Positions 1-64,000 of a stretch of 64,000 nt of DNA are shown here, one piece after another. The notes under the pieces are model-generated. The model saw nothing but the letters and a program-made list of their open reading frames with translations. It did not search any database and was not told the DNA's origin. Made by a program: the position numbers and the translations under genes. Source of the DNA: Methanospirillum lacunae (GTDB taxonomy: Archaea > Halobacteriota > Methanomicrobia > Methanomicrobiales > Methanospirillaceae). Location: NCBI RefSeq assembly GCF_003173355.1, contig NZ_QGMY01000003.1, positions 1 to 64,000 of the forward strand, in the 5' to 3' direction. Position 1 is the first letter of the stretch, and every line of letters begins with the position of its first letter.

Positions 1-624
1 TTGCAACATCGCTGTTCACAGTTCGGGCTCCCATCAAACGGCCTCTTATGTTGAACATTAAAGATTATATACCTTTCCAGGCATCTACCCTCGCAGTTCA
101 ACAAAACAACCGCGTTACACGCTCGTGGTGAGCGTGGGATACAATAGTAGATCACTAGCACATATAATGGTTTCTCAAAAAGCCGAGTAATAACACATCA
201 ACAGACATACAGAAGTGACTAGATAACCTCAATTCTTTGGCTTTTTTACTTACATTACCAAAAAGCGCAGTTACGCAAACACAACAGTAACTGAAACCAT
301 CATGGAGATTCTGTCGTAAGTTGATGAATATCGTGAAACAAAAATAGGACCATGCTGCAGAATGTGGCAGTGTTGATGTTAGGAGTACCAGCATACAAAG
401 CGTGTCAGCGCGATGTAGATGTACCACATCCTACAACATGGATTACATATTTTTGTTGCACCAAGGATCGTATAAGGTTTCTCATTCAAAACAGAGCAAA
501 TACTAAGGATCTAGTGGTTATTTGAGAAATAAATAATATTTAAAGTATTAGTTCTTGTAGAATGGGTTGTTTCAAAGAAAAGGAAAAAAAGGATTGAATC
601 ACGCATACCAGAGAATTATGAGGA
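1..624. other. AT-rich stretch without a supportable gene
   Basis: No open frame here shows a recognisable family, good start signals or the codon pattern of the neighbours. A 90-codon minus-strand frame (155-427) is cysteine-rich and looks like chance. There is one clean inverted repeat at 118-136 (CACGCTC, 5-base loop, GAGCGTG) that could form a hairpin. The right end (about 540-624) is the downstream flank of pyrK. The stretch may hold the tail of a gene lying to the left, or a non-coding RNA, but nothing visible proves either. Confidence 0.5.
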
Positions 625-1383
625 TCAACTTCTCCTTCCACATGCATCCCGATGATATCTTCCAAGCTCACTCTTTTGAAGAATATCACCACGAAATACC
701 GGACCATCTCTACAGACACATAATCCTTCAGGATCAATACAACATGAACCACATAACCCCACCCCGCATTTCATGTATCGGTGAAGACTAAATTGTCCCA
801 TTTTCAGGGCTCCTTTTGCATCAAGAACATCAAGGACTGATTTCATCATAAGTTCTGGTCCGCAAACACATACAGAATCGTATATTGAAAGATCCATTTC
901 GCGCAAAAGACCTGCAACAAATCCATGATATCCTACTGACCCATCATCAGTCGCGATCATAAGATTTGTACACTCAGAAAGGATGCGGGTATATAGAAGA
1001 TCTGGAGCTGACCTGGCACCAAGCAGAAAGGTAATTTTTGAGTACTGTCGTGCCAGAGGCAGTAAAGGGGCTGCACCTACACCTCCTGCAATTGCCAGAA
1101 TATTCCCATTCGGGGAGAATCCATTCCCAAATGGACCTCGTATACCAATCAACTCCCCGGGTTTCAGATTCCCAAGAGCAATGGTAGCATCACCAACTTC
1201 CTGGACAGTAATTGAATCAGGTCCAGAAAGTGCCATCGGGATCTCATCAACCCCGGGAACCCAGACCATGACAAACTGGCCGGGTCTAACTTCAAATTTC
1301 TTATCAAAAAAAACAGTTTTTACAGATGTACTCTCTTCGACTATTCTGGTTATGTTTACCATGACGGGAAGATTATCACTCAT
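625..1383 (-). CDS. pyrK: Dihydroorotate dehydrogenase B, electron transfer subunit (PyrK)
   Basis: This FAD and [2Fe-2S] subunit passes electrons from the PyrD flavin to an acceptor in pyrimidine synthesis. The 252-residue protein has a ferredoxin-reductase-like FAD domain (motif RPGQFVMVWVPG near residue 35), a nucleotide-binding part (AIAGGVGAAPLLPLA) and a C-terminal cysteine cluster CGVGLCGSCC...C that fits the PyrK [2Fe-2S] site. The open frame extends 40 codons upstream, but those codons lie inside pyrD; the ATG at 1383 gives a normal PyrK N terminus and overlaps the pyrD stop by 8 bases, as expected for translational coupling. Length is normal for the family. The assignment is firm; the electron acceptor (NAD or another carrier) cannot be read from sequence. 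Confidence 0.93.
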   Translation of the reverse strand: MSDNLPVMVNITRIVEESTSVKTVFFDKKFEVRPGQFVMVWVPGVDEIPMALSGPDSITVQEVGDATIALGNLKPGELIGIRGPFGNGFSPNGNILAIAGGVGAAPLLPLARQYSKITFLLGARSAPDLLYTRILSECTNLMIATDDGSVGYHGFVAGLLREMDLSIYDSVCVCGPELMMKSVLDVLDAKGALKMGQFSLHRYMKCGVGLCGSCCIDPEGLCVCRDGPVFRGDILQKSELGRYHRDACGRRS

Positions 1384-2266
1384 GTGCACACCCGATAATT
1401 TCTTTTGGCAAAAATCCATTATCATCATAAAGGGCAGAGGAAATTTCTCTGAATAGTCCCGGATTTCCTCGCAATGCAGACCCAATCTCAACTGCAGATG
1501 CACCAGCCATCATCATCTCAACCACATCATCAGCTGATGAAATGCCCCCACATCCTATAACCGGAATATTACATGACTCATACAACTCATACACGCACCT
1601 GATTGCGATAGGAAATATTGCTTTTCCAGATAATCCACCAAACCGGTTGCCTAGAACAGGACGTTTAGCCTCAAGAGAAATCCGCATAGCCCTGACTGTA
1701 TTAATTGCTACCAGGGCATCCGCACCCCCATCTTCAGCGGCTTTTCCAATCAGAGTGATATCAGTCACATTGGGTGTAAGTTTCACCCAGACAGGTTTGT
1801 TGAATCGTGCGACAGCTGAAGTACAAGCCTGAACCAAGTCAGGATTAGTCCCTATCTGGGCACCATAGCCGGATGCATGAGGACAACTGACATTGAGCTC
1901 AAAAGCGGTTGCAGAATTAGCAAACCATGATGCAACTTCGCTGAACTCTTCCGGGTTCCCTCCGAATATACTGATAATAACAGGCTCCCCCTCGAGAGGT
2001 TTTAATTCTTCTTTGAACTCATGTGACGGATTTGGGAGACCCATTGCATTAAGGACACCATCCTCAAGAACCACAAGGCACGGACCTGCATGTCCTGTCC
2101 GTGGTTCAGGCCCGATGGATTTGGAGACCACTGCACCAGCTCCCTCTCGGAGCATACGCGCAAGAGATGAGCCACTGGTGCCAAGCACACCGGCAGCAAG
2201 GATGAGATGGTTACTCAGTGTAACTCCACCAACCTCGACCGGACCCCTCTGAAGTCGAATCATCAT
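1376..2266 (-). CDS. pyrD: Dihydroorotate dehydrogenase, class 1B catalytic subunit (PyrD)
   Basis: This FMN enzyme oxidises dihydroorotate to orotate, the fourth step of UMP synthesis, in the cytosol. The TIM-barrel protein of about 296 residues carries the class 1 active-site motif ELNVSCPHASGYG, whose Cys is the catalytic base of the 1B type, and the phosphate/FMN-binding end motifs VIGCGGISSADD and GASAVEIGSALRG. The frame opens 20 codons earlier, but ATG 2266 (or the next ATG at 2263) begins the usual MIRLQRGPVEVGG N terminus. It is the first gene of a pyrD-pyrK pair and is divergent from mdh with only about 53 bases between starts, so the two promoters must be interleaved and the transcript may be nearly leaderless. 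The class 1B call is supported by the adjacent pyrK. Confidence 0.93.
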   Translation of the reverse strand: MMIRLQRGPVEVGGVTLSNHLILAAGVLGTSGSSLARMLREGAGAVVSKSIGPEPRTGHAGPCLVVLEDGVLNAMGLPNPSHEFKEELKPLEGEPVIISIFGGNPEEFSEVASWFANSATAFELNVSCPHASGYGAQIGTNPDLVQACTSAVARFNKPVWVKLTPNVTDITLIGKAAEDGGADALVAINTVRAMRISLEAKRPVLGNRFGGLSGKAIFPIAIRCVYELYESCNIPVIGCGGISSADDVVEMMMAGASAVEIGSALRGNPGLFREISSALYDDNGFLPKEIIGCAHE

Positions 2267-2299
2267 CAGAGAGATCAATATGATGGTAGTTATGTATTC

Positions 2300-2319
2300 G
2301 CCATACCTATGAGTATGGC
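2300..2319. promoter_or_regulatory. Perfect inverted repeat touching the mdh start codon
   Basis: GCCATAC, a 6-base spacer and GTATGGC form a perfect 7-bp inverted repeat that ends at the base before the mdh ATG, inside the 53-base pyrD/mdh divergent region. It could be an operator seen by a dimeric regulator, or an mRNA hairpin that masks the start. No partner protein can be named from the sequence. Confidence 0.4.
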
Positions 2320-3192
2320 ATGACAAGCCTCGCCATATTCGGAGCAGGAACGATCGGAGGAGGAGTAGCTAACCTTCTCAATGCCCGTGGCCTGGTCAGC
2401 CGGATGGTAATATACGATAAGAATCGCGACCTCCAGGAGGCACAAAGGCTTGACATTCTGCACACGGGAAGAGATGTTGAGATCTCAACAGATCCCGAAG
2501 ATATGCGGAATTGTGACATAGTCATCTGCACGGCTGGACTTCCTCGAAATCCTACAGTAAAAACGCGTGCAGATCTTCTTCATACAAATCTGCCAGCAGC
2601 TGATAGTTGCGCCCGATACCTGAACGGTTTTTCCGGAATTCTAATCGTGGTGACTAACCCGATGGACATCATCACCTGGTATTTCCATACTATCACCCAG
2701 ATTCCAAAAAACCGGATTATCGGATTTGGAGGGCAATTAGACAGTGCCAGATTTTCTTATACACTTCATCAATTAGACATACAGGGACCTGGATGCATAC
2801 TTGGGGAACATGGAGAACACCAGGTACCCATCTTCAGCAGAGTTGATCCCTCTCTCCCTGAATCGAAAAGAAATGAAGTACTTTCAGATCTTCGGGGATC
2901 CAGCATGGAGATCATCAAGGGAAAAGGAGCGACGGAATTCGGTCCTTCATGGCATATATCAGAACTCGTGCGAATAATCGCCCGTGATGATAAAACATGC
3001 ATACCATGTTCCTGTATTCTGGAAGGTGAATACGGGATATCTGGTTGCTGCCTTGGTGTGCCTGCAATTATTGGAAAGGAGGGGATTTGTGAAATTGAAC
3101 AATGGGACCTGGATCCCTGGGAACATGCTCACATGCAGGCAGCCGGTACATTTGTGTCAGGACTTTGCAGGACTCTTGAAGGAAATAAATAA
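2320..3192 (+). CDS. mdh: Malate/lactate dehydrogenase family protein
   Basis: This is a cytosolic NAD(P)-dependent 2-hydroxyacid dehydrogenase of the LDH/MDH superfamily, probably interconverting malate and oxaloacetate. The 290-residue protein shows the nucleotide fold GAGTIGGG (8-15) followed by IYD with Asp33 at the end of strand 2, which favours NAD over NADP. The substrate loop is PRNPTVKTR (Arg76, Arg83), the Asp/Arg pair is DSAR (Asp141, Arg144), and the catalytic His164 is in GEHGEHQVP. The spacing between the two loop arginines is seven rather than the six usual for MDH, so substrate choice is not certain. The start is the ATG at 2320; an inverted repeat abuts it. The stop overlaps the polB start by one base (TAATG), so the two genes are likely co-transcribed. 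Confidence 0.85.
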   Translation: MTSLAIFGAGTIGGGVANLLNARGLVSRMVIYDKNRDLQEAQRLDILHTGRDVEISTDPEDMRNCDIVICTAGLPRNPTVKTRADLLHTNLPAADSCARYLNGFSGILIVVTNPMDIITWYFHTITQIPKNRIIGFGGQLDSARFSYTLHQLDIQGPGCILGEHGEHQVPIFSRVDPSLPESKRNEVLSDLRGSSMEIIKGKGATEFGPSWHISELVRIIARDDKTCIPCSCILEGEYGISGCCLGVPAIIGKEGICEIEQWDLDPWEHAHMQAAGTFVSGLCRTLEGNK

Positions 3193-5696
3193 TGGACGAA
3201 AATAAAAATACAACAAAAACTGCTTTGTCCCAGAATAAGATTCAGACGGAATTGAATTTTCAAGGAGATGCAGAGGACACAGGAAAAACTCTATTAGGGA
3301 TTAATCAGGTCGAGTACTCAAATGGACCTGATGGACCAGTCATTCACCTATACGGAAGAGAAAAAGATGGTACCTCCCGCGAAATTATGATTACGGGATT
3401 TAAACCCTATCTTTATGTAAAGGCAGAACAACTTTCAACAGTTCCTCTTCCCATGCAGGTTATTAAGGTGGAAGAGACCCCGTACTGGTCCATACACCGC
3501 GAAGAAGTTCGCAGGATGTACACCCAGCGCCCCACCGATGTCAGGGATGTGCGAACTGATTACACTCATTTTGAAGCTGATATTCCATTCGCAACCAGGT
3601 TTATGATCGACATGGGAATAACTGCAGGAGTAAAAATCCCAAAAGATCAATTTCAGGTACCATACCAGGAGGTGATTCCGGATAACATCATGGCTCCAAC
3701 CCGAAGTTGCATCCTTGATATCGAATGCCAGGATGACAAAGGCGGACTTCCGGACCCTGATCGCGATGCTATCATCTGTATCACTGCCTGGGACTCTTTT
3801 GACGATGTGTATAAAACATTCATCCTGCAAAACGAGTCAAAAACAATAACACCGTCCCTCATAAATTCAACGGGGCCACTGGAGAGCGGATGCTTCAACA
3901 AATCCTGTCATGAAGTACTTATCTATCAAACAGAAAAAGAGTTACTGGCAGGATTTGCATCGTATATTACCAAAAATAATCCAGATCTACTCACCGGATG
4001 GAACTTCATCGATTTCGACCTTCCTTTTATTCTGGGCCGAATTAAAAAACTCAACCTTCCTACAGATATTCTGGCCCGTCTCAAAGGTCCTTCTGAACGT
4101 AGTACTATTCGAGGTCGGATAGAATTTGATCTCCTTGCAGCATACAAAAAGATGCAGAGCACGAAGCTCGATTCTTATCGACTCGATGCAGTTGGAGAGC
4201 GTGAGGTTGGCGATGTAAAAGCGTTCCACTATTCACCAGGGATGACCACTTCATTCTGGAAAGACAGCCCTGCCCAGCTGATTGAGTATAACTACAAAGA
4301 TGTCGAACTTTGCGTTAAAATTAATCAAAAAAACAGCATTATTGAATTTTATCAGGAAATATCCAGATATGTCGGCTGCCCGTTGGATCGGACTCTGAAT
4401 TCATCAAATGTTATTGACATTTATATTCTACGCAAAGCTTTCGGAAAATTTGTTCTTCCATCAAAAGGATATGCAGCCGGAGATGAATTTGAGGGAGCCA
4501 CAGTTTTTGATCCAAGCCACGGTCTAAAGGAAAATGTCGTAGTTCTTGATTTGAAATCACTGTACCCAATGGCGATGATGACAATCAATGCCTCTCCGGA
4601 GACAAAAGATCCAGAAGGGGAACTGATTGCTCCTAACGGCATCAGGTTTAAAGGCCAGCCTGATGGCCTGACGAGGAGTATCATCAGCGAACTGCTTAAA
4701 GAGCGTGATGAAAAGAAGAATACACGGAACCTCTACCCATTCGGATCTCAGGAATATCATCTCTTTGACATGCAGCAGAATGTCATCAAGGTTATCATGA
4801 ACACCTATTACGGCGTAAGCGGGTATTCCCGGTTCAGACTGTATGATAGAGAAATCGGTGCTGCTGTCACCTCTGTAGGCAGAGCAATTATTGAACATAC
4901 CAGATCCATTATAGAATCCAAAGGATACTCGGTCATCTACGGCGACACTGACTCATGTATGGTTCAGCTCCCACAGGGAGATCTTGAACAGACAATTCAG
5001 ATTGCCAGATCCATAGAAAAGGAACTGAACGGGAGTTATGATAAATTTGCCAGAGATACTCTCCATGCTGATCATCACTTTTTTTCAATAAAATTTGAGA
5101 AAGTATATCGCAGATTCTTTCAGGGAGGGAAGAAAAAACGTTACGCGGGCAATCTCATCTGGAAAGAAGGAAAAGATGTGGATGAGATCGATATGGTAGG
5201 GTTTGAAGCAAAACGTTCAGACTCTCCTCTCCTCACCAGGGAAGTAATGAAGGAGATGATGAACCGGATCCTGAAAGGTGCAGAACTGCCAGAAATTAAG
5301 CAATTTCTGGGAGATGTTATAAAAAAATACCGGGCAGGAGGATACCCACTAGATGAGATCGGAATTCCCGGAGGAATCGGTAAGGGTCTAGAAGATTATG
5401 ACATCGCTGATGCACAAATTCGGGGTGCCAAATATGCCAACGAATATCTGGGTATGAACTTTGGAAAAGGCAGTAAACCTAAACGCCTCTATATCAAGAC
5501 AGTCAAAGGAAAGTATCCAAAGACAGATGTACTCTGCTTTGAATATGGAGATCAGGTCCCCACAGAATTTGTGGTTGACAGGGAACTTATGCTGGACAAA
5601 ACAATAAAACAACCAATATCCCGTATACTGGAACCTATAGGCTGGAGTTGGTCTGATATGGATCCAAGCAGAACTACCCTTTCAGACTTTTTCTAA
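3192..5696 (+). CDS. polB: Family B DNA polymerase
   Basis: This is a replicative or repair DNA polymerase with 3'-5' proofreading. The 834-residue chain has an N-terminal domain, then the exonuclease motifs DIE (about 176-178), NFIDFDLPF (Exo II) and YNYKDVE (Exo III, about 365-371). The polymerase motifs follow: DLKSLYPM (motif A, 453-460), KVIMNTYYG (motif B, from 533) and YGDTDS (motif C, 583-588). All metal-binding acidic residues are present, so both activities should be intact. There is no intein at motif C, a common insertion site in archaea. Length fits archaeal PolB. It lies between mdh (1-base overlap) and the CbiA-type gene (1-base gap), a compact run whose members do not share a pathway; co-expression is inferred from spacing only. 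Confidence 0.96.
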   Translation: MDENKNTTKTALSQNKIQTELNFQGDAEDTGKTLLGINQVEYSNGPDGPVIHLYGREKDGTSREIMITGFKPYLYVKAEQLSTVPLPMQVIKVEETPYWSIHREEVRRMYTQRPTDVRDVRTDYTHFEADIPFATRFMIDMGITAGVKIPKDQFQVPYQEVIPDNIMAPTRSCILDIECQDDKGGLPDPDRDAIICITAWDSFDDVYKTFILQNESKTITPSLINSTGPLESGCFNKSCHEVLIYQTEKELLAGFASYITKNNPDLLTGWNFIDFDLPFILGRIKKLNLPTDILARLKGPSERSTIRGRIEFDLLAAYKKMQSTKLDSYRLDAVGEREVGDVKAFHYSPGMTTSFWKDSPAQLIEYNYKDVELCVKINQKNSIIEFYQEISRYVGCPLDRTLNSSNVIDIYILRKAFGKFVLPSKGYAAGDEFEGATVFDPSHGLKENVVVLDLKSLYPMAMMTINASPETKDPEGELIAPNGIRFKGQPDGLTRSIISELLKERDEKKNTRNLYPFGSQEYHLFDMQQNVIKVIMNTYYGVSGYSRFRLYDREIGAAVTSVGRAIIEHTRSIIESKGYSVIYGDTDSCMVQLPQGDLEQTIQIARSIEKELNGSYDKFARDTLHADHHFFSIKFEKVYRRFFQGGKKKRYAGNLIWKEGKDVDEIDMVGFEAKRSDSPLLTREVMKEMMNRILKGAELPEIKQFLGDVIKKYRAGGYPLDEIGIPGGIGKGLEDYDIADAQIRGAKYANEYLGMNFGKGSKPKRLYIKTVKGKYPKTDVLCFEYGDQVPTEFVVDRELMLDKTIKQPISRILEPIGWSWSDMDPSRTTLSDFF

Positions 5697-5697
5697 T

Positions 5698-7056
5698 ATG
5701 ACTGAAAATAATTCAGGAAAAACCTCAATCCCAAGGATAATAGTTGCCGGTATCCACAGCGATTGTGGAAAGACAACAATATCACGGGGATTAATGGCAG
5801 CACTTGTTAAACGGGGCCTTATTGTGCAACCTTTCAAAGTAGGCCCTGACTTTATCGATCCCAGTCATCATACTCAAATCTGCGGACGGATTTCCCGCAA
5901 TCTTGATCCAATAATGATGGGTGAGCAGACTCTTACAGATACCTTCATCAACGCCAGTAAGGGAGCAGACATTGCAGTCATCGAAGGAGTGATGGGAATG
6001 TTTGATGGGCTGGATGGATCATCAGAAGGGAGTACTGCTCATGTTGCCCGTCTACTCAAAGCGCCTGTTATCCTGGTCATACCGGTTAAAGGAATGTCTG
6101 GAAGTGTACATGCAATAGCAGAGGGATTTAGCAGACATGATCCCGATGTTTCCATCTCTGGAATGATCCTGAATATGGTAGGTAGTTCCAGGCACAAGAC
6201 CATTCTTCAGGCATGTAATAGCGTTGATCAGGTCGGTCATATACCGGTTATGAAAGATCTTGAAATCGGGAGCAGACATCTCGGACTTGTCATGGGGGAA
6301 GAAATTCATGCCCCAGCAGCGCTTGCCAACATACTTGAGGAGTACGCCGATATACCTCGGTTGATAACCATTGCAAGATCTGCTCCTCCCCTTTCAGATA
6401 CAAATGTGGATATTCGAAGCGAGCCAGAAAAAGTTCGTATTGCAGTAGCCAGAGATCCGGCATTTTGTTTTTATTACCAGGACAACCTCGAAAGGTTAGT
6501 CAGACATGGTGCTGATTTGACTTTTTTCAGCCCGATGGTGGACAATCTTCCTTCTGCAGATATGATCTATTTGGGCGGAGGTTACCCTGAACTTCATGCC
6601 TCAACCCTTGAATCAGGGCAGGCCCGCGAACAGATCCGGACTGCTGGAGAGAACGGTGTGCCAATATACGCAGAATGTGGAGGACTTATGTATCTCGGTA
6701 AGGGACTAGACAGTGATACAGGATATGTACAATGGACGGGTATTCTGCCGATAGAAGCACATATGGAAAAGAGGTTTCAGGCTCTTGGGTACACCACTGG
6801 TCATTCTATCGGTGGGCCATCTGTTGCACCAGCGGGAACTGAGATCAGAGGACATGAATTTCATTATTCAAGGGTCGATCCAGATCGGGATGCCAGATAT
6901 GCAATACACCTCTCCCGTGGATCAGGAATTTCCGATGGCCATGACGGGATATTTGTTGAAAACTGTATGGGATCATATACTCATGCATATTTTTCAGATA
7001 ATATGACAAAAGCACTCATCTCGGCAGCCATGGAAAATAAAAAATCGAAAAACTGA
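5698..7056 (+). CDS. cfbB: CbiA/CfbB-type a,c-diamide synthase
   Basis: This glutamine- and ATP-dependent amidotransferase amidates the a and c side chains of a tetrapyrrole. In methanogens the CfbB branch acts on Ni-sirohydrochlorin in coenzyme F430 synthesis, while the CbiA branch acts on cobyrinic acid. The 452-residue protein has an N-terminal P-loop of the dethiobiotin-synthetase fold (GIHSDCGKTT, residues 18-27) and a C-terminal glutaminase domain with the nucleophile Cys327 in YAECGGLMYLG and a His in GHEFHYSRV. It starts with ATG 5698, one base after the polB stop. Sequence alone, read by eye, does not separate CfbB from CbiA; the symbol reflects the likely methanogen host. No other F430 or cobamide gene lies in the window. 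Confidence 0.82.
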   Translation: MTENNSGKTSIPRIIVAGIHSDCGKTTISRGLMAALVKRGLIVQPFKVGPDFIDPSHHTQICGRISRNLDPIMMGEQTLTDTFINASKGADIAVIEGVMGMFDGLDGSSEGSTAHVARLLKAPVILVIPVKGMSGSVHAIAEGFSRHDPDVSISGMILNMVGSSRHKTILQACNSVDQVGHIPVMKDLEIGSRHLGLVMGEEIHAPAALANILEEYADIPRLITIARSAPPLSDTNVDIRSEPEKVRIAVARDPAFCFYYQDNLERLVRHGADLTFFSPMVDNLPSADMIYLGGGYPELHASTLESGQAREQIRTAGENGVPIYAECGGLMYLGKGLDSDTGYVQWTGILPIEAHMEKRFQALGYTTGHSIGGPSVAPAGTEIRGHEFHYSRVDPDRDARYAIHLSRGSGISDGHDGIFVENCMGSYTHAYFSDNMTKALISAAMENKKSKN

Positions 7057-7077
7057 TTATTGAGAAAAAGGTAGCGA

Positions 7078-8697
7078 TTAAAGAACGCTACGTAGTTTCT
7101 GGCCAAATACAGGGAAAAAATCTTTCTTTCGGGACATCACACCCGGCAGCTCAACCGGCTGTATTTCATACCCAATTCCATTAATCAATCCTGCATCCCC
7201 GGCAGCATAGAGGTAACTGATCTGACCTATAACATCAGTGAAAAGGACAATATAAAGATCTGCACCCGTCTTATCTCTTATTGCAATTAGTTCTTCTCTG
7301 ATCTCATCATCATGAGATGAGTGATACTGGTCAGAAGCGGTCATAATCTGTGCGATGATCACTTTCTTGTCATAGAGTGTATACTCTTTTACATCCCTGA
7401 TAAGAAGCTCATGAAGGGGAACCTGATCGAGATCCATACCTTTTTGGATGAGAGTACTCCCGAACTCCAGAGGATCCCGACCTGCCAGACTGGAAAGATA
7501 TTCAACTGCCTCACGGTCCCTTGCAGTTGTTGTCGACATCTTCATCACAAGCGTGTCTGAAAGAACCCCTGCCAGGAGTAACATAGCTATCTCTTTAGAA
7601 GGTGTAACCCCCTCTTCGATATATCTGAGTGTAATGATTGTTGAGGTTGAACCAACAGGCTCATTTCTAAACTGAATCGGACGTAATGTTGAGATGGTTC
7701 CAAGACGGTGGTGATCGATGATCTCCAGTACTTCAGCTTCTTCTATCCCTTCAGCTGCCTGGGCAAATTCATTGTGATCAACAAGGATCACCGATTTGTG
7801 AATTTCTTCGACAAAAGAGTTTCGAGAGATCATTCCAAGTAGACAATAATTCTCATCAACCACGCAGGCTGTCCGGTATGGTGAATTGGTAACAACCCTC
7901 GTAGCTGATGAGAGAGAATCATCCATATGGACAACTTCTACATCTGTCCCCATGATGGCTGTGGCAGGATGAGAAAGGTGAATCATCCGGCCGACACTGA
8001 AGGCATCAAGATCAGTTTTAAGGAGTGTTACCTTGCGAGACTTGGCTGCATCATGCAGACGTTCACCAACGGGAGCGCCTTCAGCGATGATCATAGCTCC
8101 AATGCCAGCTGAAACCAGCGCTAATTGGGCGGGTTCATTGTCTCCGACAATGGCTACATCTTGTGAACCCAGCCGGGATAGGGAAACATGCAGGGCATCA
8201 ATAACAATAGCAACCTGCCCATCAAGATTTGAATGGGCAATATGCACAATCTCTGCCTGTAAAATCCGGGCTAATGTTTCAGTACTGATAGGACCAACAC
8301 GAAGTGGCTGGCTTGCGTGAGGTGATACATATGCACGGGCAAGACCATGTTCACTTACAAGACCGAGCAGATGATCATCAGAATCAACAATTGGAATATT
8401 TCTGACATCATGCTCATCCATCAGTGCTGCCACATCTATCGCAGCCATGTCATTAGGTGCTCGTTGAGGATAAAGGAATGGAATATCACCCACAACAGGT
8501 TCAACACTTTCGATAAGTGTTGGCGAAGGGAGATTCGTTTCATTAAGGACATATTGTGTCTCTGAATTAATTTCTCCGCACCGACCTGCGACATATGAAC
8601 CTTCTTTGACCTTTCCAAGGAGGTTTGCATAAGCGATTGCACTGGCAATACTATCGGTATCAGGCTGCCGGTGTCCGAGAACATATATTGTCTGCAT
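7078..8697 (-). CDS. ppaC: CBS-domain family II inorganic pyrophosphatase
   Basis: This Mn2+/Co2+-dependent enzyme hydrolyses pyrophosphate in the cytosol and pulls biosynthetic reactions forward. The 539-residue protein begins with the family II signature GHRQPDTDSIASA, then has a large insertion containing two CBS halves and a DRTGG-like segment between (about 70-300), and resumes with VDHNEF and IIDHHRLG (the DHH motif), ending with a DHHA2 domain and the substrate-binding SRKKDFFP near the C terminus. In this family the CBS insert binds adenine nucleotides and tunes activity, so feedback by energy charge is likely. All metal and substrate residues I can recognise are kept. It is convergent with the CbiA/CfbB gene and divergent from the SHOCT membrane protein; a perfect inverted repeat touches its start codon. 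Confidence 0.92.
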   Translation of the reverse strand: MQTIYVLGHRQPDTDSIASAIAYANLLGKVKEGSYVAGRCGEINSETQYVLNETNLPSPTLIESVEPVVGDIPFLYPQRAPNDMAAIDVAALMDEHDVRNIPIVDSDDHLLGLVSEHGLARAYVSPHASQPLRVGPISTETLARILQAEIVHIAHSNLDGQVAIVIDALHVSLSRLGSQDVAIVGDNEPAQLALVSAGIGAMIIAEGAPVGERLHDAAKSRKVTLLKTDLDAFSVGRMIHLSHPATAIMGTDVEVVHMDDSLSSATRVVTNSPYRTACVVDENYCLLGMISRNSFVEEIHKSVILVDHNEFAQAAEGIEEAEVLEIIDHHRLGTISTLRPIQFRNEPVGSTSTIITLRYIEEGVTPSKEIAMLLLAGVLSDTLVMKMSTTTARDREAVEYLSSLAGRDPLEFGSTLIQKGMDLDQVPLHELLIRDVKEYTLYDKKVIIAQIMTASDQYHSSHDDEIREELIAIRDKTGADLYIVLFTDVIGQISYLYAAGDAGLINGIGYEIQPVELPGVMSRKKDFFPVFGQKLRSVL

Positions 8698-8712
8698 ACC
8701 TGTTCCACAGGT
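8698..8712. promoter_or_regulatory. Perfect inverted repeat touching the pyrophosphatase start
   Basis: ACCTGT, TCC and ACAGGT form a perfect 6-bp inverted repeat directly before the ATG of the minus-strand pyrophosphatase gene. In the mRNA it would form a short hairpin just upstream of the start codon; as DNA it could be an operator. Function is not shown. Confidence 0.35.
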
Positions 8713-8726
8713 TATGCATGTGCAGA

Positions 8727-8736
8727 CATATACTAT
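8727..8736 (-). promoter_or_regulatory. Putative TATA box for the pyrophosphatase gene
   Basis: Read on the minus strand this is AGTATATGTC, centred about 34 bases before the ATG at 8697. This is a sensible place for an archaeal TATA box giving a very short leader. Confidence 0.4.
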
Positions 8737-8754
8737 TGGTCTGTCTCATGCAGA

Positions 8755-8766
8755 TTGATATATCTC
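8755..8766 (+). promoter_or_regulatory. Putative TATA box for the SHOCT membrane protein gene
   Basis: TTGATATATCTC lies 26-37 bases before the ATG at 8792, the spacing expected for an archaeal promoter with a short or absent leader. No clear Shine-Dalgarno sequence precedes this ATG, which agrees with a nearly leaderless transcript. Confidence 0.45.
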
Positions 8767-8791
8767 GTCACCAAATTCCAGAGTACCAATT

Positions 8792-9439
8792 ATGGCAGAT
8801 GATGTGAATATTGGAGATGTTGCATCCTCGGCACTGGATGGAGTCACCCTTATTGCAGGATATATGGGTTCACTCTGTCTTTTTATCGGGGGACTGACCA
8901 CCTTTTTCCCGGTCCCTTTTCTCGGGCAGATTACGTACCTGAATGGGCCAACCGGCACAGGGGTACTATATCTTCTGATTGCAGGAATCTCTGCTTACAT
9001 TACGTATACAAGAAAATTTTTTCTCCTTTACATATGCGGAGGGCTTGCAGCAGTAACTGCTGGATATGATATCCTAAATGGGACCCGGCTTGGATATGTA
9101 ATGCAAATGGCACTCGGGGGAGGGTTGTCAGCTTCAATGGGAGGAACCCAGGATCCAATAGTATCAGGTATGATGCAAAATGCTGGTTTTACGATTCCTA
9201 CCGCATGGATGGTTCTTGCAGGTGGTATATTTATTCTATGTATAACGCCGAGTCTCGTTCAGAAGAAAAACGATAATAGCAAGGGGGGCGAGCCCACAAA
9301 AACAAAAAGGGATCAGATACTGGAAAACCGGATGAAAGAACTGGACAACCTTATCCTGATTTATGAACGAGGCCATATCACAAAAGAAGAATTCAACAAA
9401 CTAAAAACTGAGATCATGAACCGGGACAGGTTGAAGTAA
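8792..9439 (+). CDS. Membrane protein with C-terminal SHOCT-like domain
   Basis: I do not recognise a specific family for the first part. The 215-residue protein has about four hydrophobic segments (residues roughly 15-45, 52-70, 74-92 and 132-155), glycine-rich and likely membrane-spanning. It then has a polar linker and a C-terminal helical pair, DQILENRMKELDNLILIYERG followed by HITKEEFNKLK, which fits the short SHOCT domain found at the ends of many membrane proteins and thought to help oligomerise. It stands alone between a divergent pyrophosphatase gene and a downstream RNB nuclease gene 61 bases away. No enzymatic motif is visible; a structural or stress role is only a guess. Confidence 0.7.
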   Translation: MADDVNIGDVASSALDGVTLIAGYMGSLCLFIGGLTTFFPVPFLGQITYLNGPTGTGVLYLLIAGISAYITYTRKFFLLYICGGLAAVTAGYDILNGTRLGYVMQMALGGGLSASMGGTQDPIVSGMMQNAGFTIPTAWMVLAGGIFILCITPSLVQKKNDNSKGGEPTKTKRDQILENRMKELDNLILIYERGHITKEEFNKLKTEIMNRDRLK

Positions 9440-9500
9440 TCAGTCAAATACTGGTGGATCAAAGCTAGCATCAGATCATAAATGCAGGAACAATCACATC

Positions 9501-10976
9501 ATGCAGAATAACAATCAGGTAGACCTCAAAACAATCGCATACAACGCGATGGTAAAATACGGATTTGAACCAGTCTTTCCAAAATCAGCACTTAATGAAG
9601 TTCAACAGGTTACAGAAAAAAAGATAGAACCCTGGCCCATAAAAACCCGTGATTTGAGAGCACTCCTCTGGTCATCAATCGATAATGTTGACTCCATGGA
9701 TCTCGATCAAATCGAATACTGTGAGAAAGGGAACAATGGTGAGATTCATGTTAAAATCGCTATCGCAGATGTCGATTTTTTTGTTCTAAAAAATACCCAC
9801 ATTGACAGGCATGCTTCACATAATGGAACTTCTGTTTATACGGGGATAGAAACCTTCTCAATGCTTCCGGATCCCCTCTCTAAAGGTGTTTCATCACTAC
9901 TTCCCGGGCCTGATCATCTTGCGATGGTGATAGAGTATACAGTCATGACCGATGGAACGTTCAGGCCAGGTGGCCTCTACCGGGCTGTTGTAGTTAACAA
10001 GGCTAAACTCATCTACGAGGAGGTTGGTGACTGGCTTGAAGGAAAATCCGGAGTTCCCAAGGCTGTTCAATCGGTACCAGGACTTAAAGAACAAATTGAA
10101 TTACAGAATACTGCGGCGGAGCGATTGAAGCAACACCGCCGGGAACAGGGAGCACTTGATCTTGGTACTCTTGAAGCTAATGCAATTGTAAGTCAGGGAA
10201 AAGTTCTGGACCTGGTTGTTCAGGATCAGAATATGGCCAGATGCCTGATAGAAGAATTCATGGTAGCAGCGAATGGAACCACCGTTGCATTTCTGAATTC
10301 AGCAAATATGCCAATGATCCAGAGAATTGTCCGGACACCAAAAAACTGGGAGGGGATCAGAATGACAGCTGCTCAATACAGGGAAAAACTTCCACGGGCA
10401 CCTGATACCCGGGCACTGGCAAAATTTTTGATCAGACGCAGAAAGGCCGATCCTGAACGTTTTCCAGATCTTTCTCTCACGATAGTAAAACTCATGGGGC
10501 CAGGTGAGTATGTTCCGCTCATCCCGGGTGAACCACCAGTCGGACATTTTGCACTTGCGGTCACAGATTACACGCATGGAACTGCACCAAATCGAAGATA
10601 TATTGATCTTATCATTCAACGCATCATCAAATCAGTCCTCGATAATAAAACGAATCCATATACAAATGCAGAATTGAAAGAGTTAAGTACCTGGCTTACA
10701 GGTCGCGAAAAGGGATCGAAAAAAGTTGAGCGGTACATGCAGAAGGCTGCAGCGGCAGTGCTCCTCCAAAACAGGATCGGGCAGTTATTTGAAGGACTTG
10801 TGACTGGTGCTTCAGATAAAGGTACCTATGTCAGAATACTGAGTCCTCCTGTTGAAGGAAGGGTTGTTCAAGGATGTCGGGGTCTTTATGTTGGACAGAA
10901 AGTCAGGGTACGTCTTCTCAGAACTGATCCCTATCAAGGGTACATAGACTTTGATTGTACCGGAAAAATCAGGTGA
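9501..10976 (+). CDS. RNB-domain 3'-5' exoribonuclease (RNase II/R family)
   Basis: This is predicted to degrade RNA from the 3' end in the cytosol. The 491-residue protein has a short N-terminal region, the RNB catalytic domain, and a C-terminal S1-like beta domain (about 425-490, GLVTGASDKGTYVRI). The metal site reads IDNVDSMDLDQ: Asp61, Asp67 and Asp69 match Asp201, Asp207 and Asp209 of E. coli RNase II, but the fourth Asp (Asp210) is Gln70 here. Other RNB signatures (IAIADVDFFV and SMLPDPLS near residues 90-130) are present. No N-terminal cold-shock domains are seen, so it is shorter than bacterial RNase R. The Gln could mark a subfamily or alter metal use. It is a single gene; the start is ATG 9501. 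Confidence 0.85.
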   Translation: MQNNNQVDLKTIAYNAMVKYGFEPVFPKSALNEVQQVTEKKIEPWPIKTRDLRALLWSSIDNVDSMDLDQIEYCEKGNNGEIHVKIAIADVDFFVLKNTHIDRHASHNGTSVYTGIETFSMLPDPLSKGVSSLLPGPDHLAMVIEYTVMTDGTFRPGGLYRAVVVNKAKLIYEEVGDWLEGKSGVPKAVQSVPGLKEQIELQNTAAERLKQHRREQGALDLGTLEANAIVSQGKVLDLVVQDQNMARCLIEEFMVAANGTTVAFLNSANMPMIQRIVRTPKNWEGIRMTAAQYREKLPRAPDTRALAKFLIRRRKADPERFPDLSLTIVKLMGPGEYVPLIPGEPPVGHFALAVTDYTHGTAPNRRYIDLIIQRIIKSVLDNKTNPYTNAELKELSTWLTGREKGSKKVERYMQKAAAAVLLQNRIGQLFEGLVTGASDKGTYVRILSPPVEGRVVQGCRGLYVGQKVRVRLLRTDPYQGYIDFDCTGKIR

Positions 10977-11059
10977 TATATTGAGTTGGTACAGATATTA
11001 TCCTTATGTTTTCAAGAAGTGTAAAGAAAATCAATGGTAATATTGGAATATAATTCCCA

Positions 11060-12367
11060 TTATATCATCTTAATGACATCTGCTGGGCAGCAGATCTCAA
11101 ACCTGGCACCAATTCCGGGACAGCCGGTTTCACAGATGGTTATACCGGTAATAGAGAGAATTTCACGTGAAAGGAAAAGCCCAAGTCCGGTATTCTTACC
11201 GTACTGAAATGTGAATACCTTCTCTTTTTCTTCAACAGGAATACCAACACCGTCATCATCACAGATAAGAAAACAAGTATTTTCGCGATTTTCAACATAA
11301 AATCTGATGAAAGTGTTTTTTAGCCCATATTTTACCGAGTTGTGGATCAGATTTGCAAACACTTTCTCGATTAGGGGATCTGCATATATCTGGATATCAG
11401 AAGGGATTTCATTATCGAACCGTATCTGGTTTAATGAAGTGTGCCTGAGTGAATTTTCAACGAGATTTCTGATGCCCTGCCATACTGGAGATTTTATCCC
11501 GATATGCTGGTACTCATCAGTAAAGCGAACAGTCTCTACAGTCTGTCCAACAATCTTCATGGCCTTCTTGATATATGCCCAGGCATTTTCAGGATTTTCC
11601 TCACGATCAGAGTAGGCAATCTCAAGATATCCCTGAAGTGAAGTAAGTTGATTTAAAAGATCATGACGGGTAATAGTAGCCATGAGTTGGAGTTTATTGT
11701 TTGCACCTGCAAGTGCAGTTTCAACCCGCTTACGTTCTGAATTCTCAAAAATTAGATCAGTATTTGACTTCTGCAGTTCTTGAACAGTATTTTTAAGTTC
11801 TTCATTCAGGTAATTGAGTCTATCATGAGTCTCCTGTAGTTCTGAGTAATTCTTGACAGCTATCTCATATGTTGAGAGAAGAATATTCAAAATCTGTCTG
11901 CGATTAGCGCTTATTTTAAAAACTTCACCTGCAAAAGAGACATCCAGGCACAAATCCGGATTGCCAGGATCCGGAGTAGTTCTTGTGAGATACGTGCCCA
12001 CAATTCTTCCATTAATTGATGACGGGTCAAACGGTTTGATAATAAAGTTGTCTGCACCTACTGCCAGACCTTTAATTACATCAATTGGATCATACAGGTT
12101 TGTTACAAGAATAACGGGAATATCTGCATTATTTAGATTAGTTTTTATTGTCCGGCAGAACGTATACCCATCCATCTCAGGCATCAGGACATCTGTGAGA
12201 ATGAGATCCGGCTTATTATCAGAGATCACAGAAAGGGCCTCTGCACCGTTTGATGCCAGCGATACACTATACCCTTCCTTTGACAGGATATAGCGGAGAT
12301 ACTCTGCCTGGGTCCTGTTATCCTCAACAATCAGAATCTTCTTTGGCAATATGGCAGATGTATCCAT
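11060..12367 (-). CDS. Receiver domain-histidine kinase hybrid
   Basis: This cytosolic two-component protein probably takes phosphate from the CheA-like kinase encoded just upstream. The 435-residue chain opens with an intact receiver domain: ILIVEDN, phosphoacceptor Asp59 in ILTDVLMP, and the Lys in FIIKPFD. A coiled-coil stretch (about 165-215) follows, then a kinase dimerisation helix with the H-box ITRHDLLNQLTSLQGYL and an ATP-binding domain (N-box FANLIHNSVKYG, G1 CDDDGVGIP, G2 GLGLFLSREIL). No membrane segment or DNA-binding domain is present. It starts 7 bases after the CheA gene ends and closes a four-gene minus-strand operon. Its kinase core closely resembles that of the multi-PAS kinase at 18.6-21.5 kb, so the two are probably paralogues. 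Confidence 0.88.
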   Translation of the reverse strand: MDTSAILPKKILIVEDNRTQAEYLRYILSKEGYSVSLASNGAEALSVISDNKPDLILTDVLMPEMDGYTFCRTIKTNLNNADIPVILVTNLYDPIDVIKGLAVGADNFIIKPFDPSSINGRIVGTYLTRTTPDPGNPDLCLDVSFAGEVFKISANRRQILNILLSTYEIAVKNYSELQETHDRLNYLNEELKNTVQELQKSNTDLIFENSERKRVETALAGANNKLQLMATITRHDLLNQLTSLQGYLEIAYSDREENPENAWAYIKKAMKIVGQTVETVRFTDEYQHIGIKSPVWQGIRNLVENSLRHTSLNQIRFDNEIPSDIQIYADPLIEKVFANLIHNSVKYGLKNTFIRFYVENRENTCFLICDDDGVGIPVEEKEKVFTFQYGKNTGLGLFLSREILSITGITICETGCPGIGARFEICCPADVIKMI

Positions 12368-12374
12368 TTATCTC

Positions 12375-14801
12375 TCAACCAGTTTTTTCCATCTCTGAAG
12401 ATGGTTTTCCTGAAAGAAGATCACTGATGACAGTAAGGAAGGAGTCTTTTTCAAAATTACTCTTCACCAGATATGCATCTGCACCAATTGCTCTTCCATG
12501 CTCTCGATCCTCAACAGAATCAAGCGATGTGATTAAAACTACCCCGAGACGAGCATAACGGTCGTCTGTCCGGATTTTTTCGGTGAGAGTGAACCCACTC
12601 ATCCGGGGCATATCGACATCAGATACGACCATATCAAACTCATACTCCTTAAGTTTTGCGAATGCATCCACGCCATCACATGCCGTCTGTACTAGGTATC
12701 CTGCCATCTCCAGAATTCTCTTTAAAAGTGCACGTGAGGTGACAGAATCTTCAACGACCAGGATCCTCCTCCCTTCACGTTCAGTTTTACCAACTGGACG
12801 TTCCTGACGCCCAGAGATGAATGCTTCCTGGATCAGTTCAATGGGGTCAAGGACCATTGCCACTGTACCATCACCGAGTATGACAGCTCCCGTGATTCGT
12901 TTGACGCTCTTAAGGAGGCTCCCCAGTGGTCTAACTACAATTTCCTGTACCTGAATCACCTCATCTACAACGCATGCAATCTGTCTGCCTCCATATTCCA
13001 TCGTTACGATCGGAACTGGAGCGGTACCTGTAAGTCGCGGTCCAGGATCAGGAATTCCAAGTGCCTGAGTTAGCAGAACCACCCTGACAGTTTCCTTATC
13101 AATGCGAGCAACAAGTCGTGATCCCCGATATTTGAACAATGATGGATCAGCCCTGATAACCTGTTTAACCTGTTGAAGAGGGAGCACATAAGTCTGGCCT
13201 CCTGCTCTTACCACGACACCCCGAAGAGTGGCCATACGTACAGGCAGAACTATGGTAATTGAGGTTCCTTTCAGAGATTCTGATGAGATCATCACATCTC
13301 CCCCTAGCCTGCTCACCACATCATCGACAATAGCCAGACCAAGCCCTCTGCCTGATAACTCACTAACTTCTCGACAAGTTGAAAGACCGGATCTGAAGAT
13401 GAGCCACAGTGCTTCTTCATCGGTCAGTTGCGGCGCCTGTTTTGAGGTAATAACGCCTTTTTCAACAGCAATCTCGCGAACCATCTCCCGATCGATACCG
13501 GCTCCATCATCAATTATTTCAATACTGACTTTACTTCCGGAATGTGGTGTCACCCTGGCCAAAAGAAGACCATTATCTGGCTTTCCTCTCGCTCGCCTTA
13601 CATCAGGAGTTTCAAATCCATGATCAATAGAATTGTGGATCAGATGCATTAACGCAGGCTTAAGTGATTCAAGAATACGTCGATCCATCTCAATCTCGCC
13701 ACCCTCTATCTTCAGGTCCACTAATTTTCCTGATTCACGTGAATAGTCACGAACAAATTTGTGAAATGGAGAGAGGATTGTGGATATCGGAAGGAGAACT
13801 GCATCATGAATAAGATCAGATATCTCACTCGTACTGACCTCAAGAGCCGATCGATCCATGTCGGTTGCACGAATATGGAGTGAGAGATCATGCTGGAGAC
13901 TAACCACAAACTCATGATCAAATTTAAAAAAATCAATTAACCTCTCAAGGGGGAGTAAAATATCAGGTGGAAGAGATGATTTCTGAATACCGTATGTAAA
14001 CTCGCGAATCTGGTGAAGATCCCCTTCAATCTGTGAGTAGTTCCACTTCCAGAGAGAAAACGTACTCATCATATCTTCCAGTTCCCGAAGGCGTTGTGTA
14101 ATGAAAAGCCTGGTAGTAAGAAGATCATCTGAGCCGCCTATTAACTGATCTAATTTATGCGACGATATCCTGACTGTATCAGTTCCCGGGGTATGTCCGG
14201 GTGTACCCCGACCACCGGGTTGTAATTCATGTCTTGTTTCCTGACCAGATACAATGGATTCAGGTGCAGAAAATTCTGATTTAGTAGGTTCAAAGTGAGA
14301 TTTATATGGAGATGAAATATCCAAAACATTGTTGCATCCAGAAGGGGGGATATTTGATCCGATCATTTCTGGAAAGGCATCTGATTCAAAAACGGCACCT
14401 TTTTTTTTCTCAATCAGGGACGTCCTTAAGGCACATACTATCTCGGATGAGATAAATTCTGACGAAGGGTTGGAAGAAAGAAGCGAATAGATGACTGTGA
14501 TAGAACGATGGAGCAGATCATAAACTCCAGAGTCTGAACTGATCTCTTCTCGTTTGAGTGCTGAAAAAACATTTTCTATGTTCTGACATACAGACTCAAT
14601 TTCTTTAAGATTTACTGCACGAGCGGCTCCTTTCAGACTGTGGGTTTTCCTAAAAACCTGTTCAATCAGTTCAGCCTGATCTTCTTCTTTTGCCTTTTCA
14701 AGACTGATGAGACCCTGGGATATATCTGTGAGAATCTCATCAGCCTCTTCGCGGAATGTGGCAAGCAGCCACTCATGGAACTCTTCGTCAGAACTGATCA
14801 T
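12375..14801 (-). CDS. cheA: CheA-type histidine kinase with C-terminal receiver (CheA-REC hybrid)
   Basis: This is the core kinase of a chemosensory array. The 808-residue protein has an HPt domain with His54 in RKTHSLKGAAR, a variable linker (about 115-205), a dimerisation region (about 210-370), a HATPase domain (MHLIHNSIDHGFE, IIDDGAGID, LSGRGLGLAIV), a CheW-like domain (about 550-670), and a C-terminal receiver with Asp728 in VVSDVDMP and Lys780. There is no separate P2 CheY-binding domain that I can recognise. A fused receiver suggests an internal phosphate sink or a relay step, as in the alternative-function chemosensory systems rather than the archaellum-linked Che system. It follows the chemoreceptor gene by 10 bases. 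No cheY, cheB, cheR, cheC or cheD lies beside it. Confidence 0.92.
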   Translation of the reverse strand: MISSDEEFHEWLLATFREEADEILTDISQGLISLEKAKEEDQAELIEQVFRKTHSLKGAARAVNLKEIESVCQNIENVFSALKREEISSDSGVYDLLHRSITVIYSLLSSNPSSEFISSEIVCALRTSLIEKKKGAVFESDAFPEMIGSNIPPSGCNNVLDISSPYKSHFEPTKSEFSAPESIVSGQETRHELQPGGRGTPGHTPGTDTVRISSHKLDQLIGGSDDLLTTRLFITQRLRELEDMMSTFSLWKWNYSQIEGDLHQIREFTYGIQKSSLPPDILLPLERLIDFFKFDHEFVVSLQHDLSLHIRATDMDRSALEVSTSEISDLIHDAVLLPISTILSPFHKFVRDYSRESGKLVDLKIEGGEIEMDRRILESLKPALMHLIHNSIDHGFETPDVRRARGKPDNGLLLARVTPHSGSKVSIEIIDDGAGIDREMVREIAVEKGVITSKQAPQLTDEEALWLIFRSGLSTCREVSELSGRGLGLAIVDDVVSRLGGDVMISSESLKGTSITIVLPVRMATLRGVVVRAGGQTYVLPLQQVKQVIRADPSLFKYRGSRLVARIDKETVRVVLLTQALGIPDPGPRLTGTAPVPIVTMEYGGRQIACVVDEVIQVQEIVVRPLGSLLKSVKRITGAVILGDGTVAMVLDPIELIQEAFISGRQERPVGKTEREGRRILVVEDSVTSRALLKRILEMAGYLVQTACDGVDAFAKLKEYEFDMVVSDVDMPRMSGFTLTEKIRTDDRYARLGVVLITSLDSVEDREHGRAIGADAYLVKSNFEKDSFLTVISDLLSGKPSSEMEKTG

Positions 14802-14811
14802 GGCATCAGGT

Positions 14812-17202
14812 TCAGACGTGATACTGTTCGGTAATCTTCTTTAGTCTGACTCCAAGTTCGTGTAAATCTTCTGCAGTTTTCTCTGCTTTTCTGGTTGTAT
14901 CGAGGTTCTTTTGAGCTGCATCACGGATCTTCTCTATTGCCATGGATATCTGATCCATTCCAGCAACCTGATCCTGAATTGAAGTTGCAATCTCAAGCGC
15001 TTCCTGTGATGAATCAGCACTGGTTCGGGTGAGCACTTCAATTGCTTCTCTTGCATCACTTGTAAGGCGGGCGGCATCAGCCACAGTTTTTGTTCCCCGT
15101 TCGGTAGAAACCACCGTTGACGTAACACCACGCTGAATATCAGTTAGAATTGTCCTGATATTGGCTGTTGCCTGTTTTGATTGCTGGGCAAGGTTATGGA
15201 TCTCATGTGCCACCACAGCAAATCCTTTGCCGAATTCTCCAGCTTTTGCTGCTTCGATTGAAGCATTAACCGCGAGGAAGTTGGATTGATCAGAGATCTC
15301 AGTAACAGTGGCGATAATTTCTCCGATTGCCTGACTCTGTTCAGATAGTTTGATGACATTAATCCCAATCATGTCCATCTGCCTCTGGATATGATTCATA
15401 CCATCAAGTATCTCCTGAACAGATCTCTGTCCTTCACCAGATACCTGAATAGCCCGGAGTGCTTTCTCAGACACGGCTTTTGTCTTCTGGTTTGCAAGTT
15501 CGGTCTTCTTTCTTACCGCTTCTACAGTGTCTGAAGTCTCATTCACCGTTTCTGCGGTTTGATAACTTGCAGACGAAAGTTGTGTCGTTACAGTAAGAAT
15601 CTCACTTGACGCAGAAGAAAGTACAGAAACACCCTCATACAACTCTTCTGTGATCAATTTCATCAATCGCGAGAGTTCTATACCAATAGTGTTTAACGCA
15701 TCCCGGTATGCAACAAACTCACCAGCAACAGGAATAGTTTCATCAAAACGGGCAGTAAAATCACCTGAAGCATAATACCGGGCTAGACGCATGGCTTCAT
15801 TGACCGGTTCAGTGATCGTTTCAAGCGTTTTATTGAACCCTGCGATAATCATTCGATATCCACCAGAGAATGCGGTTTCATCACCTCTTACAGAGAGATC
15901 ACCAGCACGGGCAACATTGGTGAGTTTGATCGTTTCTTTGTGCAGATGATCAAGTGACTCAACCATCATTCTTAAAGCAGGCCTGATCTCATCACGATCA
16001 TCCACAGGTTCAGAAAACTCAATGATGTACTCACCGGTAGCAATCTTCTTTATCGTCTCTACAACATTGGTCTGAAGATCATCTGCAAATTCATCCATCG
16101 TAGCAGCCATAATGCCGATCTCATCCTGACGGTGGATCTTTAATCTTGCTGAAACATGGCCGTTGCGAAGTTCTTTGATCATAACGACCACCTGTTGAAG
16201 AGGTACTGATATTGAGCGTCCGAACATTATCGCGATGATGGCACCGAGAAGAATGGAGGCTGTAACCAATGCAAATATGGTATTTCGAAGAGTATCAATC
16301 GGGCCTGAAAAATCAGAAAGATCAGCACGTGAGACAATATACCAGTCAAGAGGTTCATAGTAGGTATATGCATCAAAAACCATTGTCCCATTATAATTAT
16401 GGGCTATGGATCCCTCCTTCTTGTCAAACATCTCCCTGATGTATTTCATATCCGAGATATTTTGTCCTGCAAGAGCTGGGTGAATCAGTACGTTTCCGGA
16501 ACCATCAAAAACATACATGTATCCGTGCTTGCCAACTGTCGTCTCATTGATGCTTTTCTTGACGATATCCAGAGTTTGTCCTTCTTCTGTTCCTGCAAAG
16601 AGCACACCAATGACTTCACCATTCTGATCTTTTATCGGTTCATAGGCAGTAACATAATTTTTACCAAATAGATCACGCCTGCCATAATAGGTCTCCCCTT
16701 TCTTAACGGCCACATCATACACATTATCAGTCAGATGAGTACCTACTGCCCGCTCCCCATCAGTACCGATAACATTTGTTGAAATTCTGACAGCATACGA
16801 GTTATTGTATACCTGAAAGACAGTAGCAGCCCCACCCACAAGTTCCTGAACTTTATCAACGATTTCAAAATTATTATTGACAACATACCGGTTACCGTTT
16901 CTATCGATAAGTGTCATATTTCCATCAACGATTGAGGGTGTTCCTTTTGAGTAAAAATTCTGCTTTAAAACATTCAGGTCACTATTAACCTTAACACGGG
17001 TCAGTTTATAGACATCATTGGTCCAGCCTTTCATGTCCTGAACCTGTGTCTCAAGCAATGTCTCAATCTGTTCGTTGATTACACTGCTAGAACTGGAATA
17101 CGCTACAACACCAAGCAGTAATGTCGGAATAATAGCTAAAAAGAGACAAATAACCAATATTTTTGTACCTACTCTCAAATCTCTGAAAAATTGAATCATC
17201 AT
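14812..17202 (-). CDS. Methyl-accepting chemotaxis protein with Cache sensor
   Basis: This is a membrane chemoreceptor. The roughly 796-residue protein has an N-terminal membrane helix (about 15-38), an extracellular double Cache-type sensor (about 45-300, Cache_3/Cache_2-like), a second membrane helix (about 305-325), a HAMP domain, two more HAMP-like or linker segments (about 375-530), and a C-terminal signalling domain with the hairpin tip ending [17 protein letters not shown] and [15 protein letters not shown]. The frame can open at 17220, but AGGAG lies 4 bases before the ATG at 17202, so that start is preferred. It sits between the CheW and CheA genes and should form the array with them. 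The ligand cannot be read; small organic acids are common for such Cache domains. Confidence 0.92.
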
Positions 17203-17248
17203 AGAACTCCTCATTACCACATTTCTAAAACTCTGTGAATGATTACCT

Positions 17249-17262
17249 GCCAGAATATACTC
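17249..17262 (-). promoter_or_regulatory. Putative internal TATA box before the chemoreceptor gene
   Basis: On the minus strand this reads AGAGTATATTCTGG, about 50 bases before the preferred start at 17202 and inside the 74-base gap after the CheW gene. It could give the chemoreceptor extra transcripts independent of cheW. Confidence 0.35.
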
Positions 17263-17276
17263 TTACCAGACATTTT

Positions 17277-18326
17277 TCACACTGCCCGTTTACCTGTTGC
17301 TACGGAATGTTCTAATTCGCCGGATTGATCCACAATCATTTTTGGATCTTTTAATATTGCTGCTGCGTTAATAACTATCAGACCTGTATTCATAATACCA
17401 AAGATGTAATTTGGTTGCCCGGGTGCAAATTCAGGGCCTGCTTTTTGTAACTCTTCAATAGGAAGAAGACTAATCCCAGTTATCTGATCTGCAAGAATAC
17501 CAAATGTAATATGGCCATCAGTCAGGACAATAACCTGATTCAAATCAGTAAGGCCTCGTTCCGGAATAGAGAGCAGAACTCTGAGATCAACCAAAGGAAT
17601 AATCTCTCCCCTGACAGGACAAACTCCGATAATATGGTCAGGTGCTGTTGGAACAGGGGTGATTTCTCTGGTAAGAACAACCTCCCGCACAAACCGCATT
17701 TCTGCTGCATAATCACGGTAAACCAACCTGAATTTTATAACCTCCAGTGAGGAGGGTTCAGGCAAGCCACCTTCAAGCCTGGCAAGATCTCTGGCACGAT
17801 CTGAAAGTTGTTTTCTAATCTTTCCTATATCAGGAGATTCATCTAAACCTGAAAAATAGTTTGATTGCGTTTTTGGTAAATCCGCAATTCTGTTAGTAAG
17901 AGGTATAGAAATTTCATTATACCCAGTATTCCATGACTCCAGAAAAAGGGTTAGATCACTAATGAATACAAGTTCCTTTGTAAATATAATACCAGGAATA
18001 GAATATTCAGGTGGTACATCCGGGATCTCATTTCCCATATTATCCCTGACAACATATGTCTCATCGACCCAGAGTGCAACAGTGGATTTCCCGGTTTTGG
18101 CAATAATCAGGCTATCGTTCAGGCATGGAGAACGCTTCGGCAATCCAAAAAGGCTTCTTAGAGAATAAACCAAAACCCGGGTTCCATGAAGATTTAAGGT
18201 ACCGGACACCCCAGGAGAATCAGAAGGTTTAGTGTCGAATGCAGCCATCCGTACCAGATACATGCTCTCATCAAGGGGTATGGCACCTTGCACCCCACCT
18301 ATTGAAAAATGAAGAATGTTAGCCAT
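17277..18326 (-). CDS. cheW: Tandem CheW-domain coupling protein
   Basis: This cytosolic adaptor would link chemoreceptors to CheA. The 349-residue protein is about twice the usual CheW length and contains two CheW-like modules, roughly 1-145 (FSIGGVQGAIPLDESMYLVRM and following) and 195-335 (FRLVYRDYAAEMRFVREVV, with HIIGVCPVRGEIIPLVDLRVLL). The second module is the more typical one. A linker of about 50 polar residues joins them. It is the first gene of the operon with the chemoreceptor, CheA hybrid and receiver-kinase. A double CheW could bridge receptor and kinase rings or cap array edges; that is inference. Confidence 0.87.
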   Translation of the reverse strand: MANILHFSIGGVQGAIPLDESMYLVRMAAFDTKPSDSPGVSGTLNLHGTRVLVYSLRSLFGLPKRSPCLNDSLIIAKTGKSTVALWVDETYVVRDNMGNEIPDVPPEYSIPGIIFTKELVFISDLTLFLESWNTGYNEISIPLTNRIADLPKTQSNYFSGLDESPDIGKIRKQLSDRARDLARLEGGLPEPSSLEVIKFRLVYRDYAAEMRFVREVVLTREITPVPTAPDHIIGVCPVRGEIIPLVDLRVLLSIPERGLTDLNQVIVLTDGHITFGILADQITGISLLPIEELQKAGPEFAPGQPNYIFGIMNTGLIVINAAAILKDPKMIVDQSGELEHSVATGKRAV

Positions 18327-18357
18327 AATTGAGATGAATTACTCCATCTATGCAGTT

Positions 18358-18369
18358 ATTAAATATAAA
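18358..18369 (-). promoter_or_regulatory. Putative TATA box for the chemosensory operon
   Basis: On the minus strand this reads TTTATATTTAAT, 32-43 bases before the cheW-like ATG at 18326. The 252-base gap it lies in (18327-18578) shows nothing else that I can support beyond AT-rich sequence. Confidence 0.45.
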
Positions 18370-18578
18370 AACCAACGGATGTTAATACTCCCTTTTATAC
18401 AGGTATTATATTTAATATCAAATCGAGGGAGTAATCAGGACAATTGAATAAATAATGTAGAAAAAACCTATCCGGGCGAGAGCACAATACAGACGTTATA
18501 TGAGATAATATGCACAATGATTATAAATTCCAGTTTTTCCCTCGCGTTCTTTCTGCTATTCAAAAACCATGAAATAAT

Positions 18579-21482
18579 TCAGATGTATTTGTATGCATTG
18601 GCAGGAATCTGGATCTCAAATCGTGCACCGGAGCCTGGATTTCCATTTTCAGTGATCATCAGCCCGGTGATAGCAAGGATCTCTCTTGAAAGAAAGAGAC
18701 CAAAACCAGTATTTTTACCGTACCCGTGTTCAAATATCTTTTTCTTCTCATTAGATGCAATACCAACACCGTTATCTTCATACACCAGCGTGATTCCATT
18801 ATCCTTCTGAACTGCTGAAAAGAAGATATTGTCAACATGTTCTCCATGCATCAGCGAATTAGAGATCAGGTTTGAAAAAACCTTCTCAAGCAAAGGATCA
18901 GCAAAAATCTCAAGCCTTTCAAGTCCTTCATCCCACCCGATGAACTCGGATTTACGCATTTCTTTGGCAGTCCGTATTTTCTCTCCTACATTCTGCCATT
19001 GTGGTGCTTTGACCCCGACATCCTGGTACTCTTTGGTAAAGACAATTTGACTTCTTATTGCCTGGGTAGCTTCAGTTTGTTTATCGATAAAGGGGATTAG
19101 ATTCTGATCAGTGTTCTTTTTCCTAAGAAGATCTAGATAAGCCAGTAAAATTGTTATCTGGTTTAGTACATCATGCCTTGTGATACTGGACAGCAGGTTC
19201 AGTTTTTTGTTGCTCTGGACCAATGCATCCTGTGCTATCTTTCGATCAGTAACATCATTTCCTAGAAATAACAATGCAGGTCCTTCTGTCCAGGTAACAC
19301 CCACCATACCTACCTCAAGCCACCTGATATCACCTACATTATCATACATTCGGATAACATTCCCGGCATGTATTGCTCCACTTTTAGCTGCCTCTGTAAT
19401 CAGATTTTGAACCACTTCGGTGTCATCAGCATGAACCAGGGAATCGAGATCATGACCAGCCAATTCTTCACGGGTCTTTTTAAAGACTGATGATGCCTTC
19501 GGATTTGAGAAGATGATTGTACCGCCACGAAGAACAAGAACTATTTCATTTGCATTATTGACGAGAAGCCGGTACTGTTCTTCACGCTCTTTGAGTGCTA
19601 CCTCTGCCTCTTTTCGCTGAGTGATATCACGAGCGATGGTCATTACAAGACTCTGATCCTGAATCTTGATCGGATAGGTTACAACCTCGGCGTAGAGTGT
19701 TGATCCATCTTTACGATGAATTGTCATCTCTTCAGGTCCGGTCGATTTTCCAAGAGCATTACGTGCAAATAGCACAGCAGTCTTAGTGATATGCATTGAA
19801 GCGATGAGCCCCATCGTAAAGATATTGCGACCGTGTAGATCTTCTTTTGTAAAACCAGTCAGTTCTGTTACTGCACGATTTGAATCAACAAAAGTTCCTT
19901 TAATATCTGTAAGGAAATATGCTTCAGGTGCATGATCGAAGAGGATCTTCAGACGTTCTTCAGAGTTGTGAATCTCCTGTTCAGCTGCTTTTCGTTCACT
20001 TATATCAGTGAGTACAACTGTAATCGCCCTGACTTCTCCGTCATCATCATCTTTGACCGGACTGAACCTTCTGATATAATCTCGACCGCCCCAGTGGATC
20101 TCGTCCATGAACATCTTTTTGGATGTTGAGACACGTTTTACCGCCTCATCAAACCGTTTGTCCTCACCTGGAGGCAGCATTACCCGCATCCGTTGTTCAA
20201 GGTACTTGTCAGCGAGATCACCCAATTTCTTGCGGTGATATGTATTCATGAAAATGTAACATGAATCGAGATCCACCATGTAGATCGAATCTCCGGTAGA
20301 CTCAACCACGCTCCGGTAATTCGCCTGTGTGATCTGTAAGGCTGATAGTGTTGAACGCTGCTGGGTTACATCACGAAAACTCCAAACTCTCCCAACAGTT
20401 GTTCCACCGATACGCTGGGGAAGAGTGAGTCTCTCGAAAATCCTGCCATCACGAAACTCCAGAACATCAAATGCATCCTTGTCGGGGTTATTCTTAAGCC
20501 AGTTTATCCGCTCAATGAAAGAATTCCGATCTTCTAATTGATCCTCAAGATAGGCCAGTATTACTTCTTCATCCTTCTCTTCTATAACAGTTTCAGGAAT
20601 GTACCACATATCAAGGAACTTCTGATTGTAGTTGATGACTTTTCCAGCCCTATCAACAACAAATATTCCATCAGATGTAGACTCAAGGGTAGCAGTTGTC
20701 AGGGAAGCACTTTTTGCTACTTCGTCCTCTAATCTGACCCGATCGGTGATGTCAGTTGAAACTACAGTAACTGCAAGAACCTGGGAAGAAGACTGGTACT
20801 TGATAGGGATGAACTTTCGATAGTAAAACCTCCCCTCTTTCTCGTACTCTTCAAGGTAAAAGTTACTATGGGTCAGAACCTGACTCATCGAATTGATAAA
20901 ACGTTTATTCTCATCCTCTGAGTGGAGATCACGATACATCTTTGATTCATAATCTTCCCCAGAGATTCCAAGTCGCTTCAGATGAGGTGTATTTATATAT
21001 AGATACCGATAATGCCGGTCGACCATATATATTGAATCTTCAGTTGCCTCAACAATGGTGTGAAAATTTGTTTCTGCATACTGATGGGCTTCCTCAGCCT
21101 GTTTCCATTTTACAATCTGCCGGATGAAGGTATTTAACAAAACCTTCTCAAATTCGGGATCTCCATTCTTCTGGAAATAATAATCGATGCCGGCCTTAAG
21201 TGCCTCTTTCGCAATCGCAGATCCCTGATCACCGATAAAGATTGATATAGGGCTTGATTGGATCTGTTTTTTCAACCTTGTTATAAAATCAATCCCATTC
21301 TGTGGTCCAAGGTTAAATTCAGATATTATAACATCGATATGAGTCGTTTGCAGTTTTTTAAAACTTTCTTTGATATCAGTGACGGAGTAGATATCCACCT
21401 TCGCGCCATTTTCAGAGAATAATCTGATTATACTAGAAAAATGTTGTGGATCTCCAATAGTCAGGATCGACGTTAACGCCAA
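18579..21482 (-). CDS. Multi-PAS sensor histidine kinase with degenerate receiver
   Basis: This is a large cytosolic sensor kinase of 967 residues with no membrane segment. It begins with a receiver-like domain (1-115) in which the phosphoacceptor position is Glu55 (IISEFNLG) instead of Asp, while Lys105 is kept. About five PAS modules follow (approximately 140-255, 260-375, 385-500, 510-630 and 635-755), several with PAC tails such as VTVVSTDITDR and TIARDITQRKEAE. The C terminus is a kinase core with the H-box SSITRHDVLNQITILLAYL, N-box FSNLISNSLMHGE, G1 YEDNGVGIA and G2 FGLFLSREIL. It is transcribed alone, upstream of the chemosensory operon and on the same strand. PAS domains may sense redox state or small ligands; no cofactor residue is obvious. 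Confidence 0.9.
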   Translation of the reverse strand: MALTSILTIGDPQHFSSIIRLFSENGAKVDIYSVTDIKESFKKLQTTHIDVIISEFNLGPQNGIDFITRLKKQIQSSPISIFIGDQGSAIAKEALKAGIDYYFQKNGDPEFEKVLLNTFIRQIVKWKQAEEAHQYAETNFHTIVEATEDSIYMVDRHYRYLYINTPHLKRLGISGEDYESKMYRDLHSEDENKRFINSMSQVLTHSNFYLEEYEKEGRFYYRKFIPIKYQSSSQVLAVTVVSTDITDRVRLEDEVAKSASLTTATLESTSDGIFVVDRAGKVINYNQKFLDMWYIPETVIEEKDEEVILAYLEDQLEDRNSFIERINWLKNNPDKDAFDVLEFRDGRIFERLTLPQRIGGTTVGRVWSFRDVTQQRSTLSALQITQANYRSVVESTGDSIYMVDLDSCYIFMNTYHRKKLGDLADKYLEQRMRVMLPPGEDKRFDEAVKRVSTSKKMFMDEIHWGGRDYIRRFSPVKDDDDGEVRAITVVLTDISERKAAEQEIHNSEERLKILFDHAPEAYFLTDIKGTFVDSNRAVTELTGFTKEDLHGRNIFTMGLIASMHITKTAVLFARNALGKSTGPEEMTIHRKDGSTLYAEVVTYPIKIQDQSLVMTIARDITQRKEAEVALKEREEQYRLLVNNANEIVLVLRGGTIIFSNPKASSVFKKTREELAGHDLDSLVHADDTEVVQNLITEAAKSGAIHAGNVIRMYDNVGDIRWLEVGMVGVTWTEGPALLFLGNDVTDRKIAQDALVQSNKKLNLLSSITRHDVLNQITILLAYLDLLRKKNTDQNLIPFIDKQTEATQAIRSQIVFTKEYQDVGVKAPQWQNVGEKIRTAKEMRKSEFIGWDEGLERLEIFADPLLEKVFSNLISNSLMHGEHVDNIFFSAVQKDNGITLVYEDNGVGIASNEKKKIFEHGYGKNTGFGLFLSREILAITGLMITENGNPGSGARFEIQIPANAYKYI

Positions 21483-21598
21483 TCTCCCTTCCTCCTTCGT
21501 AACTGATTAATAATCATATGGTATGTTTCAGAGTGGATAAAACCTATCTTATTCTCAATCAGGAATAATTTTTTAGTTGCAGGCAATTGCACAGAGAT

Positions 21599-22273
21599 TC
21601 AGGTACACAGGGAGATGATCGTCTCAAGCATTGACCCGGTTCGCTCTGTATATAAACGGGCATTCGCAACGATCTGATCATAGGTGACTTCTTCACTGGC
21701 GATCCCATTCGCATAGTTATCTACCGTACAGATAGCAGCAAAGGGAATTTCAAGTTCCTTTGCCACCGTTGCTTCCGATGCAATAGTCATGCCGACAATA
21801 TCTGCAATTTCCGTCATCCATTTAATCTCGGCAGCGGTCTCTATTCGAGGACCATCAGTTTGAATATATGTCCCACCTACGCGGGCATTCGGCACTGCTT
21901 CAATAAGGCAGTTAATCAATTCTTGTGAAAATTCTGGACTGATATGGCCTATCGAATGGTTGAATATGGTCGGCGAGCCGGTGAGAGTAATGTAATCATC
22001 AGGTATTACCAGACTGCCAGGTGATATAGAATGGTGTAGTGATCCTGTCGAACCTATGGCAATGATCCGGTTAACTCCCAAAATAGCAAGGGCTGAAAGA
22101 TGAGCGCGATAGGCTATCCGATGTGGAGCACGTCGGTTCTGGTGTCTTAGAAGAAGCGCAACTCCTGAACCAAGAAGTACCTCTGATGATCCATACGGAG
22201 TATGGACCATTTCTTTCTTTAAATCACCGAACGAGAACTCAAGGAGTGAAGTTCCACCAATAATTCCGAGCAT
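21599..22273 (-). CDS. MTA/MTI phosphorylase family (purine nucleoside phosphorylase)
   Basis: This enzyme should split 5'-methylthioadenosine or 5'-methylthioinosine with phosphate, salvaging the by-product of S-adenosylmethionine use. The 224-residue protein shows the family phosphate site (GGTSLLE; RHQNRRAPHRI), IAIGSTGSLH, a purine-side motif DGPRIETAAEI, and the ribose-side motif VGMTIASEATVAKELEIPFAAICTVDNYANG split over residues 160-190. It is slightly shorter than typical MTAP. In some methanogens MTA is first deaminated and methylthioinosine is the true substrate, so the exact base is open. The start ATG 22273 is the only good one. It is a single gene, upstream of a tRNA-Ala gene on the other strand. 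Confidence 0.85.
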   Translation of the reverse strand: MLGIIGGTSLLEFSFGDLKKEMVHTPYGSSEVLLGSGVALLLRHQNRRAPHRIAYRAHLSALAILGVNRIIAIGSTGSLHHSISPGSLVIPDDYITLTGSPTIFNHSIGHISPEFSQELINCLIEAVPNARVGGTYIQTDGPRIETAAEIKWMTEIADIVGMTIASEATVAKELEIPFAAICTVDNYANGIASEEVTYDQIVANARLYTERTGSMLETIISLCT

Positions 22274-22394
22274 ATTTTCCCGTGTCTACTCCCTAGGAGT
22301 TTTCCCAGTTATAACAATTAGCACTTATTACTCATACCTGATGATGCAGAAAGGTTCCGATTCATCACATATTCATGACTGAGAAAAAGACAGG

Positions 22395-22403
22395 TTATAT
22401 ATA
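22395..22403 (+). promoter_or_regulatory. TATA box of the tRNA-Ala gene
   Basis: TTATATATA lies 25-33 bases before the first base of tRNA-Ala, the spacing expected for an archaeal promoter, with a purine-rich stretch (GAAAAAGACAGG) upstream where the BRE would be. Confidence 0.75.
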
Positions 22404-22427
22404 GAACTTCATACAACCTAGTAAGGC

Positions 22428-22499
22428 GGGCCGGTAGATCAGTGGTAGATCGCTACCTTGGCATGGTAGAGGCCGCGGGTTCAATTCCCGCTCGGTCCA
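22428..22499 (+). tRNA. tRNA-Ala (anticodon GGC)
   Basis: The 72-base sequence folds as a full cloverleaf. The acceptor stem pairs GGGCCGG with TCGGTCC, including the G3:U70 pair that marks alanine tRNAs; the D stem is GATC/GATC, the anticodon stem CTACC/GGTAG encloses TTGGCAT (anticodon GGC, reading GCC), and the T stem is GCGGG/CCCGC around TTCAATT. The discriminator base is A73 and CCA is not encoded. There is no intron. Confidence 0.96.
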
Positions 22500-22523
22500 T
22501 TTTTCGTTTTTATTCTATTTTTA
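22500..22523 (+). terminator. T-rich terminator after tRNA-Ala
   Basis: Three T runs follow the tRNA 3' end at once (TTTTTCG, TTTTTATTC, TATTTTT). Archaeal RNA polymerase stops at such tracts. The tract ends just before the convergent GNAT gene. Confidence 0.7.
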
Positions 22524-22528
22524 AAAAG

Positions 22529-23044
22529 TTAAAGGGCAAGCCGATAGGCTATTGAACCTTCTTCGGATCCAAGTCCATCACGAATAAATCCGGTTTTTTC
22601 AAGAACCCTGATTGATCCAATAAGGGATGGAAATGTACAAGCTTTTAAACAAACCACACCAGGGTTTGTCCGGGCCCATTTTATCATTTCATTCACAGCT
22701 TCTGTTGCATACCCTAATTGCTGATATTCTTCGAGAACAGAATACCCAAGTTCAAAGGCACCTTCTTTATCCCGTACAAATCCACCACTTCCTATCAGTA
22801 CCCGATCATCAGGAGTATCCCCGGTTTTTACCCAATAATATGCATACAACCGACTTTCACATTCAGCAGTGAGAAGAACGATAAATTCATCTAGAGTTTC
22901 AGGAGTGAGAAGGGCAGGTGGCCAGGAATCCGGTATACAGCAATTCAGATGTATTCCGAGAACTTCTGAAGAAGTCAAGTCTGCATTACAGAGTTCAACA
23001 GTGATCGGAATCAGTTCAAGTCGTTTTGTATATAGAGAAATCAT
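22529..23044 (-). CDS. GNAT family N-acetyltransferase (RimJ/RimL-like)
   Basis: This is predicted to move an acetyl group from acetyl-CoA to an amine; the RimJ/RimL type acts on protein N termini or small amines. The 171-residue protein has the start TKRLELIPIT, the acetyl-CoA loop ELGYSVLEEYQQLGYATEAV (pattern QxxGYA), and the C-terminal LIGSIRVLEKTGFIRDG that is typical of this branch. The frame opens 12 codons earlier at a TTG (23080); ATG 23044 gives the usual family N terminus. It is convergent with tRNA-Ala. Between its start and the end of nth (23045-23262) I see no gene. The substrate is unknown. Confidence 0.8.
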   Translation of the reverse strand: MISLYTKRLELIPITVELCNADLTSSEVLGIHLNCCIPDSWPPALLTPETLDEFIVLLTAECESRLYAYYWVKTGDTPDDRVLIGSGGFVRDKEGAFELGYSVLEEYQQLGYATEAVNEMIKWARTNPGVVCLKACTFPSLIGSIRVLEKTGFIRDGLGSEEGSIAYRLAL

Positions 23045-23262
23045 CTTTATCGTGGTATTAGAAGTCTTAACACGGTACAAAGCATCCGCTAACAGAGAAT
23101 AAAGGTGAAACGGTATAAAGATTAATGAATCGTTGAAACTGCCAGTTCACCTAAAATTCACATCTACATACACGGATGTGGAAGAATTTAGGATAACCAT
23201 GGCATCACCACACACAGTTAGGGGGAATATCATGAAATATGTGTCGGAAAAGTGAACACAAA

Positions 23263-23913
23263 TTATTGCAGCGTATTCAACGCTGCATACCGGCAGAGAG
23301 AAGAGAGAACACAGCAACTGCATGACGGCTTTCTTGCCCGACATACCTTTCTGCCATGGAGTATAAATAAGCCATTAATATCTCCCCATATCTTTTTTGG
23401 AAATAACTTGAGAAGATCCTGTTCAATTCGATCTGGATTTGATTCATCAGAAAGCCCAAGTCTCCCTGATAGCCGCCCTACATGGGTATCTACAGCGATT
23501 CCGTCAGCCCTGTCGAATGCATGATGAACTACAATGTTTGCAGTTTTCCGACCAACACCCGGAAGTTCTATCAATTTATTGATTTCATCAGGAACCTCCC
23601 CACCGTACAAATTCACAAGAACCTGGGCAGCAGCAATGATATTACGACTTTTTGCCCGATAAAACCCAGTCCGATGAATAATTTTTTCCACATCCTGCTG
23701 ACGGGCAGTTGAAAGTGATACAGGATCCGGGTACCTGGCAAAAAGATCTTTTGTTACCAGATTTACAGTCCGATCGGTTGTTTGGGCCGATAGTATGGTT
23801 GCTATAAGGATCTGATATGGATTTTCAAAATGAAGGAACTCATCTTCTGAAGAAGTGAGATCATACTCTGTTGAAAGAAGACGATAAATCGTGCAAGGCA
23901 CAGAAGAACTCAT
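23263..23913 (-). CDS. nth: Endonuclease III (DNA glycosylase/AP lyase)
   Basis: This base-excision repair enzyme removes oxidised pyrimidines and nicks the abasic site. The 216-residue protein has the helix-hairpin-helix LPGVGRKTANIV with the catalytic Lys123, the catalytic Asp142 in VDTHVGRLSGRL, and a C-terminal [4Fe-4S] loop with the spacing C-x6-C-x2-C-x5-C. All key residues are present and the length is typical. The gene starts 11 bases after the 3' end of tRNA-Pro on the same strand, so it is probably transcribed as part of the tRNA transcript. Confidence 0.95.
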   Translation of the reverse strand: MSSSVPCTIYRLLSTEYDLTSSEDEFLHFENPYQILIATILSAQTTDRTVNLVTKDLFARYPDPVSLSTARQQDVEKIIHRTGFYRAKSRNIIAAAQVLVNLYGGEVPDEINKLIELPGVGRKTANIVVHHAFDRADGIAVDTHVGRLSGRLGLSDESNPDRIEQDLLKLFPKKIWGDINGLFILHGRKVCRARKPSCSCCVLSSLCRYAALNTLQ

Positions 23914-23923
23914 AAAACAGATA

Positions 23924-23998
23924 TGGGGTAACGCAGATTTGAACTGCGGTCAAAGCGTCCCAAACGCTCTAGGATGGACCAGGCTACCCTATTACCCC
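23924..23998 (-). tRNA. tRNA-Pro (anticodon UGG)
   Basis: On the minus strand the sequence folds as a cloverleaf. The acceptor stem is GGGGTAA/TTACCCC, the D arm GGGT...ATCC, the anticodon stem GAGCG/CGCTT with loop TTTGGGA (anticodon TGG, reading CCA), and the T stem CGCAG/CTGCG around TTCAAAT. The discriminator is A73 and CCA is not encoded. A TTAAATGA element at about 24025-24032 is a candidate TATA box. The downstream nth gene begins 11 bases later. Confidence 0.93.
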
Positions 23999-24043
23999 GT
24001 GCGCTACTAATGTTAGCACACTATTCATTTAAGCGTTGTGGTA

Positions 24044-24748
24044 TCAGAGAGGCAACGGGCTCAAACCCTCTCTGCTAACTACAGTTCCCCTACATATTCC
24101 ACTCTCAACAGCAGTGAGAAGCGCTGTAGGATCTCTTCCATCAAGCACGATCAACGGGATACCGCATCGCTCAACCATCTTTACTGCAACTACATCCATA
24201 ACCGTATTCATCCCGGCTGCAGACTGTTGATGGATCACGATCTCTAGAAGTCGGGAGGGGGTGATCATCCCATATCGTTCGGCTGAAGGATCGGTTCGTG
24301 GGTCTGCAGAGTAAATGCCATCAACCGAAGTGAGATTAAAGAATACAGACGCACGTGAGCGCTCGGCCAGGACCGCAGCAACAGCATCAGTGGTCTGACC
24401 CGGAGTGACACCACCCATGACAACTATCTTTCCTGACTCAGCTGCGGCAAGAGCTTCAGTATGATTTTCAACTACCTTTGGCCATGCAGAATCTTTCAGT
24501 GCCTGAACTAGTAAAGTGGCATTTAGCCGGGTAACGAGAATTCCAAGTTCATCTGCAGAAGCATCATCAACATCCAGGGATCGTGCTACACTAATATAGC
24601 GCCGGGCCTCACCGCCGCCACCCACCACCACAAAAAGACGATGAATTGAAGCAATTTTCTCAAGAACAGGGATATAGGGTTTAATATTAGGTGAATCGAG
24701 TCCTGGCATGAGGATCGACCCACCCAGAGAAAGAACAATGGTGGACAT
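24044..24748 (-). CDS. pyrH: Uridylate kinase (UMP kinase), archaeal type
   Basis: This amino-acid-kinase-fold enzyme phosphorylates UMP to UDP with ATP, following the pathway served by the pyrDK genes at the start of the window. The 234-residue protein has the N-terminal LSLGGSILMPG, the glycine loop VVVGGGGEARRYISVARSL, the acceptor-site motif MGGVTPGQTTDAVAA, and the nucleotide region LTSVDGIYSADPRTDPSAE. The archaeal UMP kinase pattern fits better than acetylglutamate or isopentenyl phosphate kinase. It is a single gene on the minus strand, divergent from the AmrS-like gene with a 118-base gap that also contains a TGATATCA element at 24805-24812. Confidence 0.9.
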   Translation of the reverse strand: MSTIVLSLGGSILMPGLDSPNIKPYIPVLEKIASIHRLFVVVGGGGEARRYISVARSLDVDDASADELGILVTRLNATLLVQALKDSAWPKVVENHTEALAAAESGKIVVMGGVTPGQTTDAVAAVLAERSRASVFFNLTSVDGIYSADPRTDPSAERYGMITPSRLLEIVIHQQSAAGMNTVMDVVAVKMVERCGIPLIVLDGRDPTALLTAVESGICRGTVVSREGLSPLPL

Positions 24749-24866
24749 TTAACCTGATATGTTTCATGAAAAGGGGGATATAGGTTGTCGTCAGAATTAA
24801 TGGCTGATATCAATCATCAGGACATCATAAAAAATTCAACATAACCAAATTCTGGTGGGAGACCGT

Positions 24867-25892
24867 ATGAATGAATCAAATTTCAAGGGGAAAGAAGCAC
24901 TCCAGTATGAGGCAGGTTCAGGCAACTCTGTGATCTGTTCGCTCTGCAACCACCGGTGCCACATCAAGGATCAGAAGTTTGGAAAATGCGGAGTCAGAGA
25001 AAACCAGGGAGGGAGGCTTTTCGCCAGGACCTATGCCCGGGTCTCGGCTGAAGCAATTGATCCCATTGAAAAGAAACCTCTTAATCATTTTTTACCAGGT
25101 ACCTACTCGTACTCCCTCGGGAGTATCGGGTGTAACTTTTCATGCTCCCACTGCCAGAACTGGCACATCTCCCAACCAGACCACATTGAAAGGATGCTTC
25201 AGATGATTCCTCCAGAAGAAGCAGTGAAAAGGGCCCGGTCGCACAACTGCGCATCTATTTCATGGACATACAATGAACCAACATTATGGTATGAATACAC
25301 CAGGGATATTGGAGCCCTGGCTCACCATGAAAACCTGAAGACGATCTATGTAACCAATGGATACATGACAGAAGATGCACTGAATAATCTCGCTCCGGTC
25401 CTTGATGCATGGCGGGTGGATCTCAAATCATTTTCTGAGAAATTCTACCAGACCATCTGCAAGGCTCATCTTCAGCCTGTCCTTGATACAACTTTAAGGG
25501 CAAAAGAACTCGGCTTACACATTGAGACAGTAACACTTATCATACCGGGTCTGAATGATAGCATGGAGGAGATGGGAAAACTAATCGACTGGGTAATCAC
25601 CAACCTTGGGCCTGATACCCCGATGCACTTTACCCGGTTCCACCCAGACTTTCACATGACAGAGAGATCTGCAACACCGATTAAAACACTTGAGAAGATC
25701 TACGAACTTGCCAGGAATAAAGGACTTATGTATCCATATCTCGGAAATGTGGGTGGACACAAATATGAGCACACATACTGCCCTAAATGTGGTAAGATTG
25801 TCATTAACAGGGAAGGGTACTCAGTCAATACTGATAATCTGGATAAAGCCCGATGTGCGAATTGTAATGAACCGATCCATATTGTTGCATAA
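24867..25892 (+). CDS. amrS: AmmeMemoRadiSam-system radical SAM protein (AmrS-like)
   Basis: This is a radical SAM enzyme of unknown substrate, related to pyruvate formate-lyase activating enzymes. The protein of about 341 residues has an N-terminal cysteine cluster (CSLCNHRCHI...CGVREN), the radical SAM triad in GCNFSCSHCQNW (C-x3-C-x2-C), the SWTYNEPTLWYEY segment, and a C-terminal zinc-ribbon-like pair (CPKCGK and CANCNEP). The frame opens at a GTG at 24855, but the ATG at 24867 has GGGAG 4 bases upstream and is the better start. In other genomes the family partners with AMMECR1 and Memo proteins; neither is in this window. The next gene starts 2 bases after its stop. Confidence 0.88.
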   Translation: MNESNFKGKEALQYEAGSGNSVICSLCNHRCHIKDQKFGKCGVRENQGGRLFARTYARVSAEAIDPIEKKPLNHFLPGTYSYSLGSIGCNFSCSHCQNWHISQPDHIERMLQMIPPEEAVKRARSHNCASISWTYNEPTLWYEYTRDIGALAHHENLKTIYVTNGYMTEDALNNLAPVLDAWRVDLKSFSEKFYQTICKAHLQPVLDTTLRAKELGLHIETVTLIIPGLNDSMEEMGKLIDWVITNLGPDTPMHFTRFHPDFHMTERSATPIKTLEKIYELARNKGLMYPYLGNVGGHKYEHTYCPKCGKIVINREGYSVNTDNLDKARCANCNEPIHIVA

Positions 25893-25894
25893 AG

Positions 25895-26425
25895 ATGCCA
25901 GATAGATTATCTGAATCACGGTTTATCTGTGACCGCATGTTTGGAGCACTCTGTAGATTTCTGCGTCTTTTAGGATATGACACACTGAATGCAAATGATC
26001 TGACCCCGGGAAATCCTAAAGAAGACTCAATTCTGCTTATAATCGCTAAGAAAGAAGATAGAATTCTTCTTACAAGGGATGCTGAACTAGCAAGACGGGA
26101 TCCTAATCGGGTATTCTATCTTGTAAGTGAACGACTTGAGGACCAAATCCGAACATTGATCATTGCCGGATATATCAAACCTAATCTCAGGCTTACACGG
26201 TGTTCACTATGCAATCACCTTCTGGCACCGGCATCAGACGAGGCTCTATCAGAGTTCTTAAGAGAAAATCCATCGATAATTTTTAATTCTTCTCCTGATG
26301 AAGAAAAAATAACATGGTGCAGGAATTGTAGAAAAATATACTGGGAAGGATCACATACAAGAAAAATGAGAGAACAAATCCATCAAATCTATCTTTTAGG
26401 TGAGGAAGGAAGAACCAGTGCATGA
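25895..26425 (+). CDS. Mut7-C RNase-domain protein with zinc ribbon
   Basis: This 176-residue protein matches the Mut7-C family: a PIN-like fold in the first 90 residues (FICDRMFGALCRFLRLLGYDT, then ILLTRDAELARRD with acidic residues suited to metal binding) followed by a zinc-ribbon pair, CSLCNHLL and CRNCRKIYW. Nuclease activity is predicted from the fold, not proven. It is 2 bases downstream of the AmrS-like gene, so the two are almost certainly co-transcribed. Its last 37 bases overlap the end of the convergent HTH gene. Confidence 0.85.
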   Translation: MPDRLSESRFICDRMFGALCRFLRLLGYDTLNANDLTPGNPKEDSILLIIAKKEDRILLTRDAELARRDPNRVFYLVSERLEDQIRTLIIAGYIKPNLRLTRCSLCNHLLAPASDEALSEFLRENPSIIFNSSPDEEKITWCRNCRKIYWEGSHTRKMREQIHQIYLLGEEGRTSA

Positions 26426-26850
26426 GATTCTTTTAAACCATTAACAGAACCAGGCAAACCCATCATAGAATCGATCTCTGATGCCACTTTCTCCAGGTCA
26501 TCAAAAATCCGGTCTGCATCCTTCCTTAGTTCCTGAACAGATTCCTTCATACTTCTCCCCCGAAGATGAATGAGTCTTCTATTCCGATAAATAACTCCCG
26601 AACGAGATAGATTTCTGATGTGATGATTTACCCGACCTGTAGTAATACCAAGAAGATCTGCTAACTGTTCAGATGCGATGCCTTCCTTTTTAGAAGACTC
26701 TTTAAGAAGACTCAACACTATTCGAATCGACAAATCTTCAATATCACGTCCGGATGAGAGACCAAGGGTGTCACAAAGCCAGTAGGCGTCATCGATCAAA
26801 TCTTTACGATCCGGCTTTGGCAGATATTGAAGGACTAATCGCTGATGCAT
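26389..26850 (-). CDS. Winged-helix transcriptional regulator divergent from groESL
   Basis: This is a small DNA-binding protein of 153 residues from ATG 26850; a TTG start at 26868 would add 6. A helical N-terminal part (about 1-50) is followed by an ArsR-like winged helix (about 50-105: SEQLADLLGITTGRVNHHIRNLSRSGVIYRNRR and beyond) and a C-terminal amphipathic helix (MKESVQELRKDADRIFDDLEK) suited to dimerisation. GGAG lies 10 bases before the ATG. The gene is divergent from groES-groEL, and two TGATATCA palindromes lie between them. By position it is a candidate heat-shock regulator, analogous to Phr or HSR1 of other archaea, but similarity to those cannot be tested here. A possible AATAAAATT promoter for it would lie between the palindromes, suggesting autoregulation. 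Confidence 0.72.
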   Translation of the reverse strand: MHQRLVLQYLPKPDRKDLIDDAYWLCDTLGLSSGRDIEDLSIRIVLSLLKESSKKEGIASEQLADLLGITTGRVNHHIRNLSRSGVIYRNRRLIHLRGRSMKESVQELRKDADRIFDDLEKVASEIDSMMGLPGSVNGLKESHALVLPSSPKR

Positions 26851-26885
26851 GAATCTTAATCTCCACAAAGTATCTTCGATCGATA

Positions 26886-26913
26886 TGATATCAATTTTAT
26901 TGAGATGATATCA
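26886..26913. promoter_or_regulatory. Tandem TGATATCA palindromes, candidate operator
   Basis: Two copies of the 8-bp palindrome TGATATCA occur at 26886-26893 and 26906-26913, exactly 20 bp apart, each preceded by A. They lie between the HTH gene and groES, the second ending 15 bp before the groES TATA box. Two helical turns of spacing put both sites on one DNA face. Isolated TGATATCA also occurs elsewhere in the window, for example at 24805, so the pairing and position are what matter. Confidence 0.55.
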
Positions 26914-26928
26914 GATACCAAACGAGAG

Positions 26929-26936
26929 TTTATATA
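26929..26936 (+). promoter_or_regulatory. TATA box of groES-groEL
   Basis: TTTATATA lies about 50 bases before the groES ATG, with a purine-rich AACGAGAG directly upstream in the BRE position. This predicts a leader of roughly 25 bases containing the GAAGGAG ribosome site. Confidence 0.7.
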
Positions 26937-26985
26937 GAAGTAATAATCAACATCTAATTGTAATAATCATTTGAAGGAGATTAGT

Positions 26986-27258
26986 ATGTCGATTACACCT
27001 ATCGGACCACGGGTTTTAATCAAGCCCTACAAACAGGAAGAAAAGACCAAGGGTGGCATCTATATCCCTGAATCAGCAAAGGAAAAAAAGAAGCAGGGAG
27101 ATGTCATATCAGTTGGCACCTTTGAAGATGGAAAACCCCTGCCACTCAAAGCTGGTGACAAGGTTATCTATGGCGGATACAGCCAGGAAGAAGTTGAATT
27201 TGATAAAGAAGACTATATTATTGTCGAGTTCAAGAATATCGTTGCAAAATTTGACTGA
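26986..27258 (+). CDS. groES: Co-chaperonin GroES
   Basis: This forms the seven-membered lid of the GroEL chamber in the cytosol. The 90-residue protein begins SITPIGPRVLIKPYK and contains the mobile loop EEKTKGGIYIPESAKEK that binds GroEL, and the roof region (YGGYSQEEVEFDKEDYIIV). The frame can open at a TTG 15 bases earlier (26971), but that TTG precedes the AAGGAG ribosome site for the ATG at 26986. The gene is 12 bases upstream of groEL. It is the bacterial (group I) type, acquired by transfer in an ancestor of several methanogens; the host should also have a thermosome, not in this window. Confidence 0.96.
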   Translation: MSITPIGPRVLIKPYKQEEKTKGGIYIPESAKEKKKQGDVISVGTFEDGKPLPLKAGDKVIYGGYSQEEVEFDKEDYIIVEFKNIVAKFD

Positions 27259-28881
<1,623 letters not shown>

Positions 28882-28888
28882 TCTTTTT

Positions 28889-29107
28889 TTACGATATTCG
28901 CTTTTTCTGCATGTCCTTTACTGAGTTCAGGTACATAACAAGAAAAACAAGAGATATACTGAAGCAGAGTACAGCTCCGATTATCAGTTTCCATTTTAGA
29001 TCAGCTGCTGTATCACCACTCAGTGCAGTACCGATAAAGACAAGTCCTATCACCAGAGATCCTGCAATTTCCGAGGCATACAGAAATCGTTCCCCGAGGG
29101 CAACCAT
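28889..29107 (-). CDS. Small two-helix membrane protein
   Basis: This 72-residue protein has two clear hydrophobic helices (about 13-30, SLVIGLVFIGTALSG, and 40-60, LIIGAVLCFSISLVFLVMYL) and a basic C terminus (KDMQKKRIS), giving a hairpin with both ends probably in the cytosol. I do not recognise a family. It is convergent with groEL, with 7 bases between the stops, and follows the start side of the protease gene by distance only. The ATG at 29107 has a GGAG 12 bases upstream. The hydrophobic pattern and clean ends support a real gene. Confidence 0.6.
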   Translation of the reverse strand: MVALGERFLYASEIAGSLVIGLVFIGTALSGDTAADLKWKLIIGAVLCFSISLVFLVMYLNSVKDMQKKRIS

Positions 29108-29151
29108 TGCTCTTGTGTTCTCCTGCTACCGGTAATAGCTTTTCTGTTTTA

Positions 29152-30975
29152 TCAGACAGGATGGTAGATGGCTCCAGCATTCATGTAAACCCAATATGCT
29201 GAAAAGGGCGAAAGCATTCGCGAGTCAGAGTGAGAGCCATTAGCTCCGGGAATTATCGCAGGATCATAATTCTGTTTAGTGCTGTTATACTGAAGGAGTG
29301 AGACCCAGTTCTTTGATATTGGAGAAAGGGCATCTTTCGCAGTCATGGGAGACATGTTTGGCAGTCCCACCAGATTCCATCCGCAACTCATATTAAGTTC
29401 ATGTGCTTTGGTTCGGTTATCCAGGACCAGCGGCAGCGAACTCTGCCTATCTGAGTAAAGTAGGAATCCTTCAAGAGGAGTCAGGTTGGTCTGCTTTTCT
29501 ACTGCGACCCAGTCCTGGTCGACGGCATTATATTTCCATATTGTATGCCCGTCGGTATTGATACCCTGAAAGAGATCACCACCAGTCTTGCCTGAAGCAG
29601 GAAATGATGGAACTGATACAAAATTCCAACCAGGACTCAAATTTATCCCAATAATTCCTTTTCCAAAAGAACCACTGCGTTTGATCTGATCCAATCCGGA
29701 TGATAGATTTAGTGAATATGAGCTTTGCACATTCGTATGCTGTTTTTCTGCTTCAGCGACAGCAACACCGGCATCAAGAAGACCATACCCATAGTAAATA
29801 TCCCGCCCCGTCCTTCCAAGATCATGAGATGTTGATTCAAGGATTGATCTGATCTCATCTTTGTTTAAATCCGGATTAACACTAGATATCAGGGCTGCTG
29901 CCCCGGTAACGAGTGCTGTGGACGGGCTTGTTCCTGTACCTGTTCTCATTGTATTGTCTGGCCACACAGAGAGAACACCCTCTCCCGGGGCTACGAGATC
30001 AACAAAGATACCATAATTAGAGTAATAGGAGAGTCCATCAGTTTTTGCTGTTGAACCAACAGAGATAACGCCATCATAATCTGAAGGATAATGTCCTTCG
30101 TTGGATGCCTCATTACCTGCAGGTGCAATGAGAAGAGAACCTTTGCTTAATGCATAGGATATCGCTGCCTCTTCAGCTGGACACTGTCCTGATCCTCCAT
30201 ATCCCATTAAAATTATCTTGGCACCGTTATCTGCAGCATGTTGAATTGCTACAGCTGAACGGGAGGCATAGATACCCGTAGCATTGGTACCGACCCTCTC
30301 AGGAATGATAGTGAGATTTCTTTCTGTAGAAGAATTCTGGTCACCATTCACAATAGCACATACGATTCCAGCGAGATATGTTCCATGCCCATCAACATCC
30401 TGCATTATTGTGCTGTTATCAACCCAGTCAAATCCATGCTGGTTAATAAACGGTTTCAGTTCAGGATGAGATGAGTCTACTCCTGTATCGATAATTGCAA
30501 TTGAAACCGGACTTGAAAGCCCGGGCTTGAGAAGGGTCCATGCCTGAGGGAAATCTGTCCGGTTGAAAGCCCATTGCTCAGAAATGCTCACATTGGATAC
30601 AGGGGTACTAGAAAAAAAATCTGGAATCCGGATAGGATCCGGTTCAATATTGTTAATTCCTGATATTTTGAGAAGTTCATTCTGGTAGAAAGACGAATTG
30701 TTCACAGGTATTTCTACTACAAGAAAATTCAACTGTGGCGCACGAAGAACAACAGTACAATTTTCAGATACTGCAGAATTATTTAATGAGGAGAGGTTTA
30801 TCGGGGACGGCACACCAGCTGCTGTATAGAGGATGACCCGTTCGGTCTCTTCTGGGTTGATCTGGTCAGCAATAACCAGAGGAATCAACCAACAGATGAG
30901 CAGAGATATTATCAGAACGATACCGCTTACGCTATATCGCCTGCAGTATGTTTCATAAGACCCCACTATGAACAA
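29152..30975 (-). CDS. Exported subtilisin-like serine protease (S8) with C-terminal beta domain
   Basis: This is predicted to be an exported endopeptidase. The chain of up to 607 residues has a signal peptide (hydrophobic core about 17-36, SGIVLIISLLICWLIPLVIA), a propeptide, and an S8 catalytic domain with a complete triad: Asp163 (IIDTGVDSSHPE), His197 (VDGHGTYLAG) and Ser350 (GTGTSPSTALVTGAAA), plus the oxyanion Asn288 (APAGNEASN). A C-terminal region (about 440-607) has two related halves, each beginning GWN(F/L)V, and is shared with the next protein. The start is uncertain: the frame opens at TTG 30975 and GTG 30966 is an alternative; neither has a strong ribosome site. It lies downstream of the second S8 gene on the same strand. 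Confidence 0.88.
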   Translation of the reverse strand: MFIVGSYETYCRRYSVSGIVLIISLLICWLIPLVIADQINPEETERVILYTAAGVPSPINLSSLNNSAVSENCTVVLRAPQLNFLVVEIPVNNSSFYQNELLKISGINNIEPDPIRIPDFFSSTPVSNVSISEQWAFNRTDFPQAWTLLKPGLSSPVSIAIIDTGVDSSHPELKPFINQHGFDWVDNSTIMQDVDGHGTYLAGIVCAIVNGDQNSSTERNLTIIPERVGTNATGIYASRSAVAIQHAADNGAKIILMGYGGSGQCPAEEAAISYALSKGSLLIAPAGNEASNEGHYPSDYDGVISVGSTAKTDGLSYYSNYGIFVDLVAPGEGVLSVWPDNTMRTGTGTSPSTALVTGAAALISSVNPDLNKDEIRSILESTSHDLGRTGRDIYYGYGLLDAGVAVAEAEKQHTNVQSSYSLNLSSGLDQIKRSGSFGKGIIGINLSPGWNFVSVPSFPASGKTGGDLFQGINTDGHTIWKYNAVDQDWVAVEKQTNLTPLEGFLLYSDRQSSLPLVLDNRTKAHELNMSCGWNLVGLPNMSPMTAKDALSPISKNWVSLLQYNSTKQNYDPAIIPGANGSHSDSRMLSPFSAYWVYMNAGAIYHPV

Positions 30976-31033
30976 CCCAGGTACTCTGAATTCGACATGG
31001 AGACAAATAAGTCCTCCCGTTCGATCCTGGTAA

Positions 31034-33808
31034 TCATGGAATAATAATACCCGGGCTATTCATATAAATCCAGAAACCCTCTGTGGGATACAGAAGCCGA
31101 GCATCAGAATACGCGCCTGTTCCTCCATTAATAATAATCTGGCGAAATTGCTGCTCCCGGGAATCATAAACCAGAACATATGACCAGGAAGAACCGAGAG
31201 GAGCAAGAAGATCTGAGGCAGTAAGGGTGTTTCTTCCAGGGATACCAAGAGGATTCCACCCCTCTGTAAGATGTCGCGCAGTCATATTTCTCCGATTATC
31301 ATCATAGGTCAGGCAGATATCAGTACGATTCTCCGCATGGACCCAGATTACATCCATCTGGTGAAGAATGTCACTGGTTCCCACAGGATCCCAGTGCCGG
31401 GAATCAGATGAATATCGCCAGATAGTGTGACTTGTTGTATTAACAGCCGAGAAAATACTCCCGGTATTATTCCCTTCCCTGAGCGGATACGGAATTGAAA
31501 TCATATTCCATCCTGCATACAGGGCAAGGAGGTCAGGTTGTTCTACCTCTCTGGGTTTAGAAAGACGTGAGTCATTTACTACCAGACAGGGATCTAAAGA
31601 CCGGTTCATTGTGTAATTTGCAGGGATGAGAAGTCGGGCATCGGGTATGCCATATCCAGTCTCGGGATTCCAACCAGAACCTGAAACAGGTGAAGCGTTT
31701 ATGAGTCTATTCTTCACATCATTTGCTTTGAGATCAGGATCTGCCTCCCAGAGAAGAGCGCTCATACCGGCAATATGGGGAGCAGAAGCACTTGTCCCGG
31801 AGAAGGATCCGAGAATTCCCTTTCCTGTACTTACCAGTACATTATCTGGTGCAGAGAGTTCAGGTTTTTGCCTGAGTTCCGGGGCCGGATATTTTATTGT
31901 AATCGGACCGCGAGAAGAGTACGGCTCTATTGTAGTTGTGTTCAGATCAGGAACCACAGCACCTACCGATATTGCTTCAGCAACAGCCTGTTGACCAAAC
32001 ATGGAATCTTCAGGGACACAGGGGTCCATCAAAACCTGACTTCCTCCAACTGGCAGAACATATAGTTCAATGGTCCTGTTCTCTCCCCCGGCCTGAACTA
32101 CCCTGACAAAGAAATTTTTAGAACTGTCATTTTCGTTTATAAATCGACAGTACTCCATCGGATCGTCATCCCCGTCCTGAATTTTTACACTCCTGCCAAT
32201 CTCACGCATCTCGTCATTATAGAGGAAGAGATCATAATTGTTTGAGGATTCGGAGAACCGATCATCCCATTGCAAAATAACATGCCCTGCAGAATGAGGT
32301 GGTGCAGTAAATTTCAGGTCTTTAGAGCCATTTGTACCCTGAAAGTCATGCCAAAGATATCCCTGATTCATGTACCCATGAAATGGAGCCTGATAGTGCT
32401 CCTGGGCAAAGTTACCAGCTGAAGTGATATACAATATATCATAAGAAAGAATCCGATCCCTGATATTACGGGCGATGTAACCATCTTCAAAAAAAGGTTC
32501 AACGTAGGTTATGTCATCACAGATGATCTTACATCCGTCACTGATCAATTGATCCATCGCCTGAACAAACTCGATTTGACTGGAACCACGATCAGAAAAG
32601 TAGAGTTCTGCATCAGGTGCGATATCATGTACAACCTGAAGCATCGCTGTACCCTCATCACCACCAATATTGTTACTGATTACGTGAATCCCTGAAGGGA
32701 GTTCTCCACTACTGACGACATTATCCAGACTGGATACGCCATCTGATATGATACCCACCTTTACTCCTTTTCCTGAAAGATTTGTGGAATTCCGAAGTTC
32801 ACGAGTATGAAGAATATCATCCCCATCAGTTGTGACACGTGACGTGAAAGCAGGGAGTTGAGACATCACAGATAACACTGCAGGTTCCTTTGCAACCCGG
32901 GAAAGATTCTGAAGAGTCATCCAACCTGAAATACGGCCATACCGGCTGTCAGAATCAGCGCTATTGAAGTACGATCGTACAGGCACTAAAGATGAACCAG
33001 AGTTGATACGGGTGGTAATCATCACCTCACTCTGATTATTATTTAACCCTCGCAGTTCACCAGTCGCTCGCATCAGGTCAGCAGCATTCCCTGACGATTG
33101 ACCGGGAGAGAGATATTTGTCGTCAAGAAGTTGAACAAGATCAGTTGAGAGTTTTCTTTTCCACGAATTATCTGAAATATTCACAGCCTGACTTGAGTTA
33201 ACTGAGGACCCCAGATCATCATTACATTCTGGTGAAATGGCGGGCTGTTCTTCAGACATCTGATTTATGAGATATTTAGAATCGGATTTAGTAGTCTGGT
33301 TTGTGGTTTGAATAATCCCTGAACCAACCGGTGGGAGAAGTATATGAATCTCCCTGACTTCTGGAAGAGATGAAAGGTTGGAAATCTGATCAGTCCGGAC
33401 CCATCCATTAATTAATCCAAACCCAGGATCTGATCTCGATTCATTCAGATACCTGGTAACATTGCCGAGAGAACTACCCTCAATCAGGCTGATAGCAACA
33501 TGAACTTCAGAACGGTTCTGTGTATCAAATCTGAGCTCGCCCATGAGTTCCATCTCGCGGGTAAGACCTGCAGCGGTACTACCGGATGAAGAGACAGAGG
33601 GGGCTACAAGTTGAAGCAGATCACTTGATAATTTATCCTTCCAGGAAGAGGAAACAGGGAGAACTGATTCATGTGAACTGTTTGACGATATATCATCATC
33701 TATTAATCCGGTAAAGGAATCATCTGCAAAAATCTGGGAAGGAAGAAGAGATGTCAGAAGTATAAGAGAGAAAAATAGCAAGGATCTGCAATTATGAGAT
33801 AGTATCAT
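31034..33808 (-). CDS. Exported S8/S53-like peptidase with duplicated N-terminal region
   Basis: This is an exported protease-like protein of about 924 residues. ATG 33808 has GAGGTC 6 bases upstream; a TTG at 33838 is less likely. After a signal peptide there are two copies of a domain of about 105 residues (roughly 55-160 and 215-320; both begin with SWK-KLS-DL-QL). The catalytic region has Asp356 in VGIISDGV, Asn466 in ITSAGNFAQ and Ser673 in FSGTSASAPHIAG. Where subtilisins have HGTH, this reads GGDEGTAMLQVVHDIAP, with Glu385 in the His position, as in sedolisins (S53). It may therefore use an S53-like Ser-Glu-Asp mechanism or be inactive. A C-terminal domain shared with the neighbouring protease follows (about 760-924). 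Confidence 0.82.
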   Translation of the reverse strand: MILSHNCRSLLFFSLILLTSLLPSQIFADDSFTGLIDDDISSNSSHESVLPVSSSWKDKLSSDLLQLVAPSVSSSGSTAAGLTREMELMGELRFDTQNRSEVHVAISLIEGSSLGNVTRYLNESRSDPGFGLINGWVRTDQISNLSSLPEVREIHILLPPVGSGIIQTTNQTTKSDSKYLINQMSEEQPAISPECNDDLGSSVNSSQAVNISDNSWKRKLSTDLVQLLDDKYLSPGQSSGNAADLMRATGELRGLNNNQSEVMITTRINSGSSLVPVRSYFNSADSDSRYGRISGWMTLQNLSRVAKEPAVLSVMSQLPAFTSRVTTDGDDILHTRELRNSTNLSGKGVKVGIISDGVSSLDNVVSSGELPSGIHVISNNIGGDEGTAMLQVVHDIAPDAELYFSDRGSSQIEFVQAMDQLISDGCKIICDDITYVEPFFEDGYIARNIRDRILSYDILYITSAGNFAQEHYQAPFHGYMNQGYLWHDFQGTNGSKDLKFTAPPHSAGHVILQWDDRFSESSNNYDLFLYNDEMREIGRSVKIQDGDDDPMEYCRFINENDSSKNFFVRVVQAGGENRTIELYVLPVGGSQVLMDPCVPEDSMFGQQAVAEAISVGAVVPDLNTTTIEPYSSRGPITIKYPAPELRQKPELSAPDNVLVSTGKGILGSFSGTSASAPHIAGMSALLWEADPDLKANDVKNRLINASPVSGSGWNPETGYGIPDARLLIPANYTMNRSLDPCLVVNDSRLSKPREVEQPDLLALYAGWNMISIPYPLREGNNTGSIFSAVNTTSHTIWRYSSDSRHWDPVGTSDILHQMDVIWVHAENRTDICLTYDDNRRNMTARHLTEGWNPLGIPGRNTLTASDLLAPLGSSWSYVLVYDSREQQFRQIIINGGTGAYSDARLLYPTEGFWIYMNSPGIIIP

Positions 33809-33886
33809 CTGTTCGACCTCACCAGAAGTGCGATTCAATAAAGAACCAATACCATATGAAATAGTATGGAAAGAATATCAAGAAGA

Positions 33887-33894
33887 CTTATTTA
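33887..33894 (+). promoter_or_regulatory. TATA box giving a probably leaderless PurM-like gene
   Basis: CTTATTTA lies 25-32 bases before the ATG at 33919, so transcription should begin at or next to the start codon. No Shine-Dalgarno sequence precedes this ATG, which agrees with a leaderless mRNA. Confidence 0.45.
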
Positions 33895-33918
33895 TCGCCG
33901 GTATGCGAATCAGGATGC

Positions 33919-35265
33919 ATGGATGTTGAAGGCTATGTCCGGCGAAATATAGAATCTGGTCGGGCAGAGGCTGAAATAGTAAGGGATCTCTCATCACGGA
34001 TTCGTGAGATCAAATCAGTATCACAGGAATATGCTGAACAGTTTGCGCACGCAGTCATCACTGAAGTAAAAAATACCAGTAACCTTACCAGCGATCTTCT
34101 TACCTGTACAAAAGCAGATGTGGCAATGGGAGAGTTTGGTGTTGGTTCACGAGGAACGGGTGATTTTTACGCACATCGCAAAATAGCAGAGATCATAGGG
34201 AAGACTGGTGCAAATGTCGGGGTCGATGAAATGGACGATGCCGGTGTTGTCGAAGCAGGGGGGAGATACATCATCAGTACCGTGGACGGGATGCACTCCC
34301 GGCTCAGTGATTTTCCTTTTCTTGCTGGATTTCATGTAACCAGAGCAACCCTTCGTGATTGTTATGTCATGGGTGCAAAGCCTGTGATGCTCTTTTCAGA
34401 CATCCATGTCGCTGATGACGGGGATGTCTCTAAAATTTTCGATTATACTGCAGGTATCACTACAGTGGGAGAAGTGATGCAAGTACCGCTTGTGTCAGGA
34501 TCAACTCTTCGTATCGGCGGTGATATGGTGATAGGAGAACGTCTCACAGGATGTGTAGGGTGTGTAGGAGTTGCTGATCATATCACTGCCCGTAGAGAAG
34601 CCAGATCTGGTGATGTCCTTCTTATGACCGAAGGAGCCGGGGGGGGAACCATTGCGACTACTGCTCTCTATTATGGATATCCTGAAATCGTGGACAGGAC
34701 CATCAACCTCCAGTTTCTGAAAGGGGCTGATGCCCTGTTAAAAAGTGATGTATTGAACCAGATTCATGCAATGACTGATGTAACAAACGGAGGACTGAGA
34801 GGAGATATCTTCGAAATGGCGGAGACCGCAGGATCCCGATTCATCGTCGAAGAAGAAGAGGTTCTGGGACTGGTTGATCCTGTGGTTAGAACGATGCTCG
34901 AAGAACTGGAGATTGATCCTCTCGGTGTTTCACTTGATGCAATGCTAGTAGTTGCCCCTGAAGCGACTATCTGTAGCGTAAAGAAAGTTTTGGACCAGGC
35001 AGGAGTCAGGACTGCTGAGATTGGACGGGTCGAAACCGGCAGGGCAGAACCAGTACTGGTTAGAGATGGAAAAGAAACAGAATTCAGACCACGGTTTAGA
35101 GAGGCAGCATATACACCTCTTAAAAAACTGGTGGACAAAGAAAGCCGGGATTTTGAAGAGATGCGTGAAGGAGTTGACCGGGCAGCAACCGCAGCTCTCG
35201 CTAAGAAGAATCGGATGATTGCACGGATAGGAAAGTTAGACTTACATTACCCTAATATCAGGTAA
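33919..35265 (+). CDS. PurM/HypE/SelD-superfamily (AIR synthase-related) protein
   Basis: This is an ATP-binding protein of the family that includes AIR synthase, HypE, SelD and ThiL. The 448-residue chain has an N-terminal helical extension (about 1-70), then the AIRS N-domain (GEFGVGSRGTGDFYAHRKIAE, STVDGMHSRLSDFPFLAGFHV, LRDCYVMGAKPVMLFSDIHV) and the AIRS C-domain (MTEGAGGGTIATTAL, MTDVTNGGLRGDIFEMAE, SLDAMLVVAPE). The last 70 residues are a charged helical tail. Such AIR synthase-related proteins are common in methanogens and their substrates are mostly unknown. The ATG at 33919 is the only start with the full N terminus; another ATG 4 bases upstream is out of frame. The specific reaction cannot be assigned. 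Confidence 0.8.
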   Translation: MDVEGYVRRNIESGRAEAEIVRDLSSRIREIKSVSQEYAEQFAHAVITEVKNTSNLTSDLLTCTKADVAMGEFGVGSRGTGDFYAHRKIAEIIGKTGANVGVDEMDDAGVVEAGGRYIISTVDGMHSRLSDFPFLAGFHVTRATLRDCYVMGAKPVMLFSDIHVADDGDVSKIFDYTAGITTVGEVMQVPLVSGSTLRIGGDMVIGERLTGCVGCVGVADHITARREARSGDVLLMTEGAGGGTIATTALYYGYPEIVDRTINLQFLKGADALLKSDVLNQIHAMTDVTNGGLRGDIFEMAETAGSRFIVEEEEVLGLVDPVVRTMLEELEIDPLGVSLDAMLVVAPEATICSVKKVLDQAGVRTAEIGRVETGRAEPVLVRDGKETEFRPRFREAAYTPLKKLVDKESRDFEEMREGVDRAATAALAKKNRMIARIGKLDLHYPNIR

Positions 35266-35330
35266 ACAAAATCTGAAAGGGACACAATAGTTATCTGTAA
35301 TAATCGGTGAGATTATGCAGAGGTGTACAG

Positions 35331-36149
35331 TTGCAGAAAATTCTGTTTCCAATTATCATTTTTTCTCTTCTCTTTATCGCACCGGTTTCGGCAGAAACTC
35401 TGGCCTCACTAACCAGTTCATTTTCAGAGGCATGGAATGGTGGGAACATCCCATTACCATCACACGGAGTTATTGCCATTCCGGACGGACCGGGAATACT
35501 GACCACAACCACTATCCAGGAACCATTTTATAAAGCAGGTTTTGAAACCGGACCGACACAGGTACAATACCAGAACTTCCAAAATCCTGGATCAGGGTCA
35601 GAGATCGGTATGTACCTCGGTGACACATATTATCAGAAAAGTGCTGACATCGGTTCGAGTAAGCGTCTGTCTGAAAATATTCCTCTTACCAGGGTCACCC
35701 GGTATTATACTTGCCAAGATCATGAAAACAGTGTGAGTGTTCAATTACTACCTGCTATAGAGAAAAATACGAATCATCAACTTGCAAACAAAGTGAGTTA
35801 TTCCGCAGTTTGGGAACCTCTTGAGGGAGGGCGTGCAACAGAAACCGGATGTGACATATCCGGTGTCTGGAAGACGAACAAGGGAAATGTCACCATGTCA
35901 GAGGCAGGCTATTCCCTTCGCGAAGTAACAATCGATGGATCATATTCAGGTAAACAGAAAGGATCGTTTCAGGGAACCATGTCAGGACCTGTTTTAACCG
36001 GAACATGGACAGAACAAGATGCTTCAGGAAAAATGAACTCAGGGAGATTTACAGTAGTCATTAGAAATGATTGTTGTGCATTCACCGGAACATGGGGAAC
36101 CGCTGAGAGTGACACAAATGGTGGTGAATGGTCGGGAGTAAGATACTGA
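35331..36149 (+). CDS. Secreted protein of unknown function
   Basis: I do not recognise a family. From a TTG start at 35331 the product is 272 residues, with a signal peptide (QKILFPIIIFSLLFIAPVSA) cleaved before ETLASL. TTG is preferred because GAGGTG lies 5 bases upstream; the frame also opens at GTG 35307, which has no ribosome site. The mature part is rich in Gly, Ser and Thr. Its C-terminal 95 residues contain short beta-type repeats (GVWKTNKGNVTMSEAGY, GTWTEQDASGKMNSGRF, GTWGTAESDTNGGEWSG) that resemble lipocalin-like or extracellular beta-barrel proteins. It is transcribed alone, 65 bases after the PurM-like gene. Confidence 0.68.
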   Translation: MQKILFPIIIFSLLFIAPVSAETLASLTSSFSEAWNGGNIPLPSHGVIAIPDGPGILTTTTIQEPFYKAGFETGPTQVQYQNFQNPGSGSEIGMYLGDTYYQKSADIGSSKRLSENIPLTRVTRYYTCQDHENSVSVQLLPAIEKNTNHQLANKVSYSAVWEPLEGGRATETGCDISGVWKTNKGNVTMSEAGYSLREVTIDGSYSGKQKGSFQGTMSGPVLTGTWTEQDASGKMNSGRFTVVIRNDCCAFTGTWGTAESDTNGGEWSGVRY

Positions 36150-36166
36150 ATTCGGAAAGAAAACCA

Positions 36167-36209
36167 TTTTTTCAATTCGAAAGTTTCTATCCTTCTTTTT
36201 AGAAAAAAA
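36167..36209. terminator. A/T tract terminator between convergent genes
   Basis: A T6 run at 36167-36172 follows the secreted-protein gene. CTTTTTAGAAAAAAAG at 36195-36210 can pair with itself and gives T runs on both strands (T5 on plus, T7 on minus), so it could stop transcripts arriving from either side. Confidence 0.5.
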
Positions 36210-36212
36210 GAG

Positions 36213-37544
36213 TTATGCGATTATTCCACCTTTATATGCAGATGATAATGTCTTACGAATTTGAACAGACGATCCATTATCTGGTTTAATATCAAGAGTG
36301 AATGTATCCCCTCCGCGTGGACGGTAATCTTCAGGTATACTTAACGTTACAAGCTGTTGTTCACCCGGATTAATCGTTCCTGATGCCGGGAGCTTTTTAG
36401 TAATCTTTACAGGGGTTCCATCATTCACCGAGAGCATGTATGTAATATCAGAAATATCCTGAGGCGATCCGGTAGCCTGTTCACGAAGAGTAAATGACAA
36501 CTCCTCAAGTTCTCCTGAATAAAAACCATTCACTGAATCATCAACGACAAGACTGGATACCGGTACACCAGACTGAGTAGAACCGGACGAAGAATAACCC
36601 ATATTTCCAGACAATGGATTTGTAATGATACCACCCCGGTAATTATCAGGAAGGGTCATTGAATAAAATGCAGGCAATCCTGTTGGTGGCCGGATCTCAA
36701 GACTGAATTTTTCACCACCACGTGGCTGTTGTTCGGCTGGAATCTGCAACGTAACCTCCTGTTCGTCACCTGGCTTGATAGTTCCTGATGCCGGGTTTGC
36801 AGGAAGAACTGTTATAGGATCCATCGTGCCAGCTGACCAGAGATAACTGACCCGTGGCAAATATTGTGGCTGACTGCCATCAGTCAGAATAATTGTAAAG
36901 GTTAATTCTGAAAGCCCTTTAGTATATTTTCCATTCAGATCACCTCTGATAACAAGGGATGGCTGTTGTCCGCCTGAACCTGTTGATGACTCCGTGTTTG
37001 GATTATCAGATGTAGTAGACTCATTAGAATTATTGGTTTGAGTTTCATTACCAGAAGAAATGGGAGTAGATTCTGGAACTACTGTTTGAACCGGTGTTTG
37101 AGAATGGGAAGGCGGTACATTAGGATTGCCAGTAAATGAAGGTATAACAAGCAAAAAGATTGCCAGAATCACAACTAAGATCAACACAGCAGACGGTATG
37201 AGGTATTTTTGATACGGGATTATCCAGTTGGTTTGTTTATCCTGGTTTTTTTCCGGGATTCTATCCTCTTCAGGTGGATTTATCTTCTTGAAAGCTTTTT
37301 TAACGATCTGATCGCGATTCTGCTCATATGAGAGATTACCAGGATCATATTTGAGTGCATTCTCATAACAGTTCAGGGCATTCTCTAGTTCTCCAAGTTT
37401 AGTATATGTAACACCCAGAGCATTCCATGCTTTATGATTCTGTTCGTTAGCTGCCACAGATTCATGCAGTAACTGAATGGCTTCCTGATATCGTCCGTCA
37501 CGAAAAGCTTTCAGTCCTTCGTGAAATGAATCATCTAATCCCAT
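36213..37544 (-). CDS. TPR protein anchored to two archaellin-like beta domains
   Basis: This is a single-pass membrane protein of about 443 residues from ATG 37544 (the frame opens 10 codons earlier at 37574). The cytosolic N terminus has two or more TPR units (about 5-85: EGLKAFRDGRYQEAIQLL, AWNALGVTYTKLGELENAL). A membrane helix follows (about 127-150), then a Ser/Thr/Asn-rich linker (about 150-200), then two related outside domains of about 110 residues. Each contains a phrase like ASGTI(K/N)PG(D/E)(E/Q)Q-VTL-IP followed by RGG-(K/T)F-L(E/D)I(R/K)P and GGII. This pattern resembles the C-terminal beta domain of archaellins and archaeal pilins (PGEKFTLEIKPP-type ends). The function is unknown; a link between cytosolic partners and a filament or S-layer is inferred. 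Confidence 0.75.
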   Translation of the reverse strand: MGLDDSFHEGLKAFRDGRYQEAIQLLHESVAANEQNHKAWNALGVTYTKLGELENALNCYENALKYDPGNLSYEQNRDQIVKKAFKKINPPEEDRIPEKNQDKQTNWIIPYQKYLIPSAVLILVVILAIFLLVIPSFTGNPNVPPSHSQTPVQTVVPESTPISSGNETQTNNSNESTTSDNPNTESSTGSGGQQPSLVIRGDLNGKYTKGLSELTFTIILTDGSQPQYLPRVSYLWSAGTMDPITVLPANPASGTIKPGDEQEVTLQIPAEQQPRGGEKFSLEIRPPTGLPAFYSMTLPDNYRGGIITNPLSGNMGYSSSGSTQSGVPVSSLVVDDSVNGFYSGELEELSFTLREQATGSPQDISDITYMLSVNDGTPVKITKKLPASGTINPGEQQLVTLSIPEDYRPRGGDTFTLDIKPDNGSSVQIRKTLSSAYKGGIIA

Positions 37545-37853
37545 TATCCCATCCTGAAACAGAGTTACATACATATTATCCGGGGAGGGTTATTAGGTTC
37601 CCGTTTTTCCATGTTTGACATCAGGAAAAGAAGAATCAGATACAGATTCTCAAAATATAAAATATTCAATAAATAAGTGTAAATTAATAAAATAAAAAAA
37701 ATATGGATGTTTTAATAGACTTCAAAAAGTATAATCGTGCCATGCGGCTCATAGTAGGCAGATGATTTCAGATATCTACAATTCCTGTTCCTACCAAAGA
37801 CCGGGAACTGGGCCAGACCAGGCCACAAACTCCATATTCATATCCCAAACAAA
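37545..37853. other. Divergent intergenic region, TPR gene and uvrA
   Basis: No gene is visible. It contains an A/T-rich core (37651-37720) with a TATA-like element on the minus strand (37651-37665) for the TPR gene, a possible plus-strand TATA (AAAAGTATAAT, about 37725-37735) for uvrA, and a small hairpin AGAATC, 7-base loop, GATTCT at 37632-37650. The last 60 bases are GC-richer and contain GGGCCAGACCAGGCC. No damage-response operator is recognised. Confidence 0.45.
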
Positions 37854-40787
37854 GTGCCCGGAGGGAGATTAATTCATCCATCTGATGAAGGAGTTGTTGA
37901 AAAAAAAACTCCCGGACACACAGGTGGACGACTTCTAATCAAAGGAGCACGCGAGCATAACCTCAAAAATATTACCATCGCTATCCCGCGTGACGAACTG
38001 GTGGTTATTACTGGTTTGTCAGGATCAGGAAAATCCACCCTTGCCTTTGATACGATATATGCTGAGGGACAGCGCAGGTATGTAGAATCCCTCTCCTCGT
38101 ACGCAAGGCAGTTCCTCGGCCTAATGAACAAACCCGATGTGGACAGCATCGAAGGTCTCTCACCAGCAATATCCATTGAGCAGAAGTCAACAAGTAAAAA
38201 TCCACGATCTACAGTGGGAACGGTTACAGAGATCTATGATTACCTCCGTCTTTTGTATGCCCGTATCGGAATCGCTTATTGCCCTGAACATAATCTCCCT
38301 ATCATTGCACAGTCACCTGAGAAGATAACAGAGAAGATAGAAGAGGAATTTTCAGGGATGATAACTATCCTGGCACCATTAGTCAGGAAGAAAAAGGGAA
38401 CATATCAGCAACTCTTTAAAGACTTAAACAAGGAAGGATTTGCAAGAGTCAGGGTCAATGGTGAAATATACCGGACAGAAGACGAGATTGTTCTGGAACG
38501 GTACAAGATGCATACTATCGACCTCGTAGTCGATCGTCTTGATTCATCAGATCATTCACGTATTGTTGAAGCTATAGAGCAGGCAACAACAAGATCAGAT
38601 GGCCTTGTTATCGTAGTAGGGGAAGAAGGAATTGATCATCTCTACTCTGCTAAGATGGCCTGCCCGATCTGTGGTATGACCTTTGAAGAACTTCAGCCAC
38701 GGATGTTCTCATTCAACAGTCCATTCGGAGCCTGTCCCGAATGTAAGGGTCTTGGAATAAGAATGGACTTTGACTCAGGCCTGATTATTCCAGATAAAGA
38801 GAAGTCTATTGCAGAAGGAGCTATTGCTACTTACCGTAATTTCCTGGACGGATACCGTTCCCAACTTGTTGGAGCAGTAGCCGAACATTTCGGCTTTACT
38901 ATTCATACCCCGATTAAAGACCTTACCCCTAAACAATTTGAAGTCCTGATGTTCGGCTCACCAGATCAGATCAACTTTCACATGAGTTACAAACAGGGGC
39001 AGGGGACCTGGTCACACAAAGGTACCTGGGAAGGGCTGCTTCCTCAGGCAGAGCGACTCTATCAACAGACCGAATCAGAGTATCGCAAACGTGAACTCGA
39101 AAAGTTTATGCGGATCAGCGAATGTCCGGTTTGTCACGGAAAACGCCTGAAAGAGACTGTACTTGCCGTCAGGATAGCCGGACATTCGATCGTGGATGTA
39201 ACTGATCTCTCAATTTCTTCATGTATCAGGTTTTTTGAAACTCTCCAGTTGACAGATAAAGAGCGGGAGATCGCCCAGCAGGTTCTGAAAGAGATTCAGT
39301 CACGACTCATCTTCCTGCAGAGGGTTGGACTCGGTTATCTCACACTCTCCCGAACTGCCGGGAGTCTTTCTGGTGGAGAAGCACAGCGGATAAGACTTGC
39401 AACCCAGATCGGTGCAAATCTCATGGGAGTGCTCTATGTCCTTGATGAACCATCTATCGGACTTCATCAGCGTGATAATAACCGTTTAATCGAAACACTC
39501 CGTCAGCTCCGTGATCTCGGTAATACGCTCATCGTTGTCGAGCACGACGAAGATACCATCAGGGCAGCAGACTGGGTTATTGATATGGGGCCTGGAGCAG
39601 GTACCCATGGTGGCGCTGTAGTCGCCGAAGGCACACCTGACGAGGTAGAAAAACATCCTGAATCATTAACCGGGGCGTATCTGTCAGGAAGGATGAAGAT
39701 AGAGGTTCCGCAGAAACGTAGAACCAGTAAACGGTTTATCACAATCAATGGTTGTCGAGCCAATAACCTCAAGGGAGTATCAGCCAGAATTCCAATGGGG
39801 ACACTCACACTCGTATCAGGAGTTTCAGGATCTGGAAAATCCACCCTCATTTACGATACACTCTATCCTGCTCTTCAAAAGGCAGTATACAACTCCCGTG
39901 TTGACGTGGGCGCTCATGATGAACTTATCTTTGATGAAGAGGTCGACAAAGTAATTGTCATTGATCAATCACCAATAGGCCGCACACCTCGATCCAACCC
40001 GGCAACCTACACCAAAGTTTTTGATGAGATCAGGACTCTATATGCAGAAACAAAAGAGGCAAAAGTCAGGGGATATAAATCAGGACGTTTCTCATTCAAC
40101 GTAAAAGGAGGACGCTGCGAAGCCTGCCAGGGAGACGGATTGATCAAGATAGAGATGAATTTCCTGCCTGATGTGTACATTGAATGCGAAGAATGTAAAG
40201 GGAAAAGATATAACAGAGAAACCCTTGAAGTAAAATACAAGGGGAAATCCATCGCAGATGCCCTCGCAATGAGCGTAGAAGAGGCGATGGAGATCTTTGG
40301 AAATATCCCTAAGATCAGAAATAAACTCCAGACACTGCTCGACGTGGGTCTTGGATACATCAAACTTGGACAAAGTGCAACAACACTCTCCGGCGGTGAA
40401 GCTCAACGGATTAAACTGACCCGTGAACTCTCAAAGCGAGCCACAGGGAAAACAGTATACCTTCTTGATGAGCCGACAACAGGGCTTCATTTCCACGATG
40501 TTCGAAAACTGATTACTGTCCTGGACGGACTAGTTGAAAAGGGTAATACAGTTATCGTTATTGAACATAATCTGGATGTTATTAAGTCAGCCGATTATAT
40601 TATAGATTTAGGGCCAGAAGGAGGAGATGCCGGGGGTGAGATTATTGTGTCAGGTACTCCTGAAGAGATTGCTCAAAATACAAAGAGTTATACTGGGATG
40701 TTTCTTAAAAAACTGCTTCCCCTTCAGGAAAAACCAATTAAAAATAAAACCGGAAAAGTCCGAGTATCAGCTAAAAAGAATAAATAA
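37854..40787 (+). CDS. uvrA: Excinuclease ABC subunit A
   Basis: This ABC-type damage sensor loads UvrB in nucleotide excision repair. The 977-residue protein has two ATPase halves with Walker A sequences GLSGSGKST and GVSGSGKST, signature motifs [12 protein letters not shown] and [12 protein letters not shown], Walker B regions [10 protein letters not shown] and [10 protein letters not shown], and two zinc modules (CPICG...CPEC and CEAC...CEECKG). The start is uncertain: GTG 37854 opens the frame but has no ribosome site, and the next 25 residues before [14 protein letters not shown] contain no better start codon. It heads the order uvrA-uvrC-uvrB. Archaea with Uvr proteins acquired them from bacteria, so ancient transfer is likely. 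Confidence 0.96.
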
Positions 40788-40843
40788 CTTTTTTCGTCTA
40801 AATCAGGTAATGTCAAATCGCAAATGACAGCTGCAGATAACCT

Positions 40844-42400
40844 ATGATCGATCTCAAAGATGTCCCCCAGGATCCAGGCTGTTACCTATTCAAGGATGCA
40901 GAAGGGACGATTATCTACATCGGTAAAGCAAAAAATCTGAAGAAACGAGTTTCCAGTTACTTTCAAAAGACCGATCATAATGCCAAGACAAAGCGGATGG
41001 TCAGCGAAGCTGCGGATCTTGACTTCATCATTACTGCGTCAGAGGTTGAAGCGCTAATCCTTGAAAATACCCTTATCAAACGTCATCAGCCAAAATTTAA
41101 TATTGATCTCAAGGATGCCAAAAGTTACGCATTCATTCGGATCAGCGATGATCCATTCCCAAGAATTGGTATAGCCAGGTACAGGGGCGGGAAGAAGGGG
41201 GGCACCCTGTACGGCCCATTTGTCTCTGCTGCTGAACGTGATCATGTTCTTGCATTCATCAAACAGACCTTCCATTTGAGAACCTGTAGGAAAATGACCA
41301 GACGGGCCTGTCTTCGCTCTCATTTGGGAACCTGTTCTGCTCCTTGTCAGGGAAAAGTATCAGAACCGGAATATCAGTACCAGGTGAAGAGTGCTGATCT
41401 GCTCTTGAAAGGTAAAAACCAGGATCTCATTGCCAGTCTTAAAGGTGAGATGGTGGAGCATTCAGAGCAACAGGATTTCGAAGCGGCACTTGCAATCAGA
41501 GATCAGATTACTGCCATCGAACATCTTTCAGAGAGACAATACGTTCAACGTCAGAAACAGGCAAATGAACATATCATTAATTATCAGATAGTGTCAGGAA
41601 CAGTATATCTGATTCTCTTCACAATTGAGAGGGGAACGCTGACCAGCAAAGAAGAGTTCGTTTTTCCTGACACCGAAGATTTTCTTGAAGAATTTATCAT
41701 CCAGTATTATGCCGGTGTTAAACCACCAAACGAACTTATTCTCCCGGAAATGCCGGATTCAAACATTGAGGAGTATCTCTCGAACATCAGAGAGACTAAA
41801 GTTACCCTTACAATCCCAGTTCAGGGGGCAAAAAAACATCTGCTCGATCTCGTAATGAAGAACATTGAGGCATCATTCTTTGCCGGGAAAATGAGAGTTA
41901 TTGAACTAGGTGAGGCATTACATCTGCCTGCTCCTCCGGATGTTATCGAATGTTTTGATATTTCACATCTTTCAGGAACCGGAACGGTTGGTTCAATGGT
42001 GAGTTTTCAGGATGGAAAACCTGACAAGAAGAATTACCGGAGGTTTAGAATTAAAACAGTAGAGGGTATTGACGATTTTTCTTCGATTGCTGAGGTTGTG
42101 AAACGCAGATATAGCAGATTAAAAAAAGAAGAACAGCCATTTCCTGATCTAATCATTATTGACGGTGGCCAGGGTCAACTCCATGCAGCTGAAGCAGAAC
42201 TTAGAGAATTAAATCTTTCAATTCCACTCATATCAATAGCTAAGAGAGAGGAAGAGATCTTTACTACAGGCAGAGCCCTTCCAATTCCTTTATCAAAGAA
42301 AAGCCCCGCATCCCTCCTGGTACAGGAGATCAGGGATGAAGCTCACCGATTTGCCATAACATACCAACGTCAGATAAGAAGGAAAAAAGCACTATCATGA
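40844..42400 (+). CDS. uvrC: Excinuclease ABC subunit C, lacking the C-terminal HhH domain
   Basis: This is the nuclease that makes the two incisions beside DNA damage. The 518-residue protein has the GIY-YIG 3' nuclease (PGCYLFKDAEGTIIYIGKAKN, residues 7-27), a Cys-rich loop (CRKMTRRACLRSHLGTCSAPC), a UVR helix pair (EHSEQQDFEAALAIRDQI), and the RNase H-like 5' nuclease with DVIECFDISHLSG, LIIIDGGQGQLHAAE and RDEAHRFAITYQRQ. It then stops. UvrC usually continues for about 60-80 residues with a helix-hairpin-helix DNA-binding domain, which is absent here; the stop overlaps the uvrB ATG in an ATGA, so this is a natural end and not a sequencing break. Confidence 0.94.
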   Translation: MIDLKDVPQDPGCYLFKDAEGTIIYIGKAKNLKKRVSSYFQKTDHNAKTKRMVSEAADLDFIITASEVEALILENTLIKRHQPKFNIDLKDAKSYAFIRISDDPFPRIGIARYRGGKKGGTLYGPFVSAAERDHVLAFIKQTFHLRTCRKMTRRACLRSHLGTCSAPCQGKVSEPEYQYQVKSADLLLKGKNQDLIASLKGEMVEHSEQQDFEAALAIRDQITAIEHLSERQYVQRQKQANEHIINYQIVSGTVYLILFTIERGTLTSKEEFVFPDTEDFLEEFIIQYYAGVKPPNELILPEMPDSNIEEYLSNIRETKVTLTIPVQGAKKHLLDLVMKNIEASFFAGKMRVIELGEALHLPAPPDVIECFDISHLSGTGTVGSMVSFQDGKPDKKNYRRFRIKTVEGIDDFSSIAEVVKRRYSRLKKEEQPFPDLIIIDGGQGQLHAAEAELRELNLSIPLISIAKREEEIFTTGRALPIPLSKKSPASLLVQEIRDEAHRFAITYQRQIRRKKALS

Positions 42401-44325
42401 CAGATTTTCAAATCGTATCAGAATATCAGCCACGAGGTTCGCAGCCTGATGCAATTGGGAAACTGGTTGAAGGGTATAACAAGGGATATCCGGCACAAAC
42501 TCTCCTGGGAGTTACCGGGTCAGGAAAAACATTCACGATGGCAAATGTCATCGCAAAACTGAATATGCCGACTCTGGTGCTGGCTCACAACAAAACCCTG
42601 GCAGCCCAGCTCTATCATGAATTCAGAGAGTTTTTTCCCCACAACCGGGTCGAATATTTTGTTTCATATTATGATTACTATCAGCCTGAATCTTATATCG
42701 CAAAAAAGGATCAGTACATCGAAAAAGATGCACAAATAAATCCGAAGATCGAGATGATGAGGCTCTCCGCAACTGCATCACTACTTGGGAGGAGTGATGT
42801 TATTGTTGTTGCTTCAGTATCCTGTATCTATGGTCTTGGCAGGCCAGATACCTACAAAAGTATGGGATTTGATCTCGGAGTTGATCAGAAGATTGGGCGT
42901 AAAGAGATCATATCAAAACTTGTAGATAATCTCTATGAACGCAATGACATTGAACTCATCCCAGGACGATTCAGGGTAAAAGGAGAGACCATAGATCTGG
43001 TTCCGAGTTATTATAACAATATTATCAGGATAGAACTCTTTGGAGATGTTGTAGACAGGATTACCGAGATAAACCGGACTACCGGAGAACCTGTAGAAAA
43101 ACTCAGACATATCTATGTATATCCGGCTAGTCATTACATCATTCCTGAAGAGCAGAAAGAAGCTGCAATAAAATCTATCGAGGCCGACCTTGCAGAACGT
43201 CTACCCCATCTCGGGATGCTGGAAGCTCATAGATTAGAGCAGAGAACTAAGTACGATCTTGAGATGATCAGGGAGACCGGATCATGCAAAGGGATCGAAA
43301 ACTATTCACGACACTTTGATGGCAGGAAAGTTGGAGAAAAACCATATTGCCTCCTTGATTATTTTCCAAAAGATTTTCTTTTCTTTATCGACGAGAGCCA
43401 TCAGACAATCCCCCAGGTCAGGGCAATGTTTAACGGAGATCGATCTCGTAAGATACCACTGGTAGACTACGGATTCAGACTCCCTTCCTCATTTGATAAC
43501 AGGCCACTCAGGTTTCCTGAGTTTGAGCAATATCTCAAACACGTTATCTTTGTATCTGCTACTCCTGCAGATTACGAGAAAGACAATTCACAGCAGGTAG
43601 TCGAGCAGATCATCAGGCCAACAGGTCTTGTTGATCCGATAGTTGAAGTCAGACCTATCCAGGGACAGATGGAGGATATCAAGGCAGAGATTCAAAAAAC
43701 TATCGAAAACGGAGACCGTGTTCTCCTCACAACCCTGACCAAAAGACTGGCAGAAGAACTAACTGAGTATCTCGAAACCCGGGGAGTGAAAACACGATAT
43801 CTTCACTCAGATATTGATACCCTGGAACGGACTGAGATCATAAGGGAACTAAGGCTGGGTATCTTTGATGTTTTAGTGGGAATCAACCTTCTCCGAGAGG
43901 GTCTGGATATCCCGGAGGTTGGTTTCATCGGTATTCTTGATGCTGACAAAGAAGGATTTCTCCGTGATGCAAGAAGTCTGATTCAGATTATCGGACGGGC
44001 AGCCCGTAATTCAGAGGCTCATGTTGTATTGTACGCTGATACGATAACCGGTTCCATGCAGACAGCAATGGATGAGACTGATCGAAGACGAAACCTTCAG
44101 ATCGAATATAACAAAGAAAACGGCATAACCCCACAGACGATCAGAAAGCCGATCAGAGAACAGGAGATTGAACTTCCAGTGGGAAAGCCGGTTCCAAAAT
44201 CTTCAATCCCGGCATTGATTATTGACCTTGAGTCACAAATGAAGACTGCTGCCCAACTTCTTAATTTTGAAGAAGCAATCATGCTCAGGGACAAAATTGC
44301 AGCATTGAAGAAAGATTTGGAATAA
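42397..44325 (+). CDS. uvrB: Excinuclease ABC subunit B
   Basis: This is the helicase-like damage verifier of the Uvr system. The 642-residue protein has Walker A LLGVTGSGKT, the DNA-clamping beta-hairpin region (YYDYYQPESYIAKKDQYIEKD in pieces near residues 90-115), the DESH box FFIDESHQTIPQ, helicase motif VI QIIGRAARN, and a C-terminal UVR motif (LLNFEEAIMLRDKIAALK) that contacts UvrC. The full length is normal. It overlaps uvrC by 4 bases (ATGA). A hairpin terminator follows at 44340-44362. Confidence 0.97.
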   Translation: MTDFQIVSEYQPRGSQPDAIGKLVEGYNKGYPAQTLLGVTGSGKTFTMANVIAKLNMPTLVLAHNKTLAAQLYHEFREFFPHNRVEYFVSYYDYYQPESYIAKKDQYIEKDAQINPKIEMMRLSATASLLGRSDVIVVASVSCIYGLGRPDTYKSMGFDLGVDQKIGRKEIISKLVDNLYERNDIELIPGRFRVKGETIDLVPSYYNNIIRIELFGDVVDRITEINRTTGEPVEKLRHIYVYPASHYIIPEEQKEAAIKSIEADLAERLPHLGMLEAHRLEQRTKYDLEMIRETGSCKGIENYSRHFDGRKVGEKPYCLLDYFPKDFLFFIDESHQTIPQVRAMFNGDRSRKIPLVDYGFRLPSSFDNRPLRFPEFEQYLKHVIFVSATPADYEKDNSQQVVEQIIRPTGLVDPIVEVRPIQGQMEDIKAEIQKTIENGDRVLLTTLTKRLAEELTEYLETRGVKTRYLHSDIDTLERTEIIRELRLGIFDVLVGINLLREGLDIPEVGFIGILDADKEGFLRDARSLIQIIGRAARNSEAHVVLYADTITGSMQTAMDETDRRRNLQIEYNKENGITPQTIRKPIREQEIELPVGKPVPKSSIPALIIDLESQMKTAAQLLNFEEAIMLRDKIAALKKDLE

Positions 44326-44339
44326 TACACCATTTTACC

Positions 44340-44362
44340 GACGATCAAAAGTAGTGATCGTC
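44340..44362. terminator. Hairpin terminator after uvrB
   Basis: GACGATC, a 9-base loop and GATCGTC form a perfect 7-bp stem, followed after 9 bases by GTTTTAAAAAAG. It lies in the 57-base gap between convergent uvrB and the PKD gene and could serve both. Confidence 0.55.
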
Positions 44363-44382
44363 ACAATTCGTTTTAAAAAAGT

Positions 44383-47300
44383 TTAAAGAACGGAGATATA
44401 TCCATCTTTTACTTTTTCTGAAGTACCTTCATTGCTAAACACCTTCAGAGTTACCGTGTAATTGCCAGGTGTAGAGTATACATGCAATGGATTCTGGTCA
44501 TAGGATGCGGTGTTGTCTCCAAAGTTCCAGAACCACTCAGTTGGGAATCCCTGTGATTTATCCTCGAACTGGACACTAAGTGGAGATTTTCCCGAAACCG
44601 GGTGAGCCATGAAATCAGCTACTGGTTGCTGCATCACTGTGATCGTCTCGTATGCATAATCCTTTGCTATGAATGGCTTGTCAACCTGGTGAGTTACCTG
44701 GTACACTCCTGGGGCAGTATAGGTATGGGATATGTTCTTAGAGAGTGAACCTGCACTGCTGTCACCAAAGACCCAGCCCCATGAGACATCTTCTGTGTTC
44801 AGTGAACAGTCTGTGAATTCAACAGTTAATCCCGGAGGAACCGTTCCTCCCAGTGGTTTTGCCATCATACAGGCAATCGGATCTGTGGTAACACAGATGT
44901 AATCCTTCTTCTCGACAGTGACACCATTAGGTGCTGCTGCATTGAAAGCAGTAAGTTTTACTGTGTAGTTACCTGTTTTTGCATACAGATGAACCGGTTC
45001 ACGAACATTTGTTACCTCACCATCACCAAAGTCCCATAGCCAGTCAGTCGGATTATTGATGGTGAGATCCTTAAAGGTTACAGGGTACTTTGGTGGAACC
45101 CTAACACGATCTGCTTCGAAATCAGGAACTGGCGGGAGAACGAAGACAGGTTCAATTGTATGATCTGAACTGATGTTTACAAAGGTGTACGGATTGATTG
45201 GTCCCACTGAACTGTTGTCTACAATCAGATCATAAAGGGCATTACCAGTATCAGGAGTAATCGTGAAGGTCTGGTTAGACCCGCAGTTCACCTGAACGAT
45301 CCCATTTGTTCCTGCAGGGGAGATATTCCCACCATTGGACTGATTTACTAGAATGTTGTAGGTTTTAATCTGGAACACTGCCTGAATTGTATGATCAGCA
45401 TTTACATTCGGGAATGTGTAGACAAATGGACTAACTTGAGGTCCACTGCTTACCCCGTCCACAATGACATCGCCTATAGTATAACAGGGGTTTGCAGCTA
45501 TGGTGAAGGTGATCGAATCACCAATGGTTACATTCTGTGGGGTAGACGGAGAAATTGTTCCGCCTACTCCTGCCGATGGTGTTATTGTGTATGCATACTT
45601 ACTGAAACTTGCGTTAATCGAGTGATTTTTAGTCACATTCGGGAAACAATATGTCATAGGACTTGTATTGTTACCCTGACTAATGCCATCAACCTCCACA
45701 TTGGAGATGAAGTAATTACTGAATGCGGTGATGTTGAAGCACTGTGTGTTCCCGAAGGTAACATTAACTGTGCCATTGGGCTGGATTTGACCGCCCTGAC
45801 CAGCAACCGCCGTGATGGTCAGGACGTCAGGCTGAAAATGTGCAACAATCTCGTGGTTCTCAGTTACATTCAGAGTGTAAGAACTGACCGGGCCCTTGGA
45901 GACACCATTGTCGGTTATATCTGCGAGTTGATATCCTGAGAATGCAGTTGAGTTGAAAGTAAGAGTCTGCCCATACGTAGCAGTGGTGTTGCCAGATGGA
46001 ACTATCATCCCAGCATTTTCAGGGATGACAGATGATGTCACATTGAACCACTGCTTTTCAAAGACAGCATGCCAGGTAAGATTTGTATGGAGATTGCACA
46101 CCTGGAAGTTGGTCTTGAAACCTTCAGACTCCATGTATGAGTCGCCAGATTCAAACTCGGGCCTGAGATAAGAAAGATAGTATCCAGGATCAGGAATTCC
46201 GGTTGTATTTTTGGTACACCCGTCATAGTCCACCTGATAGGGATCAGATGGATCAATCTTTCCTCCGCTCGTGTAGTTTGCAAATACCGTAACTTTGGTT
46301 GGGCGGAAGGTGCAGTATAACGTGTGGTTATACGTCATCTTTGAGCCCTGAATCACATAGGATGGTGCATACGGTACCGGTTCACCATCAAGATATAACT
46401 GTTTGACCTGGTTGTCGGCATCTGGTGTGAAGTTATATGCCACACTGTCGTCACCATAGTCGTAGAAGGTTATACCGGCATTGTTTACTGAACCACCTTT
46501 TCCTGCTGTTGCATTAACAGCTACCTGTTTCTTAAGAGAAGAAAGGTAAAGGGTCGCATTGCCCAGTGTCTTTTCATGTGGATATGTAACATTTTCGAGA
46601 TTATAGGTTATATTGAATACAGGTTTTCCTTCGCTCGTCCGATCCACAGTCAGGTTATGAGCAAGATATGCCGGATGCTCTCCACTCAGGGAAAACTCCT
46701 TGGTTTCTCCTGCAATAACAGGGATGAGACCTGATGGTTGAATGGAGGAGTGTGCATCCGATTCTGCCTGAATGAAGTATGTGGCACGATCAAGGCTGAT
46801 GATCTGTCCCCACTTTGAAGGGCGACCAACAAACAGAGTGGTGTCAACAGTTACTGTTTTTGGCAGGTTCATTGGCATCCGGTCAAATGTTACATTGACG
46901 ATCTTCTGGGCAGGAAGACTGATCCAACACGGAGTCCGATTCTCCTGCAATTCGCCATCGTATGTTACATTGGCTCCTTTTGGTATGCCAAGCTCTGGAT
47001 GATCATCATCATCCACACTGGTCTCGAAGTAGACCTGCACATAATTAGTGAACGGCGTCAGTTCTATCTCAACTGTACTTGGGGTGTTGGCAGTCACATT
47101 GAAGAATTTGTAGCCCAAGTGGTACCGGTCCTTGAAGAAGACTGAGAAGTATTCTCCTGAGTAAAGTTGTTGGGTAGTTGTCGTGTTACCAATTATCCCG
47201 GCAGTATACTTCAGAGAATCAGGCGTGATATCCTCTGTTGAGACAACGTTCTGTATCTTTGCTGCAAATTCTTCATGAGAACCATTGAAAGAATTCAGAG

Positions 47301-47991
47301 CACTGTCCATTTTAGATACGAGTGCACTCTGCTGGTCTGCATTCATCCTGCTAATCTGGTAAATGTAGACATCAGCACTTGTCGGATCACTCTTAAAGGT
47401 AACAGGTGATGTCTCCGGAATTGGATCAAGATTGATACGAAGTTCAGTCACGTTCCCTGCAGTAACCTCTGTAGTTCCATTTTTAGGATAATACCCGGAT
47501 CGGGTGATGTTATAAATATAGGTTCCTGGGGGAAGAGACTCTACAGATGCAGGAGTTTTACTGTAGATCAAACTGGTGACATTTGGTATCTCACGGTGAA
47601 GAGTCAGATCCGAATCTGACGGATTGGTGTCGAGATGGATGGCACCATATACCGGATTGTTTGGTGTGAGTGTTACCGTGCTGAAGTTGAGATACGTTCC
47701 CGGGGTGACGGTGAACGATTCATTCCACCAGGTAATAAATCCGTACTTCTTTAAAAATAACCGATAGGTCCCAGGTTCCACAAAGAACTCTCGCGGAGTG
47801 AGACCCTCTGTATCCGACACTGTCAGGTTGTCAGGCGAGACCGACACATTAGTGAGGTAGATTTCAGCTCCAGCAGGAACAGAATTAACAAAGACTACCC
47901 CTTTTTGTTGTGGCTCCGCCATACTTCCGGTTATCAGGAATGCCAGGATTAGCAGCCCCGCGATGACCGGATATGCAGTTTTGTATGCCAT
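44383..47991 (-). CDS. Giant secreted PEGA/PKD-domain surface protein
   Basis: This is a secreted cell-surface protein of about 1,202 residues. ATG 47991 begins the signal peptide MAYKTAYPVIAGLLILAFLITG; an upstream ATG at 48021 would only add 10 polar residues. The N-terminal third has PEGA-type beta modules (VFVNSVPAGAEIYLTN, GAIHLDTNPSDSDLTLH, VTFKSDPTSADVYIY). The middle has at least four repeats of about 75 residues built on VTFG...F-ITA...I-DV-VDG-S-GP...Y-F-NV-NHSI-A-F, like bacterial InlB-type B repeats. The end has three PKD domains (DWLWDFGDGEV, WGWVFGDSSAG, WFWNFGDNTAS). There are many N-glycosylation-type NxT/S sites. No C-terminal membrane helix or sorting tail is seen, so its means of attachment is unclear. 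A clear TATA box lies at 48101-48111. Confidence 0.85.
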   Translation of the reverse strand: MAYKTAYPVIAGLLILAFLITGSMAEPQQKGVVFVNSVPAGAEIYLTNVSVSPDNLTVSDTEGLTPREFFVEPGTYRLFLKKYGFITWWNESFTVTPGTYLNFSTVTLTPNNPVYGAIHLDTNPSDSDLTLHREIPNVTSLIYSKTPASVESLPPGTYIYNITRSGYYPKNGTTEVTAGNVTELRINLDPIPETSPVTFKSDPTSADVYIYQISRMNADQQSALVSKMDSALNSFNGSHEEFAAKIQNVVSTEDITPDSLKYTAGIIGNTTTTQQLYSGEYFSVFFKDRYHLGYKFFNVTANTPSTVEIELTPFTNYVQVYFETSVDDDDHPELGIPKGANVTYDGELQENRTPCWISLPAQKIVNVTFDRMPMNLPKTVTVDTTLFVGRPSKWGQIISLDRATYFIQAESDAHSSIQPSGLIPVIAGETKEFSLSGEHPAYLAHNLTVDRTSEGKPVFNITYNLENVTYPHEKTLGNATLYLSSLKKQVAVNATAGKGGSVNNAGITFYDYGDDSVAYNFTPDADNQVKQLYLDGEPVPYAPSYVIQGSKMTYNHTLYCTFRPTKVTVFANYTSGGKIDPSDPYQVDYDGCTKNTTGIPDPGYYLSYLRPEFESGDSYMESEGFKTNFQVCNLHTNLTWHAVFEKQWFNVTSSVIPENAGMIVPSGNTTATYGQTLTFNSTAFSGYQLADITDNGVSKGPVSSYTLNVTENHEIVAHFQPDVLTITAVAGQGGQIQPNGTVNVTFGNTQCFNITAFSNYFISNVEVDGISQGNNTSPMTYCFPNVTKNHSINASFSKYAYTITPSAGVGGTISPSTPQNVTIGDSITFTIAANPCYTIGDVIVDGVSSGPQVSPFVYTFPNVNADHTIQAVFQIKTYNILVNQSNGGNISPAGTNGIVQVNCGSNQTFTITPDTGNALYDLIVDNSSVGPINPYTFVNISSDHTIEPVFVLPPVPDFEADRVRVPPKYPVTFKDLTINNPTDWLWDFGDGEVTNVREPVHLYAKTGNYTVKLTAFNAAAPNGVTVEKKDYICVTTDPIACMMAKPLGGTVPPGLTVEFTDCSLNTEDVSWGWVFGDSSAGSLSKNISHTYTAPGVYQVTHQVDKPFIAKDYAYETITVMQQPVADFMAHPVSGKSPLSVQFEDKSQGFPTEWFWNFGDNTASYDQNPLHVYSTPGNYTVTLKVFSNEGTSEKVKDGYISVL

Positions 47992-48100
47992 TACTTCACA
48001 CTTCCCCTGTAAATCATTCATGAATGAAGGAAATCCCCGTGACGCATACCATAATGGGATGCAACTCGCAAGAGGAGTTAATCAGGGTTATATTTCTCAT

Positions 48101-48111
48101 CATATATATAG
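48101..48111 (-). promoter_or_regulatory. TATA box of the PEGA/PKD gene
   Basis: On the minus strand this reads CTATATATATG, about 110 bases before the ATG at 47991, giving a leader of around 80 bases. No gene is seen in the 281-base gap 47992-48272. Confidence 0.6.
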
Positions 48112-48272
48112 GTGTTGAAATACGCCAAAAAATAGAGGAATTTCAAATATTAAAGGTGTATCAGTACCCGTCTGCGAAATGAATACTTAATTCAAGCGAG
48201 CACAAAAAAAAGGATATCAGGAGTTGTAATCCAGGTTACATCTATAGTAGTTTGGATAAGATCTCTCCGATC

Positions 48273-51200
48273 TCACACTACGACCACATATGCAACACGG
48301 GACTTCTCATTTACTCCCATGTCATTCTTCACAGACAGAGTTACTGTATACTCACCAGGATTTACATAGGTGTGAGACGGAGCAATTGGAGTTGTATTGA
48401 ACGAATTTGTACGGTCACCAAAGTCCCAGTACCACTCAGTTACGTTTGATTGATTTGGAGTGTAATCTTCAAATTGGACAGTGAACGGATGAGTTCCACT
48501 GTACTTCTTCCCTGCAGCCCCGAAATTCACATCCTTTGGTCTTGACTTGTTTTCAATCAGGATCGTCTTTACTGCCGATCCAGATTGACCATCCCAGTTG
48601 GTCCCAGTCATATTGACAGTGTATGATCCCTCTGTAGAGTATGCGTGAACAATTGACGAGGAGTCAGTAGTTGTTGAGTTGCCATCACCAAAATTCCAGA
48701 TCCAATGGATAGGTTGACCTTTGGATGTGTCGATAAAGGTGATTGGTTGATTAACAATTCCCCACTCTCCTGACGGATCAGTCACGAAATCGGCGTACAC
48801 CGGGCCTTTTACACGGACAACATTTGAAGCAGTACCATTCCCGTACGGATTAGTTACAGTCAGGTTTACTGTGTATGTTCCCGCATTCTGGTAATAATTT
48901 ACCGCAGGTGTACCTATTGAGGTATTTCCATCTCCAAACTGCCAATACCACCCATTGATGGATTCACCCTTTGATGTGTCAACAAACGTCACTCTCTCAA
49001 ACCGGTTGGCAATATCAGGAGTAACGGTGAAACTTGCTTCTGGAGCCTTTTGTACACTGATATTAATTCTAGATCTTGAAACATTCCAAGCACCATAATA
49101 TGGATTACTCACATTAAGTGTAACATTGTGCCAACCTTCGGATGTAAACTGATGATATGGACTCTTATTAGTATCATTTGGCTGAATATCATCAAAGTTC
49201 CAGTCCCAGTTAGTAATATCGGCCTGTGGAGCGGAGAGATCAGTAAACTTAACCACCATTGATCCATTCACCGGAACTACAGATGTACCATTAGGGGTAA
49301 AGTTAGCATACACCGGACTTCCAACTTCAATGGTTTTATTTGCAACTTTTGTTAAACCGGAAGTATCAGTCACTGAAAGTGTCACATTATAGTTTCCTTC
49401 CTGGTTGAACGTGTGAATCACCGATGAACCAGATCCAAGGCTTGTTTGATCACCAAAATTCCAACTACGGCTGGAGACTAAAGATTGTGGAGTTGAATTA
49501 TCTGTGAAATTAACTGTAAAGGGGTAATATCCCTTAGTCTGGTTTGCAGCAATGTTAGCCTGAAGGCAATTAGTTAAATTGATACTCAGATGCTTGACAC
49601 TCCAATTTAATTGCGGGTTTGTTGCTTGAAGATCTACCTGATAGGTTCCGGCTTGTGGATACTCAAAAACCGGATTACTCTGATGATAGACATTTTTATA
49701 TGAACCATTTAAATAATAAAAAGTCCAGTACCAGTCATTTGGATCATCAGTAGAGTTATCCATAAATTGGACACTCAGAGGAAACGTCCCGCATTTTGGA
49801 GAATAACTGATATCTGCTACCAGGTTCTCATATACAGTCACCTGTTTCGTTGTGGTATTCCCTTTTGTTGGATCGCTACCATAACAACGTGGATCATATA
49901 CTGTGAGACTTACATTGTACGTCCCATTGCGGGAATAACTATAACTGGCATTTCTAGTAGGGGCCATATGGTCTGGTGAAAAACGCCATTCCCAACGGGT
50001 ATATTGATCTACACCTGAAGAAGTATCAGTGAAATTAAAAACTGCGCTTGAATCGCGATCGATAGTTGGTGGAACAGAAGGATCCCATGTAAAGTTTGCA
50101 TAGAGCCCAGTTACATTTACCCACTGACTCGACTGATTCCAGATTCCAAATGTATTATTCCATCCAATCTGGGTAACATTGTAACGACCTGGCAAATAAT
50201 ACGTATGATTGACCCAGTTCTGCGATAAATTGATGTCTTCCGTACCATCATCATAAATCCAAGTTATATTATCAAGATTACTTCCAGATGAATTATCCCT
50301 AAAAGTGACATTCACAGGGAATGCCGCACATGAGTATTGATATGGGGTAAAATTGGAAGTGATATTATCATATACCAACAATGGAAGGCTTGTCTGATTC
50401 CAGCCATAACTTGTGTTCGTTTTCAAAGTGACGGTATATACCCCGGGTTTCTCAAAAATATGGGTGAAATTCTCTGATGTGTTAATCTCATAACCACTTG
50501 AATTGGAGATATTCCATTCAGGAATAAGTTGAATGGCAGGCGTTGCATCAAATGTCCATGACTTATAATTTAGATCTGCCTTTAATGGTGCCGGGCCTTT
50601 GTCAATTAATACATGTGTATAATTATCGGTGATATTGAAATCAGAAACAGGAGGAGGATACATGACAAAAGAATATGTACTGTAATTCATCGGGTAAATG
50701 ATGGAGTCCGTTGAATTAGTTGCAGTGACATTAACATCATATGTCCATGGCGTGGATGGAGACGTATATGGAAAAGTATGGTTGAATGCATTTAGCCCAT
50801 TTGCAGGATTGTCAGTTGGTTGCTGATATGTAGTACCATCACTAAATTTCCAGTTCAGAATATCAGGAGTTGAACTATTTGAAGAAATATTGAATTTAAA
50901 CCGGGCCTGATATTGATACGTTGGAAATGTCTGATTAATTGAACCATTAATCGGAAGTTTCACAAGTACCGTTGTATCATTAGTCAAGGGAGTACATTTT
51001 AAGGGGTTTGGATCTGAACCATTCCAGGCAGACCAAGTCATAATATATTTCCCAGGTCCTGGAATGGAAAGATCAGTATAATTATCAGGGAGTGTATTTT
51101 GATCAGAATCTAAAACAGTTGTAGTCCCAAAGCGCTTTATAGAACTGGAGAAATTATCAGCAATCTGGTCTTGTGCTATTCCTTCTTTATCAGCAACATA

Positions 51201-51398
51201 AAACCTCTTTGTCACTGACGAATAATTATCGACAAAGAAAGTGAGGTTATCAGATGCTAAATCGTATAAATATTGAGGTTCAGAGCAGGGATAACTTTCA
51301 ATCGTTACATCACCCGCAGAAACCACATTCACAAGCCCAAATAAGGCAATAATCAACATTGATGTAATAATAAACAAGTTGAATTCAATTTTTCCCAT
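48273..51398 (-). CDS. Giant secreted multi-PKD surface protein
   Basis: This is a secreted protein of about 1,041 residues. ATG 51398 has GGGGAG 6 bases upstream and starts the signal peptide MGKIEFNLFIITSMLIIALFGLVNVVSA. The mature protein is almost entirely PKD-like modules of 80-90 residues, about ten in all; the last five carry clear signatures (SWNFGDQTS, DWNFDDIQP, WYWQFGDGNTS, WIWNFGDGNST, WYWDFGDRTNS). There are many NxS/T sites. Like its neighbour it ends in a PKD strand (VAYVVVV) with no membrane anchor. The gene is on the same strand as the PEGA/PKD gene but has its own promoter. The two are probably adhesins or S-layer-associated fibres; no ligand is indicated. Confidence 0.86.
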   Translation of the reverse strand: MGKIEFNLFIITSMLIIALFGLVNVVSAGDVTIESYPCSEPQYLYDLASDNLTFFVDNYSSVTKRFYVADKEGIAQDQIADNFSSSIKRFGTTTVLDSDQNTLPDNYTDLSIPGPGKYIMTWSAWNGSDPNPLKCTPLTNDTTVLVKLPINGSINQTFPTYQYQARFKFNISSNSSTPDILNWKFSDGTTYQQPTDNPANGLNAFNHTFPYTSPSTPWTYDVNVTATNSTDSIIYPMNYSTYSFVMYPPPVSDFNITDNYTHVLIDKGPAPLKADLNYKSWTFDATPAIQLIPEWNISNSSGYEINTSENFTHIFEKPGVYTVTLKTNTSYGWNQTSLPLLVYDNITSNFTPYQYSCAAFPVNVTFRDNSSGSNLDNITWIYDDGTEDINLSQNWVNHTYYLPGRYNVTQIGWNNTFGIWNQSSQWVNVTGLYANFTWDPSVPPTIDRDSSAVFNFTDTSSGVDQYTRWEWRFSPDHMAPTRNASYSYSRNGTYNVSLTVYDPRCYGSDPTKGNTTTKQVTVYENLVADISYSPKCGTFPLSVQFMDNSTDDPNDWYWTFYYLNGSYKNVYHQSNPVFEYPQAGTYQVDLQATNPQLNWSVKHLSINLTNCLQANIAANQTKGYYPFTVNFTDNSTPQSLVSSRSWNFGDQTSLGSGSSVIHTFNQEGNYNVTLSVTDTSGLTKVANKTIEVGSPVYANFTPNGTSVVPVNGSMVVKFTDLSAPQADITNWDWNFDDIQPNDTNKSPYHQFTSEGWHNVTLNVSNPYYGAWNVSRSRINISVQKAPEASFTVTPDIANRFERVTFVDTSKGESINGWYWQFGDGNTSIGTPAVNYYQNAGTYTVNLTVTNPYGNGTASNVVRVKGPVYADFVTDPSGEWGIVNQPITFIDTSKGQPIHWIWNFGDGNSTTTDSSSIVHAYSTEGSYTVNMTGTNWDGQSGSAVKTILIENKSRPKDVNFGAAGKKYSGTHPFTVQFEDYTPNQSNVTEWYWDFGDRTNSFNTTPIAPSHTYVNPGEYTVTLSVKNDMGVNEKSRVAYVVVV

Positions 51399-51505
51399 TT
51401 TTACTCCCCACATCAGTTCTACCCTGATTGTACCAATCTTTCTTCTTCAAATCCCACACCTGACACTTCAGGATAAAGAAGTTTTACCGGTGTAATCAGA
51501 ACGCG

Positions 51506-51514
51506 ATATATAGA
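51506..51514 (-). promoter_or_regulatory. TATA box of the multi-PKD gene
   Basis: On the minus strand this reads CTATATATC, about 110 bases before the ATG at 51398, the same arrangement as the other PKD gene. The rest of the 280-base gap to the cyclophilin gene holds a 10-bp palindrome GATCATGATC at 51633-51642 and AT-rich sequence only. Confidence 0.55.
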
Positions 51515-51678
51515 AGATCATATTCTTCACATAATATAAATATTATTATATCTTTATCACCTGCCCGAATTATAGAAAACAACAAAAGGAGATCATTCAC
51601 TCCTACCTCATGAAACGCAGATAGTCTCACGGGATCATGATCAGAGAACCTATCATCACCAAGGTTTAACCAATATAT

Positions 51679-52152
51679 ATGGCAGAACCTACCAGGGTCC
51701 AGTTGTCAACAAACAAGGGCGATATCCTGATAGAACTTTATGAAAACCGCCCGATTACAACGGGAAATTTTGTAAAACTGATCTCAGAAGGATTCTATGA
51801 TGGAATCGTTTTCCACCGGGTCATTGACAAATTCATGATCCAAGGTGGATGTCCAAAAGGTACCGGAACTGGCGGTCCTGGATACACAATACGTGATGAA
51901 TTCACCGCTGATAACCGGAACGATCGGGGAACAATCTCTATGGCAAATGCAGGGCCAAACACCGGCGGAAGCCAATTCTTCATCAATCTGGTTAACAACA
52001 ATTACCTTGACAAAAATCATCCAGTATTTGGCAAGGTAGTCAGCGGGATGGATGTGGTCGATGCAATTGCTAAAGTTAAAACTGACAGAAATGATCGGCC
52101 AAAAGAAGACATTGTTATCCAGAAGGCAACGGTAGTCTCTAAAAAAGAGTAA
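51679..52152 (+). CDS. ppiA: Cyclophilin-type peptidyl-prolyl isomerase
   Basis: This speeds cis-trans isomerisation at proline during folding. The 157-residue protein has no signal peptide and so acts in the cytosol. The family pattern is complete: [29 protein letters not shown] in pieces (residues 30-57, including the active-site Arg-Phe pair FHRV and FMIQGG), [16 protein letters not shown] and [14 protein letters not shown]. It starts with ATG 51679, with no Shine-Dalgarno sequence, so its mRNA may have a short leader. It is convergent with the FKBP-type gene, 20 bases away; the two isomerase types side by side may be chance. Confidence 0.94.
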
Positions 52153-52172
52153 TATCGTATCAGAAAACAGGA

Positions 52173-52865
52173 TTATTCCTTGATTTCTTCAGCCTTTTTT
52201 TCAGGTTTCGGATACTTCTCTATATACTGAATTTCTTCAATACCATTGACCAGATCAAATATTGAGATCGTGATGTAAGGCTTACTGCTGACAAAGCGTC
52301 TGCTATATGAATAAATGCCAGCTGGAAGGTCAACTTTAGCAACACCATTCTCAATAGATACACTCGTCTCAAGTCCGGAAAAGATGCTTATCAGACCCTT
52401 TATCTGCTCTGCTGGATCTTCAACAAATCCTTCGATCTTATATGAATAATCCAATGTCTGACCAGCGAGCGGGTGATTAAAATCAACGAGAACACGATTC
52501 CCGATCATCTTAACAACAGTGCCTTCACCGGTATTCGGAATATTTACCCGCATACCGACAGATGGCTTCTCATTGAAGACTTTCTTCTCATATGAGCGCA
52601 TCAGTTCCTGTTCACGCTCCCCGAAAGCCTTCTCTGGTGGGATCTCAATCGTACCTTCATCCCCAGGCTCCTTCCCCATCACAGCCTCATCAAGACCGAG
52701 AAGAATCTGTTGTTTACCTGCGCATACTATCACAGGCTCGTACTTCTTCTTCTCATCAAATGCACCAGATTCACGTGCTTCGGTCTCGCTGGTCGTATCA
52801 AAAACCATCCCGAAACTGCGTCCGGTATAACTGAGTTTTATAAAATCTCCTTCTTTGACAGGCAT
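52173..52865 (-). CDS. FKBP-type peptidyl-prolyl isomerase (SlyD-like)
   Basis: This is a cytosolic prolyl isomerase and chaperone. The open frame extends to 53009, but ATG 52865 begins the typical MPVKEGDFIKLSYTGRSFG; the extra 48 codons would overlap the CYTH gene. The resulting 230 residues contain an FKBP core (VFDTTSE; LLGLDEAVMGKEPGDEGTIEIPPEKAFG), an inserted IF chaperone domain (VGMRVNIPNTGEGTVVKMIGN), the return strand NHPLAGQTLDYSYKI, and an archaeal C-terminal extension of about 80 residues ending in a Glu/Lys-rich tail. The extended length is usual for long archaeal FKBPs. Confidence 0.92.
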   Translation of the reverse strand: MPVKEGDFIKLSYTGRSFGMVFDTTSETEARESGAFDEKKKYEPVIVCAGKQQILLGLDEAVMGKEPGDEGTIEIPPEKAFGEREQELMRSYEKKVFNEKPSVGMRVNIPNTGEGTVVKMIGNRVLVDFNHPLAGQTLDYSYKIEGFVEDPAEQIKGLISIFSGLETSVSIENGVAKVDLPAGIYSYSRRFVSSKPYITISIFDLVNGIEEIQYIEKYPKPEKKAEEIKE

Positions 52866-52914
52866 TCTTGGTTCCTTTATTAAATGGGAAGCCATATAGA
52901 TAAAAGGTAGGACA

Positions 52915-53442
52915 ATGCTGGAGATCGAGATTAAAGTCCGGGTCCCGGACATCAAAGCGGTCAGAGAACAGGTAATAGCATCAGGAGGAGTCCTCACTGA
53001 GACACTCACAGAACATGACTCATATTATAATGCCCCCCACCGGGACTTTGGAATAACAGATGAAGCATTGCGCCTCAGAGAAACGGGTACAAAAACTACG
53101 GTTACCTACAAGGGACCCAAAGATACTATTCTTGGTTCAAAAGTCAGGGAGGAACTCAACCTCGATATCACTGATCCGAAAATCTTTGATTCCATCATTA
53201 CCCGCCTTGGATTTGTAATGGTGGCAGTTGTGCAAAAGCGCAGAGAGTACTACCAATATCAGGACTTCACCATATCTCTTGATCAGGTTGAAGGACTTGG
53301 AAACTTTGTGGAGATAGAATTAATATCAGATTCAAATGCAGAAATGGCAGCTGCACGTGTAGATGAAACTGCAATAAAAATGGGAGTTACCGGGGAGAGG
53401 ATAACCCTCTCTTATCTTGAACTCCTTCTTTCTACACGTTGA
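52915..53442 (+). CDS. cyaB: CYTH-domain protein (class IV adenylate cyclase/triphosphatase-like)
   Basis: This 175-residue protein is a CYTH tunnel-fold enzyme that acts on triphosphate groups with divalent metal. It has the EIEIKVRV start (ExExK motif, residues 3-7), HDSYYNAPHRDFG, LRLRETG, VTYKGPK, KRREYYQYQDFTISLDQVEGLGNFVEIEL with alternating basic and acidic tunnel residues. It matches the CyaB/ThTPase-like group; some members make cAMP, others hydrolyse triphosphate, and archaeal ones are mostly untested. It overlaps the convergent phosphoesterase gene by 11 bases and is divergent from the FKBP gene with a 49-base gap. Confidence 0.88.
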   Translation: MLEIEIKVRVPDIKAVREQVIASGGVLTETLTEHDSYYNAPHRDFGITDEALRLRETGTKTTVTYKGPKDTILGSKVREELNLDITDPKIFDSIITRLGFVMVAVVQKRREYYQYQDFTISLDQVEGLGNFVEIELISDSNAEMAAARVDETAIKMGVTGERITLSYLELLLSTR

Positions 53443-54073
53443 GAAGTTTTATCTCAATATCTTTTGCGTCTTCACCAAAATGGATCATGGCACAGTTGCC
53501 CATTGCGGCCGGACCGGGGTTTACTGCCTTGATTCCATCAGCTTCATAAATACCCCGTTGTTCATGGACATGGGCACAGCAGATCAGGTCAAATTTCTCG
53601 ACATACTTCTTCACAGTTGCTGAACCGACATGATTACCCGCAATCTCATCAAGGATGCCCTGAGGAGGCGCATGTGAAATGAGAACATTGTGAGTTGCCC
53701 TTTCCATTTTACTTACTGAACTTTTGAGCAGATCATCGATCTGTTTATCGGTCAGTTCGAAAGGTGTTCCAAACGGAGTAGGATTAGATCCTCCTATACC
53801 AACCAGAGATATCTTGCCGAGGTTCATTGTCGAACCATGAAGGTTCACACTGCTGGAACGCTCAAGGGCATCTAGTACCTCTTTGGGATCGCAGTTCCCC
53901 GGAACCGAGAAACTGGGGACATCGATACGTGAAAAACAGGTATCAACATCCTGGGCAGTTCCCATATTGGTGATATCCCCTGCGATGAATACGACATCAG
54001 GAGCGAGTTCCATGAAGGACTCGATCATCCCGTATTCACCGTGCAGATCTGCAAGCAGGAGCGCTTTCAACAT
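53432..54073 (-). CDS. Calcineurin-like metallophosphoesterase
   Basis: This 213-residue cytosolic protein has the dimetal phosphoesterase motifs in order: ADLHGEY (DxH), IAGDITNMG (GD), VPGNCDP (GNC/GNH position with Asn), ISHAPPQG (H) and CAHVHEQRG (HxH). The usual GNHE is GNCD here, a change common in archaeal YfcE-like relatives. The substrate could be a phosphodiester such as cyclic nucleotide or DNA ends, but this is open. It lies 5 bases downstream of the B12-type radical SAM gene and is convergent, with an 11-base overlap, with the CYTH gene. Confidence 0.85.
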   Translation of the reverse strand: MLKALLLADLHGEYGMIESFMELAPDVVFIAGDITNMGTAQDVDTCFSRIDVPSFSVPGNCDPKEVLDALERSSSVNLHGSTMNLGKISLVGIGGSNPTPFGTPFELTDKQIDDLLKSSVSKMERATHNVLISHAPPQGILDEIAGNHVGSATVKKYVEKFDLICCAHVHEQRGIYEADGIKAVNPGPAAMGNCAMIHFGEDAKDIEIKLLNV

Positions 54074-54078
54074 GAGTA

Positions 54079-55197
54079 CTAATATGGAACCCGTCTAAAA
54101 AATCTTAACTCAGGGTCGTTCCATGAACCGGTCACTTTCCCTGCAAGGGCGAGAGAACCTAAAGCAACTTCTGCCTCAGGTATGACCGGGGTAGATCGTG
54201 TGCCTGCCAGTGGTGTTCCGGGAAGTGGAATGAACCGGTGAGCATGAACAAAACCTGATTTACATACTTCACGGACAAGGCTGACTGTCTCCTCCTGTTC
54301 CTCATCAGTCTCATCCGGAAACCCGAAAATCACATCTACCACCGGTACAAGGCCTCCGTCCCTGATATGATCCAAGGCTGACAGCGCATCAGCACAGGAA
54401 TGACCGCGACAAAGTCTTGAAAGGACAGCGTCACTTCCAGACTGTACACCCATGTGGAGCTTTTTATTGTCGCAAAAGGTCCGAATCAATTCCACTGATT
54501 CTTCAGTGATCCACTCTGGCCGTACCTCACTAGGAAATGTTCCAAAATAGAGTTCACGATCCCCATCATTTTTAAGGATTTTCATGAGGCGCTCTACTTT
54601 ACCTAACTCCAGATGTCGGCCGTCTGAACCATATGCCAGAGCATTCGGTGTCACCAGTCTAATCTGTTTGAAATGTTTTGCAAGTTCCCTAATTGAATCA
54701 AGACTACGATGCCGCATACGGTGTCCAAAAATACAAGGCGTCTGGCAATATTGACAAGCATATGGACATCCCCGGGAAATCTCTATATATCCCTTATACT
54801 CGCTAAAACTCGGATAGGCATCAAGCAACACTGAGTGATCCACCTGAACGAGCCCATCCCGAGTTGCAACTCCCGGAGGTGGAGAAAGACCATGTTCAAT
54901 TCGATCAAGGAGCCTTGGTACAGTAAATTCCCCCTCACCAACCACAACATAATCAGCTACATCAACAAGTTCTTCATAACATGCTGTTGCGTGAGGACCG
55001 CCAACGACTGTTATACACGATGCGTCAGAGATCTCATCAAGATAGCCGGGAGCCTGAATTGAATTCAGACTGTAAAGAGTAACATCACCCCCGGGGATTG
55101 AAGAGGAAACAAGATGATAGCCATGGAGTTCGCAGGCTGCATAGAGAGCAGCAAAACTGTTGCGCTGGGAAGTAATCTCACGCCATCGTACATCCAT
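54079..55197 (-). CDS. B12-binding-like/radical SAM protein
   Basis: This 372-residue protein has an N-terminal cobalamin-binding-like fold (about 1-125, with ITVVGGPHATACYEELVD and VVVGEGEFTVPRLLDRI) and a radical SAM domain with the cluster triad in GCPYACQYCQTPCIFG (C-x3-C-x2-C). The domain continues with GVQSGSDAVLSRLCRGH and DVIFGFPDETDEEQEETV. The B12 part lacks the DxHxxG lower-ligand His, as in many members. It fits the archaeal MJ_1487-like group, whose reaction is unknown. It is co-directional with the phosphoesterase gene (5-base gap) and may be in one transcript with it. Confidence 0.82.
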   Translation of the reverse strand: MDVRWREITSQRNSFAALYAACELHGYHLVSSSIPGGDVTLYSLNSIQAPGYLDEISDASCITVVGGPHATACYEELVDVADYVVVGEGEFTVPRLLDRIEHGLSPPPGVATRDGLVQVDHSVLLDAYPSFSEYKGYIEISRGCPYACQYCQTPCIFGHRMRHRSLDSIRELAKHFKQIRLVTPNALAYGSDGRHLELGKVERLMKILKNDGDRELYFGTFPSEVRPEWITEESVELIRTFCDNKKLHMGVQSGSDAVLSRLCRGHSCADALSALDHIRDGGLVPVVDVIFGFPDETDEEQEETVSLVREVCKSGFVHAHRFIPLPGTPLAGTRSTPVIPEAEVALGSLALAGKVTGSWNDPELRFFRRVPY

Positions 55198-55279
55198 GTC
55201 TAAAAAGTGCCTCTGATTGAAAGAATATTCTTGAAAACGAAGTGAATGAAATCAGATATAAACCTAAATTGTAATTTCA

Positions 55280-55726
55280 TTACAGTCGCTGCCGCATACG
55301 AAGTGATTTATCAGCAATCTGGTAAATCTGTCCGTCATAATATTCAGCGTACACCCGAACCTGATCTTCACCATCTGTTCCTTTGAGCACTACCTCACTC
55401 TGTGCCTTAGGAGGAAGTTCAAACCGTTCAACAGAACCATCACTCCGCTTTATCATAATCCAGGAACTCCTGACCATCTTCTGCCCTTTACCTCCTGAGA
55501 AAAAGACCTGAATTGTCTTGTCTGCCTGGTCCTTGTCATTAATTTGTGCTGAAACAGCGTTATCCTGAGGAGGTGCCGGATACGTTTCCAGACTGTTTGA
55601 GATTTGTGTAGGACTTGCAGATTCCTTTTGGGCTCCCGTATTCGGAGATACCACAACCTGATGTTGAGCACATCCTGCAACAAGAAGGATGAAAACAAGG
55701 CAAAGAAGGGGAATGATTAACCGCAT
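55280..55726 (-). CDS. Predicted lipoprotein
   Basis: I do not recognise a family. The 148-residue protein has a lipoprotein signal (IIPLLCLVFILLVAGC, with the lipobox-type LVAGC at residues 15-19), then a short linker and a beta-rich outer domain (about 55-148) with the pattern KTIQVFFSGGKGQKMVRS, SDGSVERFELPPKA and DGEDQVRVYAEYYDGQIYQ. It is anchored outside the membrane. It follows the RecA-like gene pair by 44 bases on the same strand and may belong to that transcript. Confidence 0.75.
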   Translation of the reverse strand: MRLIIPLLCLVFILLVAGCAQHQVVVSPNTGAQKESASPTQISNSLETYPAPPQDNAVSAQINDKDQADKTIQVFFSGGKGQKMVRSSWIMIKRSDGSVERFELPPKAQSEVVLKGTDGEDQVRVYAEYYDGQIYQIADKSLRMRQRL

Positions 55727-55770
55727 AAAGAATAATAATGAGAATCAGATTATAAAAATCTACTCAGTTT

Positions 55771-56469
55771 TCAGAAGACGTTTGCCTCTGTGTAAACAAT
55801 CATTGATTCTTTAAGAATCTCATACGGCTTAACCTCACGGGAATGGCCAGACATCCGCATTTTGACCACTTCTATAGCAAGATGAATATCAGAAACCGAG
55901 TCACCTCTCGCATATCTCAGGAGAATAACGGTATCACTGAGATACTCAATCAGATTATATCTGCTTGAAAACTCATTTTCTTTATCTGCTTCACTCGTGA
56001 GAAGAGAAGTACAATTCAGGTCGCGTAGACGATCAAGAAAACGCATCATTTCCCGTCTTCTTGTAGCATCATCATCAAACAGGTCTTCAAACAGAGATAC
56101 TGGATCTATGGTAACCCGGTGAGCTCCTGTGCGTTTGATCAGTTCAGGTAACTCGTTCTTGACACTGTTTATTGCAAGATTAAAATCAGATGGATCAAGA
56201 TTTACAATCGTGAGAGATTTTCCAAGATACGGTGTAATATCCCATCCTTTATCCCGCATGTAATATTCAATCCTGCCTGTCCGTTCTTCAAGGGTAATAT
56301 GGATTACATTCTCACCATTAAGAAGACCGGACCAAAGAAAATACAGAGCAAAGTTTGTTTTACCACACCCATACTGCCCAATTACGGATGCTACGGTACC
56401 GGGAATCAGCCCTCCGGAAAGCATCTCATCAAGACCTTTAATACCGAAGGTAATTCGATCACCACTCAT
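55771..56469 (-). CDS. RecA/KaiC-superfamily ATPase (ArlH-like), first of a pair
   Basis: This 232-residue protein is one RecA-type ATPase domain. It has a GLDEMLSGGLIPG start typical of KaiC/RAD55 and ArlH proteins, a complete Walker A GQYGCGKTNFAL (residues 31-42), the acidic HITLEERTG, and a Walker B-like region HRVTIDPVSLFEDLFDDD. A basic phrase MRMSGHSREVKPYEI lies near the end. It overlaps the upstream RecA-like gene by an ATGA, so both are translated together, probably as a heteromeric complex. The pair is divergent from an ArlI/ArlJ-type operon. In archaella, ArlH sits beneath ArlI at the motor, so a similar role is plausible; a circadian-type KaiC function is not indicated. Confidence 0.8.
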   Translation of the reverse strand: MSGDRITFGIKGLDEMLSGGLIPGTVASVIGQYGCGKTNFALYFLWSGLLNGENVIHITLEERTGRIEYYMRDKGWDITPYLGKSLTIVNLDPSDFNLAINSVKNELPELIKRTGAHRVTIDPVSLFEDLFDDDATRRREMMRFLDRLRDLNCTSLLTSEADKENEFSSRYNLIEYLSDTVILLRYARGDSVSDIHLAIEVVKMRMSGHSREVKPYEILKESMIVYTEANVF

Positions 56470-57299
56470 ATTATCACCCTGATATTGCTGACTTCAAATC
56501 CACGTCCAGGAGTAATCCGTACAGCAAACTTAACCATCTCCCGATCTTCAAGATGGATCATAACTCCCCGAAATTTTTCTATGTACAAAACCCTCTGTCG
56601 TTTTGCCGAGGAGGATTCTTCCCATCTGAAATGAATGACTGCATCAACTGCATCAGCCACCTCTGTCTCCTGCCACTGATTAAGGATACCTTTAGTCAGA
56701 ATAAGGTAGAAAGTGGTGTTCCATTTTTTTGCCACACGCTGAAGACCGCGTAGAAATGCCGTGAGATCAGGCCATGTCCCGGCAGCAATATGTTGTGTCG
56801 CAAGCTCAGTAAGTGAGTCGATGGTTACCATACTCTCTTTTGGAATATCAGAGAGCATATCAGCGAGGGTTGAAAGCACACTATCATGGACTTTTCGTCT
56901 CTTTTCCATCCGCTCAATGATATCTTCATAATCTGAGTACCATCCAATTGGGACAAGACTCGAATCAAAATAGATGTCTGAGAGATCATCAAACTGAACA
57001 TTCGCGATGTGAGTCAGGAGATCAGGAGAGAAAGACAGCTCAATTTCTCTGAGAATATCTTCCCGCATCTTGGTAACAGTGATATACCTGATATCAGCAG
57101 GTATTATTACCTTTTTGTCTGGAGAACCTCGCGCCATTATCAGGGAGAGATAAATGAGAGAAGTATATGCAAATTCGATCTTTCCTGATCCAATGTCTCC
57201 TTTCAGGAGTATAACAGAACCAGGAGGAACTCCACCTCCAAAAACCGGATCGAGTGTTGACAGACCAGTGGGCATATAACGATTTATTTCTGTATACAT
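56466..57299 (-). CDS. RecA/KaiC-superfamily protein with altered Walker A (ArlH-like)
   Basis: This 277-residue protein has a single RecA fold. ATG 57299 is chosen because GGAG lies 5 bases upstream; a TTG at 57302 is the alternative. After PTGLSTLDPVFGGGVPPGS comes the P-loop GDIGSGKIEFAY (about residues 34-45), in which the Ser/Thr that normally follows Lys and binds Mg2+ is Ile. A Walker B-like ESMVTIDSLTEL is kept. It may bind nucleotide without turning it over. It overlaps the next RecA-like gene by 4 bases. The two are related but not close copies. A TATA-like element on the minus strand at about 57335-57346 would serve both. Confidence 0.78.
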   Translation of the reverse strand: MYTEINRYMPTGLSTLDPVFGGGVPPGSVILLKGDIGSGKIEFAYTSLIYLSLIMARGSPDKKVIIPADIRYITVTKMREDILREIELSFSPDLLTHIANVQFDDLSDIYFDSSLVPIGWYSDYEDIIERMEKRRKVHDSVLSTLADMLSDIPKESMVTIDSLTELATQHIAAGTWPDLTAFLRGLQRVAKKWNTTFYLILTKGILNQWQETEVADAVDAVIHFRWEESSSAKRQRVLYIEKFRGVMIHLEDREMVKFAVRITPGRGFEVSNIRVII

Positions 57300-57428
57300 C
57301 AACTCTCCAAAAACCGATTATGAGTAGTCTTCCATTATTATACTTATACTCTTTCTTCCCGGTATAGGCAGTCATTCCTCAGCGTTTTTATCTGATGATA
57401 ACATATCATTCACTCATCAATATTAGAT

Positions 57429-59390
57429 GTGAAAGGGGTAGTCACATCAGTAGGCAATATCATGGCGGGGGCTGGAAAAGAACAGGGTACAGATAGAATA
57501 GATAAAACTATAGGTGGACCGAAAAAGAGAAAAACCATTACCATAAAGGTTCCCCGTATTTCTCTTAGCAGAAAAACTCAGGAGAATAAAACCGAATCAA
57601 ACCTGAAAAATGGACCCGCAACATCAAAAATCTCTTCCACCACTCCGAAAATTAAATCCCTGAAATCCTTAGACAATCAGGAACCACATTCTGGGAAAAT
57701 AAACCGCATCAAGATCAATCCTTTACACCATAAATCTGAAAACCCAATTGTAGTTACTCAGAAAGAACTTAAAAAGTCTCTAGGCACCGATAAAGAAAGC
57801 AGAGATTTACACTACTCAAATAAACTACTCAAAAAATTCTCATTAGCTAGAAAATCTGGAGTTGAGGAGTACAGTTTTGAAAAACATGGTTCGCTTGTAG
57901 ATTATGATGTTCCATCCGGTTATGAATTAATCAGAGAGTATTGGGCAGATCCTGGTCGTGCTCTGGTATGCATTGCTCTCAACACAAATTCACGGATGAA
58001 GGAGTATCTCCTATATGAACCGGCCCTCACTCCGTTCGAGTATGAACTGCTTGAACGGCTTCATGAAGATCTTCGCGATGTCCTGATTCTTACCGATGAA
58101 GAGACTGGGATGGATCGGAAGTTTCTCCTCCAATCCAAGGTCATGGAACTCCTCAAATATTATGGAGTCTCCATAGATCCAAAGTCGCTATTCAAATTAG
58201 AATATTTCCTGGTCAGGAACTACATTGGTTGGGGCCGAGTCAATGCTCTCATGATAGATCCCTGGATCGAGGATATTTCATGTGATGGGGATAACATTCC
58301 AATCTTTCTCTTCCACCGCAAAGAGCAGAATATCAAGACCAATATCCAGTTTGAGACTGAGGCATTAATCTCTCTTGCAATAACGCTCGCCCAGCGATCA
58401 GGAAAACACATATCATCGGCAACACCCCTCATAGACGCAACACTCCCTGAAGGATCTCGTCTGCAACTTACATTCGGAACTGAGGTGACTTCACGTGGGA
58501 CCTCATTTACTATAAGGAAATTCCGTGAACAGCCATTCACACCAATCGACCTGATGGAGCTCAAGACATTTAACGCAGATATGCTTGCCTACTTCTGGAT
58601 GGCTATCGAGAATAACATGAGTCTTGTCTTTATTGGAGGGACAGCTTCTGGGAAGACAACATCACTCAACGCGGTCTCACTCTTTATTCCACCCCTTGCA
58701 AAAGTCATCTCTATTGAAGATACCCGCGAACTTACCCTCTTTCATGAGAACTGGATTGCAAGTATCACCCGTGATTCAGTTGCTGAGGGAGGAACATCAG
58801 TTGATATGTTTATGTTGCTCAAAGCTGCAATGCGGCAGCGACCTGAGTATATCCTAGTTGGTGAGGTTCGTGGACATGAAGCACAGACGCTCTTTCAGGC
58901 AATGAACACCGGACATACTACATTTTCAACCATGCATGCAGGAAGTGTAGATGCTGCAATTCACCGACTTGAGAACGAACCGCTAAATGTTCCAAGAAAC
59001 ATGCTTCAGGCACTCAATATTCTGAGCATCCAGAAACAAATCCAGATTGGACCTGACCGGGTAAGAAGAAGTGAAGAGATCGTTGAGATAGCAGGAATTG
59101 ATCCGGCTACCGGCAATATCATGGTCAATACAGTATTTGAGTACGATCCGCTTATAGATTCATTCCACTATACAGGACGATCACAGGTTCTCGGTGATAT
59201 TTCTACACTTCACGGGTGGAGCAGGGAAGCCCTTACTGAAGAGATGGAGCGTCGGAAATCAGTCCTAAATGCAATTAAGGATCAGGACCTCCGCGATTAC
59301 ATCAGGTTTACCAAGATCATACAGGCATACTACATCGATTCACAACGGGTGCTGGATAATATCAAAGACCTGGACAAGATCGCCTCATGA
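57429..59390 (+). CDS. Type II/IV secretion ATPase (ArlI/GspE-like)
   Basis: This cytosolic hexameric ATPase would power filament assembly or secretion. The 653-residue chain has a basic, low-complexity N terminus (about 1-140, rich in Lys, Ser and Thr), an N-terminal ATPase-associated domain (about 150-310), and the ATPase core with Walker A GGTASGKTTS (about 403-412), Asp box ISIEDTRELTLFHENW, Walker B ILVGEVRGHEAQTLFQA and the His box NTGHTTFSTMHAGS. The frame starts at GTG 57429; ATG 57462 is an alternative and neither has a strong ribosome site. Its stop overlaps the start of the platform gene (ATGA). It is longer than ArlI mainly because of the basic leader. No pilin or prepilin peptidase gene is adjacent. 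Confidence 0.88.
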   Translation: MKGVVTSVGNIMAGAGKEQGTDRIDKTIGGPKKRKTITIKVPRISLSRKTQENKTESNLKNGPATSKISSTTPKIKSLKSLDNQEPHSGKINRIKINPLHHKSENPIVVTQKELKKSLGTDKESRDLHYSNKLLKKFSLARKSGVEEYSFEKHGSLVDYDVPSGYELIREYWADPGRALVCIALNTNSRMKEYLLYEPALTPFEYELLERLHEDLRDVLILTDEETGMDRKFLLQSKVMELLKYYGVSIDPKSLFKLEYFLVRNYIGWGRVNALMIDPWIEDISCDGDNIPIFLFHRKEQNIKTNIQFETEALISLAITLAQRSGKHISSATPLIDATLPEGSRLQLTFGTEVTSRGTSFTIRKFREQPFTPIDLMELKTFNADMLAYFWMAIENNMSLVFIGGTASGKTTSLNAVSLFIPPLAKVISIEDTRELTLFHENWIASITRDSVAEGGTSVDMFMLLKAAMRQRPEYILVGEVRGHEAQTLFQAMNTGHTTFSTMHAGSVDAAIHRLENEPLNVPRNMLQALNILSIQKQIQIGPDRVRRSEEIVEIAGIDPATGNIMVNTVFEYDPLIDSFHYTGRSQVLGDISTLHGWSREALTEEMERRKSVLNAIKDQDLRDYIRFTKIIQAYYIDSQRVLDNIKDLDKIAS

Positions 59391-61312
59391 GAACAGATCT
59401 TATAGTCAGACGATGGATCGCACGAAATCCTGATAGCTTCATTCCTGTCAGAAAGGATCTGAATTCTATAAGAGCCGGAGTCACTGTTGAACAATATATA
59501 CGTCAGGCCCTGTTTATTGGGCTGATGACAGGTCTCATTGCAGGCCTTATAGGTTTTTTCCTGTCATCATTTCTTTTTATCTCTAATTTCGGGCTGAAAC
59601 CAGAATTATACAATGTTCTGAATCTGGACATTAATACTAGTAATCCTAACGTTACAATCATACTGGCTGTCCAGCTCATTATTGCAGTGGCAGTCTTTTT
59701 TATTGGTGGCGTGATCGGGTACAAAGCCGTTCTTGCTTATCCATCACTTGAGAAGATGACAAGGACGACCAAGATCAATATCGGCCTTCATAATGCTGTT
59801 GCTTATATGTATGCAATGCGTCGAGGAGGGGCCGAACTTCTTGAAATCCTTAAATCACTATCAGAAATGTCTGCAGTTTACGGAGAGGTGTCATACGAGT
59901 TCAGGCAGGTTGTTCGTGATGCAGATTTCTTCGGATATGATGTCGTAAGTGCATTACGACATTTAAGTGAGACAACACCATCCCAAAAGATGCGTGATTT
60001 CCTTCAGGATATGCTTTCGACAGTGGAGAGTGGGGGTGATCTCTCTCAGTTTCTTCAGGACCGGGTTCACATACTTCAGGAGGAAGCCAAATTTGAGCAA
60101 AAAGAGTTCCTTCAATTCCTGGGCCTGGTTGGAGAGATATATGTTACCGTGTTTATTGCAGGTCCACTCTTTCTCATAACGATAATGGTCGTGATGGGTA
60201 TGATGGGCTCTTCAGCTGTCTTTGAACTCTCACTAATTGGTTATATCGTTCTTCCGATAGGATCTCTGATCTTTATCCTGATGATTGATACAATCTCGAT
60301 CAAGGATGAAAATGCCATTAAATATGTCAAGGCAAAATGGCTGAACCAGTATACTGACGTGAGGGTCAGACAGATGACAGGCGAAGAGCGACTCTTTGCG
60401 ACAATCGCCAGGTTTGACCAGTTTAGATACATCAAAAAATGGCTTGCTCATCCTCTTAATGGATTTATTGAAAAACCTGAGTATTCATTTATTTTTACTA
60501 TCCCATTGGCACTATTATTCCTGATATGGGTATTCTTACACGTTCCGGCCGGGACACTTGATGATATGATCATGGCTGTGGATGATATGTGCATGATAGC
60601 CCTGCTTATTATATTGATTCCGTATGCAGTCTTCTATACTATATGGAATAATAAAATCCGGGGAATAGAGTCACTTATCCCAGATTTTCTCGACAGGATG
60701 GCTGGAATCAATGAAGTGGGTCTTACCCTTACCCAGTCAATCACCATCATGGCCAGGGCAAATCTGGGAATCCTTGCATATGAGATTCAGCATATCCAGC
60801 GTGATATACTCTGGGGAGCAAACTTCAGTGATGCATTAATTAGGTTTGAACTCAGGGTGAGAACAGCACTCATTGCAAGGACTGTCACGCTTATCACTAA
60901 AGCATCTACGATGAGTAGTTCTATCGCTGACCTGCTCAGGATTGCTGCCTCTGATGCACGGATGAGCGAGATCTTAAAGCGTGATCGGCTATCTGAGATG
61001 TTTATCTATACCGCTATTGTATACCTCTCATTTTTCGTTTTTATTTTTGTGATTGGAGTCATCACCACCCAATTTCTAACAGTTTTAGCAAATCAGAGTA
61101 CAGAAGGGCTTTCAATGGCAGGACCACTGGCCAATGTAGGAACCCTCTCACTTACTACTATTGACAGGCTTTTGTATCACACATGTCTGGTGCAGGGATT
61201 TTTTTCAGGTCTTATTGCAGGAATGATGGGAGAATCATCGATCAAGGCAGGAGTTAAGCACAGTTGTATTCTGATAATAGCGGCACTTCTCGCATTCAAC
61301 TTTGCCTTTTAA
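59387..61312 (+). CDS. Type IV filament membrane platform protein (ArlJ/TadC-like)
   Basis: This is an integral membrane protein of 641 residues with about nine helices (approximately 35-65, 90-125, 240-270, 275-302, 360-382, 395-420, 540-570, 590-610 and 620-640). Two cytosolic T2SSF-type helical regions lie between them: one around 130-235 (MYAMRRGGAELLEILKSLSE; VESGGDLSQFLQDRV) and one around 430-535 (FLDRMAGINEVGLTLTQSITIM; ASTMSSSIADLLRIAA). This two-module layout is that of archaeal ArlJ/TadC-like platforms, somewhat longer than usual. It overlaps the ATPase gene by 4 bases, the normal ArlI-ArlJ coupling. It should be the membrane anchor on which the ATPase works. Confidence 0.86.
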   Translation: MRTDLIVRRWIARNPDSFIPVRKDLNSIRAGVTVEQYIRQALFIGLMTGLIAGLIGFFLSSFLFISNFGLKPELYNVLNLDINTSNPNVTIILAVQLIIAVAVFFIGGVIGYKAVLAYPSLEKMTRTTKINIGLHNAVAYMYAMRRGGAELLEILKSLSEMSAVYGEVSYEFRQVVRDADFFGYDVVSALRHLSETTPSQKMRDFLQDMLSTVESGGDLSQFLQDRVHILQEEAKFEQKEFLQFLGLVGEIYVTVFIAGPLFLITIMVVMGMMGSSAVFELSLIGYIVLPIGSLIFILMIDTISIKDENAIKYVKAKWLNQYTDVRVRQMTGEERLFATIARFDQFRYIKKWLAHPLNGFIEKPEYSFIFTIPLALLFLIWVFLHVPAGTLDDMIMAVDDMCMIALLIILIPYAVFYTIWNNKIRGIESLIPDFLDRMAGINEVGLTLTQSITIMARANLGILAYEIQHIQRDILWGANFSDALIRFELRVRTALIARTVTLITKASTMSSSIADLLRIAASDARMSEILKRDRLSEMFIYTAIVYLSFFVFIFVIGVITTQFLTVLANQSTEGLSMAGPLANVGTLSLTTIDRLLYHTCLVQGFFSGLIAGMMGESSIKAGVKHSCILIIAALLAFNFAF

Positions 61313-61339
61313 GCACAGAATACTAAAACAAAGGCCTGA

Positions 61340-63508
61340 TCAAATAATGGTGGAACGCAATACCGTTTCACCAGGTTGCCCTGCTAACCGGATCTTTGAG
61401 CGGTACTGATTTTTCGCTTCCCATATAAGTTCCCTGAAATGTACTTTAGGTGTTTCAAGAAGTCGCATGAGGGGAAGAGTCGCACGGTTGTCATTGATCT
61501 CATAGAGCACTACAGCTATCCAAACCCGCCTTTGTATCGAACCAGTATGAAGCAGGGGTATCAGGTTGTCAACAATTTCCGGCCCCATAGTTGCTAATTT
61601 TACTGCCGCGTCTGCTGCCCTGGCAGGATCCTCAAGTTCTGATGCAAGGATCTGGACCTCCTTTCTTTTTGTATCAGAAAAATCAGGAGTTGATTCTATA
61701 ACACGAGGAACTGTAGTTTTTGTCTGTATTACAGGAATTTGAGAAGCCGAAGGATTAGGAAGAGGAACAGAAGGCTGATCTATTTGAGAAACCTGCTGAA
61801 TCAATCTTGTATTCTCAGCATCCAGACGAAGTATATTTTCTGAAAGGGTTGCGTTATCACGATCACGACTTGCCAGTTTCTCTTCAAGAGAGGTTATTTC
61901 CCGATATAAAGCATGAACTGAGTCGTCTTTTTCTGCTCTGATTGTCTCTTGAAGCTTTATATACTGATGCCTGACACGATCAATTTCTGCTCGTAAAGCC
62001 TCATTATTTATAAATAAATCCTGAATCTGTCGATCACGATTGGTGATATCAGATCGGAGAGCCTCTTCTTGTGATCGTGATGAAGACTGAAGATTTGCGA
62101 GTTCCTGATGAATTCCACTGATTTCATCACGATAATAATCCTCCCGGGCCTGCCTTTCAGATAGAAGATGATCCCGTTCATTACCCAGTTTTTTTATCTC
62201 ATCATGAATATGGTTGATCTCATGTTGGTACCTTTGTTTAGATTCAGATAGTTTTTCCCGCTCAAGTAACATCTCATTGCTATGCTTTTCTCTCTCCTGC
62301 CTGAGATTAATTTCCAGTTCTTCTACCCTGATTTTTTCTTTTTCATACTGAGAAATCTTTGAATCAAGTTCAACCTGAATTAATTGATTCGATTCTGTAG
62401 TTTCCCGGAGAGTTCTCTCTAATTCATCCCTCTGGTGACTTAATTCAGTAATTTTTTCATGCAGATCCTGGAGAGTTTGAGCATGGGAAGCAACAGTTGA
62501 CCGTAGTTCTTCATGTTGACTGTTGATCTGATCCTGAAGGTTTTCCTTCGTACGCGAGAAATCAGATGATATGTGTGCAAGTTTCTCCTCATACTCCTGT
62601 CTTATCAATGAAAGATTATCAGATAGGATCCTGCTTTCTTCTTCATACCGCTGACGCTTCACACTTTCATCAGAAAGGAGATTCTGTAACCTGGAGATTT
62701 CACGCTCTGTATCGGCAGTTACTTTTTTCAGAAGGATTCCAAGATCTGAATAAGCTTTTTGACTTGTTTTTAATTGCTCCTCGAATTCTTTCTCCTGAAG
62801 ATCCCGTTCCTTCAGTTCACGTGCACGGATCTGTCTTTCAGTGTTGATTAATAGGTGGAGATGATCAATGGTTTCACGTGATTTCTCTTCGAGGGTTTTT
62901 TCCCGGTCAGCATACTCATGCAGGCGTTGGTCCATTATCTTGAGGGCTTCTCCGGCATTTCGAAGATCTTCCTCATTATGTTTTATTTGAGTAGTAAACC
63001 GGTGGTGATCCAGTTTTAATGTCTCAGAAAGTTCACGAGCCTGGGAAGAAAGGATTTCCTGTTCATGTCGAAAAGCTACTGCCTGATCTTCAAGATTTAT
63101 CAGCAGAGATGAGATCTTTTCTTCATAAATGGTAATCAGTTTGCTTTTATCGTCAGTGAGAACAGCAATTTCTTTTTCTTTCTCTTCGAGAGTACCTGTA
63201 AGTGACTCAATCTTTTCTTCAAACTGAGATACCCGGGTCTGGAAAATATTTCTGACCTCACTGATCTCATTAATCAGCGCGTCCCTTCTCTCCTCCAATT
63301 CATGAATTTCTGCGTCATATCTTCGGGCAGAACGTGATTTTTCATCTTGTTCGTGTTTGAGACTCTTTTGTAATTCCTCTATTTTCGTCTCAAATTGTTT
63401 GATGATAATATCTGATTCATGCTCGAGTTTGATGATTATCCGGGCCAGTTCTTCGTTTTTGCTCTGAAGCGTAATCAGTTCTTTTAATATAGATTGCGCA
63501 AGATCCAT
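61340..63508 (-). CDS. Long coiled-coil protein with C-terminal HEAT-like repeats
   Basis: This is a cytosolic protein of about 722 residues from ATG 63508, preceded by GGGGGG 5 bases upstream. Residues about 1-580 are almost unbroken Glu/Lys/Gln/Arg-rich heptad sequence with no membrane segment, predicting a rod tens of nanometres long. A Pro-rich hinge (about 580-620) leads to a C-terminal domain of about 100 residues with HEAT-like helices (ARAADAAVKLATMGPEIVDNLIPLLH, RRVWIAVVLYEINDNRATLPLMRLL). SMC-type ATPase heads are absent. It is convergent with the filament operon, its stop 27 bases from the platform stop. A structural or scaffold role is likely; a link to the filament machine is only positional. 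Confidence 0.78.
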   Translation of the reverse strand: MDLAQSILKELITLQSKNEELARIIIKLEHESDIIIKQFETKIEELQKSLKHEQDEKSRSARRYDAEIHELEERRDALINEISEVRNIFQTRVSQFEEKIESLTGTLEEKEKEIAVLTDDKSKLITIYEEKISSLLINLEDQAVAFRHEQEILSSQARELSETLKLDHHRFTTQIKHNEEDLRNAGEALKIMDQRLHEYADREKTLEEKSRETIDHLHLLINTERQIRARELKERDLQEKEFEEQLKTSQKAYSDLGILLKKVTADTEREISRLQNLLSDESVKRQRYEEESRILSDNLSLIRQEYEEKLAHISSDFSRTKENLQDQINSQHEELRSTVASHAQTLQDLHEKITELSHQRDELERTLRETTESNQLIQVELDSKISQYEKEKIRVEELEINLRQEREKHSNEMLLEREKLSESKQRYQHEINHIHDEIKKLGNERDHLLSERQAREDYYRDEISGIHQELANLQSSSRSQEEALRSDITNRDRQIQDLFINNEALRAEIDRVRHQYIKLQETIRAEKDDSVHALYREITSLEEKLASRDRDNATLSENILRLDAENTRLIQQVSQIDQPSVPLPNPSASQIPVIQTKTTVPRVIESTPDFSDTKRKEVQILASELEDPARAADAAVKLATMGPEIVDNLIPLLHTGSIQRRVWIAVVLYEINDNRATLPLMRLLETPKVHFRELIWEAKNQYRSKIRLAGQPGETVLRSTII

Positions 63509-63555
63509 CAAAGCCCCCCGGAGAGAGATAAGTCGTACTAAAACACTCGTGTATC

Positions 63556-63566
63556 AATATTTATAG
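63556..63566 (-). promoter_or_regulatory. Putative TATA box of the coiled-coil gene
   Basis: On the minus strand this reads CTATAAATATT, about 50 bases before the ATG at 63508. It lies in the 102-base gap after the chemoreceptor gene, suggesting the coiled-coil gene is transcribed separately. Confidence 0.5.
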
Positions 63567-63610
63567 TATGTGTTTTTCTGCCAGACCAGAAAATTAAGAA
63601 AAAAGTGAAA

Positions 63611-64000
63611 TTATAGTTTGAAACGTGACATTGAAACCGAGACCTGTTCGGCGATTCCAGCAACCTGATCCACAATAACTCTGAGCTGGTTAGCAGATGC
63701 TGAAGTCTCACCGGTTGCATGGGCTGATTCTACAGCTTCTTTAGCGGTATCTTTAAGCATAGCTGATACTTCGTGCATACTACTGGTAATCTCCTCCACA
63801 GCAGCAGCCTGCTCCTCATTCATACTTGCAACCTGCTCAATATTGGTTGAAATGTCCTCCACCGAGGTAACAAGTTGCCCAAAAACCCGCAAGGTGTCTG
63901 ATAGCATCACATTACCATCTTTGACCGCAGTAGATGTTGCAGATACCGCATCTGTCGCAACCTGTGACTTCTTCTGCAGATTACTTATCATATCGGTTAT
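63611..64000 (-). CDS. Methyl-accepting chemotaxis protein, C-terminal part (runs off the window)
   Basis: The frame is open to the right edge and encodes the last 129 residues of a chemoreceptor signalling domain. These show long heptad helices with a pattern typical of the domain's return arm (SVEDISTNIEQVASMNEEQAAAVEEITSSMHEV) and end GIAEQVSVSMSRFKL. The conserved hairpin tip lies outside the window. The last line is a possible methylation-helix region (NEEQAAAVEEI). It is upstream of the coiled-coil gene on the same strand. It differs in its end from the chemoreceptor at 14.8-17.2 kb, so it is a separate receptor. Confidence 0.88.
   Translation of the reverse strand: MTDMISNLQKKSQVATDAVSATSTAVKDGNVMLSDTLRVFGQLVTSVEDISTNIEQVASMNEEQAAAVEEITSSMHEVSAMLKDTAKEAVESAHATGETSASANQLRVIVDQVAGIAEQVSVSMSRFKL

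Follow-up and report, generated by a model that had tools for sequence, protein, structure and literature searches.

How does a type IV filament engine come to be encoded without any pilin at its side, and what are two genes for RecA-fold proteins doing back to back with it? Outside the archaellum, little is known about what turns archaeal pili on and off, and KaiC-like proteins are so far suspected regulators. The locus discussed here lies in a 64,000-nucleotide stretch of DNA (the window, which always means this whole stretch) that belongs to contig C3 of the 3.74 Mb Methanospirillum lacunae genome. The original prediction had tied a type IV filament engine to the two RecA-fold genes. This core idea, with the pilins located elsewhere, is borne out by gene neighbourhoods, joint presence, pilin matches and mirror-tree correlations. 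We read the locus as a pilus engine with a dedicated KaiC-type control module acting on it, and we place the probability of this reading at roughly 0.55.

Locus layout and the PilB/TadC engine

Five genes make up the locus, as determined from the window sequence and its open reading frames, and all five lie at the positions first given for them. On the plus strand, a PilB/GspE-type assembly ATPase (T2SSE) with a PilB3_C domain (57429-59390; translation may in fact begin further in, at the ATG at 57462) overlaps through an ATGA at 59387-59390 with a TadC/PilC-type platform (T2SSF) that carries both halves in one protein (59387-61312). Divergent from these, on the minus strand, are KaiC2, a KaiC-like and apparently pseudo-ATPase partner (56466-57302, first ATG at 57299), and KaiC1, a single-domain KaiC-type ATPase of the TIGR03880 (AF_0351) family (55771-56469), and this pair also shares an ATGA overlap (56466-56469), read from the sequence. 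These four genes are called the quartet below. The divergent promoter region between KaiC2 and PilB (57300-57428, no strand) holds TTTTTAT followed by TGATGnCATAtnA at 57380-57410, a block conserved in six Methanospirillum loci that is a possible promoter and regulator site; no DNA secondary structure beyond chance was found in this region. The fifth gene, a lipoprotein gene downstream of KaiC1 (55280-55726, minus strand), had been counted as part of the machine, yet among the surveyed loci it occurs in three Methanospirillum genomes only (at the window, L042 and L045) and is absent from other Methanospirillum loci, which makes it a neighbour rather than a conserved component. Further along (61340-63511), a gene convergent with TadC encodes a coiled-coil protein of 723 aa whose C-terminal part has a weak HEAT-like match; it is common to Methanospirillum loci and did not turn up beside quartets from other genera. 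A tandem pair of large PKD-repeat surface proteins is also encoded in the window (44383-51413).

In Pfam, the ATPase matches T2SSE (PF00437) at 116 bits against a cut-off of 24.9 and PilB3_C (PF23989) at 42.1 bits against 27, with PilB3_N staying under its cut-off (13.9 of 27). Profile comparison gave as best match the entry 2oap, which we take to be the A. fulgidus GspE, at 631 bits against 351 for FlaI, and the ArlI model NF058587 reached 382 bits of a cut-off of 550. A tree of 43 ATPases, which does not settle how the quartet PilBs from different classes branch, placed the window ATPase outside the ArlI clade (SH-aLRT 100) and in another clade than the genome's second PilB, encoded on contig C11. 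The platform matches T2SSF (PF00482, 104 bits) over two stretches and the ArlJ model NF004704 at 79.8 bits against a cut-off of 550; at C11 TadC is split into two genes, each half of the window platform matches one of them, and the platform reads as a fused double TadC. By sequence, the ATPase groups with the A. fulgidus GspE and the euryarchaeal type IV pilus ATPases, and the locus, where platform and ATPase share an operon, is predicted from its genes to be the cytoplasmic engine of an ordinary euryarchaeal type IV pilus. The labels "ArlI-like" and "ArlH-like" first given to these proteins are sound at the level of the superfamily and fail at the level of the family.

The absence of pilins from the locus had been noted correctly: the class-III pilin profile (PF07790) has no match in the 64-kb window and 10 matches elsewhere in the genome, six over the cut-off and none on contig C3, and it picks up pilins at another locus. 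Together with one genome-wide match to prepilin peptidase (PF06847), both classes of component expected of a type IV pilus are found somewhere in the genome and none at the locus. Two further clear T2SSE loci exist in this genome, namely C6, an archaellum locus with che genes, ArlJ, ArlI and ArlH, and C11, a pilus locus with the split TadC and class-III pilins nearby. At C11 (L007:7185-7802) we also observed a KaiC-like protein of 205 aa, degenerate in its P-loop (GSATSGAD) and divergent from the second PilB. It has a counterpart of 68% identity in M. hungatei, presumably strain JF-1. A KaiC beside every PilB was considered and rejected, since C11-type loci of three other genera are devoid of this degenerate KaiC.

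Pilin-less PilB3 loci with pilins encoded in trans are described in the survey of Makarova, Koonin and Albers (2016; PMC4858521). The PilB3/PilC3-type loci of Haloferax and the A. fulgidus GspE locus share with ours a T2SSE and TadC operon, no local pilins and PilA-type pilins in trans; compared with these loci, however, the window locus adds the dedicated divergent KaiC1-KaiC2 pair and the fusion of the platform halves.

KaiC1 and KaiC2

KaiC1 and KaiC2 are proteins of 232 and 278 aa with one domain apiece, and neither holds a tandem CI-CII arrangement. KaiC1 matches KaiC in Pfam (PF06745, 169 bits) and TIGR03880 (KaiC_arch_3) at 327 bits, above the curated cut-off of 249.45, and profile comparison gave 232 bits for KaiC against 35 for ArlH. 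Its motifs are intact: the Walker A lysine K37 (within GQYGCGKT, located by motif alignment at 56356-56379, minus strand), the catalytic E62, the Walker B D122 and K203-M204-R205 are each invariant in 37/37 sequences, and the last of these aligns with the K-x-R of KaiC in structure comparison. The KaiC1 model (pLDDT 86.6) finds its best fold match in the KaiC CI domain (Z 30), and KaiC1 is apparently an active ATPase. Fold and motifs match CI/CII of the cyanobacterial KaiC, with which the locus also shares the co-encoding of two neighbouring KaiC domains, whereas the tandem CI-CII protein is here replaced by two genes, one of them with a lost P-loop. A further difference from CII is found at the phosphorylation sites, presumably Ser431-Thr432 of KaiC, where the aligned positions of KaiC1 carry an invariant Glu-Tyr.

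KaiC2 matches KaiC/PF06745 at 49.7 bits and TIGR03880 at 19.6 bits, below the same cut-off of 249.45; its similarity to KaiC in profile comparison is distant (63 bits). With the ArlH model NF052589, KaiC1 and KaiC2 scored 34.4 and 33.1 bits against a cut-off of 215, and in the tree, where the deep branches are long, KaiC2 forms its own deep clade and both proteins lie apart from the ArlH clade. The ArlH-type pair once proposed is not supported. Profiles and tree place KaiC1 inside a KaiC branch, TIGR03880, and KaiC2 in a separate family. A position in a KaiC branch, named at the outset as a finding that would count against the prediction, holds for KaiC1, but this branch is itself pilus-linked. 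KaiC1 also differs from ArlH, a protein without ATP hydrolysis (PMC8978795), in being a KaiC whose catalytic Glu is intact.

The KaiC2 model (pLDDT 88.3) has the KaiC/ArlH fold (Z about 22), and its P-loop is degenerate (GDIGSGKI in the window, 57177-57200, minus strand; GExGAGxxEF as the family pattern). The Walker lysine is absent in 39/43 orthologues, and the four that retain it are all from Methanospirillum and have the next Thr replaced by Ile/Val; the Walker A Lys and Thr together that mark an active RecA/KaiC ATPase are thus not found in KaiC2. The pattern GxGAGxxEF persists in other lineages, and in 40 homologues from there the Walker lysine is absent at the P-loop site, bar one row from Archaeoglobi (L132), where a gap displaces the alignment. 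Within Methanomicrobiales the Walker B Asp is kept, and so is a K-F-R strand end (K243 in 42/43, F244 in 43/43 and R245 in 35/43 orthologues; 56568-56576, minus strand) at the same strand-end position as K203-M204-R205 of KaiC1. KaiC2 apparently is a pseudo-ATPase that has lost normal ATP binding, and its KxR is perhaps a candidate finger acting in trans.

Conservation of the pair with the engine

Through matches to KaiC1 we collected 60 neighbourhoods; 59 loci, the window included, have a KaiC2 anchor. All four genes are present in 54/59; of the remaining five, three run into the end of their contig and two belong to Methanocorpusculum. As the original prediction required of related genomes, the pair stays beside the engine: the divergent order KaiC1-KaiC2 / PilB-TadC and its orientation are the same in 54/54 complete neighbourhoods of Methanomicrobiales, an arrangement far beyond chance. 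Across these 54, the -4 overlap is seen for KaiC2/KaiC1 in 35 and for PilB/TadC in 48, and the median gap between KaiC2 and PilB is 178 bp.

Because this set was picked through KaiC1, KaiC2 and TadC were also searched genome-wide. Among 106 genomes at least 95% complete, which are not independent of one another, 86 have KaiC1, KaiC2 and the window-type TadC (here called the module), 20 are without all three and none is discordant, with presence and absence both found within genera g4 and g17. One of the 86 genomes (G112) is omitted from the underlying table, its TadC missing only because the contig ends there. In seven Methanocorpusculum genomes TadC is full-length but diverged, and this count scores them as having it; at a strict score threshold the KaiC1/TadC table reads 80/6/0/20. 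Presence of the module is unrelated to presence of ArlH (73/13/19/1, p=0.46). Partial mirror-tree correlations controlled for LonB amount to 0.62 for KaiC1-TadC, 0.50 for KaiC2-TadC, 0.47 for KaiC2-PilB and 0.22 for KaiC1-PilB (p 0.02 or less), and V-ATPase subunit I, also syntenic, has no excess correlation beyond LonB. Matches to PilA-type pilins have a median of 9 with the module and 3 without it (5 and 3 within genus g17, p=0.03), a weak hint that pilin number tracks the module, with genome size and ancestry as confounders.

The frequent quartet neighbours with a Pfam match are housekeeping genes (TldD/PmbA, LonB, BofA family, PRPP synthase and A-type ATPase), and a gene of about 180 aa that follows TadC at 31 loci has no Pfam match. 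In most Methanomicrobiales outside Methanospirillum, the quartet is flanked by a conserved block (L046:8444-13233 and equivalents) made up of two TldD/PmbA genes, LonB and a BofA-family gene. Elsewhere, a stretch with a 563-aa ORF breaks the N-terminal part of the quartet PilB gene in one Methanospirillum MAG (L043:4039-5967). In Methanocorpusculum (L090, L091, L080, L081) the quartet proteins are strongly diverged and ArlH is absent, and in two genomes the pair is unlinked from PilB/TadC. No relatives in viral contigs were confirmed.

Beyond the order, the quartet is also found in Methanocella-like genomes and other lineages, and KaiC2 relatives are spread across the phylum. Ten Archaeoglobi loci have the KaiC1-KaiC2 pair without an adjacent PilB/TadC, and 19/20 other sampled loci, mostly from Halobacteria, have a KaiC2 homologue without KaiC1 or PilB beside it; the pair, or KaiC2, can therefore work without an adjacent engine. 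At one Archaeoglobi locus (L136:6910-9599) the pair adjoins a 186-aa protein and a third KaiC-like gene, and similar third KaiC genes occur at several further Archaeoglobi loci.

Proposed control of the engine and its alternatives

Since the pair is kept or lost together with the engine, it probably controls it. We propose that one overlapping message would yield matched amounts of KaiC2 and KaiC1 and that the two would assemble into a mixed oligomer, where KaiC1 would bind ATP and hydrolyse it slowly, and KaiC2, with no normal ATP binding, would give structure and perhaps its KxR finger to the KaiC1 sites. This oligomer would dock on PilB or the platform and, depending on its nucleotide state, would start or stop the assembly of pili, a role like that ascribed to ArlH with respect to ArlI, with pilins and prepilin peptidase supplied from other sites of the genome. 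ArlH is a KaiC-like, ATP-binding, non-hydrolysing autokinase whose unphosphorylated hexamer binds and stimulates ArlI (PMC8978795), and by analogy the pair may act directly on PilB. The ArlH-ArlI-ArlJ motor likewise encodes a RecA/KaiC-fold protein together with a T2SSE ATPase and a T2SSF platform; the window locus, however, has its ATPase in another clade, two RecA-fold proteins against one, and no archaellum genes. A bolder and quite tentative version would be a split KaiC: a mixed active/dead ring under PilB would serve archaeal pilus assembly as a clutch timed by nucleotide or phosphate. It would be ancestral to several lineages of Halobacteriota, and KaiC2 would act as a pseudo-ATPase adaptor throughout the phylum.

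A possible alternative, with odds of around one in four in our judgement, is that the KaiC pair forms a signalling switch on pilus gene expression through some transcription factor and leaves the engine untouched. The divergent promoter, with its conserved blocks, would allow both operons to be tuned, the Archaeoglobi pairs stand without an adjacent engine, and for the KaiC-like CirA of Haloferax volcanii, which alters both motility and the shape of cells, a role in modifying the transcription factor CsmR is proposed (PMC13286277). KaiC families also count as potential T4P regulators in the survey of Makarova et al. (2016; PMC4858521). That survey reports the KaiC families arCOG01172 and arCOG01173 next to VirB11/TadC operons of Methanomicrobia. 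Against such a switch, Pfam and curated profile searches recognised no DNA-binding domain in KaiC1 or KaiC2, no transcription factor gene was recognised among the frequent neighbours of the quartet, and co-evolution with PilB and TadC suits direct contact better than action at a promoter. As far as the sections of that survey on KaiC families extend, they are treated there as generic regulators, without the fixed divergent order, joint loss, co-evolution or degenerate P-loop of KaiC2, and relative to those sections three things are new: a KaiC pair in a fixed divergent arrangement, the loss of pair and engine together, and a KaiC2 of pseudo-ATPase character.

It is unlikely that the pair has a separate job, such as a general stress or metabolic signal, and is adjacent through old synteny only. 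The flanks do consist of syntenic housekeeping genes, and the pair in Archaeoglobi and KaiC2 in Halobacteria go without the engine; however, in Methanospirillum these syntenic flanks are gone and the quartet is intact, joint loss is perfect among the nearly complete genomes, and the syntenic V-ATPase subunit I has no excess correlation of its own. A second archaellum-like machine with an ArlH-type pair replacing one ArlH, as originally predicted, is very improbable, for although the KaiC2 fold ties FlaH/ArlH with KaiC (Z 22.8 vs 22.6) and FlaH models (38.6 bits) are among its weak sequence matches, the ATPase, the platform and both KaiC proteins fall outside the archaellum families, the module is distributed independently of ArlH, and a full archaellum locus with ArlH/I/J exists elsewhere in the genome.

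A KaiC pair with one apparently dead member, kept or lost with one pilus engine across an order, marks out two genes for deletion and a specific complex for purification. Control of the engine by the pair would carry over to ordinary pili the ArlH principle, in which a KaiC-fold protein controls the ATPase of a type IV filament. KaiC2 would provide a natural case of a KaiC pseudoenzyme.
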